Shown piece after piece: positions 1 to 64,000 of a DNA stretch of 64,000 nucleotides. How positions within the stretch are numbered: position 1 is the first letter of the stretch; each line of letters starts with the position of its first letter. The DNA is taken from the NCBI RefSeq assembly GCF_900113085.1, contig NZ_FOOC01000001.1, positions 186,001 to 250,000 on the forward strand, written 5' to 3'. Under the pieces are notes generated by a model, which searched no databases, was not told the origin of the DNA, and worked only from the letters and a program-made list of their open reading frames with translations. The translations under genes and the position numbers were made by a program. Source of the DNA: Fontimonas thermophila. Its GTDB lineage: Bacteria > Pseudomonadota > Gammaproteobacteria > Nevskiales > Nevskiaceae.

Positions 1-575
1 CCCCTGTGCCGGGTTTGGATCATCGCCCGCGGCAGCATCCGCAGCAACACGGTATCGCGGTCGATGAAATGGTGCTTGAGTGCCGCGCCCACATGCAGTA
101 CGACCACTGCGAGCAGCAGCTTGTTCAATGCGAAGTGCACGCGCTGGAGCGCCGCGCCGAGGGCGGGATTTTTGTCGAGCAGGTCCGGGATCGGCAGCAC
201 GCCCAGCCATACGGTCTGAAACCCCTTGGCCGAACTCATCAACCAGCCGGATAGGGGCACGGCGAGCACGAGCAGATACAGCAGCCGGTGTGTGAGCGCG
301 GCGAGCTGCCGCTCCCAGGGGCGCAGCGTGTCCGGCAGTGGCGGCGGCGGTGACACCGCCCGCCAGATCAGCCGCAGCACGGCCACGGCGAACACGGTCA
401 CGCCGATCCACTTGTGATAGGCAAACAGCTTGACCCGCGCCGGCGACAGCGGCAGATCGACCATGTAAAAGCCCAAACCGAACACGCCGACGAGCAACAG
501 CACCGTCAGCCAGTGCCCCAGTTGTGCCAGTGCGCCGTAGCGGGCAAGCTCGGGTCTTCGGTCCATCAGCGCCAT
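1..575 (-). CDS. cytochrome b561 family protein (3' end outside window)
   Basis: Inner-membrane di-haem b-type cytochrome of the YodB/YceJ b561 family, which passes electrons between quinol and other carriers. About 191 residues are visible and no stop is reached before the window edge; family members are usually 175-190 residues, so little is missing. Four hydrophobic segments and the expected histidines are present: H in LGHWL near residue 21, H in FAYHKW, H in LTHRLLY and the H pair in ALKHHFIDRD near the end. The start is taken at the first of two in-frame ATGs (575 or 566); neither has a clear ribosome binding site. It is divergent from the DUF885 lipoprotein gene. Confidence 0.85.
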   Translation of the reverse strand, partial: MALMDRRPELARYGALAQLGHWLTVLLLVGVFGLGFYMVDLPLSPARVKLFAYHKWIGVTVFAVAVLRLIWRAVSPPPPLPDTLRPWERQLAALTHRLLYLLVLAVPLSGWLMSSAKGFQTVWLGVLPIPDLLDKNPALGAALQRVHFALNKLLLAVVVLHVGAALKHHFIDRDTVLLRMLPRAMIQTRHR

Positions 576-647
576 CCGCAGCCGGTCCGTGTGCAAACTA
601 AAGCTTTTCCGATGCCGGCCTCAATCCGTTCCGCACGCTCCATCGCC

Positions 648-1958
648 ATGTCGAAACACTACCTGCTCATGTTCGCCGCCGTCCTGTGCGCATGCAGCAC
701 TCCGGCGCCGCGCCCGGACGACGCCGCGCCGATGAACCGCATCGCCGAAACCTATGTGCGCCTCGTGCTGGCGGTGGGGCAGCACGATCCACTCTACGTC
801 GATGCCTATTACGGCCCCGCGGCATGGCGCACAGAGGCGGCCGCGGCGCCGCTGGCGCTGGCGCGCATCGCCGAGCAGGCGCAGGCCACGCGCGCAGCGC
901 TGGCCGCGATGCCGGTGTCGCCGGATCCACTCGTCGTCCTGCGCCAGCGTTATCTGCTGCGCCAGCTCGATGCGCTGCTCGTCCATACCCGCGCGCTGCA
1001 AGGCGAACGCCTGGGCTTCGATGCGCAGGCGCGTGCGCTCTACGATGTCGTCCCGCCGCCGGTCACCGACACCGAGCTGCGCGCGCGCCTGGCGCCGCTC
1101 GCCGCCCTGCTGCCGGGCGATGGCACGTTGGCGCAGCGTTACAACGCCTATCTCGAACGCTTTGCGATCCCGCCCAAGCGCCTCGAGACGGTGATGCGCG
1201 CGGCGATCGAGGAGGCCCGGCGGCGCACGGCCCGCTTCATCGATCTGCCGCCCGGAGAAAACTTCGAGCTCGTGCTGGTCCGCGGCCAACCCTGGAGTGC
1301 ATACAACTGGTACCAGGGCGGCTATCGCAGCCGCATCGAGATCAACACCGACCTGCCGGTCACCGTGGCGCGCGCGCTCGAACTCGCCGTGCACGAAGGC
1401 TATCCCGGTCATCACGTTTACAACTGCCTGCTCGAAAAAGCCCTCGTGCGCGACCGCGGCTGGATCGAATACAGCGTTTATCCGCTGTTTTCGCCGCAAT
1501 CGCTGATCGCCGAAGGCAGCGCCGACTATGCGCTCGAGCTGACCTTCCCACGCGCCGAGCGCATCGCTTTCCTGAGGGATGTGTTGTTCCCGCTCGCCGG
1601 CTTCGATCCGGCCGAGGCACAGCGCTACGTCGAGGTCACCGCCGCTGCAGACGTGATTGGCCTGGCGACGATCGCCGCCGCGCGCGAGTTCCTCGACGGC
1701 CGCGCCGACGCCGCACAAACCCGGCAGCGTCTGCAGGATCTGGCGCTGGCCTCGCCGGCGCGCGCGGCGCAGCGCGTGGATTTTTTCCGCCGCTATGGCA
1801 GCTACATCGTCAACTACGCCCTGGGAGAAGCGCTGGTCGCGCGCTACGTCGAAGCGCGCGCCGGGAGCGATCCGGCGGCACGCTGGCGCGTGTTCGCCGA
1901 GCTTTTGGCCTCGCCGCGGCTGCCATCCGATCTGCGCGCCGCCGCGCCAGATCGCTGA
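648..1958 (+). CDS. DUF885-family lipoprotein, probable metallopeptidase-like
   Basis: A 436-residue exported protein of the DUF885 family, usually annotated as putative metal-dependent peptidase. The first 16 residues form a lipoprotein signal with lipobox VLCAC (acylated Cys about residue 16), so it should be anchored in the cell envelope. The family signature HEGYPGHH is at residues 249-256, and a downstream EGSADY at about 289 fits the usual third metal-ligand glutamate. It is shorter than many DUF885 proteins (about 550-600). The ATG at 648 was chosen because it places the signal peptide at the N-terminus; an in-frame ATG at 612 would add a hydrophilic stretch. Substrate unknown. Confidence 0.82.
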   Translation: MSKHYLLMFAAVLCACSTPAPRPDDAAPMNRIAETYVRLVLAVGQHDPLYVDAYYGPAAWRTEAAAAPLALARIAEQAQATRAALAAMPVSPDPLVVLRQRYLLRQLDALLVHTRALQGERLGFDAQARALYDVVPPPVTDTELRARLAPLAALLPGDGTLAQRYNAYLERFAIPPKRLETVMRAAIEEARRRTARFIDLPPGENFELVLVRGQPWSAYNWYQGGYRSRIEINTDLPVTVARALELAVHEGYPGHHVYNCLLEKALVRDRGWIEYSVYPLFSPQSLIAEGSADYALELTFPRAERIAFLRDVLFPLAGFDPAEAQRYVEVTAAADVIGLATIAAAREFLDGRADAAQTRQRLQDLALASPARAAQRVDFFRRYGSYIVNYALGEALVARYVEARAGSDPAARWRVFAELLASPRLPSDLRAAAPDR

Positions 1959-1968
1959 GAACGGCGCT

Positions 1969-2739
1969 TCAAGCCGGATCCGGGGAATAGGTGTACGCCG
2001 ATTGCTGCCCGAGCGGCAGACCCAGCCCCCAATACAACAGCAAAAACGCGCTCCAGACGATGAGAAACACCAGCGCGTACGGCAGCATCATCGCGGTCAC
2101 GGTCCCGATGCCGGTGTTTTTGACATAGCGCTGGCAGAACACCACGACCAGCGGAAAATACGGCATCAGCGGGGTGATGATGTTGGTGCTGGAGTCGCCG
2201 ATGCGATATGCCGCCTGCGTCAGATCCGGCGCGATGCCGAGCTGCATCAGCATGGGCACGAAGATCGGCGCGAGCAGCGCCCATTTCGCCGACGCCGAGC
2301 CCACGAACGGGTTGAGAAACGCGGTCAGCAGGATGATGCCGACGAATATCACCATCGGCGTCAGCCAGGTCCGCGCGGTCACCGCGAGCAGGGCGCGCAA
2401 CGCGGCATGGATGAAACCTGTGTGTTCGGCCACCCCGATGCCCAGCATCGCGACGAGCACAACGCCAACCGGATGGAACCCCACGAACGTGCGCACCATG
2501 TCGGCAAAGAACCGCGTCAGCTCACCGCCAGCGAGCAGGTTTTTGACTTGCACCGGTGCGCCGCTGCGCGGATCGACGACCTCGAAGCTCACGCCGGAGA
2601 GCAGCCACGACAACACCCACACGATCAGCAGCAGCGCCACGAACAGCAGGGCCGGATCGGGCAGCCTGTTGCCGATGCGTTCGATGGCACCCAGCAGTCG
2701 CCCGGCAGCACCTGGCCGCGTCGTCACAGCTCCGGTCAT
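1969..2739 (-). CDS. AbgT-family transporter lacking its central half
   Basis: The N-terminal part (RLLGAIERIGNRLP to about residue 134, ending LTPMVIFVG) matches the start of AbgT p-aminobenzoyl-glutamate/antimetabolite transporters. From about residue 137 the sequence runs directly into the C-terminal half (AFLNPFVGSASAKWALLAP, then the RIGDSSTNIITP motif and a final membrane segment). AbgT proteins are about 510 residues; this reading frame gives 256, so roughly 240 residues and several membrane helices are absent although the frame stays open. The start at 2739 has a strong upstream GAGGGGGAC. It could be a deletion remnant, a minimal half-transporter or an assembly collapse. The junction lies near 2330-2346. 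Confidence 0.8.
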   Translation of the reverse strand: MTGAVTTRPGAAGRLLGAIERIGNRLPDPALLFVALLLIVWVLSWLLSGVSFEVVDPRSGAPVQVKNLLAGGELTRFFADMVRTFVGFHPVGVVLVAMLGIGVAEHTGFIHAALRALLAVTARTWLTPMVIFVGIILLTAFLNPFVGSASAKWALLAPIFVPMLMQLGIAPDLTQAAYRIGDSSTNIITPLMPYFPLVVVFCQRYVKNTGIGTVTAMMLPYALVFLIVWSAFLLLYWGLGLPLGQQSAYTYSPDPA

Positions 2740-2869
2740 GGCCTGTCCCCCTCGTGTACGTGATCGCTTGCGCAAAGTCCGAGTGTAAAAGCCCAGCAGG
2801 CATCCGTCGCGCCGGTGCGTGCGCCGGGATGGTGACCGACAATCGGCATTCCGGCACCCGGAGCGCTGC

Positions 2870-3766
2870 ATGCCACTGCCCTACCACCTGCTCGACGTTT
2901 TCACCGACCAGCCGTTCTGCGGCAATCCGCTCGCGGTCGTGCTCGAGGCCGACGGCTTGTCGGATGCGCGGATGCAGGCCATCGCGCGCGAATTCAATCT
3001 GTCGGAAACCGTGTTCGTGCAGACCGCAAACGCCGCGGGCACACCGGCGCGTGTCCGCATCTTCACCCCGCTACGGGAACTGCCCTTTGCTGGGCATCCG
3101 ACGATCGGCACCGCCTGCCTGCTCGTGGAACTGGGACTCGTGCCACAGACGCAAGCGGAGGTGCGCTTTGCACTGCAGGAGGGCATCGGCCCGGTACCGG
3201 TGCGCGTGTGCCGGATCCCCGGTCAGCCGCCGTACGCGGAGCTGACCGCGGCGCAGCGCCCAGAATACGGCACGCCGCCGCGCACCGCCGACATCGCACA
3301 CATCCTCGGCCTGGATCCTGCCGACCTGGGCAGCGCCGGTGAGACCGTGCGCGCGGTGTCCTGTGGCCTGCCATTCGTCCTGGTGCCGGTGCGCGCGCCC
3401 GAAATCCTCGCAGGCATCGCCTTCGACGTCGCCGCCTGGCGCGCCCGCCTCGCCGGCCAATGGGCCGAGGCGCTCTACGTCTATGCCCGTGGCTACGAAG
3501 GCGAACTGCGCGCACGCATGTTTGCGCCGGCGATGGGTGTCGTCGAAGATCCGGCCACCGGTTCGGCCGCGGCGGCGCTGGGCGGCGCGCTGGCGACCGA
3601 GGCTACGATTGCCGACGGCGTCCTGCAGTGGTGGATCGATCAGGGCATCGAAATGGGCCGGCCGAGCCGGCTCTACGTCACTGCCGAACGCGCTGGCGGC
3701 GCGGTCCGCGCGGTCCGGGTCGGCGGCCATGCGGTCCGGATCGCGCACGGCCTGCTGCTGGCGTGA
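2870..3766 (+). CDS. PhzF family isomerase/epimerase-like protein
   Basis: A 298-residue PhzF/diaminopimelate-epimerase-fold protein. PhzF of phenazine synthesis isomerises dihydrohydroxyanthranilate, but most family members have unknown substrates, and no phenazine genes are near. Diagnostic motifs are FTDQPFCGNP (11-20), the catalytic Glu in NLSETVF (E46, equivalent to the PhzF general acid/base), FAGHPTIGTA, and VVEDPATGSAA near residue 225. The length fits the family (about 260-300). The ATG at 2870 is directly followed by the conserved N-terminal strand. Transcribed divergently from the AbgT-like gene; the 130-bp gap should hold both promoters. Confidence 0.88.
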   Translation: MPLPYHLLDVFTDQPFCGNPLAVVLEADGLSDARMQAIAREFNLSETVFVQTANAAGTPARVRIFTPLRELPFAGHPTIGTACLLVELGLVPQTQAEVRFALQEGIGPVPVRVCRIPGQPPYAELTAAQRPEYGTPPRTADIAHILGLDPADLGSAGETVRAVSCGLPFVLVPVRAPEILAGIAFDVAAWRARLAGQWAEALYVYARGYEGELRARMFAPAMGVVEDPATGSAAAALGGALATEATIADGVLQWWIDQGIEMGRPSRLYVTAERAGGAVRAVRVGGHAVRIAHGLLLA

Positions 3767-3860
3767 GCGCATTTTTCCGATCTTGCGCGCGGCGTTTTCC
3801 TACACGATCCGCCGGCTTTTGCCGGCTCAGCACAGCCGCGTGCGGTCCGCTAAGCGGGAC

Positions 3861-4220
3861 ATGGACACGACGACTTATCTGCCCGGCATGGGCCCGCATG
3901 CGACGCTGAGCGCATGGATCGAAACCCACGAGACCCTGCTTGCGAGCGTGCTGCTCACCCGCAACGGCGCCGGCATGCGCGCGCTGTTCGTCAGCCAGGA
4001 TGCGCGCGGTGATTGCCTGCTGCGCCTGTGCGAGGGTGCCGACGACGGCTGGATGGTCTGGATCGACCAGCGCCGCACGCGCTCGCGGTTCGGGACCGCC
4101 TATGCCGATGCGCTCGCCAATGCCTGGCTCGACCGCCTCGAGGCGGCGGGCTGGCGCATCGGCTGGAGCGCCCGCCGTACCCCGGCCGTCGCTGGCGCAC
4201 CGCTGACGGCCGCTGCCTGA
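3861..4220 (+). CDS. hypothetical protein, 119 aa
   Basis: A small soluble-looking protein I do not recognise. It lacks a signal peptide and membrane segments. It is Trp-rich in the second half (WMVWIDQRR, NAWLDRLEAAGW) with a strand-like pattern, and ends in an Ala/Pro-rich tail. GCGGGAC lies just before the ATG at 3861 as a weak ribosome binding site. The next downstream element is a very strong inverted repeat (4269-4305) that may end its transcript. The frame is open upstream, but codons before 3861 cover the end of the PhzF gene and an intergenic stretch, so the longer form is unlikely. Confidence 0.55.
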   Translation: MDTTTYLPGMGPHATLSAWIETHETLLASVLLTRNGAGMRALFVSQDARGDCLLRLCEGADDGWMVWIDQRRTRSRFGTAYADALANAWLDRLEAAGWRIGWSARRTPAVAGAPLTAAA

Positions 4221-4268
4221 TCCCGTCTGCGCACTGCCTGCACAGCCATTGTCGGGTGGGGGCGCAAG

Positions 4269-4305
4269 GGGCGCGGCCGGACGAAGTGCTCCTCCGGCCG
4301 CGCCC
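4269..4305. repeat. perfect 13-bp inverted repeat, possible transcription terminator
   Basis: GGGCGCGGCCGGA at 4269-4281 is exactly complementary to TCCGGCCGCGCCC at 4293-4305, with an 11-nt loop. The stem is all but pure G/C and would be very stable. It follows the 119-aa gene by about 50 bp; only GCTTTCG follows on the plus strand, so a U-tract is weak. It could be an attenuated intrinsic terminator or an extragenic palindrome. Confidence 0.6.
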
Positions 4306-4423
4306 GCTTTCGTCCAGCGGCACGCCATCCGTCCATCCGCACACGACCTCCGGTCACCACCGCCGGCAAGATGGCACCGTCCGCGCCGAGAATCGGCCTT
4401 CCCGACGACATCCGCTTCCAGCC

Positions 4424-4915
4424 ATGGCGATGCACCCCTATCACCTCGCTTTGCGCATCAAGGCGCGCCTGCCGCACACCCAGCGTTATGCCGATGCCGA
4501 TCCCGCGCGTTTCCGCGACCTCGACACCTTGCTGACGCTGACCGGCCTGGGCCTGGGTCTCGTCCCCTATGCGCTCGACCCGGATGCACTGTTGCCTGCC
4601 GCCGGCAGCGCCGTCGCCGGAACGGCGATCGGTTATCTGCTGACCCTGTGGCGGCGCGCCCGCGCGCGTGCCCGCCGCCAGCAGTGGCTGCAACCGGCGC
4701 TCGCCGAGATCGAAGCCCTGGAGCGCGACCATCCCCAGGTGCTGCGCACGCTGTCGGCACGTCTGGGACCGTGGCTCAATGCGCATCCGCGGCTTTGCCG
4801 TGAGCTGGCCCGCTATCACGAACTGCTGCGCGACCCCGCCCGCTATTTCACCGTGCTCGACGCCTTGATCCGGCACCTGGAACTGGCCGGACCGGCGCCA
4901 GCGCTCGCATCCTGA
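4424..4915 (+). CDS. hypothetical membrane protein, 163 aa
   Basis: An unrecognised protein with a basic, His/Tyr-containing N-terminus, a hydrophobic segment at about residues 36-53 (LLTLTGLGLGLVPYAL) and a second at about 58-75 (AAGSAVAGTAIGYLLTLW). These are followed by an Arg-rich stretch and an amphipathic, Leu-rich helical C-terminal domain of about 85 residues. This looks like a two-helix membrane hairpin with a cytoplasmic helical tail. Two in-frame ATGs (4424, 4430) are possible. It lies 50 bp before the LpxL-type acyltransferase in the same direction and may be co-transcribed, which would place it in envelope biogenesis, but that is only context. Confidence 0.55.
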   Translation: MAMHPYHLALRIKARLPHTQRYADADPARFRDLDTLLTLTGLGLGLVPYALDPDALLPAAGSAVAGTAIGYLLTLWRRARARARRQQWLQPALAEIEALERDHPQVLRTLSARLGPWLNAHPRLCRELARYHELLRDPARYFTVLDALIRHLELAGPAPALAS

Positions 4916-4965
4916 AAACCGCCGTCACGGGCGCGTTTCGGCGCGGATGCGCATAATCCGCGCCC

Positions 4966-5826
4966 ATGCGCATCCTGTTTTTGATCCTGTCCCGCTTGCC
5001 GCTGGTCGTCCTCCACGGCATCGGCAATCTCGCCGGCTGGGTGTTGTGGCTGGTGCCCAACGGCCGCCGCCGCACCGCTTACCGCAATCTCGAAGTCTGT
5101 CTGCCGCATCTAAGCGCCGGCGAGCGCCGGCGATTGGTGCGCCGCTCCTTGTGCCATGAGGTCAAAACCATTCTGGAAATGCCGGTGATCTGGCTCGCGC
5201 CGGAAAAACGGGTGCTCGCTCTGGTCAAGGCCTGGCGCGGCGCCGAGGTCATCGATCAGGCCCTGGCGCAGGGCAAGGGCATGCTGCTGCTGACGCTGCA
5301 CCAGGGCAACTGGGAAGCCTGCGCGATTCCGTTCTCCCGACGTTACCCGGCCACCGGTTTATATAAACCGCAGAAGAACGCGATCGACGCGCTGTCGCTG
5401 CAAGGCCGCTGCCGCTTCGGCGGCAAGATGCTCGCGGCCGAGGGCGGCGTCGGCCGCCGGGTCGTCGAAGTGCTGCAGCGCGGCGAGACGGTCTACTTCA
5501 TGCCGGATCAGGACCCGCCGCCGGGCCGCGGCGTGTTCGCGCCTTTCTTCGGTGTCGAGGCGCATACCCCGACGCTGGTCGCCAAGCTCGTGCAGAAAAC
5601 CGGGGCCCGGGTCGTGTTCTTCTACGGCGAACGCTTAAGCTGGGGCCGCGGATTCGTCGCCCACTGGTTCGCCGCCCCGCCGGAGATCTACAGCTCTGAT
5701 CTGCAAACGGCGGTCGCCGCGATGAATGCAGGGCTCGAACGCTGCGCACGCGACTGCCTCGAGCAGTACTGGTGGGGTTACAAACGGTTCCGCCGGCGGC
5801 CGCCGGGTCAACCCCGTATTTATTGA
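4966..5826 (+). CDS. lipid A biosynthesis acyltransferase (LpxL/HtrB family)
   Basis: A 286-residue inner-membrane acyltransferase that transfers a secondary acyl chain from acyl-ACP to Kdo-lipid A. An N-terminal membrane anchor spans about residues 3-27. The catalytic H-x4-E box is HQGNWE at residues 112-117, followed by GLYKP and the MPDQDP motif near 180 that lines the active site. The length is slightly below E. coli LpxL (about 306) but covers the whole domain. Transcription probably ends shortly after, since a good promoter for the next operon lies 10 bp downstream of the stop. Which secondary chain it adds cannot be told from sequence. Confidence 0.9.
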   Translation: MRILFLILSRLPLVVLHGIGNLAGWVLWLVPNGRRRTAYRNLEVCLPHLSAGERRRLVRRSLCHEVKTILEMPVIWLAPEKRVLALVKAWRGAEVIDQALAQGKGMLLLTLHQGNWEACAIPFSRRYPATGLYKPQKNAIDALSLQGRCRFGGKMLAAEGGVGRRVVEVLQRGETVYFMPDQDPPPGRGVFAPFFGVEAHTPTLVAKLVQKTGARVVFFYGERLSWGRGFVAHWFAAPPEIYSSDLQTAVAAMNAGLERCARDCLEQYWWGYKRFRRRPPGQPRIY

Positions 5827-5835
5827 TCGACCGCC

Positions 5836-5863
5836 TTGCAGGCGGACGGGGGGTTCTTACAAT
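5836..5863 (+). promoter_or_regulatory. predicted sigma70 promoter of the Gld-like ABC operon
   Basis: TTGCAG at 5836-5841 and TACAAT at 5858-5863 are separated by 16 bp, a good match to -35/-10 elements in this GC-rich genome. Transcription would start near 5870, giving a leader of about 90 nt that contains a CCCGGC/GCCGGG hairpin (5914-5928) and then the GAGGGG ribosome binding site of the ATPase gene. Confidence 0.6.
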
Positions 5864-5958
5864 CCCGGCTTCACTTTTTGGAACTCGGCGGCCGTTGTGC
5901 AGTCACAGCTGCGCCCGGCCGTGCCGGGGCCTCCACCAACAACCATCGAACGAGGGGT

Positions 5959-6900
5959 ATGGATAACGAAGTCCTGATCGAGGCGCGCGCGCTGACGCGC
6001 CGCTATGGACCGACCGTGGCCGTCGACAACCTGGATCTGACGCTGCGCAAGGGGGAGATCCTCGGCCTGCTCGGTCCCAACGGCGCCGGCAAGTCAACGA
6101 CGATGAAAATGCTCACCGGCAACCTCGCGCCCACCAGCGGCGAGGTGTTCATCAAGGACGTGTCGCTGCATGAGGATCCCAAGGCCGCGAAGCGGCATCT
6201 GGGCTACCTGCCAGAACAGCCGCCGGTCTATCCGGAGCTGACCGTCGATGAATACCTGCGTTACTGCGCCGCACTGCACGGCGTCGCCAAAAAGGCGCTC
6301 GACGCGGCGCTGGATTCGGCCAAGCGCGACTGCGGGCTCACCGACGTGGGGCACCGCCTGGTCGGCAACCTGTCCAAGGGTTATCAGCAGCGTGTCGGCA
6401 TTGCGCAGGCCATCATCCATCGACCGCCGGTGGTCATCCTCGACGAGCCGACGGTTGGCCTCGACCCGATCCAGATCCGCGAGATCCGCAAGCTGATCAA
6501 GGATCTCGGCCAAAACCACAGCGTCATTCTGTCGAGCCACATCCTGCCGGAGATCCAGGCCGTGTGCGGCCGCGTGATGATCGTTGCGCGCGGCCGCGTG
6601 GTCTATAACGAGTCGCTCGACGTAACCCGCACCGGGCGCATCGGCGCGATCACCATCGGCCTGCGCCGGCCGCCGGAGCAGGCGGCGCTGGCCGCCATCG
6701 CGGGCGTGAAAACCGTCTCCGCGCTCGGCAATGGCCTGTTCCGTCTCGAGCCTGAGAGCGGAAGCGACCCGCGCGAAGCGCTCGCCGACGCCGCGGCGCG
6801 CGGCAACTGGGGCCTGTACGAGTTGTCGGCACACACGCACACGCTGGAGGAAATCTTCGTGGAACTGACCTCGCGTGACGAAACGAGGGCGGCGGCATGA
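5959..6900 (+). CDS. ABC transporter ATP-binding protein (GldA-like)
   Basis: A 313-residue ATPase subunit of an ABC-2-type exporter. Walker A GPNGAGKST spans residues 39-47, the ABC signature LSKGYQQRVG lies near 140, Walker B VVILDEP near 158, and the switch His is in LSSHIL. The roughly 100-residue C-terminal extension after the ATPase core is typical of GldA/CcmA-like ATPases. The ATG at 5959 is preceded by CGAGGGG. The next gene overlaps its stop by four bases (ATGA), so the two are translationally coupled. Together with the permease, the GldG-like protein and the DUF4340 protein it forms one operon. Confidence 0.9.
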   Translation: MDNEVLIEARALTRRYGPTVAVDNLDLTLRKGEILGLLGPNGAGKSTTMKMLTGNLAPTSGEVFIKDVSLHEDPKAAKRHLGYLPEQPPVYPELTVDEYLRYCAALHGVAKKALDAALDSAKRDCGLTDVGHRLVGNLSKGYQQRVGIAQAIIHRPPVVILDEPTVGLDPIQIREIRKLIKDLGQNHSVILSSHILPEIQAVCGRVMIVARGRVVYNESLDVTRTGRIGAITIGLRRPPEQAALAAIAGVKTVSALGNGLFRLEPESGSDPREALADAAARGNWGLYELSAHTHTLEEIFVELTSRDETRAAA

Positions 6901-7643
6901 GCACCGTGTTCAACATCGCGCGTTACGAGCTGCGCCGCATCTTCCTGTCGCCGCTGGCCTGGGCGGTGCTCGCGGTCGTGCAGTTCATCATGGGGTTTGT
7001 CTTCATCAACCTGCTGGTCGAATACGCGAACAGTGCCGGCATGGGCGGCGATCAGTTCGGCGTGTCCGACTATATCGGCGGCTCGCTGTACGGCTTTGCG
7101 ACGATCCTGCTGCTGCTGGTGATGCCGCTGATGACGATGCGCCTGTTCGCCGAAGAGCGCAAATCCGGCAGTATCACCTTGCTGTTCTCGGCGCCGATCT
7201 CCCTGATCGAGATCGTGCTCGGCAAGTTCGTCGGGTTGCTCGGCTTCATCGCCGTGATCGTGCTGCTGCTCGGTGCGATGCCGCTGGCGCTGAACTGGTC
7301 CACCAATCTCGACTGGGGCCGATTGGCTGCCGGACTCTTGGGCCTGTTCCTGTTGATGATGGCGTTCGGCGCCGCGGGTCTGTTCGTGTCGTCGCTGACG
7401 CGCGAACCGACGATCGCCGCGGTCGGCAGCTTCGGCCTGTTGCTCGTCGTCTGGCTGATCAACATCCTCGCCTACAACGACAGCGTGCCGTTCAAGGAGC
7501 TGTTCGGCTATCTGTCGCTGATCAGCCATTACGAAAGCCTGCGTCGCGGCGTCTTCGACACCGCCGATGCGATCTATTACGTCCTGTTCTCGGCGCTGTT
7601 CCTGTGGCTGACGGTGCTGCGCCTGGACATGGAACGCAATTGA
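6897..7643 (+). CDS. ABC-2 type permease (GldF-like)
   Basis: A 248-residue permease with six predicted membrane segments (about residues 20-40, 60-85, 105-130, 140-165, 170-190, 222-240). It carries the MTMRLFAEERKSGSITLLFSAPIS motif region (about residues 79-102) characteristic of ABC-2/GldF permeases. Its ATG overlaps the stop of the ATPase gene, and the two subunits should assemble into one exporter. In gliding Bacteroidetes GldA/F/G support motility; in proteobacteria the role of such clusters is unknown. A 17-nt gap containing GGGGG separates it from the next gene. Confidence 0.9.
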   Translation: MSTVFNIARYELRRIFLSPLAWAVLAVVQFIMGFVFINLLVEYANSAGMGGDQFGVSDYIGGSLYGFATILLLLVMPLMTMRLFAEERKSGSITLLFSAPISLIEIVLGKFVGLLGFIAVIVLLLGAMPLALNWSTNLDWGRLAAGLLGLFLLMMAFGAAGLFVSSLTREPTIAAVGSFGLLLVVWLINILAYNDSVPFKELFGYLSLISHYESLRRGVFDTADAIYYVLFSALFLWLTVLRLDMERN

Positions 7644-7660
7644 TCGGGGGCTACAGACAC

Positions 7661-9067
7661 ATGAACAAGAAGCAAACCCTCATCCAGCAACTCTTGAACG
7701 GCGTGCTCGTGCTCGCCGTCGTCGTCCTGCTCGGCTTTCTGTCGGTGCGCTACAAGGCCGAACTCGACTGGACCGCGAACAAGCGCAACACGCTCACCGA
7801 TGCGAGCGTCAAGCAGCTCGAATCGATGCCTGATCCGATCACGTTCTACGTGTTCGCTCCGAGCGGCGCGGACACCCGGCGCAGTGTCGAGGAGGATCTC
7901 GGCAAGTACACGCGGGTGAAGAAGGACATCCGCATCGAGTTCGTCGATCCGAGCACCTCGCCGCAAAAGGTGCGCGAGTTCAACATCAATTTCGTCGGCG
8001 AAGTCGTCGTCGAGTACCAGGGCCGGCGCGAGAACCTGCGCGCGACCACCGAGCAGGCGGTGACGACGGCGCTGCAGCGCCTGGCCTATTCGGGCGAACA
8101 GTACGTGGTCTTCCTCGAAGGGCACGGCGAGCGCTCGATCCAGGGCAGCACGCCGGATGGCTATGCGCGCTTTGCGCAGACCCTGCGCGACAAAGGGCTC
8201 AAGGTGCAAAGCCTCAACCTGGTGCGCACGCCCAGCATCCCCGACAACACCAGCGTACTGGTGATCGCCTCGCCACAGTCGAAGCTATTCGACGGCGAAG
8301 TGCAGATCCTGCGCGATTACGTCAAGCGCGGCGGCAACCTGCTGTGGCTCGCGGATCCGGATTTTCCGGCCGGCATCGACGGTCTTGCGCAGGATCTCGG
8401 CATCGAGTGGCAGAACGGTTATGCGATCCTGCCGGAGTACCAGCTCCTCGGCACCGGCCATCCCGGCTTCTTCGCCGCGGTCGGTTATCCGCCCAATCCC
8501 GTGACCCAGGATCTGGACATGGTCACGCTGTTCCCGCTGGCGCGCTCGGTCAAAAGCCTCGGGGCAGAGGGCTGGACCGCGCAGCCGATGCTGCAGACTT
8601 CGGCGGCGGCATGGTTGGAAACCGGCGACATCGCCTCCGGCCGCGTGAGCCTGGATGCCAGCGACATCCGCGGGCCGCTGACGATCGGCCTGACCCTGAC
8701 GCGCCAGTACACCCCGCCGGCGCAGACGCAAGGCGAAAAGAAGGCGGATGGCGATGGCGACAAGGCCGATGCGGCCACGGACACCACCAAGAGCCGGCCG
8801 CAGCGCATTGTGCTGGTCGGCGACGCCGATTTTCTCTCCGACGCCTACGTCGGCGAGCTCGGCAATCAGCAGCTCGGGCTCAACATCGTGCAGTGGCTCG
8901 CCAGCCGCGACGCCCAGCTCAACATCGACGTCAAGAAAGCTCCGGATACATCCTTGTACCTGCCGGGGTGGGCGCTGATGAGTATCGCCGGCTTCTTCGT
9001 GCTGCTGCTGCCGCTCATCCTGCTCGGCTTCGGCGTCGGCCGCTGGATCGTGCGCCGGCGCAAGTAA
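7661..9067 (+). CDS. GldG-like ABC transporter auxiliary protein
   Basis: A 468-residue protein with an N-terminal membrane helix (residues 12-30), a large periplasmic domain and a C-terminal membrane helix (about 440-462) ending in basic residues. This is the architecture of the GldG/ABC_transp_aux family. The recognisable region includes NKRNTLTDASVKQLESM, then DPSTSPQKVREF and VFLEGHGERSI, with a late charged linker (EKKADGDGDKADAATD, about residues 362-377). In the family the periplasmic domain is thought to bind a substrate or partner at the exporter. It sits between the permease and the DUF4340 gene with short gaps, so it is co-transcribed. Confidence 0.85.
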   Translation: MNKKQTLIQQLLNGVLVLAVVVLLGFLSVRYKAELDWTANKRNTLTDASVKQLESMPDPITFYVFAPSGADTRRSVEEDLGKYTRVKKDIRIEFVDPSTSPQKVREFNINFVGEVVVEYQGRRENLRATTEQAVTTALQRLAYSGEQYVVFLEGHGERSIQGSTPDGYARFAQTLRDKGLKVQSLNLVRTPSIPDNTSVLVIASPQSKLFDGEVQILRDYVKRGGNLLWLADPDFPAGIDGLAQDLGIEWQNGYAILPEYQLLGTGHPGFFAAVGYPPNPVTQDLDMVTLFPLARSVKSLGAEGWTAQPMLQTSAAAWLETGDIASGRVSLDASDIRGPLTIGLTLTRQYTPPAQTQGEKKADGDGDKADAATDTTKSRPQRIVLVGDADFLSDAYVGELGNQQLGLNIVQWLASRDAQLNIDVKKAPDTSLYLPGWALMSIAGFFVLLLPLILLGFGVGRWIVRRRK

Positions 9068-9086
9068 AACCACGGGGGTTTGGCCG

Positions 9087-9980
9087 ATGAAACGCGTACA
9101 CCTCAATCTCGCGCTCGCGGTCGTGGTGGTGGGTCTTGCCCTTGCGGCCTGGTTGGGTCGCGCCAAGCCGGAGACGCTGCCGCCGCTCACGCCGCTCGCG
9201 GAAAACGATCTGAAGACGATCACGATCGCGCATCCCGATGCGCCGGTGATCAAGCTCGAAAAACAAGACGGCGAGTGGCGCTTGGTCGAGCCGGTCAAGG
9301 CACCGACCGACCCCTTCGAGGTCAGCAGCCTCGTCGGTCTGGCCAAACTCGAGGTCAAGCGCAGCCTGCCGCTGACCGAGGTCTCGCTGGCCGAACTCAA
9401 GCTCGACCCGCCCCGCTACACGGTCACGCTCAACGATCAGGTGCTCGCCTTCGGCGACAGCGAGCCGCTCGAGTACCGGCGCTATATCAAGACCGGCGAC
9501 CGCGTCGCACTGGTCAGCGATCCGCCGAGCGCTGCGCTCGACGCCGACTACAGCGATCTCGTCGCCAAGGAGCTGCTGCCGAAAAACGCCGAGATCCGGC
9601 GGATCGAGGTGCCGGGCCTGACCGTGCGCCGCAGCGACGACGGCGCCTCCTGGGTGGCCGAAGGTCAGGCCGATGTCGCGGCCGAGCGGTTACAGCGCTT
9701 CGTCGATGCCTGGAAGAACGCGCGGGCGATGTGGAACGCGCGCCGCCCCAGCGATGCTGGCGACAGCGGCGAGGTGGTCAAGCTCACACTCGCCGACGGC
9801 GACGTGCTGCTGCGCATCGTCGCGCGCGACCCGCAGCTGCAGATCGACCGGCCGGACTACGGCGTCCGCTACACACTGTCGAAAACCGACGTCGATAAGC
9901 TGTTGAAGCTGCCCGACCCACCGCCCGCACCGGCTGCGTCGGAATCCAAGCCGCAAGCGGAATCCGAGAAAAAGGATTGA
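9087..9980 (+). CDS. DUF4340 domain protein of the Gld-like operon
   Basis: A 297-residue protein with one N-terminal membrane anchor (about residues 5-24) and a periplasmic body rich in beta strands, matching the DUF4340 pattern (ITIAHPD, KLEKQDGEWRLVEPVKAPTDPFEVSSLVGLA-type start and repeated VTLND/VKLTLADG strands). The C-terminus is a Pro/Ala/Lys-rich tail. DUF4340 proteins habitually follow gldG-like genes, so it is the last member of the export operon; biochemical function is unknown. GGGGGTT precedes the ATG. The operon ends about 50 bp before mutM. Confidence 0.82.
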   Translation: MKRVHLNLALAVVVVGLALAAWLGRAKPETLPPLTPLAENDLKTITIAHPDAPVIKLEKQDGEWRLVEPVKAPTDPFEVSSLVGLAKLEVKRSLPLTEVSLAELKLDPPRYTVTLNDQVLAFGDSEPLEYRRYIKTGDRVALVSDPPSAALDADYSDLVAKELLPKNAEIRRIEVPGLTVRRSDDGASWVAEGQADVAAERLQRFVDAWKNARAMWNARRPSDAGDSGEVVKLTLADGDVLLRIVARDPQLQIDRPDYGVRYTLSKTDVDKLLKLPDPPPAPAASESKPQAESEKKD

Positions 9981-10031
9981 GCGTTTGCTTCGGCGCGCCG
10001 GGCTCCTCGCCGGCGCGCCGGGATGCCGATC

Positions 10032-10850
10032 ATGCCCGAGCTGCCGGAAGTCGAAACCGTCCGCAGGGGGCTTGCGCCCCATCTGACCGGGCGACGCATC
10101 GTCCGCGTGGCCGTGCGTGAGCCGCGCCTGCGCTGGCCGGTGCCGACCCATCTCGCCGAGCGGCTGTGCGGCCGGCGCGTCGTCGCGCTCGACCGCCGCG
10201 GCAAATACCTGATCGTCACCCTCGATTCGGACGACCGCCTGCTCGTGCATCTGGGCATGAGCGGGCGCCTGCGTGTCCTCCCCGCCGACACGCCGCCGCG
10301 CGCCCACGACCACATCGACTGGTGGCTGGACGACGGCCGCCTGGTCCGCTTCCACGATCCGCGCCGCTTTGGCGCCATGCTGCTGTGGCCGGCCGGTGAA
10401 TCGATGCCTGCGTTGCTGCGTCATCTGGGACCGGAACCCTTCGCACCGGAATTCGACGGCGCCTATCTGTTCCAGCAGTCCCGTGGCCGCACCGCACCGG
10501 TGAAAAGCTTTGTCATGGATGGGCGCATCGTCGTCGGTGCCGGCAACATTTACGCGACCGAGGCGCTGTTTAGCGCCGGCATCCGCCCGAGTCGCTCGGC
10601 CGGTCGGCTCACGCGCGCCGACTGCACACGTCTGGCCGCGGCGATCCGCGCGGTGCTCGCCGACGCAGTGGCGCTCGGTGGCACGACGCTGCGAGACTTC
10701 GCCGGGGCCGATGGCGCATCCGGCTATTTCCAGCAGGAGCTGTCCGTCTATGGCCGCGCCGGTGCGCCCTGCCGCCGCTGTGGCACCACCATCCGCCGTC
10801 TCGTCATCGCCCAGCGCTCCTCGTTCTACTGCCCGCGCTGTCAGCGCTGA
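10032..10850 (+). CDS. mutM: formamidopyrimidine-DNA glycosylase
   Basis: A 272-residue Fpg/MutM enzyme that removes 8-oxoguanine and formamidopyrimidines and nicks DNA by beta,delta elimination. The mature N-terminus PELPEVE gives the catalytic Pro2 and Glu3. The conserved Lys in DRRGKYL, the HLGMSGRL loop and the helix-two-turn-helix region VGAGNIYATEALF are present. The C-terminal zinc finger has four Cys (CRRCG and CPRCQ). The start at 10032 is required to expose Pro2; an ATG at 10023 would bury it. A canonical DNA repair gene with no unusual features. Confidence 0.97.
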   Translation: MPELPEVETVRRGLAPHLTGRRIVRVAVREPRLRWPVPTHLAERLCGRRVVALDRRGKYLIVTLDSDDRLLVHLGMSGRLRVLPADTPPRAHDHIDWWLDDGRLVRFHDPRRFGAMLLWPAGESMPALLRHLGPEPFAPEFDGAYLFQQSRGRTAPVKSFVMDGRIVVGAGNIYATEALFSAGIRPSRSAGRLTRADCTRLAAAIRAVLADAVALGGTTLRDFAGADGASGYFQQELSVYGRAGAPCRRCGTTIRRLVIAQRSSFYCPRCQR

Positions 10851-10937
10851 CGGCGCATTGCGCGCCGCTTGCCATGCCGGGCGTGCACGGACAGACTCTG
10901 GCCCGCCCCGCGCATATTCGATCAGGAGATCCCGCCG

Positions 10938-12260
10938 ATGACCGGTTTGCTCGCGCAAGCGCTGCGCCTGCCCTGTGGCGCCGTGCTCCCCAACCGCCTG
11001 TGCAAGGCCGCGATGACCGAGGGCATCGCCGATCCCTGGCTGCGCGCAACCGCGCGTCACGTCACCTTGTACCGGCGCTGGAGCGAGGGCGGCGCCGGTC
11101 TGCTGATCACGGGAAACGTGATGATCGACCGGCGCGTGCTCGAACGGCCCGGCAACGTCGCCATCGACGGCAATGGCGGCTTTGACCGGCTCAAGGCCTG
11201 GGCCCGGGCCGGCACGCACGCCGGCAACCATCTGTGGATGCAGCTTTCGCACGCCGGTCGCCAGTCCCCGCGCTACGTCACGAGCGAACCGCTGGGTCCG
11301 TCTGCGGTGCAGCTCGAGCTGTTCGGCAACTACGCCAGGCCGCGTGCCCTGCGCGAGGATGAAATCCTCGACTTCATCCAGCGCTTCGCCCGTGCCGCGG
11401 CCATCGCGCGCGAAGCCGGCTTCACCGGTGTGCAAATCCACGCGGCGCATGGGTATCTGCTCAGCTCGTTTTTGTCACCGGTGACCAACCGGCGCACCGA
11501 TGCCTGGGGCGGCAGCATCGAGAACCGTGCGCGCTTTCTCATCGAAACCCTGCGCGCGACGCGCAAAGCCGTGGGCGCCGATTTTCCGATCAGCGTCAAA
11601 CTCAACTCCGACGACTTCCGCAAAGGCGGCTTCACCCATGCCGAGTGTCTGCGCGTCGTCGAGCTGCTCAATGCCGAATCGGTCGATCTGCTGGAAATCT
11701 CCGGCGGCACTTACGAGCAACCGCGCCTGCTCGGCTACGCCGGACGTGCCGACAGCGCCGCCGAACCGCAGCGCGAAAGCACACGCCAGCGTGAAGCCTA
11801 TTTCCTCGATTACGCGGCGAAAATCCGCACGGTCGCGCGCATGCCGCTGATGGTCACCGGCGGGTTTCGCACGCGTGCCGGCATGGAGGCGGCGCTGGCC
11901 TCCGGTGACTGCGCGGTCATCGGCCTGGCACGACCGCTGTGCACCGACCCCGATTTTCCCAAGCGGCTGCTCGCCGGCGAGATCGATGAAGCCCCGCGTT
12001 ATGAAAAGACCGTCGTGCTCGGGCACAGCCGCTGGCTCTCTGGGGCCTCGCCGATCTTCTTCATCAAGCTGCTCAACGTGCTCGGCCAGCAGGGCTGGTA
12101 CTACCAGCAGATCTTCCGGCTCGCCGACGGCCAAAACGCCGATCCCCGCCGCGGCCTGCTGCGATCCTTCTTCTACTACCTGTGGGACGAACAGCGCACG
12201 GCGTGGAACATGCGTCGCGCCCGCCGCATGCTCGCGGCCGGGCGGATGCCGGCGGATTAG
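10938..12260 (+). CDS. NADH:flavin oxidoreductase (Old Yellow Enzyme family)
   Basis: A 440-residue FMN-dependent oxidoreductase with a TIM-barrel OYE domain. Key motifs are PNRLCKAAMTEGIAD near residue 16, the HAGRQ segment, IHAAHGYLLSSFLSPVTNRRTDAWGGS (the conserved barrel turn with catalytic His, about 173-199) and LMVTGGFRT. After the barrel comes an extra C-terminal segment of about 90 residues (WYYQQIFRL to the end) not found in classical OYEs but seen in larger single-domain NADH:flavin oxidoreductases. No Fe-S cysteine cluster is visible. AGGAG lies upstream of the ATG at 10938. It overlaps the convergent apaG stop by 4 bp. Confidence 0.9.
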   Translation: MTGLLAQALRLPCGAVLPNRLCKAAMTEGIADPWLRATARHVTLYRRWSEGGAGLLITGNVMIDRRVLERPGNVAIDGNGGFDRLKAWARAGTHAGNHLWMQLSHAGRQSPRYVTSEPLGPSAVQLELFGNYARPRALREDEILDFIQRFARAAAIAREAGFTGVQIHAAHGYLLSSFLSPVTNRRTDAWGGSIENRARFLIETLRATRKAVGADFPISVKLNSDDFRKGGFTHAECLRVVELLNAESVDLLEISGGTYEQPRLLGYAGRADSAAEPQRESTRQREAYFLDYAAKIRTVARMPLMVTGGFRTRAGMEAALASGDCAVIGLARPLCTDPDFPKRLLAGEIDEAPRYEKTVVLGHSRWLSGASPIFFIKLLNVLGQQGWYYQQIFRLADGQNADPRRGLLRSFFYYLWDEQRTAWNMRRARRMLAAGRMPAD

Positions 12261-12643
12261 TTGAGGATGCCCGGAACGGCGAGGCGGAACGGATTGATGC
12301 GGGCGTCGAAACCCTCGCCGGTCGCAGGCAGGATCATCTGGAATTCACCGTGCATGGTGCCGACCGGGGTGTCGAGCGGGCAGGCGCTGGTGTACTGGAA
12401 TTCCTCGCCCGGTTTGAGGACCGGCTGGTAGCCGACGACGCCCGGGCCGCGCACTTCCTCGATTCTGCCTTCGCCATTGGTGATGACCCAGTGACGCGAC
12501 AGCAACTGCACGGTGTCCTCGCCTTCGTTGCGGATCGTGATGTGATAGGCGAACAGATATTGCCCGGCAGCCGGATCGGACTGCTCCGGCACGTAGCGCG
12601 GCCGCACGATGATGCGTACACCGCGGGTCAGCGTTTCTGACAT
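12257..12643 (-). CDS. apaG: ApaG protein (DUF525)
   Basis: A 128-residue ApaG domain protein with an Ig-like/fibronectin III fold. Motifs include YHITIRNEGEDTVQLLSRHWVITN, RVRGPGVVG-type VRGPGVVGYQPVL and FQYTSACPL, then GTMHGEFQM, all hallmark ApaG strands. The family was linked to Co/Mg homeostasis in enterics, with no firm biochemical activity. In most gammaproteobacteria it lies by ksgA-apaH; here its neighbour is sufT, 15 bp upstream on the same strand, so the pair is probably one transcript. Confidence 0.95.
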   Translation of the reverse strand: MSETLTRGVRIIVRPRYVPEQSDPAAGQYLFAYHITIRNEGEDTVQLLSRHWVITNGEGRIEEVRGPGVVGYQPVLKPGEEFQYTSACPLDTPVGTMHGEFQMILPATGEGFDARINPFRLAVPGILN

Positions 12644-12658
12644 GTGCGCGTTTTCTAT

Positions 12659-13207
12659 CTAAAACATGCCGGTCGCGAGCTTGGCCGCATCCGACATCAT
12701 CGACGGATTCCACGGCGGATCGAAGACCAGCTCGACATCGGCCTCGGCGATCGTCGGCAGCGCCAGGATCTTGGATTTCACATCCCCGACGAGGATGTCG
12801 CCCATGCCACAACCCGGGGCGGTGAGCGTCATGCGCACTTTTGCGCGGCGCTGGCCTTCGCCGAGCGGCTCGATTTTGCATTCATAGACCAGCCCGAGCT
12901 CGACGATATCGACCGGAATCTCGGGGTCGTAGCAGGTGTGCAGCTGCGCCCAGACGGCTTTTTCGAGCTCCTCGTCGCTGGCGTCGGGGGGCACTTCGGG
13001 ACCTTTGACCGGCTCCTTGCCGAGGGCATCGGCATCCTTGCCGTCGATGCGGAACAAATGGCCCTCGACTTGCACGGTGAAGCTGCCGCCGAGCGCCTGG
13101 GTGATCGCACCGCTGGCGCCTTCTGGCAGTTCGACCTTGGTTCCCTGCGGGATCAGGATGCCGATCACATCCCGACGCAGGGTCACGGGCTCGTAGAGGG
13201 CACTCAT
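12659..13207 (-). CDS. sufT: SufT-type Fe-S assembly protein
   Basis: A 182-residue protein with a SufT-specific N-terminal domain (VIGILIPQGTKVELPEG, residues 15-31) followed by a MIP18/PaaD-like domain. The latter carries CYDPEIPVDIVELGLVYEC (about 91-109) and the conserved Cys loop TAPGCGMGDIL (about 128-138), ending in a FDPPW motif. SufT proteins support maturation of Fe-S proteins as accessory factors. No other suf genes are nearby, so it works in trans. It is followed 15 bp later by apaG; the 154-bp region upstream is shared with the divergent SIMPL gene and contains a 10-bp palindrome AGTTTAAACT (13280-13289). Confidence 0.92.
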   Translation of the reverse strand: MSALYEPVTLRRDVIGILIPQGTKVELPEGASGAITQALGGSFTVQVEGHLFRIDGKDADALGKEPVKGPEVPPDASDEELEKAVWAQLHTCYDPEIPVDIVELGLVYECKIEPLGEGQRRAKVRMTLTAPGCGMGDILVGDVKSKILALPTIAEADVELVFDPPWNPSMMSDAAKLATGMF

Positions 13208-13361
13208 CGCGGGTCTGGTGGACGGTGGTGCAACCCCGGCGTCCGGTCGTTCGCTCGGGGATGTCGCAAGAGGGACTTAAGTTTAAACTCACCCAGGTGC
13301 GCCCGCATCCCTTCAGGGAACGGCGCTTTTCCTGCCTCGTCCTGCACCGTAAACCCTGGCC

Positions 13362-14087
13362 ATGAAATCCTCGCCCCGCCGCGCCGTTTTCTTTGCCGCT
13401 CTTGCCCTCGGGATTTGCGGCAGCGCCGCCGCAGCGCCGCCACCGCGGACGCTTTCGGTTTCCGGTCACGGCGAGGTGACGGCCCTGCCCGACCGCGCGC
13501 GGCTGACGCTGGCCGTCGACGCACTCGAAACCGAGGTCGGCCAGGCCCAGGATCGGGTCAACCGCGCGGTGCGCGCTTATCTTGCGGCGATCCAGCCGTT
13601 GGCCCTCAAGGCCGAGGACATCGCCACCAGCGGCATTTCGCTGCAGCCGGAATATGTCTGGGACGAGCAAACCCGCCAACAGAAGCTGGTCGGCTATCGC
13701 GCGCGGCGTGACATCCAGATTCTGGTGCGCAACCTCGACCAGCTCGGCGAGCTGATCTTGCGCGCAACGCCCGCAGGGGTGAACCACGTTACGCCGCCGC
13801 AACTGGAATCGAGCCAGGCCGAGCGCTTGGCGCGCGAGGCGCTGTCCCGCGCCGCTTTGGATGCAAAGGCCCGTGCCGAGGCACTGGCGCGGGCGCTGAA
13901 CGTGAAACTCGGTCCCCCACGTCTGGTGCGCGAAACCGGCTCGGCGGCGCCGGTGCCGTATAAAGTCATGGCGATGCGCGCACAAGCCGAGACGTTTGAT
14001 GGTGGCAACCAGGAGATGGGGCTGTCCACCGGCGAGATCCGCATCCGTGCGGACGTCGCGGTCGAATTCGATCTGCTCGCGCCCTAG
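13362..14087 (+). CDS. SIMPL (DUF541) domain periplasmic protein
   Basis: A 241-residue secreted protein with an N-terminal signal peptide (to about residue 26, ending SAAAAP) and a SIMPL domain. The family pattern is visible as LSVSGHGEVTALPDRARLTLAVDA, then ISLQPEYVWDEQTRQQKLVGYRARRDI, and a C-terminal ALARALNVKLG segment. SIMPL proteins form oligomeric rings in the periplasm or outer membrane and have been tied to oxidative-stress tolerance; no enzyme activity is established. A single-gene unit, divergent from sufT. Confidence 0.9.
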   Translation: MKSSPRRAVFFAALALGICGSAAAAPPPRTLSVSGHGEVTALPDRARLTLAVDALETEVGQAQDRVNRAVRAYLAAIQPLALKAEDIATSGISLQPEYVWDEQTRQQKLVGYRARRDIQILVRNLDQLGELILRATPAGVNHVTPPQLESSQAERLAREALSRAALDAKARAEALARALNVKLGPPRLVRETGSAAPVPYKVMAMRAQAETFDGGNQEMGLSTGEIRIRADVAVEFDLLAP

Positions 14088-14129
14088 GCTTTTTCCTCAT
14101 CGCGCGTGTGTGCCTGCGCCGGGTTTGAC

Positions 14130-14160
14130 GCACCGTCATGCGCACGCCGGCCGACGGTGC
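14130..14160. promoter_or_regulatory. 8-bp inverted repeat in the purEK leader
   Basis: GCACCGTC (14130-14137) and GACGGTGC (14153-14160) are perfectly complementary around a 15-nt loop and end immediately before CATAAT (14161-14166), a possible -10 element. It may be an operator or a leader hairpin controlling purE. It does not resemble the E. coli PurR box. Confidence 0.4.
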
Positions 14161-14197
14161 CATAATTCGCCGCTTTCCCGACCGCAGGTCTGCATCC

Positions 14198-14704
14198 GTG
14201 TCGAAGAAAGCCTCGCCGCTGGTCGGCGTGATCATGGGGTCCCGGTCCGACTGGGAGACGATGGCGCACGCCGTCGAAACGCTCGAAGCGCTCGGTATTG
14301 CGCACGAAGCGCGCGTGGTCTCCGCGCATCGCACGCCCGATCTGTTGTTCGAATACGCCGCCAGCGCGCACAAGCGTGGCCTGAAGGCGATCATCGCCGG
14401 CGCCGGCGGTGCCGCGCACCTGCCGGGGATGTGCGCCGCCAAGACGACCGTGCCGGTGCTCGGTGTCCCGGTGCAGTCCAAGGCACTCAACGGGCTCGAT
14501 TCGCTGCTGTCGATCGTGCAGATGCCTGCCGGGGTTCCAGTGGGCACGCTTGCGATCGGCAAGGCGGGCGCGATCAACGCCGCCCTGCTGGCCGCCGCCA
14601 TCATCGCCAACGAAGACCGTGCCGTCGCACGGCGGCTCGCCGCGTTCCGGCGCCAGCAGACGCAGTCGGTGCTCGACGAAGCGCCGCTTTCGCTCAAGCA
14701 GTGA
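14198..14704 (+). CDS. purE: N5-carboxyaminoimidazole ribonucleotide mutase
   Basis: A 168-residue class I PurE that converts N5-CAIR to CAIR in purine synthesis. The hallmark nucleotide loop [14 protein letters not shown] is followed by [15 protein letters not shown] with the catalytic His, then [12 protein letters not shown] and [21 protein letters not shown]. The start is set at GTG 14198, which leaves the usual few residues before the first strand; the only upstream ATG (14138) would add 20 residues and lies inside the leader inverted repeat. purK follows 28 bp later. Confidence 0.95.
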
Positions 14705-14732
14705 TGCCGAACCGGTTTGTGAGATCCGCGCG

Positions 14733-15824
14733 ATGAGAATCGGCATCCTCGGTGCAGGCCAGCTCGGGCGCATGCTCGCGCTGGCCGGCTATCCGCTCGA
14801 TTTCGACTTCGTTTTCCTCGACCCGGCGACGGAAGCCTGCGCCGCGCCGCTGGGCACGCATTTCCGCGCCGCGTATGACGACGAGAACGCGCTGTCCGCG
14901 TTCTGCGGCTCGATCGACGTCGCCACCTACGAATTCGAAAACGTGCCGGCCAAGACCGCCGAGTTCGTCAGTGCGCGCGTGCCGCTTCTGCCGGCACCGA
15001 TCGCGCTCAGCGTCGGCCAGGACCGCTTGTCGGAAAAAACCCTGTTCGACCAGCTCGGGATCCCGGTCCCGCGCTATCTGCCAGTGAGCACGCGCGCGGA
15101 TCTGGATCGGGCGGTGCACGCCATCGGTCTGCCGGCGGTACTCAAGACCCGCCGGCTCGGCTACGACGGCAAAGGCCAGGCGGTGCTGCGCACGCCGCAA
15201 GACCTCGATGCGGCCTGGGCGCGCCTGGGAACCCAGCCGTTGATCCTCGAAGCCTTCGTCGCCTTCGAACGCGAACTGTCGTGCCTGGCCGTGCGCGACA
15301 AAAACGGCGCGCTGGCGTTTTATCCGGTGGTCGAGAACGTGCACCGCGACGGCATCCTGCGCACGGCCACGCCGCGCGCAAACGATCCGCTGCAGACGCA
15401 GGCCGAGGAGTATGCGCGGCGCGTCGTCGACCATCTCGGATATGTCGGCGTTCTCGCCTTCGAATTCTTCGTCGCCGGCGGAGCGCTCTACGGCAACGAG
15501 ATCGCGCCGCGCGTGCACAACTCCGGGCATTGGACCATCGAGGGTGCGGAATGCTCGCAGTTCGAAAACCACCTGCGCGCCATCGCCGGCCTGCCGCTCG
15601 GCTCCACCGCGCTGCGCGGGCACTCGGCGATGGTGAATTTCATCGGCGCCGCACCAGACAACGCCGCGCTCGCCGCGATTCCCGGCGTGCATATCCATCA
15701 TTACGGCAAGACCCCCAAACCACAGCGCAAGGTCGGCCACGCCACGGTCACGGCGGACAGCGCGGCCGAACTCGCCGAACGCCTCAGACGCCTGCAGGAT
15801 TTGGTGCGCGCCGCCGAAAGCTGA
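14733..15824 (+). CDS. purK: N5-carboxyaminoimidazole ribonucleotide synthetase
   Basis: A 363-residue ATP-grasp enzyme making N5-CAIR from AIR, ATP and bicarbonate, partner of PurE. An N-terminal GILGAGQLGRMLALAG motif opens the pre-ATP-grasp fold. LKTRRLGYDGKGQAVL is the ATP-binding lysine/glycine loop, EAFVAFERELSCL the grasp hinge, and NEIAPRVHNSGHWT the substrate-binding/catalytic region. The length matches E. coli PurK. It ends 28 bp before the convergent DegV-family stop. Confidence 0.96.
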   Translation: MRIGILGAGQLGRMLALAGYPLDFDFVFLDPATEACAAPLGTHFRAAYDDENALSAFCGSIDVATYEFENVPAKTAEFVSARVPLLPAPIALSVGQDRLSEKTLFDQLGIPVPRYLPVSTRADLDRAVHAIGLPAVLKTRRLGYDGKGQAVLRTPQDLDAAWARLGTQPLILEAFVAFERELSCLAVRDKNGALAFYPVVENVHRDGILRTATPRANDPLQTQAEEYARRVVDHLGYVGVLAFEFFVAGGALYGNEIAPRVHNSGHWTIEGAECSQFENHLRAIAGLPLGSTALRGHSAMVNFIGAAPDNAALAAIPGVHIHHYGKTPKPQRKVGHATVTADSAAELAERLRRLQDLVRAAES

Positions 15825-15851
15825 AAGACCGGCTGCGGCGGATCGGCCCGG

Positions 15852-16796
15852 CTATTCGCCGAAACTGCGCAGCTCGCCGCCGTAGGCCACGGCCACACAA
15901 CCCGCACCGACGTTCACCGCAGCCGTCGCCGACATCAAGCTGCGCAGGATTTCGATGTTGTTGCGCTGCGCCGCGGCGGCGAGCGCCGGATAGCCCGGCA
16001 ACTGATCGATGTAGTCGGGATCCCCGCCGTAGCTGACGCAGACGTGGCCGGTGTCGATGCCGTGGTCGATCTGCCGCGCGACGTGCTCGAACATCCTCTC
16101 CACGGCGCGTTCGTAATTGCGGACCTTGGCCACCGGCTGGGTCTCGCCGCGGTAGCACAGGATGACCGGCTTGATGTCCAACGCCGAACCGATCGCATAG
16201 CTGATCAGCCCCACGCTTCTTTCGCCTTTTTTGATGCCGCGATTGCGGATGTAGTAGAGATCGCCCGGCACCATGTAGCCGCAGATGTTCTCGCGCAGCT
16301 CGTCGAGCCGCCTGCGGATGTCGTGGGGATGCGCGCCGGCGCGGGCGAGCTTGGCGGCCTCGGCGACGAGTACCCCGGCGCCGGAGAACAGATTCTTCGA
16401 ATCGACGATGCGCAGCGCAAACGGACCGGCAATCCCCGCTGCCGCGCGCGCCGGCTTGCAGTCGGCAAGAATCGCAAACGAGGCCTTGGTCGCGTTCTCG
16501 AACATCGGGCTGCGGCTCGCCATCGCCGTGATGCAAAAAACGTAGTCGTAGGCCGGCACGATGCGTTCGAAGAACCGCGTGTAGATCGCCTCGGCCGGCA
16601 ACGGCTGCGTCTCTGCATCGACGCCCTTGTCGGCGAGCTGTTCGGCGTAGAACCGCAAGGTCGCCTGGGGATCGCGGACGTCGACCAGATGCTGCTCGCC
16701 GATGCGGATCACGACCGGCAGGATGTCGATGCCGTGATCGCGGTAAAACTCGGGCGGCAGGTCACAGCTCGCGTCGGCGACGACACCGATGCGCAT
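15852..16796 (-). CDS. DegV family fatty-acid-binding protein
   Basis: A 314-residue DegV protein. In Gram-positives DegV/FakB proteins hold a fatty acid for phosphorylation by FakA. The two-domain pattern is clear: IGVVADASCDLPPEF at the start, VFCITAMASRSPMFENA (the usual TISSxLSGTYQSA-type loop, here altered), IVDSKNLFSGAGVLVAEA in place of the usual DS...S.G.G motif, then GYMVPGDLYYIRNRGIKKGERSVG and a closing NVGAGCVAVAYGGE. The altered ligand loop suggests a different lipid or a diverged function. Single gene between purK (convergent) and the SDR. Confidence 0.88.
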   Translation of the reverse strand: MRIGVVADASCDLPPEFYRDHGIDILPVVIRIGEQHLVDVRDPQATLRFYAEQLADKGVDAETQPLPAEAIYTRFFERIVPAYDYVFCITAMASRSPMFENATKASFAILADCKPARAAAGIAGPFALRIVDSKNLFSGAGVLVAEAAKLARAGAHPHDIRRRLDELRENICGYMVPGDLYYIRNRGIKKGERSVGLISYAIGSALDIKPVILCYRGETQPVAKVRNYERAVERMFEHVARQIDHGIDTGHVCVSYGGDPDYIDQLPGYPALAAAAQRNNIEILRSLMSATAAVNVGAGCVAVAYGGELRSFGE

Positions 16797-16864
16797 GGAA
16801 ATTTCCCGTCAACCAAGGACGGCGGCATGTTAGCAAGCCCGCCATCTCTGCCGCTGTTGCCCGG

Positions 16865-17731
16865 TCAGCCCCTGGCGGGTCCAGCCTCTGGCGTGCGTAA
16901 CCGCGGCAGATGGAAGCGGCGGGCTAAAAGGCGGTCGCGCAGTGTGCGCGGCAGCCAGCGCGCCAGTGCCGGCAGCAGGTGGCTGCCGCGGCCGATGCGC
17001 AGTACGGCCGGCGGCGGATCGCGCAGCAGCGCGGCGACCAGTTGCTGCGCGAATACCTCTGCAGGCGTCGCATGCTGTTGGGAGGCATTGGCGCGCGCGG
17101 CGATCGCATCGGCAACCGGGGCGTATATCGAGGCCTTCGATATGGACTCCGGCAGCACGCGGGTTGCATTGGCACCGAATTCGGAGCGGATCGCACCCGG
17201 CTGTACGGTGACGACCCGGATGCCGAAAGGCGCCAGTTCCATGCGCAGTGCAGCGGACAGGGCATGCACCGCCGCCTTGCTCGCGCAGTAGGCGCCGGCG
17301 AACGGAGTCACCAGGATTCCCGAGACGCTGCCGATGTTGACGATGCAGCCGCGCCGGCGCGCGATCATCCCGGGTAGCAGCGCACGCGTGACCGCCATCA
17401 AGCCGATCACGTTGGTTTCGAACTGCGCCCGCAAGGCCTCCTCATCGAGCTCGGCGAGCGGCCCCATTTGCCCATATCCGGCGTTGTTGATGAGCATGTC
17501 CACCGCAACGCCTTGCTGCTCCAGCAGCCGGACCAGCGATGCGATGCTGGCACCATCCGTCACGTCGAGCGCGGCAATGTGCATGCCCTGCGCGGCGAGG
17601 GGCTGCAGCGCCTCGCGGTTGCGCGCCGTCGCATACACCTGCCAGTTGCGCGCATGGAAGGCCTGGGCGAGCGCACGGCCAATGCCGCTCGAACAACCGG
17701 TGATCAGGACAACGGGGCGCGTGCTCGGCAT
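16865..17731 (-). CDS. short-chain dehydrogenase/reductase
   Basis: A 288-residue classical SDR. Cofactor motif ITGCSSGIG near residue 10, LDVTDGAS, NNAGYGQMG, the catalytic Ser in VNIGSVSG, and Y-x3-K in GAYCASKAAVHAL are all present. Arg at the end of the second strand (YATARN) favours NADPH. The C-terminal 70 residues (after PAEVFAQQL) are hydrophobic/basic and may contact the membrane. ATG 17731 is used; a TTG at 17746 is also in frame. It lies just downstream of the terminator that closes the gyrB/sRNA unit, so it needs its own promoter. Substrate unknown. Confidence 0.9.
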   Translation of the reverse strand: MPSTRPVVLITGCSSGIGRALAQAFHARNWQVYATARNREALQPLAAQGMHIAALDVTDGASIASLVRLLEQQGVAVDMLINNAGYGQMGPLAELDEEALRAQFETNVIGLMAVTRALLPGMIARRRGCIVNIGSVSGILVTPFAGAYCASKAAVHALSAALRMELAPFGIRVVTVQPGAIRSEFGANATRVLPESISKASIYAPVADAIAARANASQQHATPAEVFAQQLVAALLRDPPPAVLRIGRGSHLLPALARWLPRTLRDRLLARRFHLPRLRTPEAGPARG

Positions 17732-17786
17732 CGTGGGTCGTCGCAAGCAAGGCTGATCGGGCGATTGTGCCTGTTACCGGCGCGCG

Positions 17787-17821
17787 AGCAAAAGAAAAGC
17801 CGCCCAGGGGAAGAGCGGCTT
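17787..17821 (-). terminator. Rho-independent terminator after gyrB / candidate sRNA
   Basis: Minus-strand stem AAGCCGC (17821-17815) pairs with GCGGCTT (17803-17797) around an 11-nt loop, followed by TTTTCTTTT (17798-17790). It is the clearest intrinsic terminator in the window. It would end both gyrB read-through and the candidate sRNA, upstream of the SDR gene. Confidence 0.85.
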
Positions 17822-17893
17822 AAGGTGCGATCCCGGGGGGGACCCGGGACTGGAGGAGACTCGGTGCAGCGTTGGGGAGAGCCCTCGCGCTGC
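17790..17893 (-). ncRNA. candidate trans-acting small RNA with CCCC-exposing loops
   Basis: Read on the minus strand, a predicted promoter ends 8 nt before G17893, where a GCAGCG/CGCTGC hairpin begins (17893-17888 with 17871-17866, loop containing CUCUCCCC). It is followed by a linker carrying UCUCCUCC, a perfect 7-bp TCCCGGG/CCCGGGA hairpin with loop UCCCC (17849-17831), and an AAGCCGC/GCGGCTT terminator hairpin with loop UCUUCCCC and a T-rich end. About 104 nt with three hairpins whose loops all expose CCCC, complementary to G-rich Shine-Dalgarno sequences. This is the form of C-rich-loop sRNAs such as Xanthomonas sX13; homology is not shown. It could alternatively be a processed gyrB 3' UTR. 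Confidence 0.6.
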
Positions 17894-17900
17894 GGTGAGC

Positions 17901-17928
17901 ATATTAAACCGCTTCTGTTGCGCCGCAA
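17901..17928 (-). promoter_or_regulatory. predicted promoter of the gyrB-downstream sRNA
   Basis: On the minus strand TTGCGG (17928-17923) and TAATAT (17906-17901) are 16 bp apart. An AT-rich stretch lies further upstream (17941-17970), resembling an UP element. The -35 lies inside a TGTTGC/GCAACA inverted repeat (17916-17930), which could be a regulator site. TTGTTG at 17931-17926 with a 19-bp spacer is an alternative -35. Confidence 0.45.
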
Positions 17929-17975
17929 CAACCGAGATTTTCGGATGCTCGATTTAGAATTTCTTGATTGTGCGC

Positions 17976-21613
<3,638 letters not shown>

Positions 21614-21639
21614 CGCGGCGACGCCTCCTGGCAACGCGC

Positions 21640-22740
21640 CTACAGGCGCATCGGCATCACCACGTACTTGCTGGAGGTATCGCCGACACCGTGAATCAGC
21701 CCGCTGGAATCCGGATTCTTCAATTCCATGACGAAGCGCTCCCCGTCGAGCACGCCGAGCGCATCGAGCAGATAGTTGACATTGAAGCCGATCTCCAGCG
21801 GCGCGCCCTCGTAGACGACCTCCAGATCCTCCTCGGCTTCCTCGTGCTCGGGATTGTGGGTTTGCAGCGTCAGCGTGCCGTCCGAAAGACTCAGCCGCAC
21901 ACCGCGGAATTTCTCGTTGGACAGAATCGCGGTGCGTGCGAGTGCCCGGCGCACGGTCTCGCGATCGGCTTCCATGCGCTTGTCGCCGCGGTCCGGGACG
22001 ACACGCTCGTAATCCGGGAACCGCCCATCGATGAGTTTGGAGGTCATACGCACGGCATCGAGATCGACCTCGATCTGGCCGACACCGATGCGCAGTGTCA
22101 CCGTCTCCTCCCCTGCATCGAGCAGGCGCTGCAATTCCAGCACCGCCTTGCGCGGCACGATCACCTGGGTCAGCTCGTCGAAACCGGTGGCCACCTGCAG
22201 CTCACTCAAGGCCAGCCGGTGGCCGTCGGTTGCAACCGTGCGCACGCGTTGCCGCGCGATTTCGAACAGCATGCCGTTCAAGTAATAGCGCACATCCTGC
22301 TGCGCCATCGCAAACTGGGTTTTCTCGATGAGTTTCTTCAGCTGCGCCCGGGTGAGCGTGAGGCTGCGCCCGGCACTGACGCGGCCCATGGCCGGGAATT
22401 CCTCGGCGCGCAGACAGACCAGCGAGTAGCGGCTGCGGCCCGATTTGAGCAGGGCTTTGTCGGCGCCGATGTCGAGGCTGATCTCGGCGCCTTCCGGCAA
22501 ACCGCGGCAGATGTCGAACAGCTTGCGCGCCGGCACCGTCGCGCGGCCGGGAGCCAGGTTCTGTACACGGGCGCGGGCCATCAGTTCGATTTCCAGGTCG
22601 GTGGCCGTGACGATCAGCTCGTCATCCTTGAGCTCGAACAGAAAATTCGACAGCACCGGCAAAGACTGTCGCCGCTCGACCACGCCAATCACCGCCGACA
22701 GCGCCGACAGCAATTCGTTTCTCCCCACTTGCACTTTCAT
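21640..22740 (-). CDS. dnaN: DNA polymerase III beta subunit (sliding clamp)
   Basis: A 366-residue beta clamp that encircles DNA and tethers polymerase III. Starts MKVQVGRNELLSALSAVIGVVE, with three repeated clamp domains, the conserved ATDGHRLAL in domain 2 and the C-terminal hydrophobic-pocket residues ending VVMPMRL, the expected beta-clamp terminus. The length equals E. coli DnaN. The 240-bp interval between dnaA and dnaN carries DnaA boxes and an AT-rich tract, so dnaN may be driven from within the origin. Confidence 0.98.
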   Translation of the reverse strand: MKVQVGRNELLSALSAVIGVVERRQSLPVLSNFLFELKDDELIVTATDLEIELMARARVQNLAPGRATVPARKLFDICRGLPEGAEISLDIGADKALLKSGRSRYSLVCLRAEEFPAMGRVSAGRSLTLTRAQLKKLIEKTQFAMAQQDVRYYLNGMLFEIARQRVRTVATDGHRLALSELQVATGFDELTQVIVPRKAVLELQRLLDAGEETVTLRIGVGQIEVDLDAVRMTSKLIDGRFPDYERVVPDRGDKRMEADRETVRRALARTAILSNEKFRGVRLSLSDGTLTLQTHNPEHEEAEEDLEVVYEGAPLEIGFNVNYLLDALGVLDGERFVMELKNPDSSGLIHGVGDTSSKYVVMPMRL

Positions 22741-22980
22741 GGCTTCACCCGATCACAGAAACGATGGACATTTTGGGTACTCCAACAGCAATAAGCCCGC
22801 GCCTGATTGCTGAGCAAATCAAATAAAAATTTTGAATTCAAAGTGTTGCAGATGAAGTGCCGAGCGCTTTGTCCCTTGGCCGGTGTCCCAGCAGGCTGTG
22901 GATAAACTCTGCATGCGTTTTATCCACAGCTTGTCCGGCGTGACATTCGCGGCTACTTCACTGGCGTCGTACACAAGCTG
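22741..22980. other. predicted oriC (dnaA-dnaN intergenic region)
   Basis: This 240-bp gap holds two exact TTATCCACA DnaA boxes in opposite orientation (22897-22905 and 22920-22928). About 55 bp to the left is the most AT-rich stretch seen in this region (about 22812-22846, containing ATAAAAATTTTGAATT), which could serve as the DNA-unwinding element. Together with the dnaA and dnaN flanks and a further box beyond dnaA this fits a chromosomal origin. The number of boxes is small, so the 24304-24474 gap may form a second half of a bipartite origin. Confidence 0.7.
22895..22930. repeat. 12-bp inverted repeat formed by two DnaA boxes
   Basis: GCTGTGGATAAA (22895-22906) and TTTATCCACAGC (22919-22930) are perfect inverted copies around a 12-nt spacer with GCATGC inside. 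Each arm contains a consensus 9-mer DnaA box, so DnaA would bind as a pair of opposed protomers. Confidence 0.85.
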
Positions 22981-24303
22981 TCAAACCCCCAACTGGCGTT
23001 GAATATTCTCGTAATCCTCGCGGATTTTGAGATCCGTCTCGCGTAGCGCACTGATCTTGCGGCAGGCGTGCAGGACCGTCGTGTGATCCTTGCCGAAGGC
23101 CTCGCCGATTTCCGGCAGGCTGTGCTGGGTCAGCTCTTTGGCCAGCGCCATCGCGATCTGCCGTGGGCGCGCCAGCGAGCGGGTGCGCCGCGGCGAGTTC
23201 AGATCGCCGATGCGAATGTTGAAGTAAGCCGCCACGGTGCGCTTGATGTTGTCGATCGTGACCAGGCGGTCATAGGCGGCGAGCAAATCCTTGAGCGTCG
23301 TGCGTGCGAAGTCCACGGTCAGCGGTTCGCCGCGCAGCCGCGAGCTCGCGATCAGGCGCAGCAGCGCGCCTTCCAGCTCGCGCACGTTGGAGCGCACGCG
23401 CTGGGCGACGAACAGCGCGACGTCCTTGGGCAGCGGCACACCGGCGGCTTCCGCCTTGGCGATCAGAATCGCCATCCGCGTCTCCAGATCCGGCGGCTCC
23501 ACCGCGACCGACAGACCCCAGGTAAAGCGGGACTTCAAGCGCTCGTCGATGCCATCGATTTCTTTCGGATAACGATCCGAGGTCAGCACGATCTGCTTGC
23601 GTGCATCGATCAGCGCATTGAATGTGTGGAAGAACTCCTCCTGCGTGCGGTCCTTGTGCGCGAAGAAGTGGATGTCGTCGATGAGCAGGGCGTCCACCGA
23701 GCGATACAGGTTTTTGAACTCATCGGTGCGGCCGTGGCGGATCGCGGCAATGAAATGGTTGATCCACTGCTCGGCGCCGACGTAGGCGATGCGTGCCCGC
23801 GAGTTGCGCGCGCAGATCGCATTGCCGACGGCGTGCATCAGGTGCGTCTTGCCCAGACCGGAGCTGCCGTAGATCAGCAGCGGGTTATAGGTTCCCCCCG
23901 GGGTTTCGACGACGTATTGCGCGGCGGCACGGGCCTGGGAGTTGGATTTGCCTTCGATGAAGTTCGCAAAGGTGTAATCTGGGTTGAGCCTGCCGGTGAC
24001 CAGCGCCGACGGTGCTTCCTCATCGGTTGCGGGTGCGGCCATGCCCACGCGGGACTCGGCGGAACCCACGCCCAGTTCGACCACCGGCGCGTCGCTGCCG
24101 CCGACCACGCGCACCGCGCGCTCGATCTGGGCCAGATAGGTTTCGCGCACGCGCTCGAGCACGAGCCGGTTGGGCGCGAGCAGCAGCAGCCGGCCCTGGC
24201 TGACGACCGGGTGCAGCGGGCGGACCCAGGTATTGATGTCTTTGTCCGGCAGCTCGCCTTCCAGCCAGCGCACGGACTGTGCCCAGAGATCCTCTTGATA
24301 CAT
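22981..24303 (-). CDS. dnaA: chromosomal replication initiator protein DnaA
   Basis: A 440-residue AAA+ initiator that binds DnaA boxes and opens oriC. Domain I starts [19 protein letters not shown]. The AAA+ core begins at [16 protein letters not shown] with Walker [12 protein letters not shown] (about 145-155) and Walker [12 protein letters not shown]. The domain IV box-recognition helix is [12 protein letters not shown] near 410. Domain II is short, so the protein is a little smaller than E. coli DnaA (467). DnaA boxes lie on both sides of the gene, one in its promoter region, suggesting autoregulation. Confidence 0.98.
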
Positions 24304-24376
24304 GGTGGGTTGTGTCGAAGAAACAGTGGGGCGCGCTGGGGCGGCCGGGGCGGCAGTCTAAGCCTTCACCGGGCAG

Positions 24377-24385
24377 TTATCCACA
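24377..24385 (+). promoter_or_regulatory. DnaA box in the dnaA-rpmH intergenic region
   Basis: An exact TTATCCACA 9-mer about 75 bp upstream of the dnaA start, in the 171-bp gap shared with the divergent rpmH gene. It probably mediates DnaA autoregulation or contributes to origin function. Confidence 0.8.
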
Positions 24386-24403
24386 GGGTCATCCCGCCCC
24401 TGC

Positions 24404-24432
24404 TTGAAGATACGGCGATCCGACCGTTAAAC
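24404..24432 (+). promoter_or_regulatory. possible rpmH promoter
   Basis: TTGAAG (24404-24409) and TTAAAC (24427-24432) are 17 bp apart and lie 42 bp before the rpmH ATG. The -35 is a fair match and the -10 a poor one, so the call rests mainly on position upstream of a strongly expressed gene. Confidence 0.3.
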
Positions 24433-24474
24433 TCCGCCCCCTTTTTGCTCTATGCCGAATCGTCGGGGATAGTC

Positions 24475-24615
24475 ATGGCCACGAAGCGCACGTATCAACC
24501 CAAGAAGCTGCGCCGCAAGCGCACGCATGGTTTTCGCGCCCGGATGGCGACCAAGGGCGGCCGCCTCGTGCTGTCGCGCCGCCGTGCCAAGGGCCGCAAG
24601 CGCCTGATTCCTTGA
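24475..24615 (+). CDS. rpmH: ribosomal protein bL34
   Basis: A 46-residue, very basic large-subunit protein with the L34 pattern [21 protein letters not shown] at the start and [16 protein letters not shown] at the end. It heads the conserved rpmH-rnpA-yidD-yidC-mnmE cluster, divergent from dnaA. Confidence 0.98.
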
Positions 24616-24635
24616 AGCACGGCGCGCCGTGACCC

Positions 24636-24998
24636 ATGGCGCGCTTTACGCGGCGCGCCCGCCTGAGCAAGCCCGGCGACTTCGACACCGCGTTCGAGCG
24701 CGGCCGCCGCATCCAGGAGCGCCATCTGACCGCGATCGTCGTCGCCAATGCGCTGGGTCACCCCCGTCTTGGGCTTGCGATTGCCAGAAAGTCCGTCGCT
24801 CTGGCCACGCAGCGCAACCGCATCAAACGTGTGATCCGCGAAAGCTTTCGCATGCATCAGCATGAACTGGGTGCGCTCGACATCGTCATCCTCGCGCGGC
24901 CCGGCTGCGCGCATGCCGGCGCGGCCGGATTGAACCGCAGCCTGGAGCGCTTATGGTCGCGCATCGCAGCCTTGTCGGCGTCCTCCTCGTCGGCCTGA
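24636..24998 (+). CDS. rnpA: ribonuclease P protein component
   Basis: A 120-residue basic protein that assists the RNase P RNA in trimming tRNA 5' ends. The family signature [13 protein letters not shown] is at about residues 54-66, preceded by [14 protein letters not shown]. Starts 20 bp after rpmH. Its 3' end overlaps the yidD start by 46 bp in another frame, a common arrangement in this cluster, with a low-complexity Ser/Ala tail (SASSSSA) encoded in the overlap. Confidence 0.96.
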
Positions 24999-25228
24999 TC
25001 CGCGTCTATCAGGTGCTGATCAGCCCGCTGCTCGGCCCGCGCTGTCGCTTCTACCCGAGCTGCTCGCATTACGCCGTCGAGGCGATTCGTGTGCACGGCG
25101 CGCTGCGCGGCAGCGCACTGACCATGCGCCGTATCCTGCGCTGTCACCCGCTTCATCCCGGCGGGTACGATCCGGTGCCGGGCACGACGCACCCCTGCGA
25201 TCACCGCGACCATCCGAACGATCGATAA
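24953..25228 (+). CDS. yidD: membrane protein insertion efficiency factor YidD
   Basis: A 91-residue YidD protein associated with the inner membrane and YidC-dependent insertion. The hallmark [15 protein letters not shown] spans about residues 30-44 and the second motif [17 protein letters not shown] 60-76. An N-terminal amphipathic/hydrophobic helix precedes them. Its ATG lies inside the rnpA reading frame and its stop is 2 bp before yidC, so it is translationally coupled on both sides. Confidence 0.96.
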
Positions 25229-25230
25229 CG

Positions 25231-26913
25231 ATGGAAAACCGACGCTTCATTCTCCTCGCCCTGATCGGCGTCGTGCTGTTCTTTCTGTATCAGGCCTGGC
25301 AGAAGGACTATCCGCCGGCGCAGGCGCATCACAACCCGCCGGCGGCGATGCCGACGCCGCCCGGCAACGACGTGCCGGCCGCCGCTGCCGACGTGCCGGT
25401 TGCGCCGGCGTCAGCGCCAGCGCCAGCTGCGCCCGCCGTTGACACCGCCACCGGCGGGCGCATCGTCGTCGATACCGACTTGCTGCGCGCCGAGATCGCG
25501 CTCGACGGCGGCGAGCTGCGCCGTCTCGAGCTCAAGGCCTACGCCGTGTCGAAGGATCAACCAAAGACGCCGATGGCCCTGCTCGACGATCGCAACGGCC
25601 GCTATTTCGTCCTGCAAAGCGGGATCGCCGGCACGCAGGCGCCGCTGGTCACGCACCGCACGCGGTTTGTCGCGGCGCAGGCCGAGTACCGCCTCGCCGA
25701 CGGCAGCGATACGCTCGACGTGGTCCTGGATTACCGCGACCCATCCGGCTACGCGGTACGCAAGATCTACCGTTTTGCGCGCGGGGATTATCGCGTCGAG
25801 TTGATCCATGAGATCGACAACGCCAGCGCTGCTGAGCTGACCGCGAGCCCATATGTGCGCCTGGTGCGCACGCTCTATAAGAGCGGCGATGAACCGCCGT
25901 TCGTCGCCACGTTCACCGGCGTCGGGTTCTACGAGCAGAAAGAGGGTACGACGGCATACCGCTTCAAGAAAACCAAGCTCGAAAAGCTCGCCGAGCAAGC
26001 TTACGAGGTACGGCAGACCGGCGGCTGGATCGCCATGCTGCAGCATTACTTCGTCGCTGCGATCATCCCGCCGCAGGACGCACCCGCGACCTACGCCGCC
26101 AAGCCGGCGAGCGGACAAGGCTACATGACGCAGTACGTCGGTGCACCGCAAACCATCGCCGCCGGTGCACGCACCCGCTTTGCAACGACGCTGTTCCTCG
26201 GCCCCAAGCTGCAGGACCGCGTCGCCGATGTCGCCCCCGGCTTCGATCTGACGCTTGACTACGGCATCCTCACGCCGATCTCCGAGCCGCTGTTCTGGTT
26301 GCTCGACAAGTTCCACCGCCTCACCGGCAACTGGGGCGTGGCCATCATCCTGCTGACGCTGCTCGTCAAGGCCGCGATGTACAAGCTCTCGGAAGCGCAG
26401 TATCGCTCGATGGCCAAGATGAAAAAGTTCGCGCCCAAGATCCAGGATTTGCGCGAGCGCTACGGCGACGACCGCGAGCGCATGCAAAAAGCGATGATGG
26501 AGCTGTACAAGAAAGAAGGGTTCAACCCGCTTGCCGGCTGCTGGCCGCTGCTCGTGCAATTCCCGGTGTTCATCGCGCTGTACTGGGTGCTGCTGGAATC
26601 GGTCGAGCTGCGCCAGGCGCCGTTCGCGCTCTGGCTCAACGACCTGACCGCACCGGATCCGTACTACGTGCTGCCCGTGTTGTTCGGTGTGTCGATGTAC
26701 ATCCAGCAGAAACTTTCGGGCCAGCAGGCCATGGACCCGATGCAGCAGCGCATCATGAACATCATGCCGATCATGCTCACGGCGTTTTTTGCCTTTTTCC
26801 AGTCCGGTCTTGTGCTGTACTGGTTCGTCAGCAATCTGATCGGCATCGCCCAGCAGTGGTATATCACCCGCAAGATCGAACGCGAGGAGGCGGCCCGCGC
26901 GGCCAAGCGCTGA
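25231..26913 (+). CDS. yidC: membrane protein insertase YidC
   Basis: A 560-residue Oxa1-type insertase that inserts and folds inner-membrane proteins. One N-terminal membrane segment (about 5-21) is followed by a Pro/Ala-rich linker and the large periplasmic domain (about 60-340). The insertase core with five membrane helices starts at GNWGVAIILLTLLVKAAMY (conserved hydrophilic-groove Arg replaced or placed nearby) and includes GCWPLLVQFPVFIALYWVL and SGLVLYWFVSNL. The length fits gammaproteobacterial YidC (about 550). Confidence 0.98.
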   Translation: MENRRFILLALIGVVLFFLYQAWQKDYPPAQAHHNPPAAMPTPPGNDVPAAAADVPVAPASAPAPAAPAVDTATGGRIVVDTDLLRAEIALDGGELRRLELKAYAVSKDQPKTPMALLDDRNGRYFVLQSGIAGTQAPLVTHRTRFVAAQAEYRLADGSDTLDVVLDYRDPSGYAVRKIYRFARGDYRVELIHEIDNASAAELTASPYVRLVRTLYKSGDEPPFVATFTGVGFYEQKEGTTAYRFKKTKLEKLAEQAYEVRQTGGWIAMLQHYFVAAIIPPQDAPATYAAKPASGQGYMTQYVGAPQTIAAGARTRFATTLFLGPKLQDRVADVAPGFDLTLDYGILTPISEPLFWLLDKFHRLTGNWGVAIILLTLLVKAAMYKLSEAQYRSMAKMKKFAPKIQDLRERYGDDRERMQKAMMELYKKEGFNPLAGCWPLLVQFPVFIALYWVLLESVELRQAPFALWLNDLTAPDPYYVLPVLFGVSMYIQQKLSGQQAMDPMQQRIMNIMPIMLTAFFAFFQSGLVLYWFVSNLIGIAQQWYITRKIEREEAARAAKR

Positions 26914-26956
26914 AGCACTGCTGTCCGCAGCAATCAACACGGGCGGGCGCGGCAGC

Positions 26957-28309
26957 ATGAACGGGCGGACCGACACCATCGTGGCGATCGCCACTGCGCC
27001 GGGGCGCGGCGCGGTGGGCATCGTGCGCGTGTCCGGGCCACAGGCCGCTGCGGTCGCGATGCGGCTGTGCGGCACACTGCCGCCGCCGCGCACCGCAGCG
27101 CTGCGCCAGCTCCGCGATGCCCACGGGCAGGCCATCGACCGCGGGCTGGTGCTGCACTTCCCGGCACCGCATTCGTTCACCGGCGAGGATGTCGTCGAGT
27201 TACAAGGCCATGGCGGGCCGGTCGTGCTGCAAATGCTGGTCGAAGCCGCCTGCTGCGCCGGCGCGCGGCTGGCGCGGCCGGGCGAGTTTTCTGAACGCGC
27301 CTTCCTCAACGGCAAGATCGATCTCGCCCAGGCCGAGGCCATCGCCGATCTGATCGACGCCGGGACACGCGAAGCCGCGCGTGCGGCGCTGCGCGCGCTC
27401 GATGGCGCGCTGTCGCAGCGCGTCGAGGCGATCGCCGAGGCGCTGACCACGCTGCGTGTCTATGTCGAAGGAGCGCTCGATTTCGCCGACGAGGATGTGG
27501 ACTGGCTTGCCGACGCCGCACTTGCGCAGCGTCTGGGCGCGCTGCGCAGCGCACTGGAGCAGTTGCTCACCGATGCCCAGTGCGGCCGGCGGCTGCGCGA
27601 TGGTCTGACCGTCGCGCTCAGCGGCCGGCCCAACGTCGGCAAATCCACATTGCTCAACCGCCTCGCCGGCGCCGAGGTCGCCATCGTCACCGACATTCCG
27701 GGGACGACCCGCGATGTGTTGCGCGAGCCCCTCGATCTCGCCGGCCTGCCGCTGACCTTGGTCGATACCGCGGGCCTGCGTGAATCCGACGACCCGGTCG
27801 AACGCGAGGGCATCCGCCGCGCCCGCGCAGCCCTGGCACAGGCCGAACTCGTGCTGTTCGTCGTCGAAGCCGCGCAGGGCATCATCGCCGAGGACGCGGC
27901 CCTGCTCGCCGCCGTGCCGGCCGATACGCAGACCCTGATCGTGCACAACAAATGCGATCTTCTGCGGCAAGCCGCCGCGCGCTGGGAGGACGGCGGTCGG
28001 GTTCATATCCGCCTGTCGGCAGTCACGGGTGACGGGATTCCGCTCTTGGTGCACGAACTGCACCGTTTCGCTGGTTGGGCTGACACCACACAGGGCGTGT
28101 TCACTGCCCGCACTCGCCATCTCGATGCGCTGCGGCGCACGCTCGCGTGCATCACCGAGGCCGAACGCCGGCTCGCCGAACGTGCCGGCGCCGAACTCGC
28201 CGCCGAGGAACTGCGCCTGGCCCACGAGGCGCTCGGCGAAATCACCGGCCGTGTGACCAGCGACGATCTGCTGGGCCACATCTTCTCCCGTTTTTGCATC
28301 GGCAAATAG
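26957..28309 (+). CDS. mnmE: tRNA-5-carboxymethylaminomethyl-2-thiouridine GTPase MnmE
   Basis: A 450-residue GTPase which, with MnmG, modifies U34 of certain tRNAs. The N-terminal tetrahydrofolate-binding domain starts DTIVAIATAPGRGAVGIVRVSG. The G domain has GRPNVGKSTLLNRLAG (G1), IPGTTRD (G2), DTAGLRE (G3) and HNKCD (G4). The C-terminal CIGK carries the family's essential Cys. The last gene of the origin-proximal core cluster; accessory sequence begins right after it. Confidence 0.98.
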   Translation: MNGRTDTIVAIATAPGRGAVGIVRVSGPQAAAVAMRLCGTLPPPRTAALRQLRDAHGQAIDRGLVLHFPAPHSFTGEDVVELQGHGGPVVLQMLVEAACCAGARLARPGEFSERAFLNGKIDLAQAEAIADLIDAGTREAARAALRALDGALSQRVEAIAEALTTLRVYVEGALDFADEDVDWLADAALAQRLGALRSALEQLLTDAQCGRRLRDGLTVALSGRPNVGKSTLLNRLAGAEVAIVTDIPGTTRDVLREPLDLAGLPLTLVDTAGLRESDDPVEREGIRRARAALAQAELVLFVVEAAQGIIAEDAALLAAVPADTQTLIVHNKCDLLRQAAARWEDGGRVHIRLSAVTGDGIPLLVHELHRFAGWADTTQGVFTARTRHLDALRRTLACITEAERRLAERAGAELAAEELRLAHEALGEITGRVTSDDLLGHIFSRFCIGK

Positions 28310-28312
28310 GAA

Positions 28313-28361
28313 TACACCGGCGACATCGATGTCATGGGGTCATTGCCGATGTAACGGTGTA
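28313..28361. repeat. interrupted inverted repeat after mnmE
   Basis: TACACCG (28313-28319) pairs with CGGTGTA (28355-28361), and ACATCG (28323-28328) with CGATGT (28347-28352), giving a 13-bp interrupted stem with an 18-nt loop 3 bp past the mnmE stop. No U-tract follows, so a simple terminator is unlikely. Confidence 0.6.
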
Positions 28362-28465
28362 CCTGCAGCAATCGTCGCTGAACGTCGCGGCGCGGACACA
28401 GCAAACCGGTTTTCGCGCCTGCGTCATCCATGATTTCTGGCGCATTGGGCAAGGCATACCACGCG

Positions 28466-28494
28466 ATGAGCCGATGATCTCCGGCTCATTTTCT
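28466..28494 (+). terminator. possible intrinsic terminator of the mnmE transcript
   Basis: ATGAGCCG (28466-28473) pairs with CGGCTCAT (28482-28489) around an 8-nt loop, followed by TTTTCT. A moderate stem with a short U-tract, about 160 bp after mnmE. Confidence 0.45.
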
Positions 28495-28897
28495 GAGCCA
28501 GATGCAGGCGCACAATGCCTCCATGCTGAAGTGGCCCGGATTGTTCCTGGTATCGGTCGGGCTGGCCCTCCAGCCTCGGCTGCTGGGGGTGGGCCTGATC
28601 GCGATTCTGCTGGGGCTTGCAGAAGCGCTCGCGCCCGGTGCCTGCCTTCCGCCCGTGGCCGTGCCGCCGTCGAGGCCCGCCGATGGCCGTTTTCGATTCT
28701 GAACGAGGATGGGGTGGGCGCAGTGATGCTGGCCATCGATGATGCCGAGGGTGCCGAACCCATCCGCCGCCACGGCGCGCATTCGCAATCCGGTGCCTCA
28801 TGCGATCGGCCCTGGGCGCAGGCGAGTATCTGTGTTCTACGGCAGCGCTGGGACCACTTGCGCGACGGCAAAGCGGATGAGGCAAGGAGGATGAACC

Positions 28898-29794
28898 ATG
28901 AACACCCGCAGCGCGTCCTTCACCGCATTCCTGCGCCATCGCTACCACGGCCACGTGCGGGGATGGCTGGCGATTTTTGTCGGTTGGCTGTGGGGGTACT
29001 ACATTGACCAGTACGCCCACGAGCCGCTGTGGGCGGTGCTGCCGGCTGCTTACGTGGGGGCCTTCGCGGTCCTCGCGATCGGCGTGGCGGGCGCAGCACT
29101 GCTGCGTTTTCCCTGGTGGTTCATGGCGCCGTTGACCTTCGCATCAATGGCGCTCGAATGGGCTTTGCGCAAGGTGTTGCGCCGTCCCTGGCGCCGGCGG
29201 CTTGAGCCGCACGAGCGGGTTTTGGGCAACCCTTTCGCGTGGCTGCAGGGCCGCCGTCTGCGGCAGCAGCGGAAGCAGCGTCGTGCTCGAATCACGCCTG
29301 CGCCTGTTGTCCCGGCCATGCGGGCGGCGCAACCGGTTGCGCATATGCCGCCGCCGCCCCGGCCGCCAAAATGGTCGGCGGAAGGTCTGGGGGCTTACAT
29401 CGGGAAGGTCTTCGAAGGCCACTGGTGGTTCTGGACATACAGCGCACCGCTGTGGATCACGCTGTGGTTGTGGCTCATCGAGGATCAGAGATTCATCGTC
29501 GCGCTGATGCTGGCGGTGCTGCTGTGGTTTTTGGGCACGGTGGCCTTGCTGATTCCCCTCGCCGCGGCCATCCTCGCGCTCACCTCGGCGCTTTTTGTCG
29601 GCGCGGGGCTGACGCCTTTGCAGCGCCAGGTTGCCGTGCAGCACGACATCGTCGAACGCGCCGCGCGGGCACAGGCGGCGACACATCCTGCAACGGCGCC
29701 CACGCCAACCAGACCCGCGCCTCAGCGTGTCCACTGGATCTGGCCGCTGCTTTTGGGCCTGTGGATCGGTCATGCCTGGGGCAAGGATGACTAG
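28898..29794 (+). CDS. unknown polytopic membrane protein, first gene of PcfJ-HIRAN module
   Basis: A 298-residue Trp-rich membrane protein I do not recognise. Predicted segments lie near residues 21-38, 44-68 and 72-90; then comes a basic and Pro-rich cytoplasmic-type stretch (about 95-160, several Arg clusters). Further segments are near 175-192, 196-215 and 218-240, and a last one is near 278-292 (WIWPLLLGLWIGHAWG). AGGAGG sits 8 nt before the ATG, one of the strongest ribosome binding sites in the window. Its last codons overlap a small ORF that runs to the PcfJ-HIRAN gene, so the three are likely one transcript. Possible roles (anchor, channel or effector) are speculation. Confidence 0.75.
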   Translation: MNTRSASFTAFLRHRYHGHVRGWLAIFVGWLWGYYIDQYAHEPLWAVLPAAYVGAFAVLAIGVAGAALLRFPWWFMAPLTFASMALEWALRKVLRRPWRRRLEPHERVLGNPFAWLQGRRLRQQRKQRRARITPAPVVPAMRAAQPVAHMPPPPRPPKWSAEGLGAYIGKVFEGHWWFWTYSAPLWITLWLWLIEDQRFIVALMLAVLLWFLGTVALLIPLAAAILALTSALFVGAGLTPLQRQVAVQHDIVERAARAQAATHPATAPTPTRPAPQRVHWIWPLLLGLWIGHAWGKDD

Positions 29795-29915
29795 GGTCTG
29801 CCTGACGGCATCGTGCCACGTCCGCCACGACCAAGGTGGACGAATCGCGTTTGCGGCGTACCGGGCCGACACAGAGGAGCCCGCCGACCCCGACCGAGAC
29901 GGGCTCATCCTGTGA
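29787..29915 (+). CDS. possible 42-aa linker ORF between membrane protein and PcfJ-HIRAN genes
   Basis: An ORF starting at an ATG that overlaps the end of the membrane-protein gene (shared AAGGATGACTAG region) and ending at TGA 29913-29915, where GTGA would overlap an alternative GTG start (29912) of the PcfJ-HIRAN gene. The peptide begins MTRVCLTASC and has an acidic second half (TEEPADPDRDG). It has no recognised family. Double overlap suggests translational coupling, but in GC-rich DNA short open frames are common, so it may serve only as a coupling frame or be spurious. Confidence 0.35.
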   Translation: MTRVCLTASCHVRHDQGGRIAFAAYRADTEEPADPDRDGLIL

Positions 29916-29941
29916 GCCACCAACCGCCGCATCATCGCGGC

Positions 29942-32047
29942 ATGGAAGACGTCTCTTCACCTGTTCATGCCGTCCCGCCAGCGCCGACTTTTGCTTCGAC
30001 GCTGGCCGTGCGCGCGCGGCTGTGGCTGCCCGGGCAGGTCTTTGCGCCGGAGGACGGACACCCGCGCCTGTGGCTGTCGCTGTCCGATGGCCGGGTGCTC
30101 GCCCTGCGGCTGGGCCAGGCGCGGCTGGGCGACGATGCGGTGATCGCGCCCATCCTCGCAGCGCTCACCGACGATGTCGGCGGCCACCATTACCAGTTGC
30201 AACTGCCGCAAACGGGTTTCGTGCAGGTGCTCTATGCCGCGCCCGTGCTGCCCAATCCCGTGCGCTGGCACGCAGGTTTCTGGTTCGATGCCGATTTCCA
30301 GCGCTTTGCCGCCACCCTGGATGCCGAGCTGATGCGCCTGCTGCTGTGGCTCGAGCGCGAACCCACGCCGCCCGCGGTGACGCGGCGCGATGGCGAGACG
30401 CCGCACCCACTGCCCAGGCGCTTCTTCGCCTCGGTGCGCAACTACAACCGGCTCGCGACCTTGCCGCCCGTTCTGCGCGAGCGGCGCCTGCAGGCGCTCG
30501 CCCGTTTTCCTGCGCTGGTGGCGCCGGTGCTGCTCAGCTTCCACCATTCGCCGAATGTCGAAGGCGGCAGGCGCCATGCCTGGCGCGAGAAGGATCAAGC
30601 GGTGGAAGCCGCGATCGATGCGGGGCGCGATCTCACGGGAGCGCTGGCGCAGCATTACGGCATCTCGCGCAGCCTCGTACGCGCGCCGGTCAACACCGCG
30701 TTGTGGCCCGCGCCCAGCCATGCCGCGCGGCGCGGCTATCTGGCGCTGCTCGATGCCTTGCCCGCCAACCAGCGGCCGACGCTGTCTGAGTTCGAACGCT
30801 GGCAGCTTTATCTCGCCAACTACTTCGGCTTGCTGGGCGAGACGGAGCGCGGCGACCCGTTGCCGCAGCGGCCCGAGGTGCACCGCGGCGCTTTTCGCCT
30901 GGGCTGGACGCGCACCTGGGAGGCGGCGGCAAGACGTTACGGCAACCTGCACACGGCGCTCGCGGACTGCCGCGATTTTCTCGAAGCCGTGCGCGAGCGG
31001 GCGGCCGCGCTCACCGCGAGCCGCTACGGGCCGCGGCTGGGCCGGCTTGCCGCGGGGTGGCTGGCCTGTCATGGGTTGCTGGGACTGCTCGGCGCATCGG
31101 GCCGTTGGCACCGGCAGGGGCCGACGCAGATCGACGATGATCTGCCCGGGGATCTCGAACTGCCCGCCATCGTCGGCCGCTTCGAGCGCGAGGCTTGGCT
31201 GGCCGTGGAACTCACCACGCCGCGCGGCCTGCTCGAGGAGGGCCTTGCGATGCATCACTGCGTCGGCAACCGGGGTTATTGGGAGGCTTCGGTGGCCGGC
31301 ACGCGCATTTTTTCCCTGCGCGGCCCCGCAGGCGAGCGCGCCACCGCCGAGTACCGGCCGGCCTTGCGCGAGGATGTCGAGTACGACACGCGCTATTGCC
31401 TGGTGCAATTGCGCGGACCCTGCAACCGTGAGGTTGCCGGCTCGATGCACGCCTTTGCCAGCGAGGTCGAAGCCGTGCTCAACGAGCCCGCCCGCGCCGA
31501 TGCCCGCTGGGCAGCGCTCGAAGCGCGTGGGCGCATCGAAGTGGAGCTGCTGAACCGCAAACGCAAAAAGCGCCTGGCGCAGCGCTTCGATGCCAAGACC
31601 GAGCGGCAGTTGGCCGCGGTGCTCGCCTGGCTCGGTCAGCCCCAGCCAGGCCCCAACGTGCTGCTGGTTGCGCCGGTGGCGGGCTATCAGTATCACCAGG
31701 GGCCTGCGGTGGAAGCGCAGTTTCAGCCGAACGCTACGCTCAGCCTCACGCACGAGCGCGACAACCCCCACGATCCGCTCGCCGTGCGCATCGACTGGCA
31801 GGGGGTGAAGCTCGGCTACGTGCCGCGCCCGCACAATGCCGAGATCGCCGCGCGGCTGCTTGCGGGAGAGAAGCTCACCGCACGGCTGGCTGCGTTCGAC
31901 GAAGAGGCACCGCCCTGGGAGCGGGTGGTGGTGGAAATCGCAACCCGGGAGGCTGAAGGCGCCGGGAAACTCGACGGCCACGCGGTGCGTGCTGCGGATA
32001 CCACCCACGACTGTGTCCGCATGGTGCGCCAGGCCTGTCACCGTTGA
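29942..32047 (+). CDS. PcfJ-like protein with C-terminal HIRAN domain
   Basis: A 701-residue soluble protein. The first 380 residues are unrecognised and helix-rich. At about 385-520 lies a PcfJ-like domain with its diagnostic core: LLEEGLAMHHCVGN (His438-His439-Cys440), YWEASVAGTRIFSLRG and an ATAEYRP strand. PcfJ proteins come from conjugative plasmids and chromosomes and their activity is unknown. A basic linker (NRKRKKRLAQR) precedes a HIRAN domain at about 577-665 (VAGYQYHQG, LTHERDNPHDPLAVRID, KLGYVPRPHN); HIRAN domains bind single-stranded 3' DNA ends. The combination suggests a DNA-end-related function. ATG 29942 lacks an obvious ribosome binding site; GTG 29912 is an alternative. Confidence 0.8.
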   Translation: MEDVSSPVHAVPPAPTFASTLAVRARLWLPGQVFAPEDGHPRLWLSLSDGRVLALRLGQARLGDDAVIAPILAALTDDVGGHHYQLQLPQTGFVQVLYAAPVLPNPVRWHAGFWFDADFQRFAATLDAELMRLLLWLEREPTPPAVTRRDGETPHPLPRRFFASVRNYNRLATLPPVLRERRLQALARFPALVAPVLLSFHHSPNVEGGRRHAWREKDQAVEAAIDAGRDLTGALAQHYGISRSLVRAPVNTALWPAPSHAARRGYLALLDALPANQRPTLSEFERWQLYLANYFGLLGETERGDPLPQRPEVHRGAFRLGWTRTWEAAARRYGNLHTALADCRDFLEAVRERAAALTASRYGPRLGRLAAGWLACHGLLGLLGASGRWHRQGPTQIDDDLPGDLELPAIVGRFEREAWLAVELTTPRGLLEEGLAMHHCVGNRGYWEASVAGTRIFSLRGPAGERATAEYRPALREDVEYDTRYCLVQLRGPCNREVAGSMHAFASEVEAVLNEPARADARWAALEARGRIEVELLNRKRKKRLAQRFDAKTERQLAAVLAWLGQPQPGPNVLLVAPVAGYQYHQGPAVEAQFQPNATLSLTHERDNPHDPLAVRIDWQGVKLGYVPRPHNAEIAARLLAGEKLTARLAAFDEEAPPWERVVVEIATREAEGAGKLDGHAVRAADTTHDCVRMVRQACHR

Positions 32048-32056
32048 GGTTCATGC

Positions 32057-32179
32057 GTGGATTCGTTTGGTGTGCGCTGGGTGGATCCCGTGGCGGATTT
32101 CGTGGCCAGCGCGCCGTGGACGCGGACGCAAACCCTTGCCAAGATCGACCCGGTGGCGCTTGATCTACGCGCGGCGTGA
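32057..32179 (+). CDS. possible 40-aa ORF after PcfJ-HIRAN
   Basis: A GTG-started frame preceded by TGAGGT, 9 bp past the stop of the PcfJ-HIRAN gene. The peptide has a protein-like mix (VRWVDPVADFVASAPW, then TLAKIDPVALDL) and no known family. It could be the third small member of the module, the tail of a decayed gene or chance. No independent support. Confidence 0.25.
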   Translation: MDSFGVRWVDPVADFVASAPWTRTQTLAKIDPVALDLRAA

Positions 32180-32234
32180 GCCTTGAGTGCTGATGGCGGG
32201 CGGCCGGGCGGACCACCTCGTTGCGGGAGACGCC

Positions 32235-33116
32235 GTGCAGACGCAGAAGGGCGGGATCGGCAAATGGGTTTACGTGGGCTGGATCGCGCTGGTCGCATGG
32301 CTCATGGCTGCGCCGGCGGTAGCGCGCACACTGGTTGAGCGTGTCGATCTGCCGCTGTCCAGCGGACGGGTCATCAGCGCCGAGATCCGCCGACCCGCGG
32401 ACGCGCCGCCGGTGTTGCCGGCGGTGCTGTTGTTCGGCGGTTTCCGCGGCGCGGCGACGGTGCTCGATGCGGTGCCGGCCGGACTGTCGCTGGTATCGGC
32501 GAGCTTCGATTACCCCTTCGATCCGCCGCGGCGCTTTGAATTTCCGCAGAGTCTGGCGCACCTGCCGGCGCTCGATCGCGGCATCGACCAGACGATCGAG
32601 GGCATCGGTCATCTCGTGGCCCACCTGCGCGCGCGCCAGGACATCGATGCGCAGCGACTCACCATCGTCGGCGCGAGTCTGGGCGCGCCGTTTGCGACCA
32701 TCGCGGCCGCCGAACTCGAGCTGCCGGGCTTGGTGATCGTGCATGGGTTTGGCGACGTCCGGCGGGTCATCGCGCAGCAGTTCATCCGCAAGCTGGCCCC
32801 GCGCTACGGGGATTGGACGCGCTGGCCGGCCTGGGGGCTGGCCAATGCGCTGACCTGGGGCTTTGACCTGCCCGCCCCGGAGGACTATGCCGCGCGCCTG
32901 CGCGCGACGCAGCGCGTGCTGATGATCGTTGCGCAGGACGACGAACTCATCCCGCAGCCGGCGACCGAGGCCCTGTGGCAGGCCTTGCAGCGTTCGCAGG
33001 CGCAGCTCGAACGCCTCGATGAGGCCGGCGCGCACTTGCAGGGATCGCGCGATCCGCGCATCGGGGGGCTGGTCGAAACCGCGCTGACGTGGATGGGCCG
33101 CGTCGGCCTGCGCTGA
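32235..33116 (+). CDS. exported alpha/beta hydrolase
   Basis: A 293-residue secreted hydrolase of the BAAT/dienelactone-hydrolase-like group. A signal peptide (about residues 1-30, core VGWIALVAWLMAAPAVA) leads to an alpha/beta core with LLFGGFRGAA (oxyanion strand), the nucleophile elbow VGASLG, an acid in VAQDDELIP and a likely catalytic His in GAHLQG. GTG 32235 is chosen because GGGAG lies 6 nt upstream and the signal peptide then starts the protein; an ATG at 32193 would add 14 hydrophilic residues. It is in line with the PcfJ-HIRAN gene but 187 bp away, so module membership is uncertain. Confidence 0.8.
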   Translation: MQTQKGGIGKWVYVGWIALVAWLMAAPAVARTLVERVDLPLSSGRVISAEIRRPADAPPVLPAVLLFGGFRGAATVLDAVPAGLSLVSASFDYPFDPPRRFEFPQSLAHLPALDRGIDQTIEGIGHLVAHLRARQDIDAQRLTIVGASLGAPFATIAAAELELPGLVIVHGFGDVRRVIAQQFIRKLAPRYGDWTRWPAWGLANALTWGFDLPAPEDYAARLRATQRVLMIVAQDDELIPQPATEALWQALQRSQAQLERLDEAGAHLQGSRDPRIGGLVETALTWMGRVGLR

Positions 33117-33160
33117 CACTGCTACGATGGTGCAAGTGCTCCCCTTGTGCATCGCCGCGC

Positions 33161-33688
33161 GTGTCTGTCGAATTCAGGTTTTGCCCCCGCTGTGCCCGCC
33201 CGCTGACCGAGCGCGAGCATGGCGGCTTTGCGCGTCGCGCGTGTCCGGACGAGCGCTGCGGTTTCGTGCACTGGGACAATCCGGTGCCGGTGGTCGCCGC
33301 GGTCGTCGAGCACGAGGGTTACATCGTGCTGGCGCGCAACAAACTGTGGACGCAGCGCTTCTTCGGCCTGATCACCGGCTTTCTCGAGCGCAACGAGAAC
33401 CCGGATGCAGCGGTGTTGCGCGAGGTCGAGGAGGAACTGGGCCTGAAAGCGCGCGACCCCCGCTTCATCGGCCATTATGGCTTTGAGCGCATGAACCAGC
33501 TGATCATCGCGTATCACGTCATCGGCGAGGGCACGATCACACTCGGCGACGAGCTCGCCGAATACATCCGTGTCGCGCCGGCGCAGGCGCGCTACTGGCC
33601 GGCCGCGACCGGACTTGCCCTGCGCGACTGGCTGATCGCGCAAGGCCACACGCCGCAGCCGATCGAGCTGCCGGCGCGCGCCCGCTGA
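33161..33688 (+). CDS. Nudix hydrolase with N-terminal zinc ribbon
   Basis: A 175-residue Nudix protein. An N-terminal zinc ribbon (CPRC near residue 7 and CPDERC near 27) precedes the Nudix fold. The Nudix box G-x5-E-x7-REVEEELGL begins at GFLERNENPDAA and ends REVEEELGL, all catalytic Glu residues present. Zinc-ribbon Nudix enzymes hydrolyse NADH or related nucleoside diphosphates, as NudC does, but the NudC-type SQPWPFPxS motif is absent, so the substrate is open. GTG 33161 starts just before the ribbon. It ends 10 bp before the convergent acetyl-CoA hydrolase stop. Confidence 0.88.
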   Translation: MSVEFRFCPRCARPLTEREHGGFARRACPDERCGFVHWDNPVPVVAAVVEHEGYIVLARNKLWTQRFFGLITGFLERNENPDAAVLREVEEELGLKARDPRFIGHYGFERMNQLIIAYHVIGEGTITLGDELAEYIRVAPAQARYWPAATGLALRDWLIAQGHTPQPIELPARAR

Positions 33689-33698
33689 ACGGGCGTTC

Positions 33699-35843
33699 TC
33701 AGGAGGATAGGGTTTCGATCAACAGCGCTCGCGCGATGCGCTCGTGCAGGTCTTGCGGGGCATCGAGGCCGAGGCGGCGCAGCACGGCGGAAGCGGCCGC
33801 CGGCGGCTGCATGGGGCGCAAGGCCTTGAGCAGCAGCCGCCAGCGTGGCATCGCCGCCGCGCGGCGCTTGATCGCTTTCAAGGCCGCGCCCAGCCGCAGC
33901 TCCTCGTCGGTGAAATCGCAGCCGAGCGGAAACGGGGGAAAATGCGCGCGGTGCGCCGCAAGCAGCGCCTCCAGCCGTTCCGGCCGGTTGTCGCGAAACG
34001 GCGGCGGGATGACATAGTCGGCCTCGATCTTGCCGGCGCGCTGGGCTTGCTTGAGCAGGTCCTGCTGGAAACGCGCATCGGCGATGTGGATCAGCGCCTT
34101 GGCGACCTCGCTGTCGGTCTTCGAGCGCAGATCGGCGATGCCGTATTCGGTGACGACGATGTCACGCAGATGGCGCGGGATCGTCGTGTGTCCGTAATTG
34201 AACACGATGTTGCTGGTCGGCGCGCCGCCGGTTTCGCTTTCGCGCGTGGCGCGGATCAGCAGGATCGAGCGGCCAGCGGGGAGCTGGTGCGCCATCGCGA
34301 CGAAGTTGTACTGCCCGCCGACACCGGAGACGACCTGCAGGTTTTGAAGGCCATCCGAACAGACCGCGCCGGAGAGCGTGGCCATCATGCCGGTATTGAT
34401 GAAGCGCGCATGGCGGCGCTGCTGGCGGTAGAGCCGCGGGTTGTAATCGAGCTGGTTGGTCTTGGCGACCGAGGTCAGACAGATCGCGTTGCGCGTCGCA
34501 TCGTCGAGCGCGCACAGGTCGCGATAGAACGCGGTCGGGCCAAGGAAGAAGCCACCGTGCAGCAGGATGCCGTTGCGTAGATGTTCGCCCAGACAGCGCG
34601 CCAGCACCGCGCGCGATGCCGGATCGGCGACGTTGGCAACGACGCGCGTGCCGTCGGCGGCGACGATATGCCCGTTGTCGTAGCGCACGTCGTCGGCGAA
34701 AAACCCGTGGTGCTGCAAGACATCGAAATCCTTGCCGCGGATCACGCGCACGCCCAGCCGCGCAAAACCATCGAGCACATCCGGCATCAAGCGGTCCGGG
34801 TCGCATTGCCCCTCGTTGATCAGCTGCTGTAGCGCCCAGAAGTCGTAGACGCGGCGCTTGAGAATTCCGGCACGCAGCAGATGCAAGAAGCCGTCGACGA
34901 ACATTTCGGTGGCGCCATACAGGCCTTGTACGAACGGATCGGTGCCGCCGATCGCCTCGATGAGTGCGGCGTTGTGCGAGAGGATGCCGGTGTCGGCGAG
35001 CACCCGGCGATAGACGGCCGGCTCGCGATGGCGCAGCAGCAGGGCGTGCACGAGGGCATCGGCGAGGGCGCCGATGCCGATCTGCAGCGTGCCGCCATCG
35101 CGCACCAGGCTGCTCGCGTTCAGGCCGATGAAGTAGTCCGGCACCGACACCGCCATCTTCGGGGTCGGGAACAGCGCAGTGGTGTAGCGGGCATCATCGA
35201 CGACGATGTCGAAGGCGTCCGCTTCGACTTCGGCATCAAGGCCAAAGTACGGCAGGTTCTGGTTGACGACGGCGATCTTCAGGTGCGGCCGGCCACTTTC
35301 GCGCAGCATCTGCATCAGTTCCGGTCCGGTGTCCGGGTTGCACGACAGGCTGTACCGCGCCTGGTTGTCCACCGTGCGCCGCGCCACCGTCTGCGCGACG
35401 ACGTTGCAGCCCTGGTTGAACACGTCGCGCGCGGCATGCGTGTAATTGCTGCTGATGTAATGCTGCTGCGCATGGGCGTTGCCGAGCATCGAGCCGGGGC
35501 GGAAGTAAAACTCGCAGATCTCGACGTTCGGCGGCAGCCGGTTTTCGCGCAGGTCGCGCACATAGTCGAGGTCCGGGACTCCGGCAAAAACGCGGTCGAC
35601 GAAAGGTTGCAGGAACGCCTGCTCGATGCGGTTGCCGCCGCGCGGTTTCTCCAGGGACAGCGCGGTCAGGATCTTCAGGCGGATCGACGGATCGAGCCGT
35701 GCGCGACGGTAAAACGCATTGGTCAGCTCAACCGGTTTGCCCAGCCCGAGCGGCAAACCCAGGACGATGGTCTTGCCGAGGCGCGCGAGTGTGGCATCGA
35801 CGGCCGCTTCGACATCGGAGAGCACCTGCGGCGGTGGTTTCAT
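33699..35843 (-). CDS. acetyl-CoA hydrolase/transferase family protein (long form)
   Basis: A 714-residue member of the acetyl-CoA hydrolase/transferase (CoA transferase class I-like) family. It shows the N-terminal domain with GLPLGLGKPVELTNAF, the central GTLQIGIGALADALV and LYGATEMFVDGFL, and the C-terminal VSGVGGQYNFVAMAH followed by TSNIVFNYGHTTIPRHLRDIVVTEYGIADLR, where the covalent CoA-binding Glu of the family is expected. Standard enzymes have about 430-500 residues; the extra length is spread through the middle and the C-terminal helical tail (GCDFTDEELRLGAALKAI onward). It probably interconverts acyl-CoA and acid. Upstream is the LysR gene, same strand. Confidence 0.88.
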   Translation of the reverse strand: MKPPPQVLSDVEAAVDATLARLGKTIVLGLPLGLGKPVELTNAFYRRARLDPSIRLKILTALSLEKPRGGNRIEQAFLQPFVDRVFAGVPDLDYVRDLRENRLPPNVEICEFYFRPGSMLGNAHAQQHYISSNYTHAARDVFNQGCNVVAQTVARRTVDNQARYSLSCNPDTGPELMQMLRESGRPHLKIAVVNQNLPYFGLDAEVEADAFDIVVDDARYTTALFPTPKMAVSVPDYFIGLNASSLVRDGGTLQIGIGALADALVHALLLRHREPAVYRRVLADTGILSHNAALIEAIGGTDPFVQGLYGATEMFVDGFLHLLRAGILKRRVYDFWALQQLINEGQCDPDRLMPDVLDGFARLGVRVIRGKDFDVLQHHGFFADDVRYDNGHIVAADGTRVVANVADPASRAVLARCLGEHLRNGILLHGGFFLGPTAFYRDLCALDDATRNAICLTSVAKTNQLDYNPRLYRQQRRHARFINTGMMATLSGAVCSDGLQNLQVVSGVGGQYNFVAMAHQLPAGRSILLIRATRESETGGAPTSNIVFNYGHTTIPRHLRDIVVTEYGIADLRSKTDSEVAKALIHIADARFQQDLLKQAQRAGKIEADYVIPPPFRDNRPERLEALLAAHRAHFPPFPLGCDFTDEELRLGAALKAIKRRAAAMPRWRLLLKALRPMQPPAAASAVLRRLGLDAPQDLHERIARALLIETLSS

Positions 35844-35873
35844 GGCGTGTTCCGGATCGATCCGACCGGGCGA

Positions 35874-36776
35874 TTATGCGCGCACCTGGCGCGCCAGCGC
35901 GTGCGCAAGCTCGAGCAGGCGGCGCAAGTGCGGCACGGTGCGGTCGCTCTCGCGGTAGATCACGGACAGCCGCGCCTTGGGAACCGGTTTCTGGATCGGC
36001 CGGTAGGCGATGCCCTCGCCGTGGATTTGCTGCATCGACGCCGGCACGATCGACACGCCAAGCCCGGCAGCGACGAGATTGACGATCGACGTCACCTGCG
36101 AAGTCTCCTGCACGATGCGCGGGGAGAATCCCGCCGTGCGGCAGGCGCGGATGATCTCGTCGTGCAAACCGGCACCGACCGTTCGCGGGAACAGCACAAA
36201 GGGTTCGATCGACAGCGCCAGCAGCGGCACGCGCACGCGCCGCGCCAGCGGGTGGCTCGACGGCAGGGCGACCACGAGATCTTCGTCGAGCAGCGGCTCT
36301 ATGCACAGTCCCTGTGTTTCGCCGAGCAGCGGGCGCACGAAGGCGATATCGATGAGATCGTTGCGCACCGCCGCGGCAAGCGCAGGCGTCGTGCCTTCCT
36401 CCAAGGACAGCGTGACCTGCGGATGCGCGCGCCGGAATTCGCGGATCAACCGTGGGACCAAGGGATGGAACGGGGCCGAGTTGATCATGCCCATGCGCAC
36501 CCGGCCCAGCTCGCCGCGCGCGACCCGCCGGGCGCGTTCGACCGCGCGCTCGGTCTCGCGCAGGATGCGGCACGCGTCTTCGTAGAAGGCGGCGCCGGCT
36601 TCGGTCAGGGCTACGCCCCGCGGCAGACGCGTGAACAGCGCCAGCCCCAGCTCGCGCTCCAGCGCCTGGATTTGCTGCGACAGCGGCGGCTGGCCGATTC
36701 CCAGTGCCCGTGCCGCGCGCGTGAAATGCCGCGCCTCGGCGACGGCGACGAAATAGCGCAGATGGCGCAGTTCCAT
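35874..36776 (-). CDS. LysR-type transcriptional regulator
   Basis: A 300-residue LTTR. The winged helix-turn-helix is at the N-terminus (MELRHLRYFVAVAEARHFTRAA then LGIGQPPLSQQIQALERELG), with a LTEAGAAFYEDA wing, and a periplasmic-binding-protein-type effector domain from about residue 90 (RVRMGMINSAPFHPLVP). The Q-P-P-L-S-Q recognition helix is of the BenM/CatM subgroup, whose members respond to small aromatic or aliphatic acids. It is divergent from aceE and followed by the acetyl-CoA hydrolase/transferase gene 30 bp later, probably co-transcribed. A palindrome 12 bp in front of its start is the likely operator. Confidence 0.93.
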   Translation of the reverse strand: MELRHLRYFVAVAEARHFTRAARALGIGQPPLSQQIQALERELGLALFTRLPRGVALTEAGAAFYEDACRILRETERAVERARRVARGELGRVRMGMINSAPFHPLVPRLIREFRRAHPQVTLSLEEGTTPALAAAVRNDLIDIAFVRPLLGETQGLCIEPLLDEDLVVALPSSHPLARRVRVPLLALSIEPFVLFPRTVGAGLHDEIIRACRTAGFSPRIVQETSQVTSIVNLVAAGLGVSIVPASMQQIHGEGIAYRPIQKPVPKARLSVIYRESDRTVPHLRRLLELAHALARQVRA

Positions 36777-36788
36777 GAGCGATATCTT

Positions 36789-36813
36789 TGAAAGATTGCA
36801 ATCCAATCTTTCA
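36789..36813. promoter_or_regulatory. palindromic LysR operator candidate between lysR and aceE
   Basis: TGAAAGATTG (36789-36798) and CAATCTTTCA (36804-36813) are perfect inverted copies separated by CAATC. The centre contains ATTG-N5-CAAT, a LysR-type dyad. It is 13 bp from the lysR ATG and 82 bp from aceE, so it can serve autorepression and activation of the divergent operon. Confidence 0.7.
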
Positions 36814-36894
36814 TATATTGGACGTATCGCTGCGCGGCGATCTACAGTTTCCGGCGTAACAAGACGTTGGTCCCGGATTGCGAAGGAGTACGCC

Positions 36895-39564
36895 GTGAAC
36901 GAGCCGTTGTCGGTGATGCCTGACTCCGACCCGCAAGAAACCCGCGAGTGGCTGGACGCGCTGCAAGCCGTCCTGGAGCGCGAGGGTCCGGAGCGCGCGC
37001 ATTTCCTGCTGCAGACCCTGGTCGAGAAAGCCCGCCGCAGCGGGGCGTTCATCCCGTTTTCGGCGAATACCGCCTACATCAACACCATTCCGCCGCATCT
37101 CGAGGAGCGCTCGCCCGGCGACCATGCGCTGGAGTGGAGAATCCGCTCGATCATCCGCTGGAACGCGATGGCGATGGTGGTCAACGCCAACCGCGAGCAT
37201 GCCGGCATCGGCGGGCACATCGCCAGCTTTGCATCGGCGGCGACGCTCTACGACGTCGGCTTCAATCATTTCTGGAAGGGCCCCGACCACCCGCAGGGCG
37301 CGGATCTGATCTATATCCAGGGACACAGCACGCCGGGGATTTATGCGCGCGCCTTTCTCGAAGGACGCCTGACCGAGGAGCAGCTCCATCGCTTCCGCAT
37401 GGAGGCCCTGCAGCCGGGGCTGTCGAGTTATCCGCACCCCTGGCTGATGCCCACGTTCTGGCAGTTCGCGACGGTGAGTATGGGCTTGGGTCCGATCCAG
37501 GCGATCTACCAGGCGCGCTTGATGAAATATCTGGAGAACCGCGGCATCAAGCGCATGGATGGACGCAAGGTCTGGTGTTTCTGCGGCGACGGCGAGATGG
37601 ACGAACCCGAATCGCTGGGCGCCATCGACATCGCCGCACGCGAAAAGCTCGACAACCTGATCTTCGTCGTCAATTGCAACCTGCAGCGCCTCGACGGACC
37701 AGTGCGCGGCAACGGCAAGATCATCCAGGAACTCGAAGGCGTGTTCCGCGGCGCCGGCTGGAATGTGATCAAGGTCATCTGGGGATCGCTGTGGGACCCG
37801 CTGATCGCCCAGGACACCTCGGGCAAGCTGCTGCAGGCCTTCAACGAGACCGTGGATGGCGAATACCAGAGCTACAAGGCCAAGGGTGGCGCCTACACCC
37901 GCGAGCACTTTTTCAAGAAATACCCGGAGATCGAACGCCTGGTCGCGGGCTGGAGCGACGAGCAGATCGCCCAGCTCAACCGCGGCGGGCACGATCCGCA
38001 CAAGATCTACGCCGCCTATGCCGCGGCGGTGAAACACACGGGGTCGCCGACGGTGATCCTGGCCAAGACCATCAAGGGTTATGGCATGGGCGAGGCCGGT
38101 GAAGGCCAGAACATCACGCACCAGCAGAAAAAGATGGGCGAGGAGGCGCTGCGCGCCTTTCGCGACCGCTTCCGCATTCCGATCTCGGACGACCAGATCG
38201 CCAACACGCCGTTCTACCGCCCGCCCGAGGATTCGCCCGAAATCCGGTATCTCAAGCAGCGGCGCGAAGCACTCGGCGGTTTTCTGCCGGCGCGCGTGGT
38301 CAAGGAAGAGACGCTGGCGATTCCGCCGTTGTCCGCCTTCGAGCGGATCACCGCCGGCAGCCACGAGCGCGAGATCTCGACGACGATGGCCTTCGTGCAG
38401 ATGCTGCAGACGCTGTGCCGCGACAAAAACGTCGGCCAGCGCGTCGTCCCGATCGTGCCGGACGAGGCGCGCACCTTCGGCATGGAGGGCATGTTCCGCT
38501 CGCTGGGGATTTACTCCGTCGTCGGCCAGAAATACAACCCCGAGGACGCCGACCAGCTCGCCTTCTACCGCGAGGACATCAAGGGCCAGATTCTCGAAGA
38601 GGGCATCACCGAGGCCGGCGCGATGTCGTCGTGGATCGCGGCGGCGACGAGCTATGCCAACCACGGTGTCGCGCTGCTGCCGTTCTTCATCTTCTATTCG
38701 ATGTTCGGTTTTCAGCGCATCGCCGATCTGGCCTGGGCTGCCGGGGACATGCGCGCGCGCGGCTTTCTGCTCGGCGCGACCGCCGGCCGCACGACGCTCA
38801 ACGGCGAGGGCCTGCAGCACCAGGACGGTCACTCGCACGTGATCAGTGCGGTGGTTCCCAACTGCCGCAGTTATGATCCGGCGTACGCCTACGAGCTCGC
38901 GGTGATCCTGCATCACGGCATGCGCGAGATGTATGTCGAGCACCGCGATGTCTATTACTACGTCACGCTCTACAACGAGAACTACGTCCATCCGCCGATG
39001 CCGCCCGGCGTGGAGAGTGGCATCGTCAAAGGCATGTATCTTTTGCGCGCCGAGGAACGCCCGGCCAAGGCGCATGTGCAGCTGCTCGGCTCCGGCAGCA
39101 TCCTGCGTGAGGTGATCGCGGCCAGCGACCTGCTCAAGGAGGAATGGGGTGTAACCAGCGATATCTGGAGTGTGCCGAGCTTTACTGAACTTGCGCGCGA
39201 AGGACGCGAGGTCGAGCGCTGGAATCTGCTGCATCCGCACGAACCGCCACGCCAGGCCTATGTCACCCAATGCCTGGCCGGGATGACCGGACCGGCGATC
39301 GCATCGACCGACTGGGTGCGTGCGTATCCGGAGCAGATCCGGCCGTACGTGCCGATGCCCTTCCATGTGCTCGGTACCGACGGCTTCGGCCGCTCCGACA
39401 ACCGGCCGGCGCTGCGCGACTTTTTCGAGATCGATCGCCGCTGGATCGTGGTCAAGGCGCTCAAGGCACTCGCCGAGCAGCACACGGTGCCGGTCGAGCG
39501 CGTGAGCCAGGCGATCAAGATTTACGGCATCAAACCCGAGCGCCCTTCGCCCTGGACGGTGTGA
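36895..39564 (+). CDS. aceE: pyruvate dehydrogenase E1 component, homodimeric type
   Basis: An 889-residue thiamine-diphosphate E1 that decarboxylates pyruvate and acetylates lipoyl groups of AceF. Conserved pieces are FIPFSANTAYINTIP, GGHIASFASAATLYDVGFNHF, the ThDP motif GDGEMDEPESLGA with downstream NCNLQRLDGPVRGN, the ETLAIPPLSAFERI-type middle region and TDGFGRSDNR near the end. The length matches E. coli AceE (887). The GTG start at 36895 has GAAGGAGT 7 nt upstream. aceF follows 3 bp later. The divergent LysR protein, not a PdhR-type GntR factor, is the adjacent candidate regulator. Confidence 0.98.
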   Translation: MNEPLSVMPDSDPQETREWLDALQAVLEREGPERAHFLLQTLVEKARRSGAFIPFSANTAYINTIPPHLEERSPGDHALEWRIRSIIRWNAMAMVVNANREHAGIGGHIASFASAATLYDVGFNHFWKGPDHPQGADLIYIQGHSTPGIYARAFLEGRLTEEQLHRFRMEALQPGLSSYPHPWLMPTFWQFATVSMGLGPIQAIYQARLMKYLENRGIKRMDGRKVWCFCGDGEMDEPESLGAIDIAAREKLDNLIFVVNCNLQRLDGPVRGNGKIIQELEGVFRGAGWNVIKVIWGSLWDPLIAQDTSGKLLQAFNETVDGEYQSYKAKGGAYTREHFFKKYPEIERLVAGWSDEQIAQLNRGGHDPHKIYAAYAAAVKHTGSPTVILAKTIKGYGMGEAGEGQNITHQQKKMGEEALRAFRDRFRIPISDDQIANTPFYRPPEDSPEIRYLKQRREALGGFLPARVVKEETLAIPPLSAFERITAGSHEREISTTMAFVQMLQTLCRDKNVGQRVVPIVPDEARTFGMEGMFRSLGIYSVVGQKYNPEDADQLAFYREDIKGQILEEGITEAGAMSSWIAAATSYANHGVALLPFFIFYSMFGFQRIADLAWAAGDMRARGFLLGATAGRTTLNGEGLQHQDGHSHVISAVVPNCRSYDPAYAYELAVILHHGMREMYVEHRDVYYYVTLYNENYVHPPMPPGVESGIVKGMYLLRAEERPAKAHVQLLGSGSILREVIAASDLLKEEWGVTSDIWSVPSFTELAREGREVERWNLLHPHEPPRQAYVTQCLAGMTGPAIASTDWVRAYPEQIRPYVPMPFHVLGTDGFGRSDNRPALRDFFEIDRRWIVVKALKALAEQHTVPVERVSQAIKIYGIKPERPSPWTV

Positions 39565-39567
39565 GCG

Positions 39568-41238
<1,671 letters not shown>

Positions 41239-41282
41239 GCGCCGCGCGGCCGCTACAATCGGCGCGGTTTCCCGAGCCGAAC

Positions 41283-41465
41283 ATGAGCACGGCCAAGACC
41301 CCGCCGAAGAAAACCGCGCCGAAGAAAGGACCGTTCAAGCAGGCGCTGCAAAAGCCGCAGCCGTGGCGCTTCGGCGGCCAGGCGCTGCGCGCGGATCGCG
41401 GTGCCGGCATCAAGGCTCAGCCCGATGCCGAACGGCTCGCCGGCAAGTCGCGCAAGGTGCACTGA
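41283..41465 (+). CDS. small basic protein, 60 aa
   Basis: An unrecognised Lys/Pro-rich small protein. The first 25 residues are a basic low-complexity stretch (KTPPKKTAPKKGPFKQ), followed by WRFGGQALRADRG and RLAGKSRKVH. It looks like a disordered nucleic-acid- or ribosome-binding tail protein rather than an enzyme. It lies between aceF and the thioesterase, 44 and 12 bp away, in the same direction; a TACAAT at 41255-41260 could be its -10 element. Real coding is supported by position and an ATG start only. Confidence 0.5.
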   Translation: MSTAKTPPKKTAPKKGPFKQALQKPQPWRFGGQALRADRGAGIKAQPDAERLAGKSRKVH

Positions 41466-41477
41466 CCCAGTGCGCGC

Positions 41478-41939
41478 ATGAGCCAGGGCTTCCGCTACTA
41501 CCTGCGCGTGCGTTACGGCGAGTGCGACGCGCAAAAAGTGGTGTTCAACGCGCGCTACGGCGACTATGTCGATCTCGCCACCACCGAATTTTTGCGCGCG
41601 CTCGGCTATGGCGCGCAGTTGATCGACGGCCGGCTCGATTACCAGCTCGTGCGTCAGACGCTGGAATGGCGCGCGCCGGCACGCTTCGACGACGTGCTCG
41701 AGGTGCAGGTGCGCTGCACGCACGTCGGCACGACGTCGTTCGTGCTCGAAACCGAATTCCGCATCGCCGGGCACCACGCGCTTTGCGCGCGCGCCGAGAC
41801 CGTCTATGTGCTGATCGATGCGCAGGGCAAGACGCCGGTGCCGGCGCAGCTACGCGACGATTTGCTGCGCGGCTGCACCGCGATCACCGATCACGCCGGC
41901 TGGGGCACGGCGCGCATCCCAACCGGTCGGGATACCTGA
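41478..41939 (+). CDS. acyl-CoA thioesterase (4HBT, YbgC-like hotdog)
   Basis: A 153-residue single hotdog-fold thioesterase that hydrolyses acyl-CoA. The signature is RYGECDAQKVVFNARYGDYVDLATTEF near residues 12-38, with the catalytic Asp in ECDAQKVVF and the long central helix; EWRAPARFDDVLEVQVR is the second typical strand. YbgC relatives are cytosolic and often work with membrane or Tol-Pal genes, absent here. It lies downstream of aceEF, so it might act on acyl-CoAs, but no substrate can be assigned. Confidence 0.9.
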   Translation: MSQGFRYYLRVRYGECDAQKVVFNARYGDYVDLATTEFLRALGYGAQLIDGRLDYQLVRQTLEWRAPARFDDVLEVQVRCTHVGTTSFVLETEFRIAGHHALCARAETVYVLIDAQGKTPVPAQLRDDLLRGCTAITDHAGWGTARIPTGRDT

Positions 41940-41992
41940 GCCGCGGCGATCCGGCGGCGGCAAGCGTCCGATGCCGATTGCGCGGACGCAAT

Positions 41993-43909
41993 TCAGCCGC
42001 TGCCCGATTTCGCGCCGTCGGCCAGCACCTGCTCGATCGCGTTCTGCGCGATCGGGTGATAGCCGGACCGTGCCTCGCGGTAGATGCGCTGCGCGAGCTT
42101 GATGCCCTGCGGCGTGGCGGCGAGTTCGCGGTAAACCGGTACGATCAGGCGCATGCGCCCGATCGTCTTGAGGTGCCGTTCCATCGCCGCATAGGCCGGC
42201 GTGTAGTGATGCCGTGCCACCAGGCGGAACCAGCGCGCGGCGATGACCGCATTGCCACTGCGCGAGAAGCCAAACGCGCGATCCAGCGCCTTCATCTGCG
42301 CAGCGGTCAGGTCATCGGGCATCCCGTCCAGGAAATACTGCCACTGCCGCGGGCTCCAGCCGGCGGTATCGAGTTGCTGACGTTCGTTCGCGCCGGCGAG
42401 AAAGGCCGCGCGCGCGGCATCGACCGTGGCAAACGCGTCGGACTGCGGCCAGACGGTGTCGGCGGGCATGTGTGGATCGTGCAGCCAGGCCTGGATCTGC
42501 GCCGGGGTGACGGTATCCGGAGACTTGTCCAGCAGCTCGCGCGTGAGTTCCTCGAGGAACTGCGCCGTGGTCACGCTCTGGAACGCGTGGCGGTCGAACC
42601 AGCCGCGCAGGAAGGCATCGAAGCGCGGCCGCCCGAATTTCGATTCGAGGTAGGCGAGGAACAGCGCACCGCGCTCGTAGGGAACGTCGGTGACGCCGTC
42701 ATCCGGATCGCGGCCGGCGAGATCGGGCGTGAGCGTCTTGTCGCCGTCGCGGTCGAGCCGCGCCAGCGTCTCCCGGAGTTCGTGGGCGCCGAGTGCGCGT
42801 TCCTGTGCGGCACGGTCGGGCCCGTAGATCTCCTCCATGATCCGGTAGGTGAGGTGGTTGGTGAACCCCTCGTTGAGCCAGAAGTCGTTCCAGGTCGCGT
42901 TGGTGACGAGATTGCCGGACCAGGAGTGCGCCAGCTCATGCGCCACGAGAGACACCAGCGATTTGTCGCCGGCGATCACCGTTGGCGTGACGAAGGTCAG
43001 GCGCGGATTTTCCATGCCGCCGTAGGGAAAGCTCGCCGGCAGGATCAGCAGGTCGTAGCGACCCCAGCGGTAAGGCCCGAAGATGGCCTCGCAGCGCGCC
43101 AGCATCTGCTCGGTGTCTTCGAATTCGCGTGCCGCGCGCTCGACGGCGGAGGGTTCGGCATAAATACCGGTGCGCGGCCCCATGGGTTTAAAGCGCAGAT
43201 CGCCGACCGCGAGCGCGATCAGATACGACGGGATCGGCTGCGGCATGTGGAAGTGGTAGTCGCCGTTGCGCACCGCATCGAGCGCGTTCTCCGCGCTCAT
43301 CACCGCGAGCAGCTGCGGTGGTGTGCGGATATGCGCGGTGTAGGTCGCGCGGATCTGCGGCGTGTCCTGCAGCGGGATCCAGCTGCGCGCATGGATCGCC
43401 TGCGACTGCGTGTACAGGAACGGATGCCGCTTGTCCGTGGTCTGCTCGGGATCGAGCCATTGCAGACCGGAGGCCTGCGGCTGTGTCGCATAGGCGATGC
43501 GCACGCGGTCCGCGTGTGCTGGCATTGCGATGCGCAGCGCGCTGCCGAGGATGGGGTCGCGCGGATCCAGCACAAACGCCGTCGGCGCCAGTGCGGATGC
43601 ATCGCCGGCCTCGACGGAGCGGATCTGCAGATCGCGTGTATCCAGCACCAGGGTCTGCGCGGTGGGATCGAGGCGCTGCAGGTGCAGCTCCACGGTGCCT
43701 TCGAGCACGCGTTGCTCGAAATCGACGCGCAGATCGAGCGCGAGGTGCCGGGTGCGGAAGGCCTGCGTGTTGGCGTAGGAATGCGGATCGACCGGGGCAT
43801 GCGGCGGTGGGGGTGCGACATCGAAGGTGCTCAGCCGATGCGGGGGCGACAGAGCTGTGCACGCGATGCAGAGCCAGGCGGACATGAGGACGGAGAAGGT
43901 GCGGAACAT
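41993..43909 (-). CDS. M1 family aminopeptidase (leukotriene-A4-hydrolase-like)
   Basis: A 638-residue zinc aminopeptidase, exported: the N-terminus MFRTFSVLMSAWLCIACTA has a lipobox CIAC, so it is likely a lipoprotein. The exopeptidase motif GGMEN is at about 297-301; zinc ligands are H324 and H328 of HELAH and E347 of NEGFT. A C-terminal LTA4H-type helical domain (about 480-638) completes it, matching bacterial LTA4H-like aminopeptidases in length. Start at 43909 rather than an upstream in-frame codon at 43948 because the signal peptide begins there. Convergent with the thioesterase; divergent from the small lipoprotein gene. Confidence 0.93.
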   Translation of the reverse strand: MFRTFSVLMSAWLCIACTALSPPHRLSTFDVAPPPPHAPVDPHSYANTQAFRTRHLALDLRVDFEQRVLEGTVELHLQRLDPTAQTLVLDTRDLQIRSVEAGDASALAPTAFVLDPRDPILGSALRIAMPAHADRVRIAYATQPQASGLQWLDPEQTTDKRHPFLYTQSQAIHARSWIPLQDTPQIRATYTAHIRTPPQLLAVMSAENALDAVRNGDYHFHMPQPIPSYLIALAVGDLRFKPMGPRTGIYAEPSAVERAAREFEDTEQMLARCEAIFGPYRWGRYDLLILPASFPYGGMENPRLTFVTPTVIAGDKSLVSLVAHELAHSWSGNLVTNATWNDFWLNEGFTNHLTYRIMEEIYGPDRAAQERALGAHELRETLARLDRDGDKTLTPDLAGRDPDDGVTDVPYERGALFLAYLESKFGRPRFDAFLRGWFDRHAFQSVTTAQFLEELTRELLDKSPDTVTPAQIQAWLHDPHMPADTVWPQSDAFATVDAARAAFLAGANERQQLDTAGWSPRQWQYFLDGMPDDLTAAQMKALDRAFGFSRSGNAVIAARWFRLVARHHYTPAYAAMERHLKTIGRMRLIVPVYRELAATPQGIKLAQRIYREARSGYHPIAQNAIEQVLADGAKSGSG

Positions 43910-44030
43910 GGGCGATGCCGGAACGACGGATGCGCCGATCTTACCCAAGCCGTGCGCGCCCCTCTTGAGGAGTTTCCAGATCGTTGCGGGGACGTGGTCT
44001 AATGCCGTGTCGATTCACCCGGAGACGCCG

Positions 44031-44336
44031 ATGCTCTCGATGCTCCGCCGTGCCGTTTGTGCCGTCGCTCTGGTTTCCCCGCTGCTCGCCTGCCACGCCC
44101 AGCTTGGCATGAACCGCGCACTGCCCGAACCAGTACCCGGCTATGTCACCGATGTGCCGGTCTTCGAGCGCTTCATCGCCCTGCGCCCGACGCCGGAAGA
44201 ATTCCGGCGCGTTTATCCCGACGTCACCCTGGTGTTGCCGGGTCAGATCGCGACCAAGGAATTACGCCTGAACAACAGCCGCTACTTCGCCGAACTCGAC
44301 GAGGACGGCCGGATCATCGGCGGCCGCTTCCAGTGA
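44031..44336 (+). CDS. small lipoprotein, 101 aa, unknown
   Basis: A 101-residue exported protein with a lipoprotein signal (lipobox LLAC, acylated Cys about residue 21). The mature part is compact, with an FxALRPTPEEFRRVYPDVTLVLPG segment and an acidic C-terminus (AELDEDGRIIGGRFQ). GGAG lies 8 nt before the ATG. No family recognised. It is followed 15 bp later by a second lipoprotein gene, so the two probably form a unit with joint envelope function. Confidence 0.7.
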   Translation: MLSMLRRAVCAVALVSPLLACHAQLGMNRALPEPVPGYVTDVPVFERFIALRPTPEEFRRVYPDVTLVLPGQIATKELRLNNSRYFAELDEDGRIIGGRFQ

Positions 44337-44351
44337 GTCGGCGCGCGGGCC

Positions 44352-45836
44352 ATGCGCAGCGCGGGTCTTGTGATGGGAAAATCGCTTGGGTATCTGCGCA
44401 CAACGTGCGCGACCGCGCTCGCCGCCGTTCTCGGTGCCTGCGCCAACCTGCCGCCGCTTAACGAGGACACGGCACAGGCGGCACGCCCATGCCGGGCGTT
44501 CTTCGCGCAACTGGATGACCGCATCGCCGCTGCCGGCGTGGGCGACGCCGGCTATGCGCGTATTCCAGGATATCCGTATCTGCGCGCCGACCGTTTCCTC
44601 GCATCGTTTGCGCACGAGGTGGCCGACGGCCGTGCTTTCGACGCCTGGGTGGACGGGCTGCGCCTGCGCGATCTCGAGGCGCGCCGCGCCGAACTGCGCA
44701 ATCTCGGGGCCGCCGATGCCGATGCGCTGCTCGCACGCAGCGCCGCCTGCGGTGCCGAGCTCGCGCAACTGGAACTCGCCTCGCCGGCGCGGCGCGCCGA
44801 TTTGCGCGCACGCGTGCGTGTGCCGGATGACTACGCCTGGACTGCGCGCGTGCTCGGGTTTTACCCGGCGGCGGTTCCTTTTCTCAACCTCGGTATTCGC
44901 CGCTACCACGCCGCGGTGCGCCGCGACTATGCCCGCCCGCTCGCGACGCTGGACAGTCCGGGTCCGCTGATGGTCTGGGTGCCGGCGCGCACCGCGGACA
45001 CGGCGGATGATGCCGATGGAGCACTCGCCGCCGCCCCGCGCGATGCGCTCGGCATCCCGCAGCTCGACGCGCAGGTCTGGCGTCGGCTCGTCGAGCGCCA
45101 TGCGCCGGTGTGGTGGATCGAGACCGGCGGGGACTACGACCGGCCGGGTGCGCCGCGCTGGGACCGGCACGGCCGACCCGGCGTCGATCCGGCGCACCCG
45201 GTCGTTTATTACCGCACGGACTACACGCGCTTGGGCAAGGCGGTGTTGCCGACGCTCAGCTACATCGTCTGGTTCTCGGAACGGCCGCCGCAGAAAACGC
45301 TCGATCCGTATGCCGGCGCGCTCGACGGACTGATCTGGCGCGTCGTGCTCGATCCCTGGGGTCAGCCACTGGTCTATGACAGCATCCACCCCTGCGGCTG
45401 CTACCGCTACTTCTTCCCGGCGCAAGCCCTGCAGCGGCAGGCGCAGGGGGGGTTCTGGCAGGAACCGGTGCTGTTTCCGCAGGCCGACGTGCCGCCGCCG
45501 CCGCTGGCGCTGCGCATCCAGTCGCAGACGCATGCGTTGCGCCGCGTCGTTGCGGCCGCGCAGGCTCAAGGCGAGCGCCGTCACTATGTATTGCAGCCCT
45601 ATGCGGCCCTGCTCACCTTGCCGCACGAGGCGGGCAGCCGCAGCCTGTTCGGGCCCGATGGGCTGGTCGCCGGCACCGAGCGCGGCGAGCGCTGGTGGCT
45701 GTGGGTTGCCGGCGTCCCCGAACCTGGAGCGATGCGGCAGTGGGGCCGCCATGCGACGGCCTTCGTCGGGCGCAGCCATTTCGACGATGTCCGCTTCCTC
45801 GAGCAGCAGTTCGCCGTGCCGGAATGGGCACGCTGA
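44352..45836 (+). CDS. lipoprotein of unknown function, about 494 aa
   Basis: A large exported protein. Lipobox VLGAC lies about residue 30 in the frame from ATG 44352 (alternative ATG 44373). The mature part has no domain I recognise; it contains WWIETGGDYDRPGAPRWD, VYYRTDYTRLGKAVLPTLSYIVWFSERPP and SIHPCGCYRYFFP, with many aromatic residues and conserved-looking Cys-Gly-Cys. Such aromatic/Arg-rich motifs suggest a soluble catalytic or binding domain facing the periplasm. It is just downstream of the 101-aa lipoprotein, apparently co-transcribed. Confidence 0.7.
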   Translation: MRSAGLVMGKSLGYLRTTCATALAAVLGACANLPPLNEDTAQAARPCRAFFAQLDDRIAAAGVGDAGYARIPGYPYLRADRFLASFAHEVADGRAFDAWVDGLRLRDLEARRAELRNLGAADADALLARSAACGAELAQLELASPARRADLRARVRVPDDYAWTARVLGFYPAAVPFLNLGIRRYHAAVRRDYARPLATLDSPGPLMVWVPARTADTADDADGALAAAPRDALGIPQLDAQVWRRLVERHAPVWWIETGGDYDRPGAPRWDRHGRPGVDPAHPVVYYRTDYTRLGKAVLPTLSYIVWFSERPPQKTLDPYAGALDGLIWRVVLDPWGQPLVYDSIHPCGCYRYFFPAQALQRQAQGGFWQEPVLFPQADVPPPPLALRIQSQTHALRRVVAAAQAQGERRHYVLQPYAALLTLPHEAGSRSLFGPDGLVAGTERGERWWLWVAGVPEPGAMRQWGRHATAFVGRSHFDDVRFLEQQFAVPEWAR

Positions 45837-45925
45837 AGACGCGCTGAAGAATCGCCGCAGGTCGATGCGCGGAAGCGACCCGTCGCGCGGGATAAGATCC
45901 GCGTTTTACTCCCAGGGAAAAGCGC

Positions 45926-46741
45926 ATGTACGCACTCCACGGCAAAGTCGCCGTCGTCACCGGCGCCGGCTCGGGCATCGGCCGCGCGCTCGCGCGTGCC
46001 TTCGCGCACAAGGGCTGTCGGCTCGCGCTCGCCGACATTGACGGACGAAGTCTCTCCGAGACCGCCGCCATGCTCCCGGTGCCGGCGTTCACCCAGACGC
46101 TGGACGTGGCCGATCGCGCCGCGGTGTTCGCGTTTGCCGATGCGGTCAAGCGTGAGTACGGAACCGCGCACGTGGTCGTCAACAACGCCGGTGTGGCGCT
46201 GTCGCAGACGCTCGAACGGCTCGACTACGAAGATTTCGAGTGGCTCATGAACATCAATTTCTGGGGCGTCGTGCATGGCACCAAGGCGTTTTTGCCGCTG
46301 CTGCGGGCGCAGAACGACGGCGTGATCGTCAATCTCTCCAGCATCTTCGGGATCATCACGGTGCCGACGCAGGGCGCCTACCATGCCGCCAAATTCGCCG
46401 TCCGCGGCTATACCGAGACACTGCGCCAGGAACTCGAGGGCAGCGGGGTGTTCGCGGTCTGCGTGCATCCCGGCGGAGTGAGGACCAACATCGCGCGCCA
46501 TGCCCGCCACTACGTCGACTCGATGGGCAATACCGACCCGGCGCGTGCGGCGGCACAATTCGAGCGCCTGGCGCGCACGAGCCCGGACCAGGCTGCACGC
46601 GAGATCGTCGCTGCGATCGAACGGCGCAAGGCGCGCGTGCTCATCGGTGCCGACGCCCGCCTGCTCGATTGGATCCAGCGCCTGTTCCCGACCAGCTACC
46701 CGCGCATCCTGCGCGCCATGCTGCGGCGGATGCGCACCTGA
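45926..46741 (+). CDS. short-chain dehydrogenase/reductase
   Basis: A 271-residue classical SDR: TGAGSGIGRALA cofactor loop near residue 12, LADIDGRS (Asp at the end of strand 2, favouring NAD), NNAGVALSQ, the catalytic Ser in NLSSIFG, and Y-x3-K in AYHAAKFAVRGYTETL. The terminal 50 residues extend beyond the Rossmann fold (RKARVLIGADARLLDWIQRL), as in acetoin/fatty-acid-type SDRs. AGGGA precedes the ATG. It stands alone between the lipoprotein and the M20 dipeptidase genes. Substrate unknown. Confidence 0.9.
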   Translation: MYALHGKVAVVTGAGSGIGRALARAFAHKGCRLALADIDGRSLSETAAMLPVPAFTQTLDVADRAAVFAFADAVKREYGTAHVVVNNAGVALSQTLERLDYEDFEWLMNINFWGVVHGTKAFLPLLRAQNDGVIVNLSSIFGIITVPTQGAYHAAKFAVRGYTETLRQELEGSGVFAVCVHPGGVRTNIARHARHYVDSMGNTDPARAAAQFERLARTSPDQAAREIVAAIERRKARVLIGADARLLDWIQRLFPTSYPRILRAMLRRMRT

Positions 46742-46795
46742 CGGCGGTGCGCGCGCTGCGCACCGACTACACTGCTGGCCGGCACACCGTTTCCG

Positions 46796-48259
46796 ATGCC
46801 CATGAATTCCAAGCGCCTGCAAGCCTTCATCGACGCACTGTGGGATGACGAGATCATTCCGCGTCTGATCGAGTACATCCGCATCCCGAACAAATCGCCG
46901 CTGTTCGATCCGCAATGGCAGCAGCACGGCTATATGGACGATGCCGTGCGTCTGATGACGACGTGGGCACGCGCCAGGCTCGATGGCCTGCCCGGCGCGA
47001 CACTTGAAGTGGTCCGCCTGGACAACCGCACGCCGCTGATCTTCATCGACGTGCCGGCGGCGCACGGCGCCAGTGCCGACGACACCGTCATTCTCTACGG
47101 CCATCTCGACAAGCAGCCGGAGATGAGCGGCTGGGCCGATGGCCTGGGGCCGTGGACGCCGGTGCTCAAGGGCGACCGGCTCTACGGCCGCGGCGGCGCC
47201 GATGACGGCTATGCGCTGTTCGGTGCGCTTGCCGCGCTGCTCGCCGTGCAGGAGCAGGGCCTGCCGCGGGCGCGCTGCGTGGTGCTGATCGAAGCCTGCG
47301 AGGAATCCGGCAGCTACGATTTGCCCTATTACGTCGATCATCTGGCCGACCGCCTGGGCAGGCCGTCGCTGGTCATCGCGCTCGATTCGGGCTGCGGCAA
47401 TTACGATCAGCTGTGGCTGACGACGAGCCTGCGCGGACTGGTCGGCGGCACTTTGCGCGTCGATGTGCTCACCGAGGGCGTGCATTCCGGGGATGCCTCC
47501 GGCATCGTGCCATCGAGCTTTCGCATCCTGCGCAGCCTGATCTCGCGCATCGAGGACGAAAGCAGCGGCCGGATCAAGCCGGATGCCTTCCACGTCGATA
47601 TCCCGCCGCAGCGCATCGAGCAGGCGCGGCATGCGGCGCAGACGCTCGGTGCACAGATCTACGCCAAGTTTCCGTTCGTCGAGGGGATGCAGCCGGCGAG
47701 CGCCGATCTGACCGAGCTCGTGCTCAACCGCACCTGGCGGCCGCAGCTCGCGGTGACCGGCGCCGACGGTTTGCCGCCGTTGGGGAGCGCGGGCAACGTG
47801 TTGCGGCCCTTCACGGCGGTGAAGCTGTCGCTGCGCATCCCGCCGACGCTGGACGGCGCTCGGGCCGCATCCGCGCTCAAGCGCCTTCTCGAGGCCGATC
47901 CGCCCTATGGCGCCCGGGTCACGCTGGAGCTCGAAAAAGCCGGCAGCGGCTGGCATGCGCCAGCGCTGGCGGCATGGCTGGAGCAGGCCGTGGAGGCGGC
48001 TTCGCGCACGCATTTCGGCCGGCCACCGGCGTACATGGGCGAAGGCGGCACGATTCCATTCATGGGCATGCTCGGCGAAAAATTCCCCGACGCGCAGTTT
48101 CTCATCACCGGGGTACTCGGGCCGCACTCCAACGCCCATGGTCCCAACGAGTTCCTGCACATCCCGATGGGCAAGCGGGTGAGCGCTGTCGTCGCCGAGG
48201 TGCTCGCGCGCCATGCCGTGCGCCCAGATCCGGCGCCGGCAGAAAGTTCAGGCGCGTAA
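46796..48259 (+). CDS. M20 family metallo-dipeptidase
   Basis: A 487-residue di-zinc peptidase of the M20 (carnosinase/CNDP-like) group. Metal ligands are visible in ILYGHLDKQPE (HxD), YGRGGADDGYAL (bridging Asp), IEACEESGS (catalytic Glu pair) and ALDSG; the lid domain has EGVHSGDASGI and the C-terminal His ligand is in GPHSNAHGPNE. Length is typical. Two adjacent ATG codons (46796 and 46802) are possible. Convergent with aroE, overlapping by 12 bp, so neither gene has room for a separate terminator. Confidence 0.94.
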   Translation: MPMNSKRLQAFIDALWDDEIIPRLIEYIRIPNKSPLFDPQWQQHGYMDDAVRLMTTWARARLDGLPGATLEVVRLDNRTPLIFIDVPAAHGASADDTVILYGHLDKQPEMSGWADGLGPWTPVLKGDRLYGRGGADDGYALFGALAALLAVQEQGLPRARCVVLIEACEESGSYDLPYYVDHLADRLGRPSLVIALDSGCGNYDQLWLTTSLRGLVGGTLRVDVLTEGVHSGDASGIVPSSFRILRSLISRIEDESSGRIKPDAFHVDIPPQRIEQARHAAQTLGAQIYAKFPFVEGMQPASADLTELVLNRTWRPQLAVTGADGLPPLGSAGNVLRPFTAVKLSLRIPPTLDGARAASALKRLLEADPPYGARVTLELEKAGSGWHAPALAAWLEQAVEAASRTHFGRPPAYMGEGGTIPFMGMLGEKFPDAQFLITGVLGPHSNAHGPNEFLHIPMGKRVSAVVAEVLARHAVRPDPAPAESSGA

Positions 48260-49054
48260 AAGGGCGATGACCGGCGCGGTGTCCGGACGCACGCCGCGCC
48301 AGCGCTCGAAGGCGGCTGCGGCCTGTTCGACCAGCATGCCCAGGCCGTCGGCGATGCGCGCGGCGTTCTGGGCACGCGCCCACGCCGCGAACGGCGCGAA
48401 AGCCTCGCCGTAGGACAAGTCGTAGCAGTCGCCGCCGGCGGCGAGCAGTTGGCCTGGCAGCCGCACCATGCGGCCGTCGTGGCCGGCGGAAGTGGCGTTG
48501 ATGATCAGGTCGTAGCGGTCGCCCTTGAGCGCAAGGTGTGTGCACGGCCGGATGCGGCCGAGATTCTTGAACGCCTCGGCCAGCGCTTCCGGCTTCCACG
48601 GCGTGCGGTTGGAGACGACGAGCTCCGCCGGCTGTGCGCGCAGCAGCGGTTCGAGGATGCCGCGCGCCGCACCGCCGGCGCCGAGCACGAGCACGCGCCG
48701 GCCGGTAACGGCAAAGCCGAGCCGGACGAGATCGCGCATGAAGCCCTCGCCGTCGGTGTTGTCGCCGTGCCAGCCATCGTCGGCACGGATCAGTGTGTTG
48801 ACGGCGCCGGCCTGCCGCGCGCGGTCGGTCACCGCCGTGCACAAGGCCATCACCGCGACCTTGTGCGGCAGCGTCACGTTGAGTCCGCGATAGCCCTGCT
48901 GATGCAGGTTTTGCAACGTCGCCGCCAGCTCGGCGGGAGTTACCGCGATGGCCTCGTAGTGCAGCGTCTGCGCGGTCTGCTGCGCGAAGGCGGCGTGAAT
49001 CCGCGGCGACTTGCTGTGCGCGACGGGATGGCCGATGACGGCGTAACGATCCAT
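48248..49054 (-). CDS. aroE: shikimate dehydrogenase
   Basis: A 268-residue NADP-dependent enzyme reducing 3-dehydroshikimate in chorismate synthesis. Substrate motif GHPVAHSKSPRIHAAF, catalytic Lys in NVTLPHKV, the NTDGEGF loop with the catalytic Asp, the nucleotide motif LGAGGAARGI and the NRT after strand 2 are all present. Start ATG at 49054. hemB follows upstream 20 bp away on the same strand and probably shares the transcript; the chorismate product line connects to the chorismatase gene at 57.6-58.5 kb. Confidence 0.96.
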   Translation of the reverse strand: MDRYAVIGHPVAHSKSPRIHAAFAQQTAQTLHYEAIAVTPAELAATLQNLHQQGYRGLNVTLPHKVAVMALCTAVTDRARQAGAVNTLIRADDGWHGDNTDGEGFMRDLVRLGFAVTGRRVLVLGAGGAARGILEPLLRAQPAELVVSNRTPWKPEALAEAFKNLGRIRPCTHLALKGDRYDLIINATSAGHDGRMVRLPGQLLAAGGDCYDLSYGEAFAPFAAWARAQNAARIADGLGMLVEQAAAAFERWRGVRPDTAPVIALLRA

Positions 49055-49074
49055 ACGAATACGCGGTGTGGCGA

Positions 49075-50073
49075 TCAGGCGCCCAGCCAGGTCGCGGCGT
49101 CTTTGGCCGAGTACGTGAGAATCATGTCGGCACCGGCGCGGCGCAGGCAGATCAGGGTCTCGAGCACGGTCTTGCGTTCGTCGAGCCAGCCCTTTTCCGC
49201 GGCGGCCTTGAGCATGCTGTACTCGCCGCTGACCTGGTAGGCCGCGACCGGGACCCCGAAGTGGTCCTTGACGCGGCGGATGACGTCCAGGTACGGCAAA
49301 CCCGGCTTGACCATGACGATGTCGGCGCCCTCGGCGAGATCGAGGGCGACTTCGCGCAGCGCCTCGTCGCCATTGGCCGGGTCCATCTGGTAGGTCTGCT
49401 TGCCGCCCTGGCCCAGGTTCGCGGCCGAGCCGACGGCATCGCGAAACGGCCCGTAGAAGCTCGATGCGTATTTCGCGGCGTAGGACAGAATCAGGGTGTT
49501 CTTGCAGCCGTCGCGCTCCAGCACCTGCCGGATGTGGCCGACACGCCCGTCCATCATGTCCGACGGTGCGACCACATCGGCGCCGCAGCGGGCGTACAGC
49601 AGCGCCTGCCGGCGCAGGATCTCGCAGGTGGCGTCGTTGTCGACGTCGCCGGATGCGTTGAGCACGCCGTCCTGGCCGTGGCTGGTGTATGGATCGAGGG
49701 CCACGTCGGCGATGACGCCGAGCTGCGGCACCGCTTTCTTGACCGCGCGGATCGCCCGGCACATCAGGCTGTCCGGGTTGAGCGCCTCGTCGCCGTTCGC
49801 CGTCTTGCGTTCCGGCGGCGTCACCGGAAACAGCGCGACCGCACGCAGCCCGAGCGCATGCAGCGCCGCGCATTCCTGTACCAGGCCATCGAGGTCATGG
49901 CGGACGATGCCTGGCATCGAGGGAACCGGACCGCACAGCGCGCCTTCGGCGACGAACAACGGCTGGATCAGCTGCGCCGGCGCCAGGCGGGTTTCGCGCA
50001 CCATCTCGCGGACGAACGCGGCCTGCCGCGTGCGGCGCAGCCGCGTGCTCGGATACGTGCCGGTGGTCAGCAT
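49075..50073 (-). CDS. hemB: delta-aminolevulinic acid dehydratase (porphobilinogen synthase)
   Basis: A 332-residue enzyme joining two 5-aminolevulinate molecules in haem synthesis. The N-terminal arm starts LTTGTYPSTRLRRTRQ. The Schiff-base lysines are in SYAAKYASSFYGPFRDA and MVKPGLPYLD. The cysteine-rich zinc site of animal enzymes is absent; the region around DVALDPYTSHGQDG fits a magnesium-type bacterial enzyme. A perfect TATAAT sits about 30 bp upstream. HemE, a later step, is 11 kb away on the same strand. Confidence 0.97.
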   Translation of the reverse strand: MLTTGTYPSTRLRRTRQAAFVREMVRETRLAPAQLIQPLFVAEGALCGPVPSMPGIVRHDLDGLVQECAALHALGLRAVALFPVTPPERKTANGDEALNPDSLMCRAIRAVKKAVPQLGVIADVALDPYTSHGQDGVLNASGDVDNDATCEILRRQALLYARCGADVVAPSDMMDGRVGHIRQVLERDGCKNTLILSYAAKYASSFYGPFRDAVGSAANLGQGGKQTYQMDPANGDEALREVALDLAEGADIVMVKPGLPYLDVIRRVKDHFGVPVAAYQVSGEYSMLKAAAEKGWLDERKTVLETLICLRRAGADMILTYSAKDAATWLGA

Positions 50074-50102
50074 GGATACCCTGGGCCGATAATGGGCCGT
50101 GG

Positions 50103-50108
50103 ATTATA
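50103..50108 (-). promoter_or_regulatory. -10 element of the hemB promoter
   Basis: The minus strand reads TATAAT at 50108-50103, a consensus -10 that would give a leader of about 23 nt for hemB. No convincing -35 stands 16-18 bp upstream. The same stretch lies in front of the divergent desaturase-family gene. Confidence 0.4.
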
Positions 50109-50127
50109 CCGGTGGCGTGCCCAGCCC

Positions 50128-50910
50128 ATGCTCGAACCCCAGGCCCTGCTGCGCGTGATGATCTTCGTCGGCGTGCTCGCGGTGCTGCTCGTGGGCGAGC
50201 GGATCGCGCCGCGGCGGCGCGATCCATCCCCGCCGCAGCGCTACCTAGCCAATCTCGGGCTCGTCGTCCTCGACAGCCTGCTGCTGCGGCTCGTGCTCGG
50301 CGCCGGAGCACTGGGCGTTGCGCTTGCTGCCGAGCAGCGGGGATTCGGCCTGTTTCACTGGATCGAAGCACCCGGCTGGGTGGCCGGTCTGCTGTCGCTG
50401 CTGATCCTGGATTTGCTGATCTACTTCCAGCACCGCGCGTTCCATGCCGTGCCACTGCTGTGGCGATTGCACCGCGTGCATCACAGCGATCTGGCTTTTG
50501 ATGCGACGACGGCGCTGCGCTTTCACCCGCTCGAGATCCTGCTGTCGATGCTGATCAAGATGGGCGCAGTCGCGCTGCTCGGCGCGCCGGCGTGGGCGGT
50601 TGTCGCCTTCGAGGTGCTGCTCAACGCGACGGCGATGTTCAATCACGCCAACCTCGCCGTGCCGCCGCGCCTCGACCGCATGCTGCGGCGCGTGCTCGTC
50701 ACGCCGGACATGCATCGCGTGCATCATTCGATCCACCGCGACGAAACCGACGCCAACTTCGGCTTCAACCTGCCGTGGTGGGACCGCCTGTTCCGGACCT
50801 ACCGCGCGCAGCCGCGCGAGGGACATGAGGGCATGACGATCGGCATCGAGCGCTTTCGCGAGCAAAAGGCGCAAAGCCTCTGGCGGCTGCTACTGCAGCC
50901 GCTGGCCTGA
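50128..50910 (+). CDS. sterol desaturase / fatty acid hydroxylase family protein
   Basis: A 260-residue membrane di-iron hydroxylase-like protein. Hydrophobic segments near 8-22, 42-70, 85-105 and 150-175 alternate with the three histidine boxes: HRAFH, LHRVHHSD, and a third HRVHHSIHRDE preceded by NHANLAVPP. The family oxidises lipids or sterols using O2 and reductants. Substrate unknown, but a hydroxylated fatty acid or hopanoid-like lipid would be usual. Start at 50128 gives MLEPQALL; an ATG at 50092 adds 12 residues. Divergent from hemB. Confidence 0.9.
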   Translation: MLEPQALLRVMIFVGVLAVLLVGERIAPRRRDPSPPQRYLANLGLVVLDSLLLRLVLGAGALGVALAAEQRGFGLFHWIEAPGWVAGLLSLLILDLLIYFQHRAFHAVPLLWRLHRVHHSDLAFDATTALRFHPLEILLSMLIKMGAVALLGAPAWAVVAFEVLLNATAMFNHANLAVPPRLDRMLRRVLVTPDMHRVHHSIHRDETDANFGFNLPWWDRLFRTYRAQPREGHEGMTIGIERFREQKAQSLWRLLLQPLA

Positions 50911-50934
50911 TCCCGGATTTGCCGTCTTCGCCGG

Positions 50935-52230
50935 TCATGCCGTGTGCTGGAACACCGGCCAGAAATCGACGATTTCACCCCGGTCGAAAACCGCGAGATC
51001 GCCGAACTGGAGAAAGACGGACTCGGACTGGCGTGGACGCAGGAAGACGTGATCGCCGGCGGCCAGCCGTATCCCGGGCGCGCCATTGAGCAAATCCTGG
51101 TTGCTGGAGTGACCCCACAGCGCATTGCGCTGCAGACCCGGCGGCGACACCGGGTCGGCGAGCCAGTAACCGCCGTAGAGGAAAAACGCCTGCGCGGTGT
51201 TCGGGTCCCACACGCGCAGCAGGCCGCTCAACGCCTCAAGCCCCGGCAGCTCGGTGCGATCCAGCGCCTTGAGCACCGGGGTGGCGATGAAGCACGCGGG
51301 AAGATGATCGGCGAGCGTCGGCAGATCGAAGTCGCTGGGCATGACCAGACCGGACCCCATCGCCAGCTCGTTGCATGGCGCCGTCTCGTCGTAGAGCTGG
51401 TAGGTCGTGCTGCCGCCGGCGTTGAGTGTGAGCTGATCGGGATCGAAGCCCGCGCCGCGCACGGCACGCGCCGCGTCAAGGAACGCGGCATAGCGCGCCA
51501 TCGCCCGGGATAGCGCCGGACGCCCGCCGCCGAGCCAGGCCGGCAACTTGCCGACGTGCGCCTCATACCCCATGAAACCCGAGAAACGCAGCGCCGGCTC
51601 GCCGTCGATCGCGCGGATTGCCTCGGCGACGGCGGCAGGGTCGCGGAAACCGCCGCGGTGCAGGCCGACGTCGATTTCGAGATTGATCTTCAGCGGTCCG
51701 AGGCCCTCGTGCCGGCGGGCGCGCGCCAGTTCCGCATATTCGGCGAGGCGTTGCGGCGTATCGATCAGCCACTCGATCTGCGCCGCCGGGTCGAACGCGC
51801 TGTTGCGGTGTTCGGCGAAGAAGCGCTGCGCAGCGCCGATGGGCATGGGTTTGCCGAACAAAAGCTCGGCGTCGCTCATGCGCGCGGCGACGAAATTCGC
51901 AAACGGCTGGTGGAAGCTCATCAGGCGGCGGGTGCCGGTGGCTGCGCGCACCACATCGATCAGCTTCAGGCTCGGCAGCGACTTGGCGACGATGCGGTAG
52001 TGCTTGCCCTTCGGCAAATGCGTTTTCAGCCGCTCGATGTTGTGGTGCAGGCGGGCGCGGTCGATCACCAGCGTCGGCCGCCACAGGCCGGCGCGGCGCA
52101 GCGCGCCCTGCAGTGTCTGGAAATAGTCGTCGTGCGCGCCGCTGCGACCGCGCGGCCGCAGTGCAGCGAGCGTGATCAGCGGCGCGCCGAGGGCGCCGGC
52201 GAGGAGCAGGCGCCGCGTGCGGTCAGTCAA
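50935..52230 (-). CDS. exported PLP-dependent enzyme, D-threonine aldolase/alanine racemase-fold
   Basis: A 431-residue DSD1/D-threonine-aldolase-like enzyme. The N-terminus LTDRTRRLLLAGALGAPL (TTG start) contains twin arginines and a hydrophobic stretch, suggesting Tat export or membrane anchoring. After that RPTLVIDRARLHHNIERL opens the TIM barrel, the PLP Lys is in YRIVAKSLPSLK, and LNAGGSTTYQLY plus SGLVMPSDFD mark the D-TA type C-terminal domain. It overlaps the stop of the lactone oxidase gene by 8 bp and is the last gene of a three-gene cassette. A periplasmic aldolase or dehydratase role is inferred only. Confidence 0.82.
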   Translation of the reverse strand: MTDRTRRLLLAGALGAPLITLAALRPRGRSGAHDDYFQTLQGALRRAGLWRPTLVIDRARLHHNIERLKTHLPKGKHYRIVAKSLPSLKLIDVVRAATGTRRLMSFHQPFANFVAARMSDAELLFGKPMPIGAAQRFFAEHRNSAFDPAAQIEWLIDTPQRLAEYAELARARRHEGLGPLKINLEIDVGLHRGGFRDPAAVAEAIRAIDGEPALRFSGFMGYEAHVGKLPAWLGGGRPALSRAMARYAAFLDAARAVRGAGFDPDQLTLNAGGSTTYQLYDETAPCNELAMGSGLVMPSDFDLPTLADHLPACFIATPVLKALDRTELPGLEALSGLLRVWDPNTAQAFFLYGGYWLADPVSPPGLQRNALWGHSSNQDLLNGAPGIRLAAGDHVFLRPRQSESVFLQFGDLAVFDRGEIVDFWPVFQHTA

Positions 52231-53635
52231 GGCCGAACATCCTGCGCAGATAGGGGTTGAGCATGCGCCCGTGCGGATCGAGCATCTCCCGCAGCGCCAG
52301 AAAATCGCGCCAGCGCGGATAGCGCTGCGCCAGCGTCCGCGCGTCGAGGGTGTGCATCTTGCCCCAGTGTGGACGGCCTTCGTAGGCCTGATAAATCGGC
52401 TCGATGTCCGCGAAATACGGCAGCGGATCCTCGCGATGATGGCGGTGCACGGCGATCGAGCCGGAGACGGCATGTCCGTAGAAAGGCGACAGCCAGGCAT
52501 CATCCCCGCGCACGGTGCGGACCTCGATCGGGAAGAATTCCTCGCGGTGGCGTGACTCGACGCGTGCCAGCACCTGTTTGAGCGCCGGCAGCAGCGCATC
52601 GCGCGGCAGGTGGTATTCCATCTCGTTGAAGCGTACCTCGCGGCTCGATGGAAAAATCCGGTACCACAAGTCCACGGCCTCTTCCTCCGGCAGCCCGGCC
52701 GTCGCCAGATCGAGCAGGCGCCGGCGCAGTCCCGGCCACCAGCCGGTGAGATCGCGCAGCCGCTGCAAGTGCACGAGCGCGTCGTTGTCCCGCTCCTGTC
52801 CGCGCGGGCGCGGCGGCTCTTCGGTCGGATCGATCGTGATCGCGATGCCGCGACTGCAGAACGGGATGACGTACAGCTCGAAGCTGTGATGCGCCCGTGC
52901 CAGTTCGTCGAAACGTTCGAGCAGGCTGTCGAGCGGCTCTGCCCACACCCGCCGCTTGAGGTGGTGCGTCGGCACGTTTTGCAGCGTCACCTGCGTGATC
53001 ACGCCGAGGCTGCCGAGCGAGACGCGCGCGGCGGCGAAGACCTCCGGATGTTGCATGCGACTACAGTCGAGCACCTCGCCCTGCGGCGTGACCAGCCGCA
53101 GCGCGGTGACGTAGGCGTGCAGCGCGCCCAGCGCCTGCCCGGTGCCGTGCGTGCCGGTGGCGATCGCGCCGGCCAGCGACTGCTCGTCGATGTCCGGCAT
53201 GTTCGGCAGCGCCTGGCCGATGCCGTCGAGCAGTGCGCCGAGCGCGCCGAGCCGGGTGCCGGCGCCCACGGTGGCGGTGAGGGCGTGCGCATCGTGCGCG
53301 CGCAGACCGTCGAAGTTGCGCAGCGACAGCAGTGTGCCGTCGGTGGGCACCAGCGGCGCAAACGAGTGTCCGGCGCCGACCGGCCGCACCGGCGCCGCTG
53401 TCCGGGGCAGTAGCGCCGCGAGTTCGTCCTCGGAAGCCGGTGCGGCGCGCACCGCGGGCAGGCCGAACTGATACCCGGACCAGTTCTGCCAAGGCAGGCG
53501 CCGTTTGCCGTCCGGCCCAACGGTTGGCGCGGGCGGCTGCGGCAAGTGCGTCGCCTCGCGGTCTTTGCAGCTGCCCAGGCCGCTCGCGGCGGCGAGCGTC
53601 CCGAGCGAGGCGATCAGGAACGTGCGGCGTTTCAT
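52223..53635 (-). CDS. Tat-exported FAD-linked sugar-lactone oxidase (ALO family)
   Basis: A 470-residue VAO-type flavoprotein resembling D-arabinono-1,4-lactone oxidase. The Tat signal KRRTFLIASLG (residues 2-12) is followed by a lipobox-like GLGSC about 22. The FAD-binding half has VRPVGAGHSFAPLVPTDGTLLSL and GAIATGTHGTGQALGA; the ALO C-terminal domain ends with GRPHWGKMHTLDA and PHGRMLNPYLRRMFG. ALO enzymes oxidise aldonolactones or polyols. The next upstream gene encodes a c-type cytochrome lipoprotein overlapping by ATGA, so electrons probably leave to cytochrome c rather than O2. Confidence 0.88.
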   Translation of the reverse strand: MKRRTFLIASLGTLAAASGLGSCKDREATHLPQPPAPTVGPDGKRRLPWQNWSGYQFGLPAVRAAPASEDELAALLPRTAAPVRPVGAGHSFAPLVPTDGTLLSLRNFDGLRAHDAHALTATVGAGTRLGALGALLDGIGQALPNMPDIDEQSLAGAIATGTHGTGQALGALHAYVTALRLVTPQGEVLDCSRMQHPEVFAAARVSLGSLGVITQVTLQNVPTHHLKRRVWAEPLDSLLERFDELARAHHSFELYVIPFCSRGIAITIDPTEEPPRPRGQERDNDALVHLQRLRDLTGWWPGLRRRLLDLATAGLPEEEAVDLWYRIFPSSREVRFNEMEYHLPRDALLPALKQVLARVESRHREEFFPIEVRTVRGDDAWLSPFYGHAVSGSIAVHRHHREDPLPYFADIEPIYQAYEGRPHWGKMHTLDARTLAQRYPRWRDFLALREMLDPHGRMLNPYLRRMFGLD

Positions 53636-53997
53636 GACGGCGGCGCACCGGCCATGTACCGGATCAGCGCGACGAAGTCGTCTTCGCTGCAGTCGGCGCA
53701 GCCGCCCAGCGGCGGCATGCCCTTGTAGCCGTCGATCGTGTGCGCGAGCAGCGTGTCCATGCCTTGCGCCAGCCGCGGCGCCCAGGCAGCGGTATCGCCG
53801 GTGAGCGGCGCGCCCGTGCCGGGCGTGCCGTGGCAGGACTGGCAGGTCTGCGCGTAAAGCCGCGCGATGGCGGGATCCGCCGGTGCGGCGGCAGCGGATG
53901 CAGCAGGTGCAGGCGGCGCTGGCTCGCTGCAGGCACAGAGCCAGGACAGAGAGACCGCGATGATCACGGCCCGGAGTGTTCGAATCGGAACCAGCAT
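53632..53997 (-). CDS. cytochrome c5-like lipoprotein
   Basis: A 121-residue exported mono-haem cytochrome c. The signal has a lipobox CAC (acylated Cys23), followed by a Pro/Ala-rich linker. The haem attachment site CQSCH is at residues 52-56. The axial Met lies in YKGMPPLGG near 93, directly followed by a CADC pair typical of cytochrome c5. Its stop overlaps the ATG of the lactone oxidase gene, so the two are translationally coupled and the cytochrome is the likely electron acceptor. Confidence 0.9.
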   Translation of the reverse strand: MLVPIRTLRAVIIAVSLSWLCACSEPAPPAPAASAAAAPADPAIARLYAQTCQSCHGTPGTGAPLTGDTAAWAPRLAQGMDTLLAHTIDGYKGMPPLGGCADCSEDDFVALIRYMAGAPPS

Positions 53998-54050
53998 GGC
54001 GCGCGGGCGTGTGGATCGGCACCGGATTGCAGACCGCGGTGCTCTGCATG

Positions 54051-55007
54051 TCAAGGCGGCGCACCGCGGTCGGCGTGGCCGCCACCCAGACGCGTGTCGA
54101 GCCAGGTGCGCAGATCGGACATGACCTCGTCGCGGCAGGTGTCGTTGAGCAGCTCGTGTCGGGCGTCGGTGTAAAGGCGCAGGGTGACATCGGTGAGCCC
54201 GGCGCTGCGGTACATCGCTTCGAGTCCGCGCGCACCGGTTTCGCCGCGGCAGGCTGGATCGCGCGTGCCGTTGAGCAGCAGCACCGGCAAGGACTTGGGA
54301 ATGCGGCACAGCCGCTGCGGGTCGGCGAGCTGGGCGCCGGCTTCGAGCAGCTCGATCCACATCGCCGTGGAACAGCGGAAACCACACAGCGGATCGCGGA
54401 CGTACCGGTCCACTTCGGCGGCATCACGCGACAGCCAGTCGAAGTCGGTGCGCGTCGGGCGAAAGCGGCGGTTGAAGTCCTTGAACGCGAGCCGTTCGCC
54501 GACGACGCTGCGCCGGTGCCGTCCAAAACACCAGGCCTCGAGGCGGACGAGGGCCAGGCCAATGGCGCGCAGCGGGCCCATGTCGGCGCAGCTCGCCGAC
54601 AGCACGGCGCCGGACAGATTCTCGCCATGCGCAACGAGATAGTCCTGCACGAGGAAAGAGCCCCGGCTGTGGCCGAACACGACCAGGGGCAGATGCGGGT
54701 GACGCCGGGCGATTTCCATCCGCACGGCCTCGATCGCGCGCAGCGTGATCGCCCAGCCGCCATGGTCGGCGACGTGACCCAGCTCGTCGGTGCTGCGCAC
54801 GCTGCGGCCATGCCCCGGCAGATCCTGTGCGTACACCGCATAGCCGGCAGCGGCGAGCGCAGCGCCGAGGCGCGCATAGCGGCCGCCGTGTTCGGCCATG
54901 CCATGCACGACCTGCAACACGGCGCGCGGTGCGCTATCCGGCAGCCAGGCGTGGACGCAGGCAAGGCGGCCCTCGCCCTGATCGAGCTGGAATTGATGGC
55001 AGTGCAC
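54051..55007 (-). CDS. alpha/beta hydrolase, monoacylglycerol-lipase-like
   Basis: A 318-residue serine hydrolase of the lysophospholipase/monoacylglycerol lipase group. Oxyanion strand VVHGMAEHGGRYARL, PGHGRSV, nucleophile GHSRGS, acid in GTRDPA and His in ARHELLND are in order, with a helical cap at about 150-230. GTG start at 55007 with GGGAAGG 8 nt upstream. No signal peptide, so it is cytosolic. It precedes the cytochrome/oxidase/PLP cassette by 53 bp on the same strand and may head that operon. Confidence 0.88.
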   Translation of the reverse strand: MHCHQFQLDQGEGRLACVHAWLPDSAPRAVLQVVHGMAEHGGRYARLGAALAAAGYAVYAQDLPGHGRSVRSTDELGHVADHGGWAITLRAIEAVRMEIARRHPHLPLVVFGHSRGSFLVQDYLVAHGENLSGAVLSASCADMGPLRAIGLALVRLEAWCFGRHRRSVVGERLAFKDFNRRFRPTRTDFDWLSRDAAEVDRYVRDPLCGFRCSTAMWIELLEAGAQLADPQRLCRIPKSLPVLLLNGTRDPACRGETGARGLEAMYRSAGLTDVTLRLYTDARHELLNDTCRDEVMSDLRTWLDTRLGGGHADRGAPP

Positions 55008-55086
55008 GTGTACCTTCCCCCGCTAGCCGCGGTTGGCCAGTGTTTCTTCGGTCACCGCGCAGTGTCGCATACGGGAGGAGATCCGC

Positions 55087-56559
55087 ATGAGCGCCTTGCT
55101 GGCCATCGATCAGGGGACGACGAGCACGCGTGCGATCGTTTTCGACCGCAACGGCGCCAAGCTCGCCAGTGCCCAGCGCGAGCTGCCGCAGCACTTCCCG
55201 CAGCCGGGATACGTCGAGCACGACGCTGATCGCATCTGGACCGATACGCTGGCCTGTGCGCGCGACGCACTGCGCGCATCCGGGCTCGGCGCGCAGCAGA
55301 TTGCGGCGATCGGCATCACCAATCAGCGTGAGACCACCGTGATCTGGGATCGCGCCAGCGGCAGGCCGATCCACCATGCCATCGTCTGGCAAGACCGGCG
55401 CACCAGCGCGTTCTGCCAACAGCATGCGGATCGTTCCGACTGGATCAACCGCAAGACCGGGCTGATTCTCGATCCCTACTTCTCCGCGACCAAGATCGCC
55501 TGGCTGCTCGACCACGTGCCGGGCGCCCGCGCACGCGCCGAAAGAGGCGAACTCGCTTTCGGCACGATCGACAGCTGGCTGCTGTGGAAGCTCACCGGCG
55601 GTGCGCGCCACGCCACCGACGCGACCAATGCCTCGCGCACGGCGTTGTTCAACGTCACCACGCAAGACTGGGACGAGGAGCTGCTCGCATTCTTCGGCGT
55701 ACCGCGCAGCCTGTTGCCGGAGGTCCTGGACTGCGCGGCCGATTTCGGGCGCACCGAGCCGACCTTGTTCGGCGCACCGATCGCGATCGGCGGCATCGCC
55801 GGCGACCAGCAGGCGGCGACCATCGGCCAGGCCTGTTTTGCGCCCGGCATGATCAAGTCCACCTACGGCACCGGCTGCTTCATGGTGCTCAACACCGGCG
55901 CGACCCTGACGCTGTCCAAGAACCGCCTGCTCAGCACCATCGCCTACCGGCTCGGCGGCCAGCCCACCTACGCGCTCGAGGGCAGCATCTTCGTCGCCGG
56001 CGCCGCCGTGCAGTGGCTGCGCGACGCGGTGCACCTGATCAAGGCCGCCGGCGAGACCGAGAATCTCGCCAAGTCGATCGACGACACCCAGGGGGTGTAT
56101 CTGGTTCCTGCATTCACCGGATTGGGCGCGCCCTACTGGGATCCGCAGGCGCGCGGTGCGATCTTCGGTCTGACCCGCGATACCGGCATCGCCCATATCG
56201 TCCGCGCGGCGCTGGAGTCGGTCTGCTACCAGACACGCGATCTTTTGCAGGCGATGGCGCAGGACGCCGTTGCACCCACCGAGCTGCGCGTCGATGGCGG
56301 CATGGTCGTCAACGACTGGCTAACCCAATGTCTGGCCGATGTACTGCAAATCCCGGTCGTGCGCCCGCACACGGTGGAGACCACGGCGCTCGGGGCGGCG
56401 TTTCTCGCCGGCCTGCAGGCGGGCATGTATGCCTCGCTCGATGACATCGCCCGGCTCTGGCAGGCCGACCGCCGCTTCACGCCTAAAATGGATGCCGCGC
56501 GCGCCGACGCGCTCTACGCCGGCTGGCGTGACGCGGTGATGCGCGTGCGCTCGACCTGA
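55087..56559 (+). CDS. glpK: glycerol kinase
   Basis: A 490-residue FGGY-family kinase phosphorylating glycerol to glycerol-3-phosphate. [13 protein letters not shown] phosphate loop, [40 protein letters not shown] and [11 protein letters not shown] motifs are all present, and the length is standard. GGGAGGAGA precedes the ATG at 55087. No glpF or glpD lies nearby. Divergent from the lipase-like gene, which could supply glycerol, though that link is only suggestive. Confidence 0.97.
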
Positions 56560-56633
56560 AAATCCGGCTCGCCGCACCTGGGCCGGTGCCGCTCGGGTAT
56601 GCTTCGGGAACCTCACGATCACGGAGAACGGGG

Positions 56634-57014
56634 ATGAGCATTGCGTACTGGTGCGTGGTGATCGCGGCGTTTCTGCCGTTCCTGGGCACGCTCGCCGCCA
56701 AGATCGGCGGGCGCATGCCGGTGTCGGCGAACCACAATCCGCGCGAATGGCTGGACCAGATCGGCGGCTGGCAGAAGCGCGCCCACTGGTATCAGCTCAA
56801 CAGCTTCGAGGCCTTTCCGGCCTTCGCGGCCGCGGTCTTGATCGCCACCGAACTGCAGGCGCCGCAGGCGCGGATCGATCAACTGGCGATGGCCTTCATC
56901 GGCTTTCGCCTCGCCTATTTTGTCTGCTACGTCGCGGACTGGGCGACGCTGCGCTCCCTGGTCTGGTTCGGCGGCATCGCCTGCACGCTCTGGCTGTTTC
57001 TGCTCGGCGCCTGA
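56634..57014 (+). CDS. MAPEG family membrane protein
   Basis: A 126-residue protein with four membrane segments (about 4-20, 55-75, 80-97, 104-122), resembling the MAPEG superfamily of glutathione-dependent/eicosanoid membrane proteins. Typical features are HNPREWLDQIGGWQKRAHWYQLNSFEAFPAFAAAV, including the conserved N-x-E-x-F/P region, and FRLAYFVCYVADWATLR. Bacterial MAPEGs are poorly characterised. GGAGAACGGGG lies before the ATG. Convergent with the cupin gene. Confidence 0.88.
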   Translation: MSIAYWCVVIAAFLPFLGTLAAKIGGRMPVSANHNPREWLDQIGGWQKRAHWYQLNSFEAFPAFAAAVLIATELQAPQARIDQLAMAFIGFRLAYFVCYVADWATLRSLVWFGGIACTLWLFLLGA

Positions 57015-57048
57015 ACCGAGCACCGGATGGCGCGCGGGCGTGAGGCGC

Positions 57049-57498
57049 TCAGCGCTCGGGCGTAACCGGCTCGAGTGCGGTCGGGCCCAAGCCGGATTCC
57101 TGTACCAGCGTTTCGCCATCGAGCGCGGCGCTGAAGTGCGCAACGCCGGATGGCACGACGATGACCGTGCCGGGACCATAGGCGGTGAGCGCGCCGGCGT
57201 CGTAGCGCGTACCGGTGGCGAAGAAATAACGGCCGCTGAGCACGGTCACGGTGCGCGTATCCGGATGCCGGTGCGCAGGCGTGGTCGCGCCCGCAGCCAG
57301 GCGCGCGCGGATGGTGTACGGCCCCGCGGCCTTCGGATCGCCGGTGACGACGGCGATCGCCGCGCCGGGTGCGCGCGCATCGGCGACGTAGTGCAAATCC
57401 TCGGGCGCGATCACGCGCACGGCCTCGGCACCGGCGGCACCGGCAGTGACGGAAAACAGCGCAACAGCGAGCAGCGGCGCGAGATGTCGGGTGTCCAT
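57049..57498 (-). CDS. exported cupin domain protein
   Basis: A 149-residue secreted cupin. The signal peptide covers about 1-24 (ALFSVTAGAAGA). The cupin core has GATTPAHRHPDTRTVTVLSGRYFF (first motif, two His ligands and Glu replaced) and YGPGTVIVVPSGVAHFSA (second motif, final His). Probably a metal-dependent small-molecule-binding or dioxygenase-like protein in the periplasm. It follows the chorismatase gene by 91 bp on the same strand; co-transcription is possible but unproved. Confidence 0.85.
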   Translation of the reverse strand: MDTRHLAPLLAVALFSVTAGAAGAEAVRVIAPEDLHYVADARAPGAAIAVVTGDPKAAGPYTIRARLAAGATTPAHRHPDTRTVTVLSGRYFFATGTRYDAGALTAYGPGTVIVVPSGVAHFSAALDGETLVQESGLGPTALEPVTPER

Positions 57499-57589
57499 GA
57501 CGGGCAGGATGACGCAAGACCTCGTGCAGCCTAACCCAGGCGGGCGTGCGCGAGCAGGCTTGCGGCCGGACAAAGCGCCGCGCGGCCGC

Positions 57590-58537
57590 TCAGCACCGCC
57601 GGTACAGTGTCTCGACTTCAAGGCACAGGTCGGTGCGGCAGATGTCGCCCTGCAGCGCGGTGATCGGCACTCCGGCGCCGAGGGCCTGCTGCAGCGGTCG
57701 CCAGATCGGCTCGAGCAGCGCCGGCTCGCGCAGGTAGAGCTTGACCTGCTCCGGCTGCCAGCGCCGGTGGTCGGTGTCGCCGTGCACCTGCGCGGCGCGG
57801 GCAAGCAGCGCGTCGATGTTCGCCAGCGTCTCTGCGAGCTGGCGCGGCGCATCGCCGGCGTGGAGGGTTTCGTGGCCGACGACGCTCGCGGTGCCGGAGA
57901 CCAGCAGATCCGGCGTATCGGCCCACGGCCGGTAGATCGCGCGCGAGAAACTGGGGCTGCGCGGCCCGTACTGGCGCGGATAGCGAAACGCGCTGATCTG
58001 GCGCGGATTCTCGATCTGCACGCCGGGCGTGCGCGCGGCCAGGAAATAGATCAGCAGCCCCCCCGTGTGTGTGCCGATCGCCGTGGCTGCGGGCAGGTGT
58101 CGCTCGAAGTCCGGCTCGAGCGCAAGCGCCTGGTAACGGCCGAGCGTGAAGCGGCGATAGCGTTCGCCGTCGGCCTCGCCGCGGTTGATGTGCGCGATGA
58201 AGTTCCAGATTCGCAGCCAGGCCGGAAAACCGCGCCGGCGCAAAAAGCCGTCGAGCCGCGTGTAAATCCGGTACACGCTGTGTTCGACCGGTTCGAACTC
58301 GGCCTCCGGCACGCTGATCTGGCCGAACAGCACCGCGCCGTTTTCGGCATAGCGGATGCCGTCCTCGTCGCCGCAGCGCACCGGTGTTGCGCTCTCCCAG
58401 ATTTCGACGGCGGGGCCGCGCAGGGCCGGCAGCTCGACGTGGATGCGGCGCGGGTCGTCATCCGGCGGCGCGGCGTGGCCGTGCACGATGCAGGCGAGCA
58501 CCGTGGGGGCGAGCACCGGCGGCGCCGTCGTCGCCAT
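57590..58537 (-). CDS. chorismatase (FkbO/Hyg5/XanB2-like)
   Basis: A 315-residue chorismate-processing enzyme. Chorismatases split chorismate to pyruvate and a (di)hydroxybenzoate: FkbO types give dihydroxycyclohexadienoate, Hyg5/XanB2 types give 3-hydroxybenzoate, and XanB2 also 4-hydroxybenzoate. Recognisable parts are FGQISVPEAEFEPVEHSVYRIYT, HLYRIWNFI-type WLRIWNFIAHIN, RYRRFTLGRYQAL, AATAIGTHTGGLLIYFLA and SGTASVVGHETLHAGD near the end. ATG 58537 is preferred; an ATG at 58684 would add 49 basic residues. No pigment genes stand nearby, so whether it feeds ubiquinone or a xanthomonadin-type pigment is open. Confidence 0.88.
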   Translation of the reverse strand: MATTAPPVLAPTVLACIVHGHAAPPDDDPRRIHVELPALRGPAVEIWESATPVRCGDEDGIRYAENGAVLFGQISVPEAEFEPVEHSVYRIYTRLDGFLRRRGFPAWLRIWNFIAHINRGEADGERYRRFTLGRYQALALEPDFERHLPAATAIGTHTGGLLIYFLAARTPGVQIENPRQISAFRYPRQYGPRSPSFSRAIYRPWADTPDLLVSGTASVVGHETLHAGDAPRQLAETLANIDALLARAAQVHGDTDHRRWQPEQVKLYLREPALLEPIWRPLQQALGAGVPITALQGDICRTDLCLEVETLYRRC

Positions 58538-58783
58538 GCGCACGCGATAAGGCCGCGGGCCAGGCGCGGATGCGCACGAGAATCGACTGGATCCCTCGCG
58601 GGAGTGCTGGATGTCGGGCTGCACGGAATTTGCTGCAATAGTGCGGCGAAGCGGGCCGTGGCGGACGGCAGGTCGTGCGTCCATTCTAGTCCAGGGCCTC
58701 CGGCGGCGCGGGTAAAAACCGCGCAGCGGCGCAGTGCAGGCCCGGCACGAGCAGCCGGCCGCGGTCATCTCGAGGAGAAGAAC

Positions 58784-58849
58784 ATGAATCTGCAGGCCGT
58801 TGTGGCCAGAACGCCACGCATCCGATCCGCGCGCCGGGCGCTGTCATGA
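58784..58849 (+). CDS. 21-codon leader ORF coupled to the BASS transporter gene
   Basis: A short frame starting at an ATG with GAGGAGAAG 3 nt upstream, one of the best ribosome binding sites here, and ending TGA at 58847-58849 inside the ATGA that opens the transporter gene. The transporter start itself has no ribosome binding site (GGGCGCTGTC precedes it). The peptide is basic (ARTPRIRSARR). It most likely delivers ribosomes to the transporter start; attenuation is possible. Confidence 0.55.
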   Translation: MNLQAVVARTPRIRSARRALS

Positions 58850-59823
58850 CCGGAATCGACGCGGTAGAGCTGCAATTCAGTCCGTCCGCCGTACTCGCTC
58901 TGCAGCTCATTCTCGCGGTCGTGATCTTCGGCGTGGCGCTGGAGCTGCGCTTCGGTGATTTCGCGCGCCTGCTGCGCGAGCCGCGGCTGATGGTCATCGG
59001 CCTGTGTTCCCAGCTCATCGCCCTGCCGCTGCTGACGTTCGCGCTGGTCGCCGTCGCCGATCCTGCACCGAGTCTTGCGCTCGGATTGATGATGACCGCG
59101 GCCTGCCCCGGCGGCAACATGTCCAACGTGCTGACCCACTGGGCTGGCGGCCGTACCTCGCTGTCGATGGCGATGACGACGTTGTCGAGCCTGGTTTCGC
59201 CGGTGACCACGCCGCTGACCTTCGCGCTGCTCGGCGATCTGCATCCGGCGACACGCGCGGCGATGCGCGAGGTGGCGGTGCCGTACACCGAGCTGGTCGG
59301 CACGATTCTGCTCGCCCTGGTGTTGCCGCTGGTGCTGGGCATGACCCTGGCGCAGCGCCGCCCGGCACTCGCCGAGCGCCTGCGCCGGCCACTCAAACGC
59401 TTCGGCGTGTTCGTCCTGCTGCTGTTCATCGTGCTCGCGCTGGCGGCCAATCAGGGCTTGTTCCGCCCGGCGCTGGTCGCGATCTTCTGGCTGGTCGCCG
59501 CGCACAATGCGCTCGCCCTGGTCACCGGATGGTCGCTGGCGCGGCTGCTTGGAACCGGCGCGTCCGCGCGCCGCGCCATCACCTTCGAGACCGGCATCCA
59601 CAACACGGCCCTGGGGCTGACGCTGATCTTCAGCTACTTCCAGGGCCTGGGCGGCATGGCGCTGGTCGTCGCCTGGTGGGGGGTCTGGCAGCTCGTCACC
59701 GGGGGTTTGCTGGCGCGCCATTGGGCGCAGCGTCCGCTGCAGGCGTGCGTCGACGACGCACGCGGTGCACACGCGGCGGCCGTCGCCGAAACCGCCGCGC
59801 CGCCGCAGCGCGATCGAAGCTGA
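58846..59823 (+). CDS. bile acid:sodium symporter family (BASS) transporter
   Basis: A 325-residue secondary transporter with about nine or ten membrane segments. The family signature ACPGGNMSNVLTHWAGG with the sodium-site Asn/Ser residues lies near 85-101, and FETGIHNTALGLTLIFSYF near 245-263 is the second repeat crossover. BASS members move organic acids, pantoate or bile acids with Na+; the substrate is not visible. The C-terminal 25 residues are hydrophilic. The start overlaps the leader ORF stop. It is convergent with the PlsC-type acyltransferase. Confidence 0.9.
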   Translation: MTGIDAVELQFSPSAVLALQLILAVVIFGVALELRFGDFARLLREPRLMVIGLCSQLIALPLLTFALVAVADPAPSLALGLMMTAACPGGNMSNVLTHWAGGRTSLSMAMTTLSSLVSPVTTPLTFALLGDLHPATRAAMREVAVPYTELVGTILLALVLPLVLGMTLAQRRPALAERLRRPLKRFGVFVLLLFIVLALAANQGLFRPALVAIFWLVAAHNALALVTGWSLARLLGTGASARRAITFETGIHNTALGLTLIFSYFQGLGGMALVVAWWGVWQLVTGGLLARHWAQRPLQACVDDARGAHAAAVAETAAPPQRDRS

Positions 59824-59851
59824 CGGTGCGCGGTCCGGTTGAGGCGGAAGA

Positions 59852-60775
59852 TCAGCCGTGTGCCGGCGTGGCCTGCGCCGCTGGCCGCGTCGTCAGCATG
59901 CGTTCGAGGCGCGCGTCCTTGCGTGCCCAGATCCCGTTGATCCAGGCCTGGAAGCGTTTGCGGTATTCGGGGTCGTTCTCGTAGTCGCCGGTCATCATCT
60001 CCTGCGGGATCGGCAGCACGTCGACGTGCACGGCGAGCTGGTCCTGCTCGCCGCAGGCGAAGCTCCACAGCAGCGGCTTGCGGGTCGGCTGGTAGGCGAT
60101 GGTGACGTCGATGAGGCCGGCGAACTGCTCACCCATCGCGTTCAGGGTGAAGCTGATGCCGGCGGCCTTGGGGCGCAGCAGATGGCGGTAGGGCGAGCCG
60201 CGCGCGATGCGCTTGGCCTCGGTGAAGCGGGTGCCTTCCAGAAAATTGATCACCGTCACCGGCTCGGTCTTGTACAGCGCGCAGGCCCGCCGCGTGGTTT
60301 CGATGTCTTGCTGGCGCAGCGCCGGGTTGGCCTGCAGCGCCTCCTTGCTGTGCCGGCGCATGAACGGGAAATCCATCGCCCAGCAGGCCAGGCCGATGAT
60401 CGGCACGTACATCAGCTCCCATTTCAGAAAAAAGCGCGGGAACGGCGTGCGCCCGTGGAAGAGGTCGAACAGGACGATGATGTCGGCCCAGGACTGGTGG
60501 TTGCAGATCAGCAGGTAGTTGCGCCCGGGCTGGACGGGCGTGCGGAACTCGACGTCCCACTGCTCGGTGTGCAGCAGGCGGTACAGGATCTTGTTGTTGC
60601 GCACCCAGTTGGTGGCGATCCAGATGCAGTAGCGGCTGCAGGCGCGCTGCAGCGGCGGATAGGGCAGCAGCTTGAGCAGGATCGCCGGCATGAGCAGCAC
60701 GAAGCAGGCGACCATCCACGCGATCATCACCGTTGCAGTCAGCATACCGATGATCGTCGGGGGAAAAGAAAACAT
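59852..60775 (-). CDS. PlsC-type acyltransferase (YihG-like)
   Basis: A 307-residue membrane lysophospholipid acyltransferase. Two hydrophobic segments (about 10-35) anchor it. The catalytic box NHQSWAD (H-x4-D) near 100 is followed by FPFMRRHS, and the substrate motif INFLEGTRF near 185. The sequence resembles YihG/AcyT-type enzymes that act on lysophosphatidylglycerol or polyunsaturated acyl chains. ATG at 60775. 20 bp downstream of the hemE stop, it may be in one transcript with hemE and pyrF. Confidence 0.9.
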   Translation of the reverse strand: MFSFPPTIIGMLTATVMIAWMVACFVLLMPAILLKLLPYPPLQRACSRYCIWIATNWVRNNKILYRLLHTEQWDVEFRTPVQPGRNYLLICNHQSWADIIVLFDLFHGRTPFPRFFLKWELMYVPIIGLACWAMDFPFMRRHSKEALQANPALRQQDIETTRRACALYKTEPVTVINFLEGTRFTEAKRIARGSPYRHLLRPKAAGISFTLNAMGEQFAGLIDVTIAYQPTRKPLLWSFACGEQDQLAVHVDVLPIPQEMMTGDYENDPEYRKRFQAWINGIWARKDARLERMLTTRPAAQATPAHG

Positions 60776-60795
60776 GACGGCACCTCCGTCGCTTT

Positions 60796-61860
60796 CTATG
60801 ACCTGCGATGGTAGGCCGGGCTCAAGGCGCGCACGGCCTCGACCATCACCGCCGCGTGTTCCGGCGGCGTCTGCTGCAGGATACCGTGTCCGAGGTTGAA
60901 TACATGCCCCGGGCCGGAGCCGTAGGATGCGAGCACCCGCGCCACGGCCGCCTCGATGCGCGCCGGCGGAGCGAGCAGCCAGGCCGGGTCGAGGTTGCCT
61001 TGCAACGCGACGCGATCCCCGACCCGCGCGCGCGCCGCGGCGAGGTCCGTGGTCCAGTCTAACCCGAGCGCATCGCAGCCGGTCTCGGCCATCACTTCGA
61101 GGTGCGCGCCGCCATTTTTCGTGAACAGGATCACCGGCACCTGCGCGGCGACGCGCTTGAGATGGGCGACGATGCGTGCCATCGGTTCCAGCGAGAAGCG
61201 CCGGTAGTCGGCCGGCGCGAGCACCCCGCCCCAGGTGTCGAACAGCATCAGCGCATCCGCGCCGGCGCGGACCTGCGCTTCGAGATACAGGCTTACCGCG
61301 GCGGTGAGTTTGGCGAGCAAATGCTCGAGCGTTTCCGGTGCGGCATAGGCCATCTGCTTGATCTGCGTGAAGTCCGAGCCGCCGCCGCCCTCGACCATGT
61401 AGGTCGCGAGCGTCCACGGGCTGCCGGCAAAGCCGATCAGCGGCAGGCGTGTGCCGAGCGCGGCGCGGATCGTGCGGACCGCATCCATGACGTAACGCAG
61501 CTCGGTCTCGGGATCGGGAACCGGCAGCGCCTCGATGGCCTGCGCGTCGCGCACCGGACGGTCGAAGACCGGGCCTTCGTGTTCGACGAAGCGCAGTCCC
61601 AGGCCCATCGCATCCGGAACCGTGAGGATGTCGGAGAACAGGATCGCCGCATCCAGGTCATAGCGCGCGATCGGTTGCAGCGTGACCTCGCAGCACAGCT
61701 CGGGGTTGCGGCACAGGCTCATGAAATCGCCCGCCTTGGCGCGCGAGGCGCGGTACTCGGGCAGATAGCGGCCGGCCTGGCGCATCATCCACACCGGCGT
61801 GCGGTCCACCGGTTCGCGCCGCAGCGCGCGCAGCAAGCGGTCGTTTTCGATCGGTCTCAT
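60796..61860 (-). CDS. hemE: uroporphyrinogen decarboxylase
   Basis: A 354-residue enzyme decarboxylating uroporphyrinogen III to coproporphyrinogen III. The substrate-binding N-terminus [18 protein letters not shown] (about 19-36), [18 protein letters not shown] with the key Asp, [19 protein letters not shown] and [15 protein letters not shown] are all present. Length is normal. In line with pyrF upstream (46 bp) on the minus strand. Confidence 0.97.
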
Positions 61861-61906
61861 GGCGTCAACTTAAACCGCGCCCGGGCTTTTGCACAAAGCC
61901 GGCGCC

Positions 61907-62644
61907 TCACCGCGCCCCGGTCGTGGGGATGCCGGCGTCGTGCAGCGCGTGCAGGATCTCGGACTGGATGCGCATGGCCATCGCGCGCGGGTCGGCGGCA
62001 TCGCGGATCGGCCGGCCGACGACGAGATAGTCGGCGCCGGCGCGAATGGCCGCGGCCGGCGTCATGATGCGCTTTTGATCCGCCTCGATCCGGTTGTCGA
62101 CCGGGCGGATGCCCGGCGTCACACAGATCAGTTTGCGCGGCGCCTCGGCGCGCAGGCGCGCGACTTCGAGCCCCGAGGACACCACGCCGTCGCAGCCGGC
62201 AGCGAGCGCGCGGCGCGCGCGCGACAGCACGAGGTCGGCGACGTCGCAGGCAAAGCCCAGATCGGCCAGATCGCCGCGGTCCAGGCTGGTCAGCGCGGTG
62301 ACCGCGAGCACCTTCAGGCCGCCAGACTTGGCCTTGGCGGCGGCTTCCATGATCGACTGGTTGCCGTGGACGGTGCAGAAATCGGCGCCGCGCTCGGCGA
62401 GGTTGCGTACCGCGCGGGCCACGGTTTCGGGAATGTCGAAGAATTTCAGATCGACGAAGACCTTCTTGTGCTCGCCCTTGAGCCAGTCGAGCAGGTCGAA
62501 GAAACCGGGCGCCATCAACAGCTCCAGACCGATCTTGTAGAAACGCACGGTCTCTTGGAGCTGTATGACCAGCGCGCGCGCCTGCACGGCACTGGGTACG
62601 TCGAGGGCGACGATGAGACGGTCTTCGGCGGCAATCGTGTCCAC
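61907..62644 (-). CDS. pyrF: orotidine-5'-phosphate decarboxylase
   Basis: A 245-residue group I OMP decarboxylase, last step of UMP synthesis. LIVALDVPSA opens the barrel, the catalytic array is in VFVDLKFFDIPETVARAV (Asp-Lys-Asp), and CVTPGIRP and RAGADYLVVGRPI form the phosphate site. GTG start at 62644. Between hrpA and hemE on the same strand. Confidence 0.96.
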   Translation of the reverse strand: MDTIAAEDRLIVALDVPSAVQARALVIQLQETVRFYKIGLELLMAPGFFDLLDWLKGEHKKVFVDLKFFDIPETVARAVRNLAERGADFCTVHGNQSIMEAAAKAKSGGLKVLAVTALTSLDRGDLADLGFACDVADLVLSRARRALAAGCDGVVSSGLEVARLRAEAPRKLICVTPGIRPVDNRIEADQKRIMTPAAAIRAGADYLVVGRPIRDAADPRAMAMRIQSEILHALHDAGIPTTGAR

Positions 62645-62688
62645 GCTGTCTTTATCCGCTGGCTGGTAGAAGACGGGCCTGCCCTAGT

Positions 62689-64000
62689 CTACCCGCGCAG
62701 CGCGGCGTCGATCTTCGCCGCGCTCGGCGCACCCTGGGCGCGCAGCTCCTGCGCGAACAGGGCGATGCGCCACTCCTCGAGCAGCCAGCGCGCGGGATGG
62801 AATGGGTGCGGCAGACGCGCCACATACGGCGCGATTTGGTGCAGGAGCGCCGCATCGCGCGCCGGCTTGTGGGTGAGGCGCTCGAGGCGCACGTCGATCG
62901 CGCGCAGATACAGCGCGATGCGCTGCCATTGCGGCTCCGGAATCGCGTGGATGAAGCCAGGCGCAAACAGGCTGCCGAGTTGATCGCGCAGATCCGCGCT
63001 TGCATCCGGCCAGCGTGTGCCCAGGGCCTCGATGCGCGCACGCAGCTCACGTGCGCGGCCGAGCCAGCGCGCGATGTCCTCGAGCCGGCGCTGGGCGTCC
63101 GTAGAGAACGCGCCGCGTTTTTCCAGGGCGGCCTGGAATTGCGCGCGCGTGTACGGCAGCGGATCGAGGAGCACGGCATCGGCGCTGCGTTCGGCGAGCT
63201 GGCGCGCGAGCACATCCACATCCAGCGCGAAGGCGGTTGCCAGCAGCCCCAGATGGCGGCGCACCTGCTTGCCGAGATCGCGCAGCCGATCGCTCAGGCG
63301 CAGCAACAGCAGCGCGCGCACGCCGGCGTGGTGTGCGCGTGCCGCCGCTTCCGCGGATTCGAACAGCCGCAGATCGATGCGCTCTTCCTGCGCATCGAGC
63401 GCTGGATGGGCGCGCGCCCCGGTCGCGAGCACGACGTGGGTCGGCAGATCGTCGAAATCCCAGTCGCTGATGCCGGTGCGGGTCCAGCGCGCGAGCGTCT
63501 CGTCACGCGCGGCCGCGCGGGCCAGGGCGGCGCGCGCCGCGCCGCGATGGTGCTGCCGCAGCGCCGCCAGCGAGTCGCCGCTGGCGAGCACGCGGCCGTC
63601 GGCATCCAACAGCTGGAAGCGGGGTTTCAGATACGGTTCGAGCTGCGCGGGCGCGAAATCCGCCGGTGTCACCGCCACCCCGGTCATCGCTTCGAGCGCA
63701 CGGCACAGCTGCGGCAGCAAGGCCCCGTGCGCGGGGTCGAGCCGCGCGCCCGCGGCCTGCGCGAACGCCGCAATCGGCGTAAAGGCGCGGCGCAGCCGGT
63801 TGGGCAGCGTGCGGATCAATCCCTCGATGAGATCCGGCCGCAGGCCCGGGACCAACCAGTCGAACACCTCGGGCGGCAACGCATGCGCCTGATCGACCGG
63901 AATGTGAAAGGTCACGCCATCGTGCGCGGCGCCGGGTTCGTGGTGATACGACAGCGCCACGCGGATGCCGCCGATGTCCAGATGGTCCGGAAACAGCGCG
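62689..64000 (-). CDS. hrpA: ATP-dependent RNA helicase HrpA, C-terminal part (5' end outside window)
   Basis: About 437 residues of the C-terminal DUF3418 region of HrpA, a DEAH helicase acting on mRNA and stalled ribosomes. Visible motifs are FPDHLDIGGIRVALSYHHEPGAAHDGVTFHIP, VFDWLVPGLRPDLIEGLIRTLPNRLRRAF and HPARWLLEEWRIALFAQELRAQG at the end. The helicase core lies beyond the window edge. It reads into pyrF after 44 bp. Confidence 0.92.
   Translation of the reverse strand, partial: ALFPDHLDIGGIRVALSYHHEPGAAHDGVTFHIPVDQAHALPPEVFDWLVPGLRPDLIEGLIRTLPNRLRRAFTPIAAFAQAAGARLDPAHGALLPQLCRALEAMTGVAVTPADFAPAQLEPYLKPRFQLLDADGRVLASGDSLAALRQHHRGAARAALARAAARDETLARWTRTGISDWDFDDLPTHVVLATGARAHPALDAQEERIDLRLFESAEAAARAHHAGVRALLLLRLSDRLRDLGKQVRRHLGLLATAFALDVDVLARQLAERSADAVLLDPLPYTRAQFQAALEKRGAFSTDAQRRLEDIARWLGRARELRARIEALGTRWPDASADLRDQLGSLFAPGFIHAIPEPQWQRIALYLRAIDVRLERLTHKPARDAALLHQIAPYVARLPHPFHPARWLLEEWRIALFAQELRAQGAPSAAKIDAALRG

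Follow-up and report, generated by a model that had tools for sequence, protein, structure and literature searches.

In S. meliloti, PhaR (AniA) represses the small RNA (sRNA) MmgR, and the promoter of this sRNA contains a PhaR motif (PMC12542648, PMC8401924); the mmgR promoter is described as among the fragments used in EMSA. PHA granules are reported to sequester PhaR, in that way relieving the repression of phasins (PMC12542648), and PhaR is described as also activating a gene (PMC12849132). The double-hairpin RNAs of Burkholderia (RF02278, ncS27/bdhR1) are built from a CUCCUCC linker, a hairpin and a terminator; three to five homologues are reported per Burkholderia genome, and processing shortens ncS27 (PMC5688073). 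The anti-Shine-Dalgarno (anti-SD) sRNAs NfeR1 and AbcR1/2 are described as blocking Shine-Dalgarno (SD) sites (PMC8844928, PMC10746234), and the CU-rich region of ncS27 apparently works in the same way (PMC5688073). Going by its description, the betaproteobacterial S17 of Bordetella is comparable, being a repressing, RF02278-like sRNA that is processed to a short form and whose promoter is postulated by its authors to be repressed; the words PhaR and polyhydroxy are absent from the main text of that paper (PMC11722255). Here, we describe an RNA locus that behaves like MmgR with respect to its operator and like the double-hairpin RNAs with respect to its layout, and that we assign to neither. 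In the reading that we consider likely, it encodes a PhaR-controlled, trans-acting anti-SD sRNA of a new, often multi-copy family, which would be derepressed upon titration of PhaR by PHA granules.

The window, i.e., the whole 64-kb stretch of DNA analyzed, contains a predicted sRNA of ∼108 nt on the minus strand (17789..17896), delimited by its fold, its terminator and its homologues. It lies ∼80 nt past the stop codon of gyrB on the same strand, with gyrB (17976..20495, minus strand; DNA gyrase B Pfam domains) as the upstream and a short-chain dehydrogenase gene (16865..17746, minus strand; PF00106) as the downstream neighbor. On the minus strand, the RNA comprises a variable 5' hairpin with the predicted stem GCAGCG...CGCUGC (17866..17893), a linker with the anti-SD seed CUCCUCCAG (17850..17858), hairpin 2 (17830..17850), which shares the final G of the seed, a CGCAC block (17825..17829) and an intrinsic terminator (17790..17821) with a stem at 17821-17797 and a U tract. 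The linker of the window copy reads UCUCCUCC. A 5' hairpin is also predicted in several homologues of the subfamily to which the window copy belongs (subfamily B, below), with unrelated sequences among the folds inspected. An earlier note on this DNA, made from the letters alone, had proposed, for the minus strand, three hairpins ending in a terminator, and both fold and terminator scan bear this out at about 17790-17896; the sole terminator-like site in 17500-18200 is the end of the RNA. The predicted fold of the RNA is 3.1 sd more stable than those of dinucleotide shuffles (z −3.1; 0 of 200 shuffles as good), the minimum-energy fold of the window copy shifting once bases past the terminator are included. 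The promoter read in that note, TTGCGG-N16-TAATAT, gives way to a better one with a predicted −35 element TTGTTG (17926..17931, minus strand) and, after an N17 spacer, a predicted −10 element TTTAAT (17903..17908, minus strand), placing the predicted start near 17896. Of the 23 subfamily B copies, 10, counting the window copy, share the pattern TTGNTG-N17-(−10-like) and 13 lack it; putative transcription starts were set by −10-like strings or, failing these, ∼60 nt upstream, and a stricter scan of 17500-18200 gave no sigma-70 promoter. As judged from sequence, the locus is very likely a real sRNA gene.

Comparison with known RNA families gave no match at the Rfam gathering level in the whole window, and at 16 further loci (14 firm members; L185 and L186 doubtful) only two tRNAs reached gathering. 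Below threshold, the RNA stretch resembles anti-hemB (21.5 bits), RF02278 (18.8 bits), MmgR (18.5 bits), CcsR1 (17.2 bits) and sX13 (16.3 bits), i.e., mostly C/U-rich sRNAs, all far under gathering. MmgR (RF00519 'suhB', alphaproteobacterial ar8) is likewise short, its terminator hairpin is preceded by a C/U-rich linker, and its promoter has a PhaR/AniA-type operator; here, the operator is a match in sequence that overlaps the −35 element. However, the score to RF00519 is well below the gathering value of 41, and the linker and hairpin sequences differ. Moreover, unlike MmgR, the RNA described here is often multi-copy, occurs in a gammaproteobacterial order, and lies near phaR and pnp or a LysR gene. 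The linker, hairpin and terminator layout of RF02278 is found here as well, but the gathering value is 50 and the first hairpin differs. About 6.8 kb before the window start, on the minus strand, L186:2003-2048 (G000:C19:179202-179247) reads CCUCCUCCC followed by a terminator-like hairpin; it scores 25.7 bits to RF02278 and is a possible further anti-SD RNA of this genome. In the small-RNA literature on Nevskia and Solimonas, mostly outside subscription journals, we found no published work on the RNA, which apparently represents an uncatalogued family spanning almost the whole order.

The reach of this family was determined with a covariance model (R1) of the 3' part of the RNA, built from nine sequences including the window copy. 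R1 matches in all 58 Nevskiaceae genomes (E ≤0.01), in 82 of 85 genomes of the order (E ≤0.001; the misses are G077, G054 and G084) and in 25 of 185 genomes of a class sample (E ≤0.01), three of these 25 belonging to the order, with this genome among them. At E ≤0.01 and with weak matches counted, 47 of the 58 family genomes have at least two matches. The clade with the RNA includes Panacagrimonas, Sinimarinibacterium and Nevskia. By plain DNA search, clear relatives are present in three genomes of the same genus; in G003 and G004 the RNA follows gyrB at a distance of ∼1.1 kb, beyond a divergent LysR gene, and in G005 the RNA and gyrB are on different contigs. This genome has the window copy (subfamily B) and a subfamily A copy at C12:292460; a third match at C10:107387 is weak (26.5 bits) and doubtful. 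Copies can be clustered: L012:1102-1571 of a Panacagrimonas MAG holds two RNA copies 402 bases apart in a tandem repeat, and at both L176 and L155 three copies are found within a span of 4.5-6.2 kb. L104 and L107, in other families of the class, are A-like RNAs that lack a close upstream PhaR-type palindrome; the RNA family may reach beyond the order.

Several lines of evidence support a conserved structure. For alignment, we used 99 matches from 89 sources searched, mostly the stronger ones, of which 91 are distinct. First, in hairpin 2 and the terminator of the 91 distinct homologues, aligned by fitting to the covariance model, 91.3% of cells are paired vs. 67.8% in shuffles, and 228 cells are changed on both sides vs. 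67.2 in shuffles. Second, covariation in this alignment is 0.559, compared with 0.148 in shuffles and at most 0.248 in slid controls. Third, in a MAFFT alignment of nine sequences, covariation is 0.340 vs. 0.167, a value reached by 0 of 500 shuffles. Two measures do not separate: the count of doubly changed pairs in the 91 homologues (10 vs. 9.0 in shuffles; 63 of 500 reach it) and, in the nine-sequence alignment, a slide by −1, which leaves 7 pairs and 9 cells doubly changed vs. 6 and 9 unslid. Thus, as the earlier note had asked of relatives, the stems drift with compensation, and the stem of hairpin 2 covaries while its loop is not conserved. The seed CUCCUCCAG is identical in 89 of the 91 distinct homologues, and the CGCAC block is kept in 65 of 91. 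The seed is also predicted to be mostly open. In the 98 of 99 copies with an exact CTCCTCC (one copy was dropped), CUCCUCC has a mean unpaired probability of 0.79 in 75 subfamily A copies and 0.82 in 23 subfamily B copies, compared with 0.41 (A) and 0.43 (B) for the rest of each RNA and 0.57 for the seed with shuffled flanks; openness is ≥0.7 in 55 of 75 A and 17 of 23 B copies vs. 30 of 98 shuffled-flank controls. In the window copy, openness is moderate (0.65). A conserved, mostly unpaired anti-SD seed is a trait of trans-acting anti-SD sRNAs, and the CUCCUCCAG linker, by these sequence features, probably serves as such a seed. The suggestion that the locus is a candidate sRNA pairing with SD sites is thus well supported by an order-wide family, compensatory stems and a near-invariant anti-SD linker.

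The earlier note had passed over the palindrome TTGTTGCGGCGCAACAG (17915..17931; read on the minus strand from 17931 to 17915), which lies over the −35 box. It matches the PhaR motif of Ralstonia eutropha, YTKNTGCRNYGCANMAR (PMC12849132), at 17 of 17 positions and also fits the PhaR motif of S. meliloti (PMC12542648). The exact 17-mer has one match in 64 kb, where 0.01 is expected; it occurs at 58 sites in 11 genomes of the genus vs. 5 for the reversed pattern, and in this genome at three sites vs. one. These three are the RNA promoter, an apparently intragenic site and the intergenic region between a gcvPB-like gene and a PfkB-family kinase gene, the intragenic placement and the gcvPB name being read from reading frames and the gcvPB fragment having no Pfam hit. 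The intergenic site (L195; G000:C9:91077-91093) marks a candidate further PhaR target. For the core palindrome TGYTGCNNNGCARCA, this genome has seven sites and the reversed control none; apart from the RNA promoter and the PfkB site, these comprise one site at a phasin gene (PF09361) and four that seem to be intragenic.

In the 250 nt upstream of the RNAs, the core palindrome is found with at most one mismatch in 73 of 99 copies and with at most two in 86 of 99. Most B sites overlap the −35 element and most A sites the −10 element, a few A sites being further up. The R-N-Y center of the published PhaR consensus, which was outside the search pattern, is present in every one of the 68 distinct contexts that the 73 near-exact sites provide; being related sequences, these do not count as independent events. 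For the strict 17-mer, searched in the 200 nt upstream, 17 of 23 B copies match with at most one mismatch and 47 of 76 A copies with at most two, and the match is poor (>2 mismatches) in 6 of 23 B and 29 of 76 A copies. In controls, at most two mismatches were reached by 20 of 495 shuffles and by 10 of 99 downstream stretches, the latter arising partly from tandem RNA copies. The same operator precedes phasin genes: the phasin match occurs in 35 of 37 genomes, and all 30 fetched loci examined carry the 17-mer with at most two mismatches (none in 10 loci, one in 18 and two in the other 2), the shuffle controls covering the RNA loci only. This genome also encodes PhaR (PF07879 and TIGR01848 passed). 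The sequence traits of a PhaR regulon, i.e., a promoter palindrome, an operator shared with phasin genes and a phaR gene, are all present, and there is strong sequence evidence that 17915-17931 is a PhaR operator.

The copies fall into two subfamilies, split by the 5' arm of hairpin 2: copies with TCCCG, ATCCC, GTCCC or ATCCA were counted as B and the rest as A, and because everything lacking a B arm is A, the doubtful L185 (26.5 bits) is counted there. Subfamily A comprises 76 copies with an AAAGG-like arm, and subfamily B comprises 23 copies, including the window copy, with a UCCCG- or AUCCC-like arm. Within flanks of 1.5-2 kb (3 kb in the window), phaR lies upstream on the same strand in 50 of 76 A copies and pnp lies convergent downstream in 50, with both in 45; neither gene is found within the flanks of B copies. 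In enterics, GcvA drives GcvB. It is conceivable that the RNA is a LysR-controlled sRNA, with a neighboring GcvA-like LysR in place of PhaR binding the palindrome and driving transcription. Close relatives of a single GcvA-like LysR (hmmsearch E-value <1e-50) adjoin 13 of 20 B loci vs. 0 of 68 A loci (Fisher 6e-11), 10 divergent upstream and 3 convergent downstream; at two A loci (L088, L151), the LysR is only a distant one (39 bits). Also, LsrB activates the anti-SD sRNAs AbcR1 and NfeR1 in S. meliloti, tying these RNAs of rhizobia to a LysR regulator (PMC8844928, PMC10746234); unlike for AbcR1/NfeR1, the LysR link here is an association of neighbors and is absent at the window copy. Moreover, the same palindrome precedes phasin genes and A copies that have no close LysR, it fits the PhaR consensus including R-N-Y, and the window copy keeps a perfect palindrome with gyrB and the short-chain dehydrogenase gene, and no LysR gene, beside it. 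Because subfamily A and the phasin genes carry the palindrome with no close LysR, we reject LysR as its sole owner, and LysR control in place of PhaR is unlikely; both regulators could act on B copies. In L181, L182 and L177, which come from two other genera, B copies are followed after 30-34 nt by the LysR gene in convergent orientation on the other strand. The LysR of the relative L002, given as a fragment of 247 residues, reaches 243.3 for GcvA (NF008352), where the cut-off is 288; its closest relative in this genome is C9:230395 (53% identity), which is nearer to the LysR proteins of L004, L150 and L164 (70-77%) than to that of L002. No true GcvA was found beside the window RNA.

Extended target matches, CTGGAGGAG-N3-9-ATG, occur 38 times in 11 genomes, compared with 3 for the reversed control; among 30 of the 38 that were read, none is shared by more than two genomes. 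A unique target from the extended seed match is rejected, since the 38 sites are scattered. Candidate leads comprise, in this genome, an acyl-CoA ligase-like gene (L309) and, each in two genomes, a porin-like gene (L312 and L320; named by reading, with no family hit) and a weakly PHA-depolymerase-like gene (L301 and L310; for L310, 40.9 bits vs. a cut-off of 150). GAGGGG at 5952-5957, which the earlier note had offered as a suitable run, sits 2 nt before an ATG, close for an SD site. The seed is generic, which would suit an RNA that serves as a sponge, with CUCCUCC binding many messages, or a regulator, and thereby acting as a general brake on translation. Members of RF02278 are named 'toxic' for their inhibition of E. 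coli growth, and overexpression of ncS27 slows growth (PMC5688073); however, S17, which resembles RF02278, is described as not similarly toxic in E. coli (PMC11722255). The AG flanking the seed is conserved here, as is the CGCAC block, which suggests more than a bare anti-SD sequence, and we regard a general brake as distinctly improbable.

A further idea, advanced in the earlier note, was that the RNA is of the sX13 type and acts via CCCC loops. sX13 (RF02232) has three hairpins with loops of CCCC, CCCC and CCCCC (PMC3771888), and the window copy has three hairpins and C-rich loops in common with it. The claim that every loop exposes CCCC holds for two of the three, hairpin 2 and the terminator; the first loop is only partly open (unpaired probabilities 0.43-0.78) because GGG can pair with CCC. 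However, in the homologue alignment the loops drift, with CCCC kept in the hairpin-2 loop of 3 and in the terminator loop of 11 of the 91 distinct homologues, while the linker is conserved; the three conserved C-rich loops of sX13 have no counterpart here, and the score to RF02232 is 16.3 bits vs. a gathering value of 50. The alignment leads us to reject the CCCC-loop hypothesis, and an sX13-type RNA is very improbable. The earlier note had equated unconserved loops with a mere gyrB terminator; the loops are not fixed, yet the locus is more than a terminator. A gyrB terminator with chance C-rich hairpins and no independent RNA is scarcely credible. In its favor are the gyrB strand, the ∼80 nt to the stop codon and the good terminator; against it stand the near-invariant linker before a covarying hairpin 2 and the matches in every one of the 58 family genomes, which in 55 lie apart from gyrB and mostly have an upstream palindrome. 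The gyrB-downstream position itself is incidental: a copy lies near gyrB in only 3 of 58 family genomes, and the other 55 have no listed match near gyrB, the matches being on another contig or >100 kb off, as compared by eye and with contig ends that could hide a few.

For a PhaR-controlled anti-SD sRNA, the following circuit can be proposed. A sigma-70 promoter overlapped by the PhaR operator would drive transcription of the RNA, and PhaR, a DNA-binding repressor that senses PHA granules, would bind the operator and keep the RNA off; the repressor role is borrowed here from other species by analogy. PHA granules, which are putative in this genome, would titrate PhaR, and by the granule-PhaR-phasin logic the RNA would then be made together with phasins as PHA accumulates. 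The seed linker, located between the 5' hairpin and hairpin 2, would subsequently pair with purine-rich SD regions, in that way blocking translation, with Hfq perhaps acting at the U-rich terminator tail.

The question of PhaR control extends to the double-hairpin RNAs. A PhaR-type site (≤2 mismatches, 120 nt upstream) is found at 6 of 51 RF02278-like loci from other genomes of the class (L061, L069, L258, L275, L276 and L281, in five genomes), compared with 1 of 51 downstream stretches and 6 of 255 shuffles, the cores of these loci having been placed by a loose pattern so that several look wrong. With 6 of 51 loci, regulation by PhaR of RF02278-like RNAs in general is not supported; given the low controls, the link may hold for a subset, and PhaR is a suggested regulator for some of these RNAs. 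The RNA family described here would tie carbon storage to post-transcriptional control outside the Alphaproteobacteria. Tentatively, PhaR together with an anti-SD sRNA might even be a general device of PHA-storing Proteobacteria, with MmgR, the present family and a subset of RF02278-like RNAs as its examples. If this were true, stored carbon, as read by PhaR, would be converted into translational repression of chosen mRNAs, and these RNAs would be variants of one circuit.
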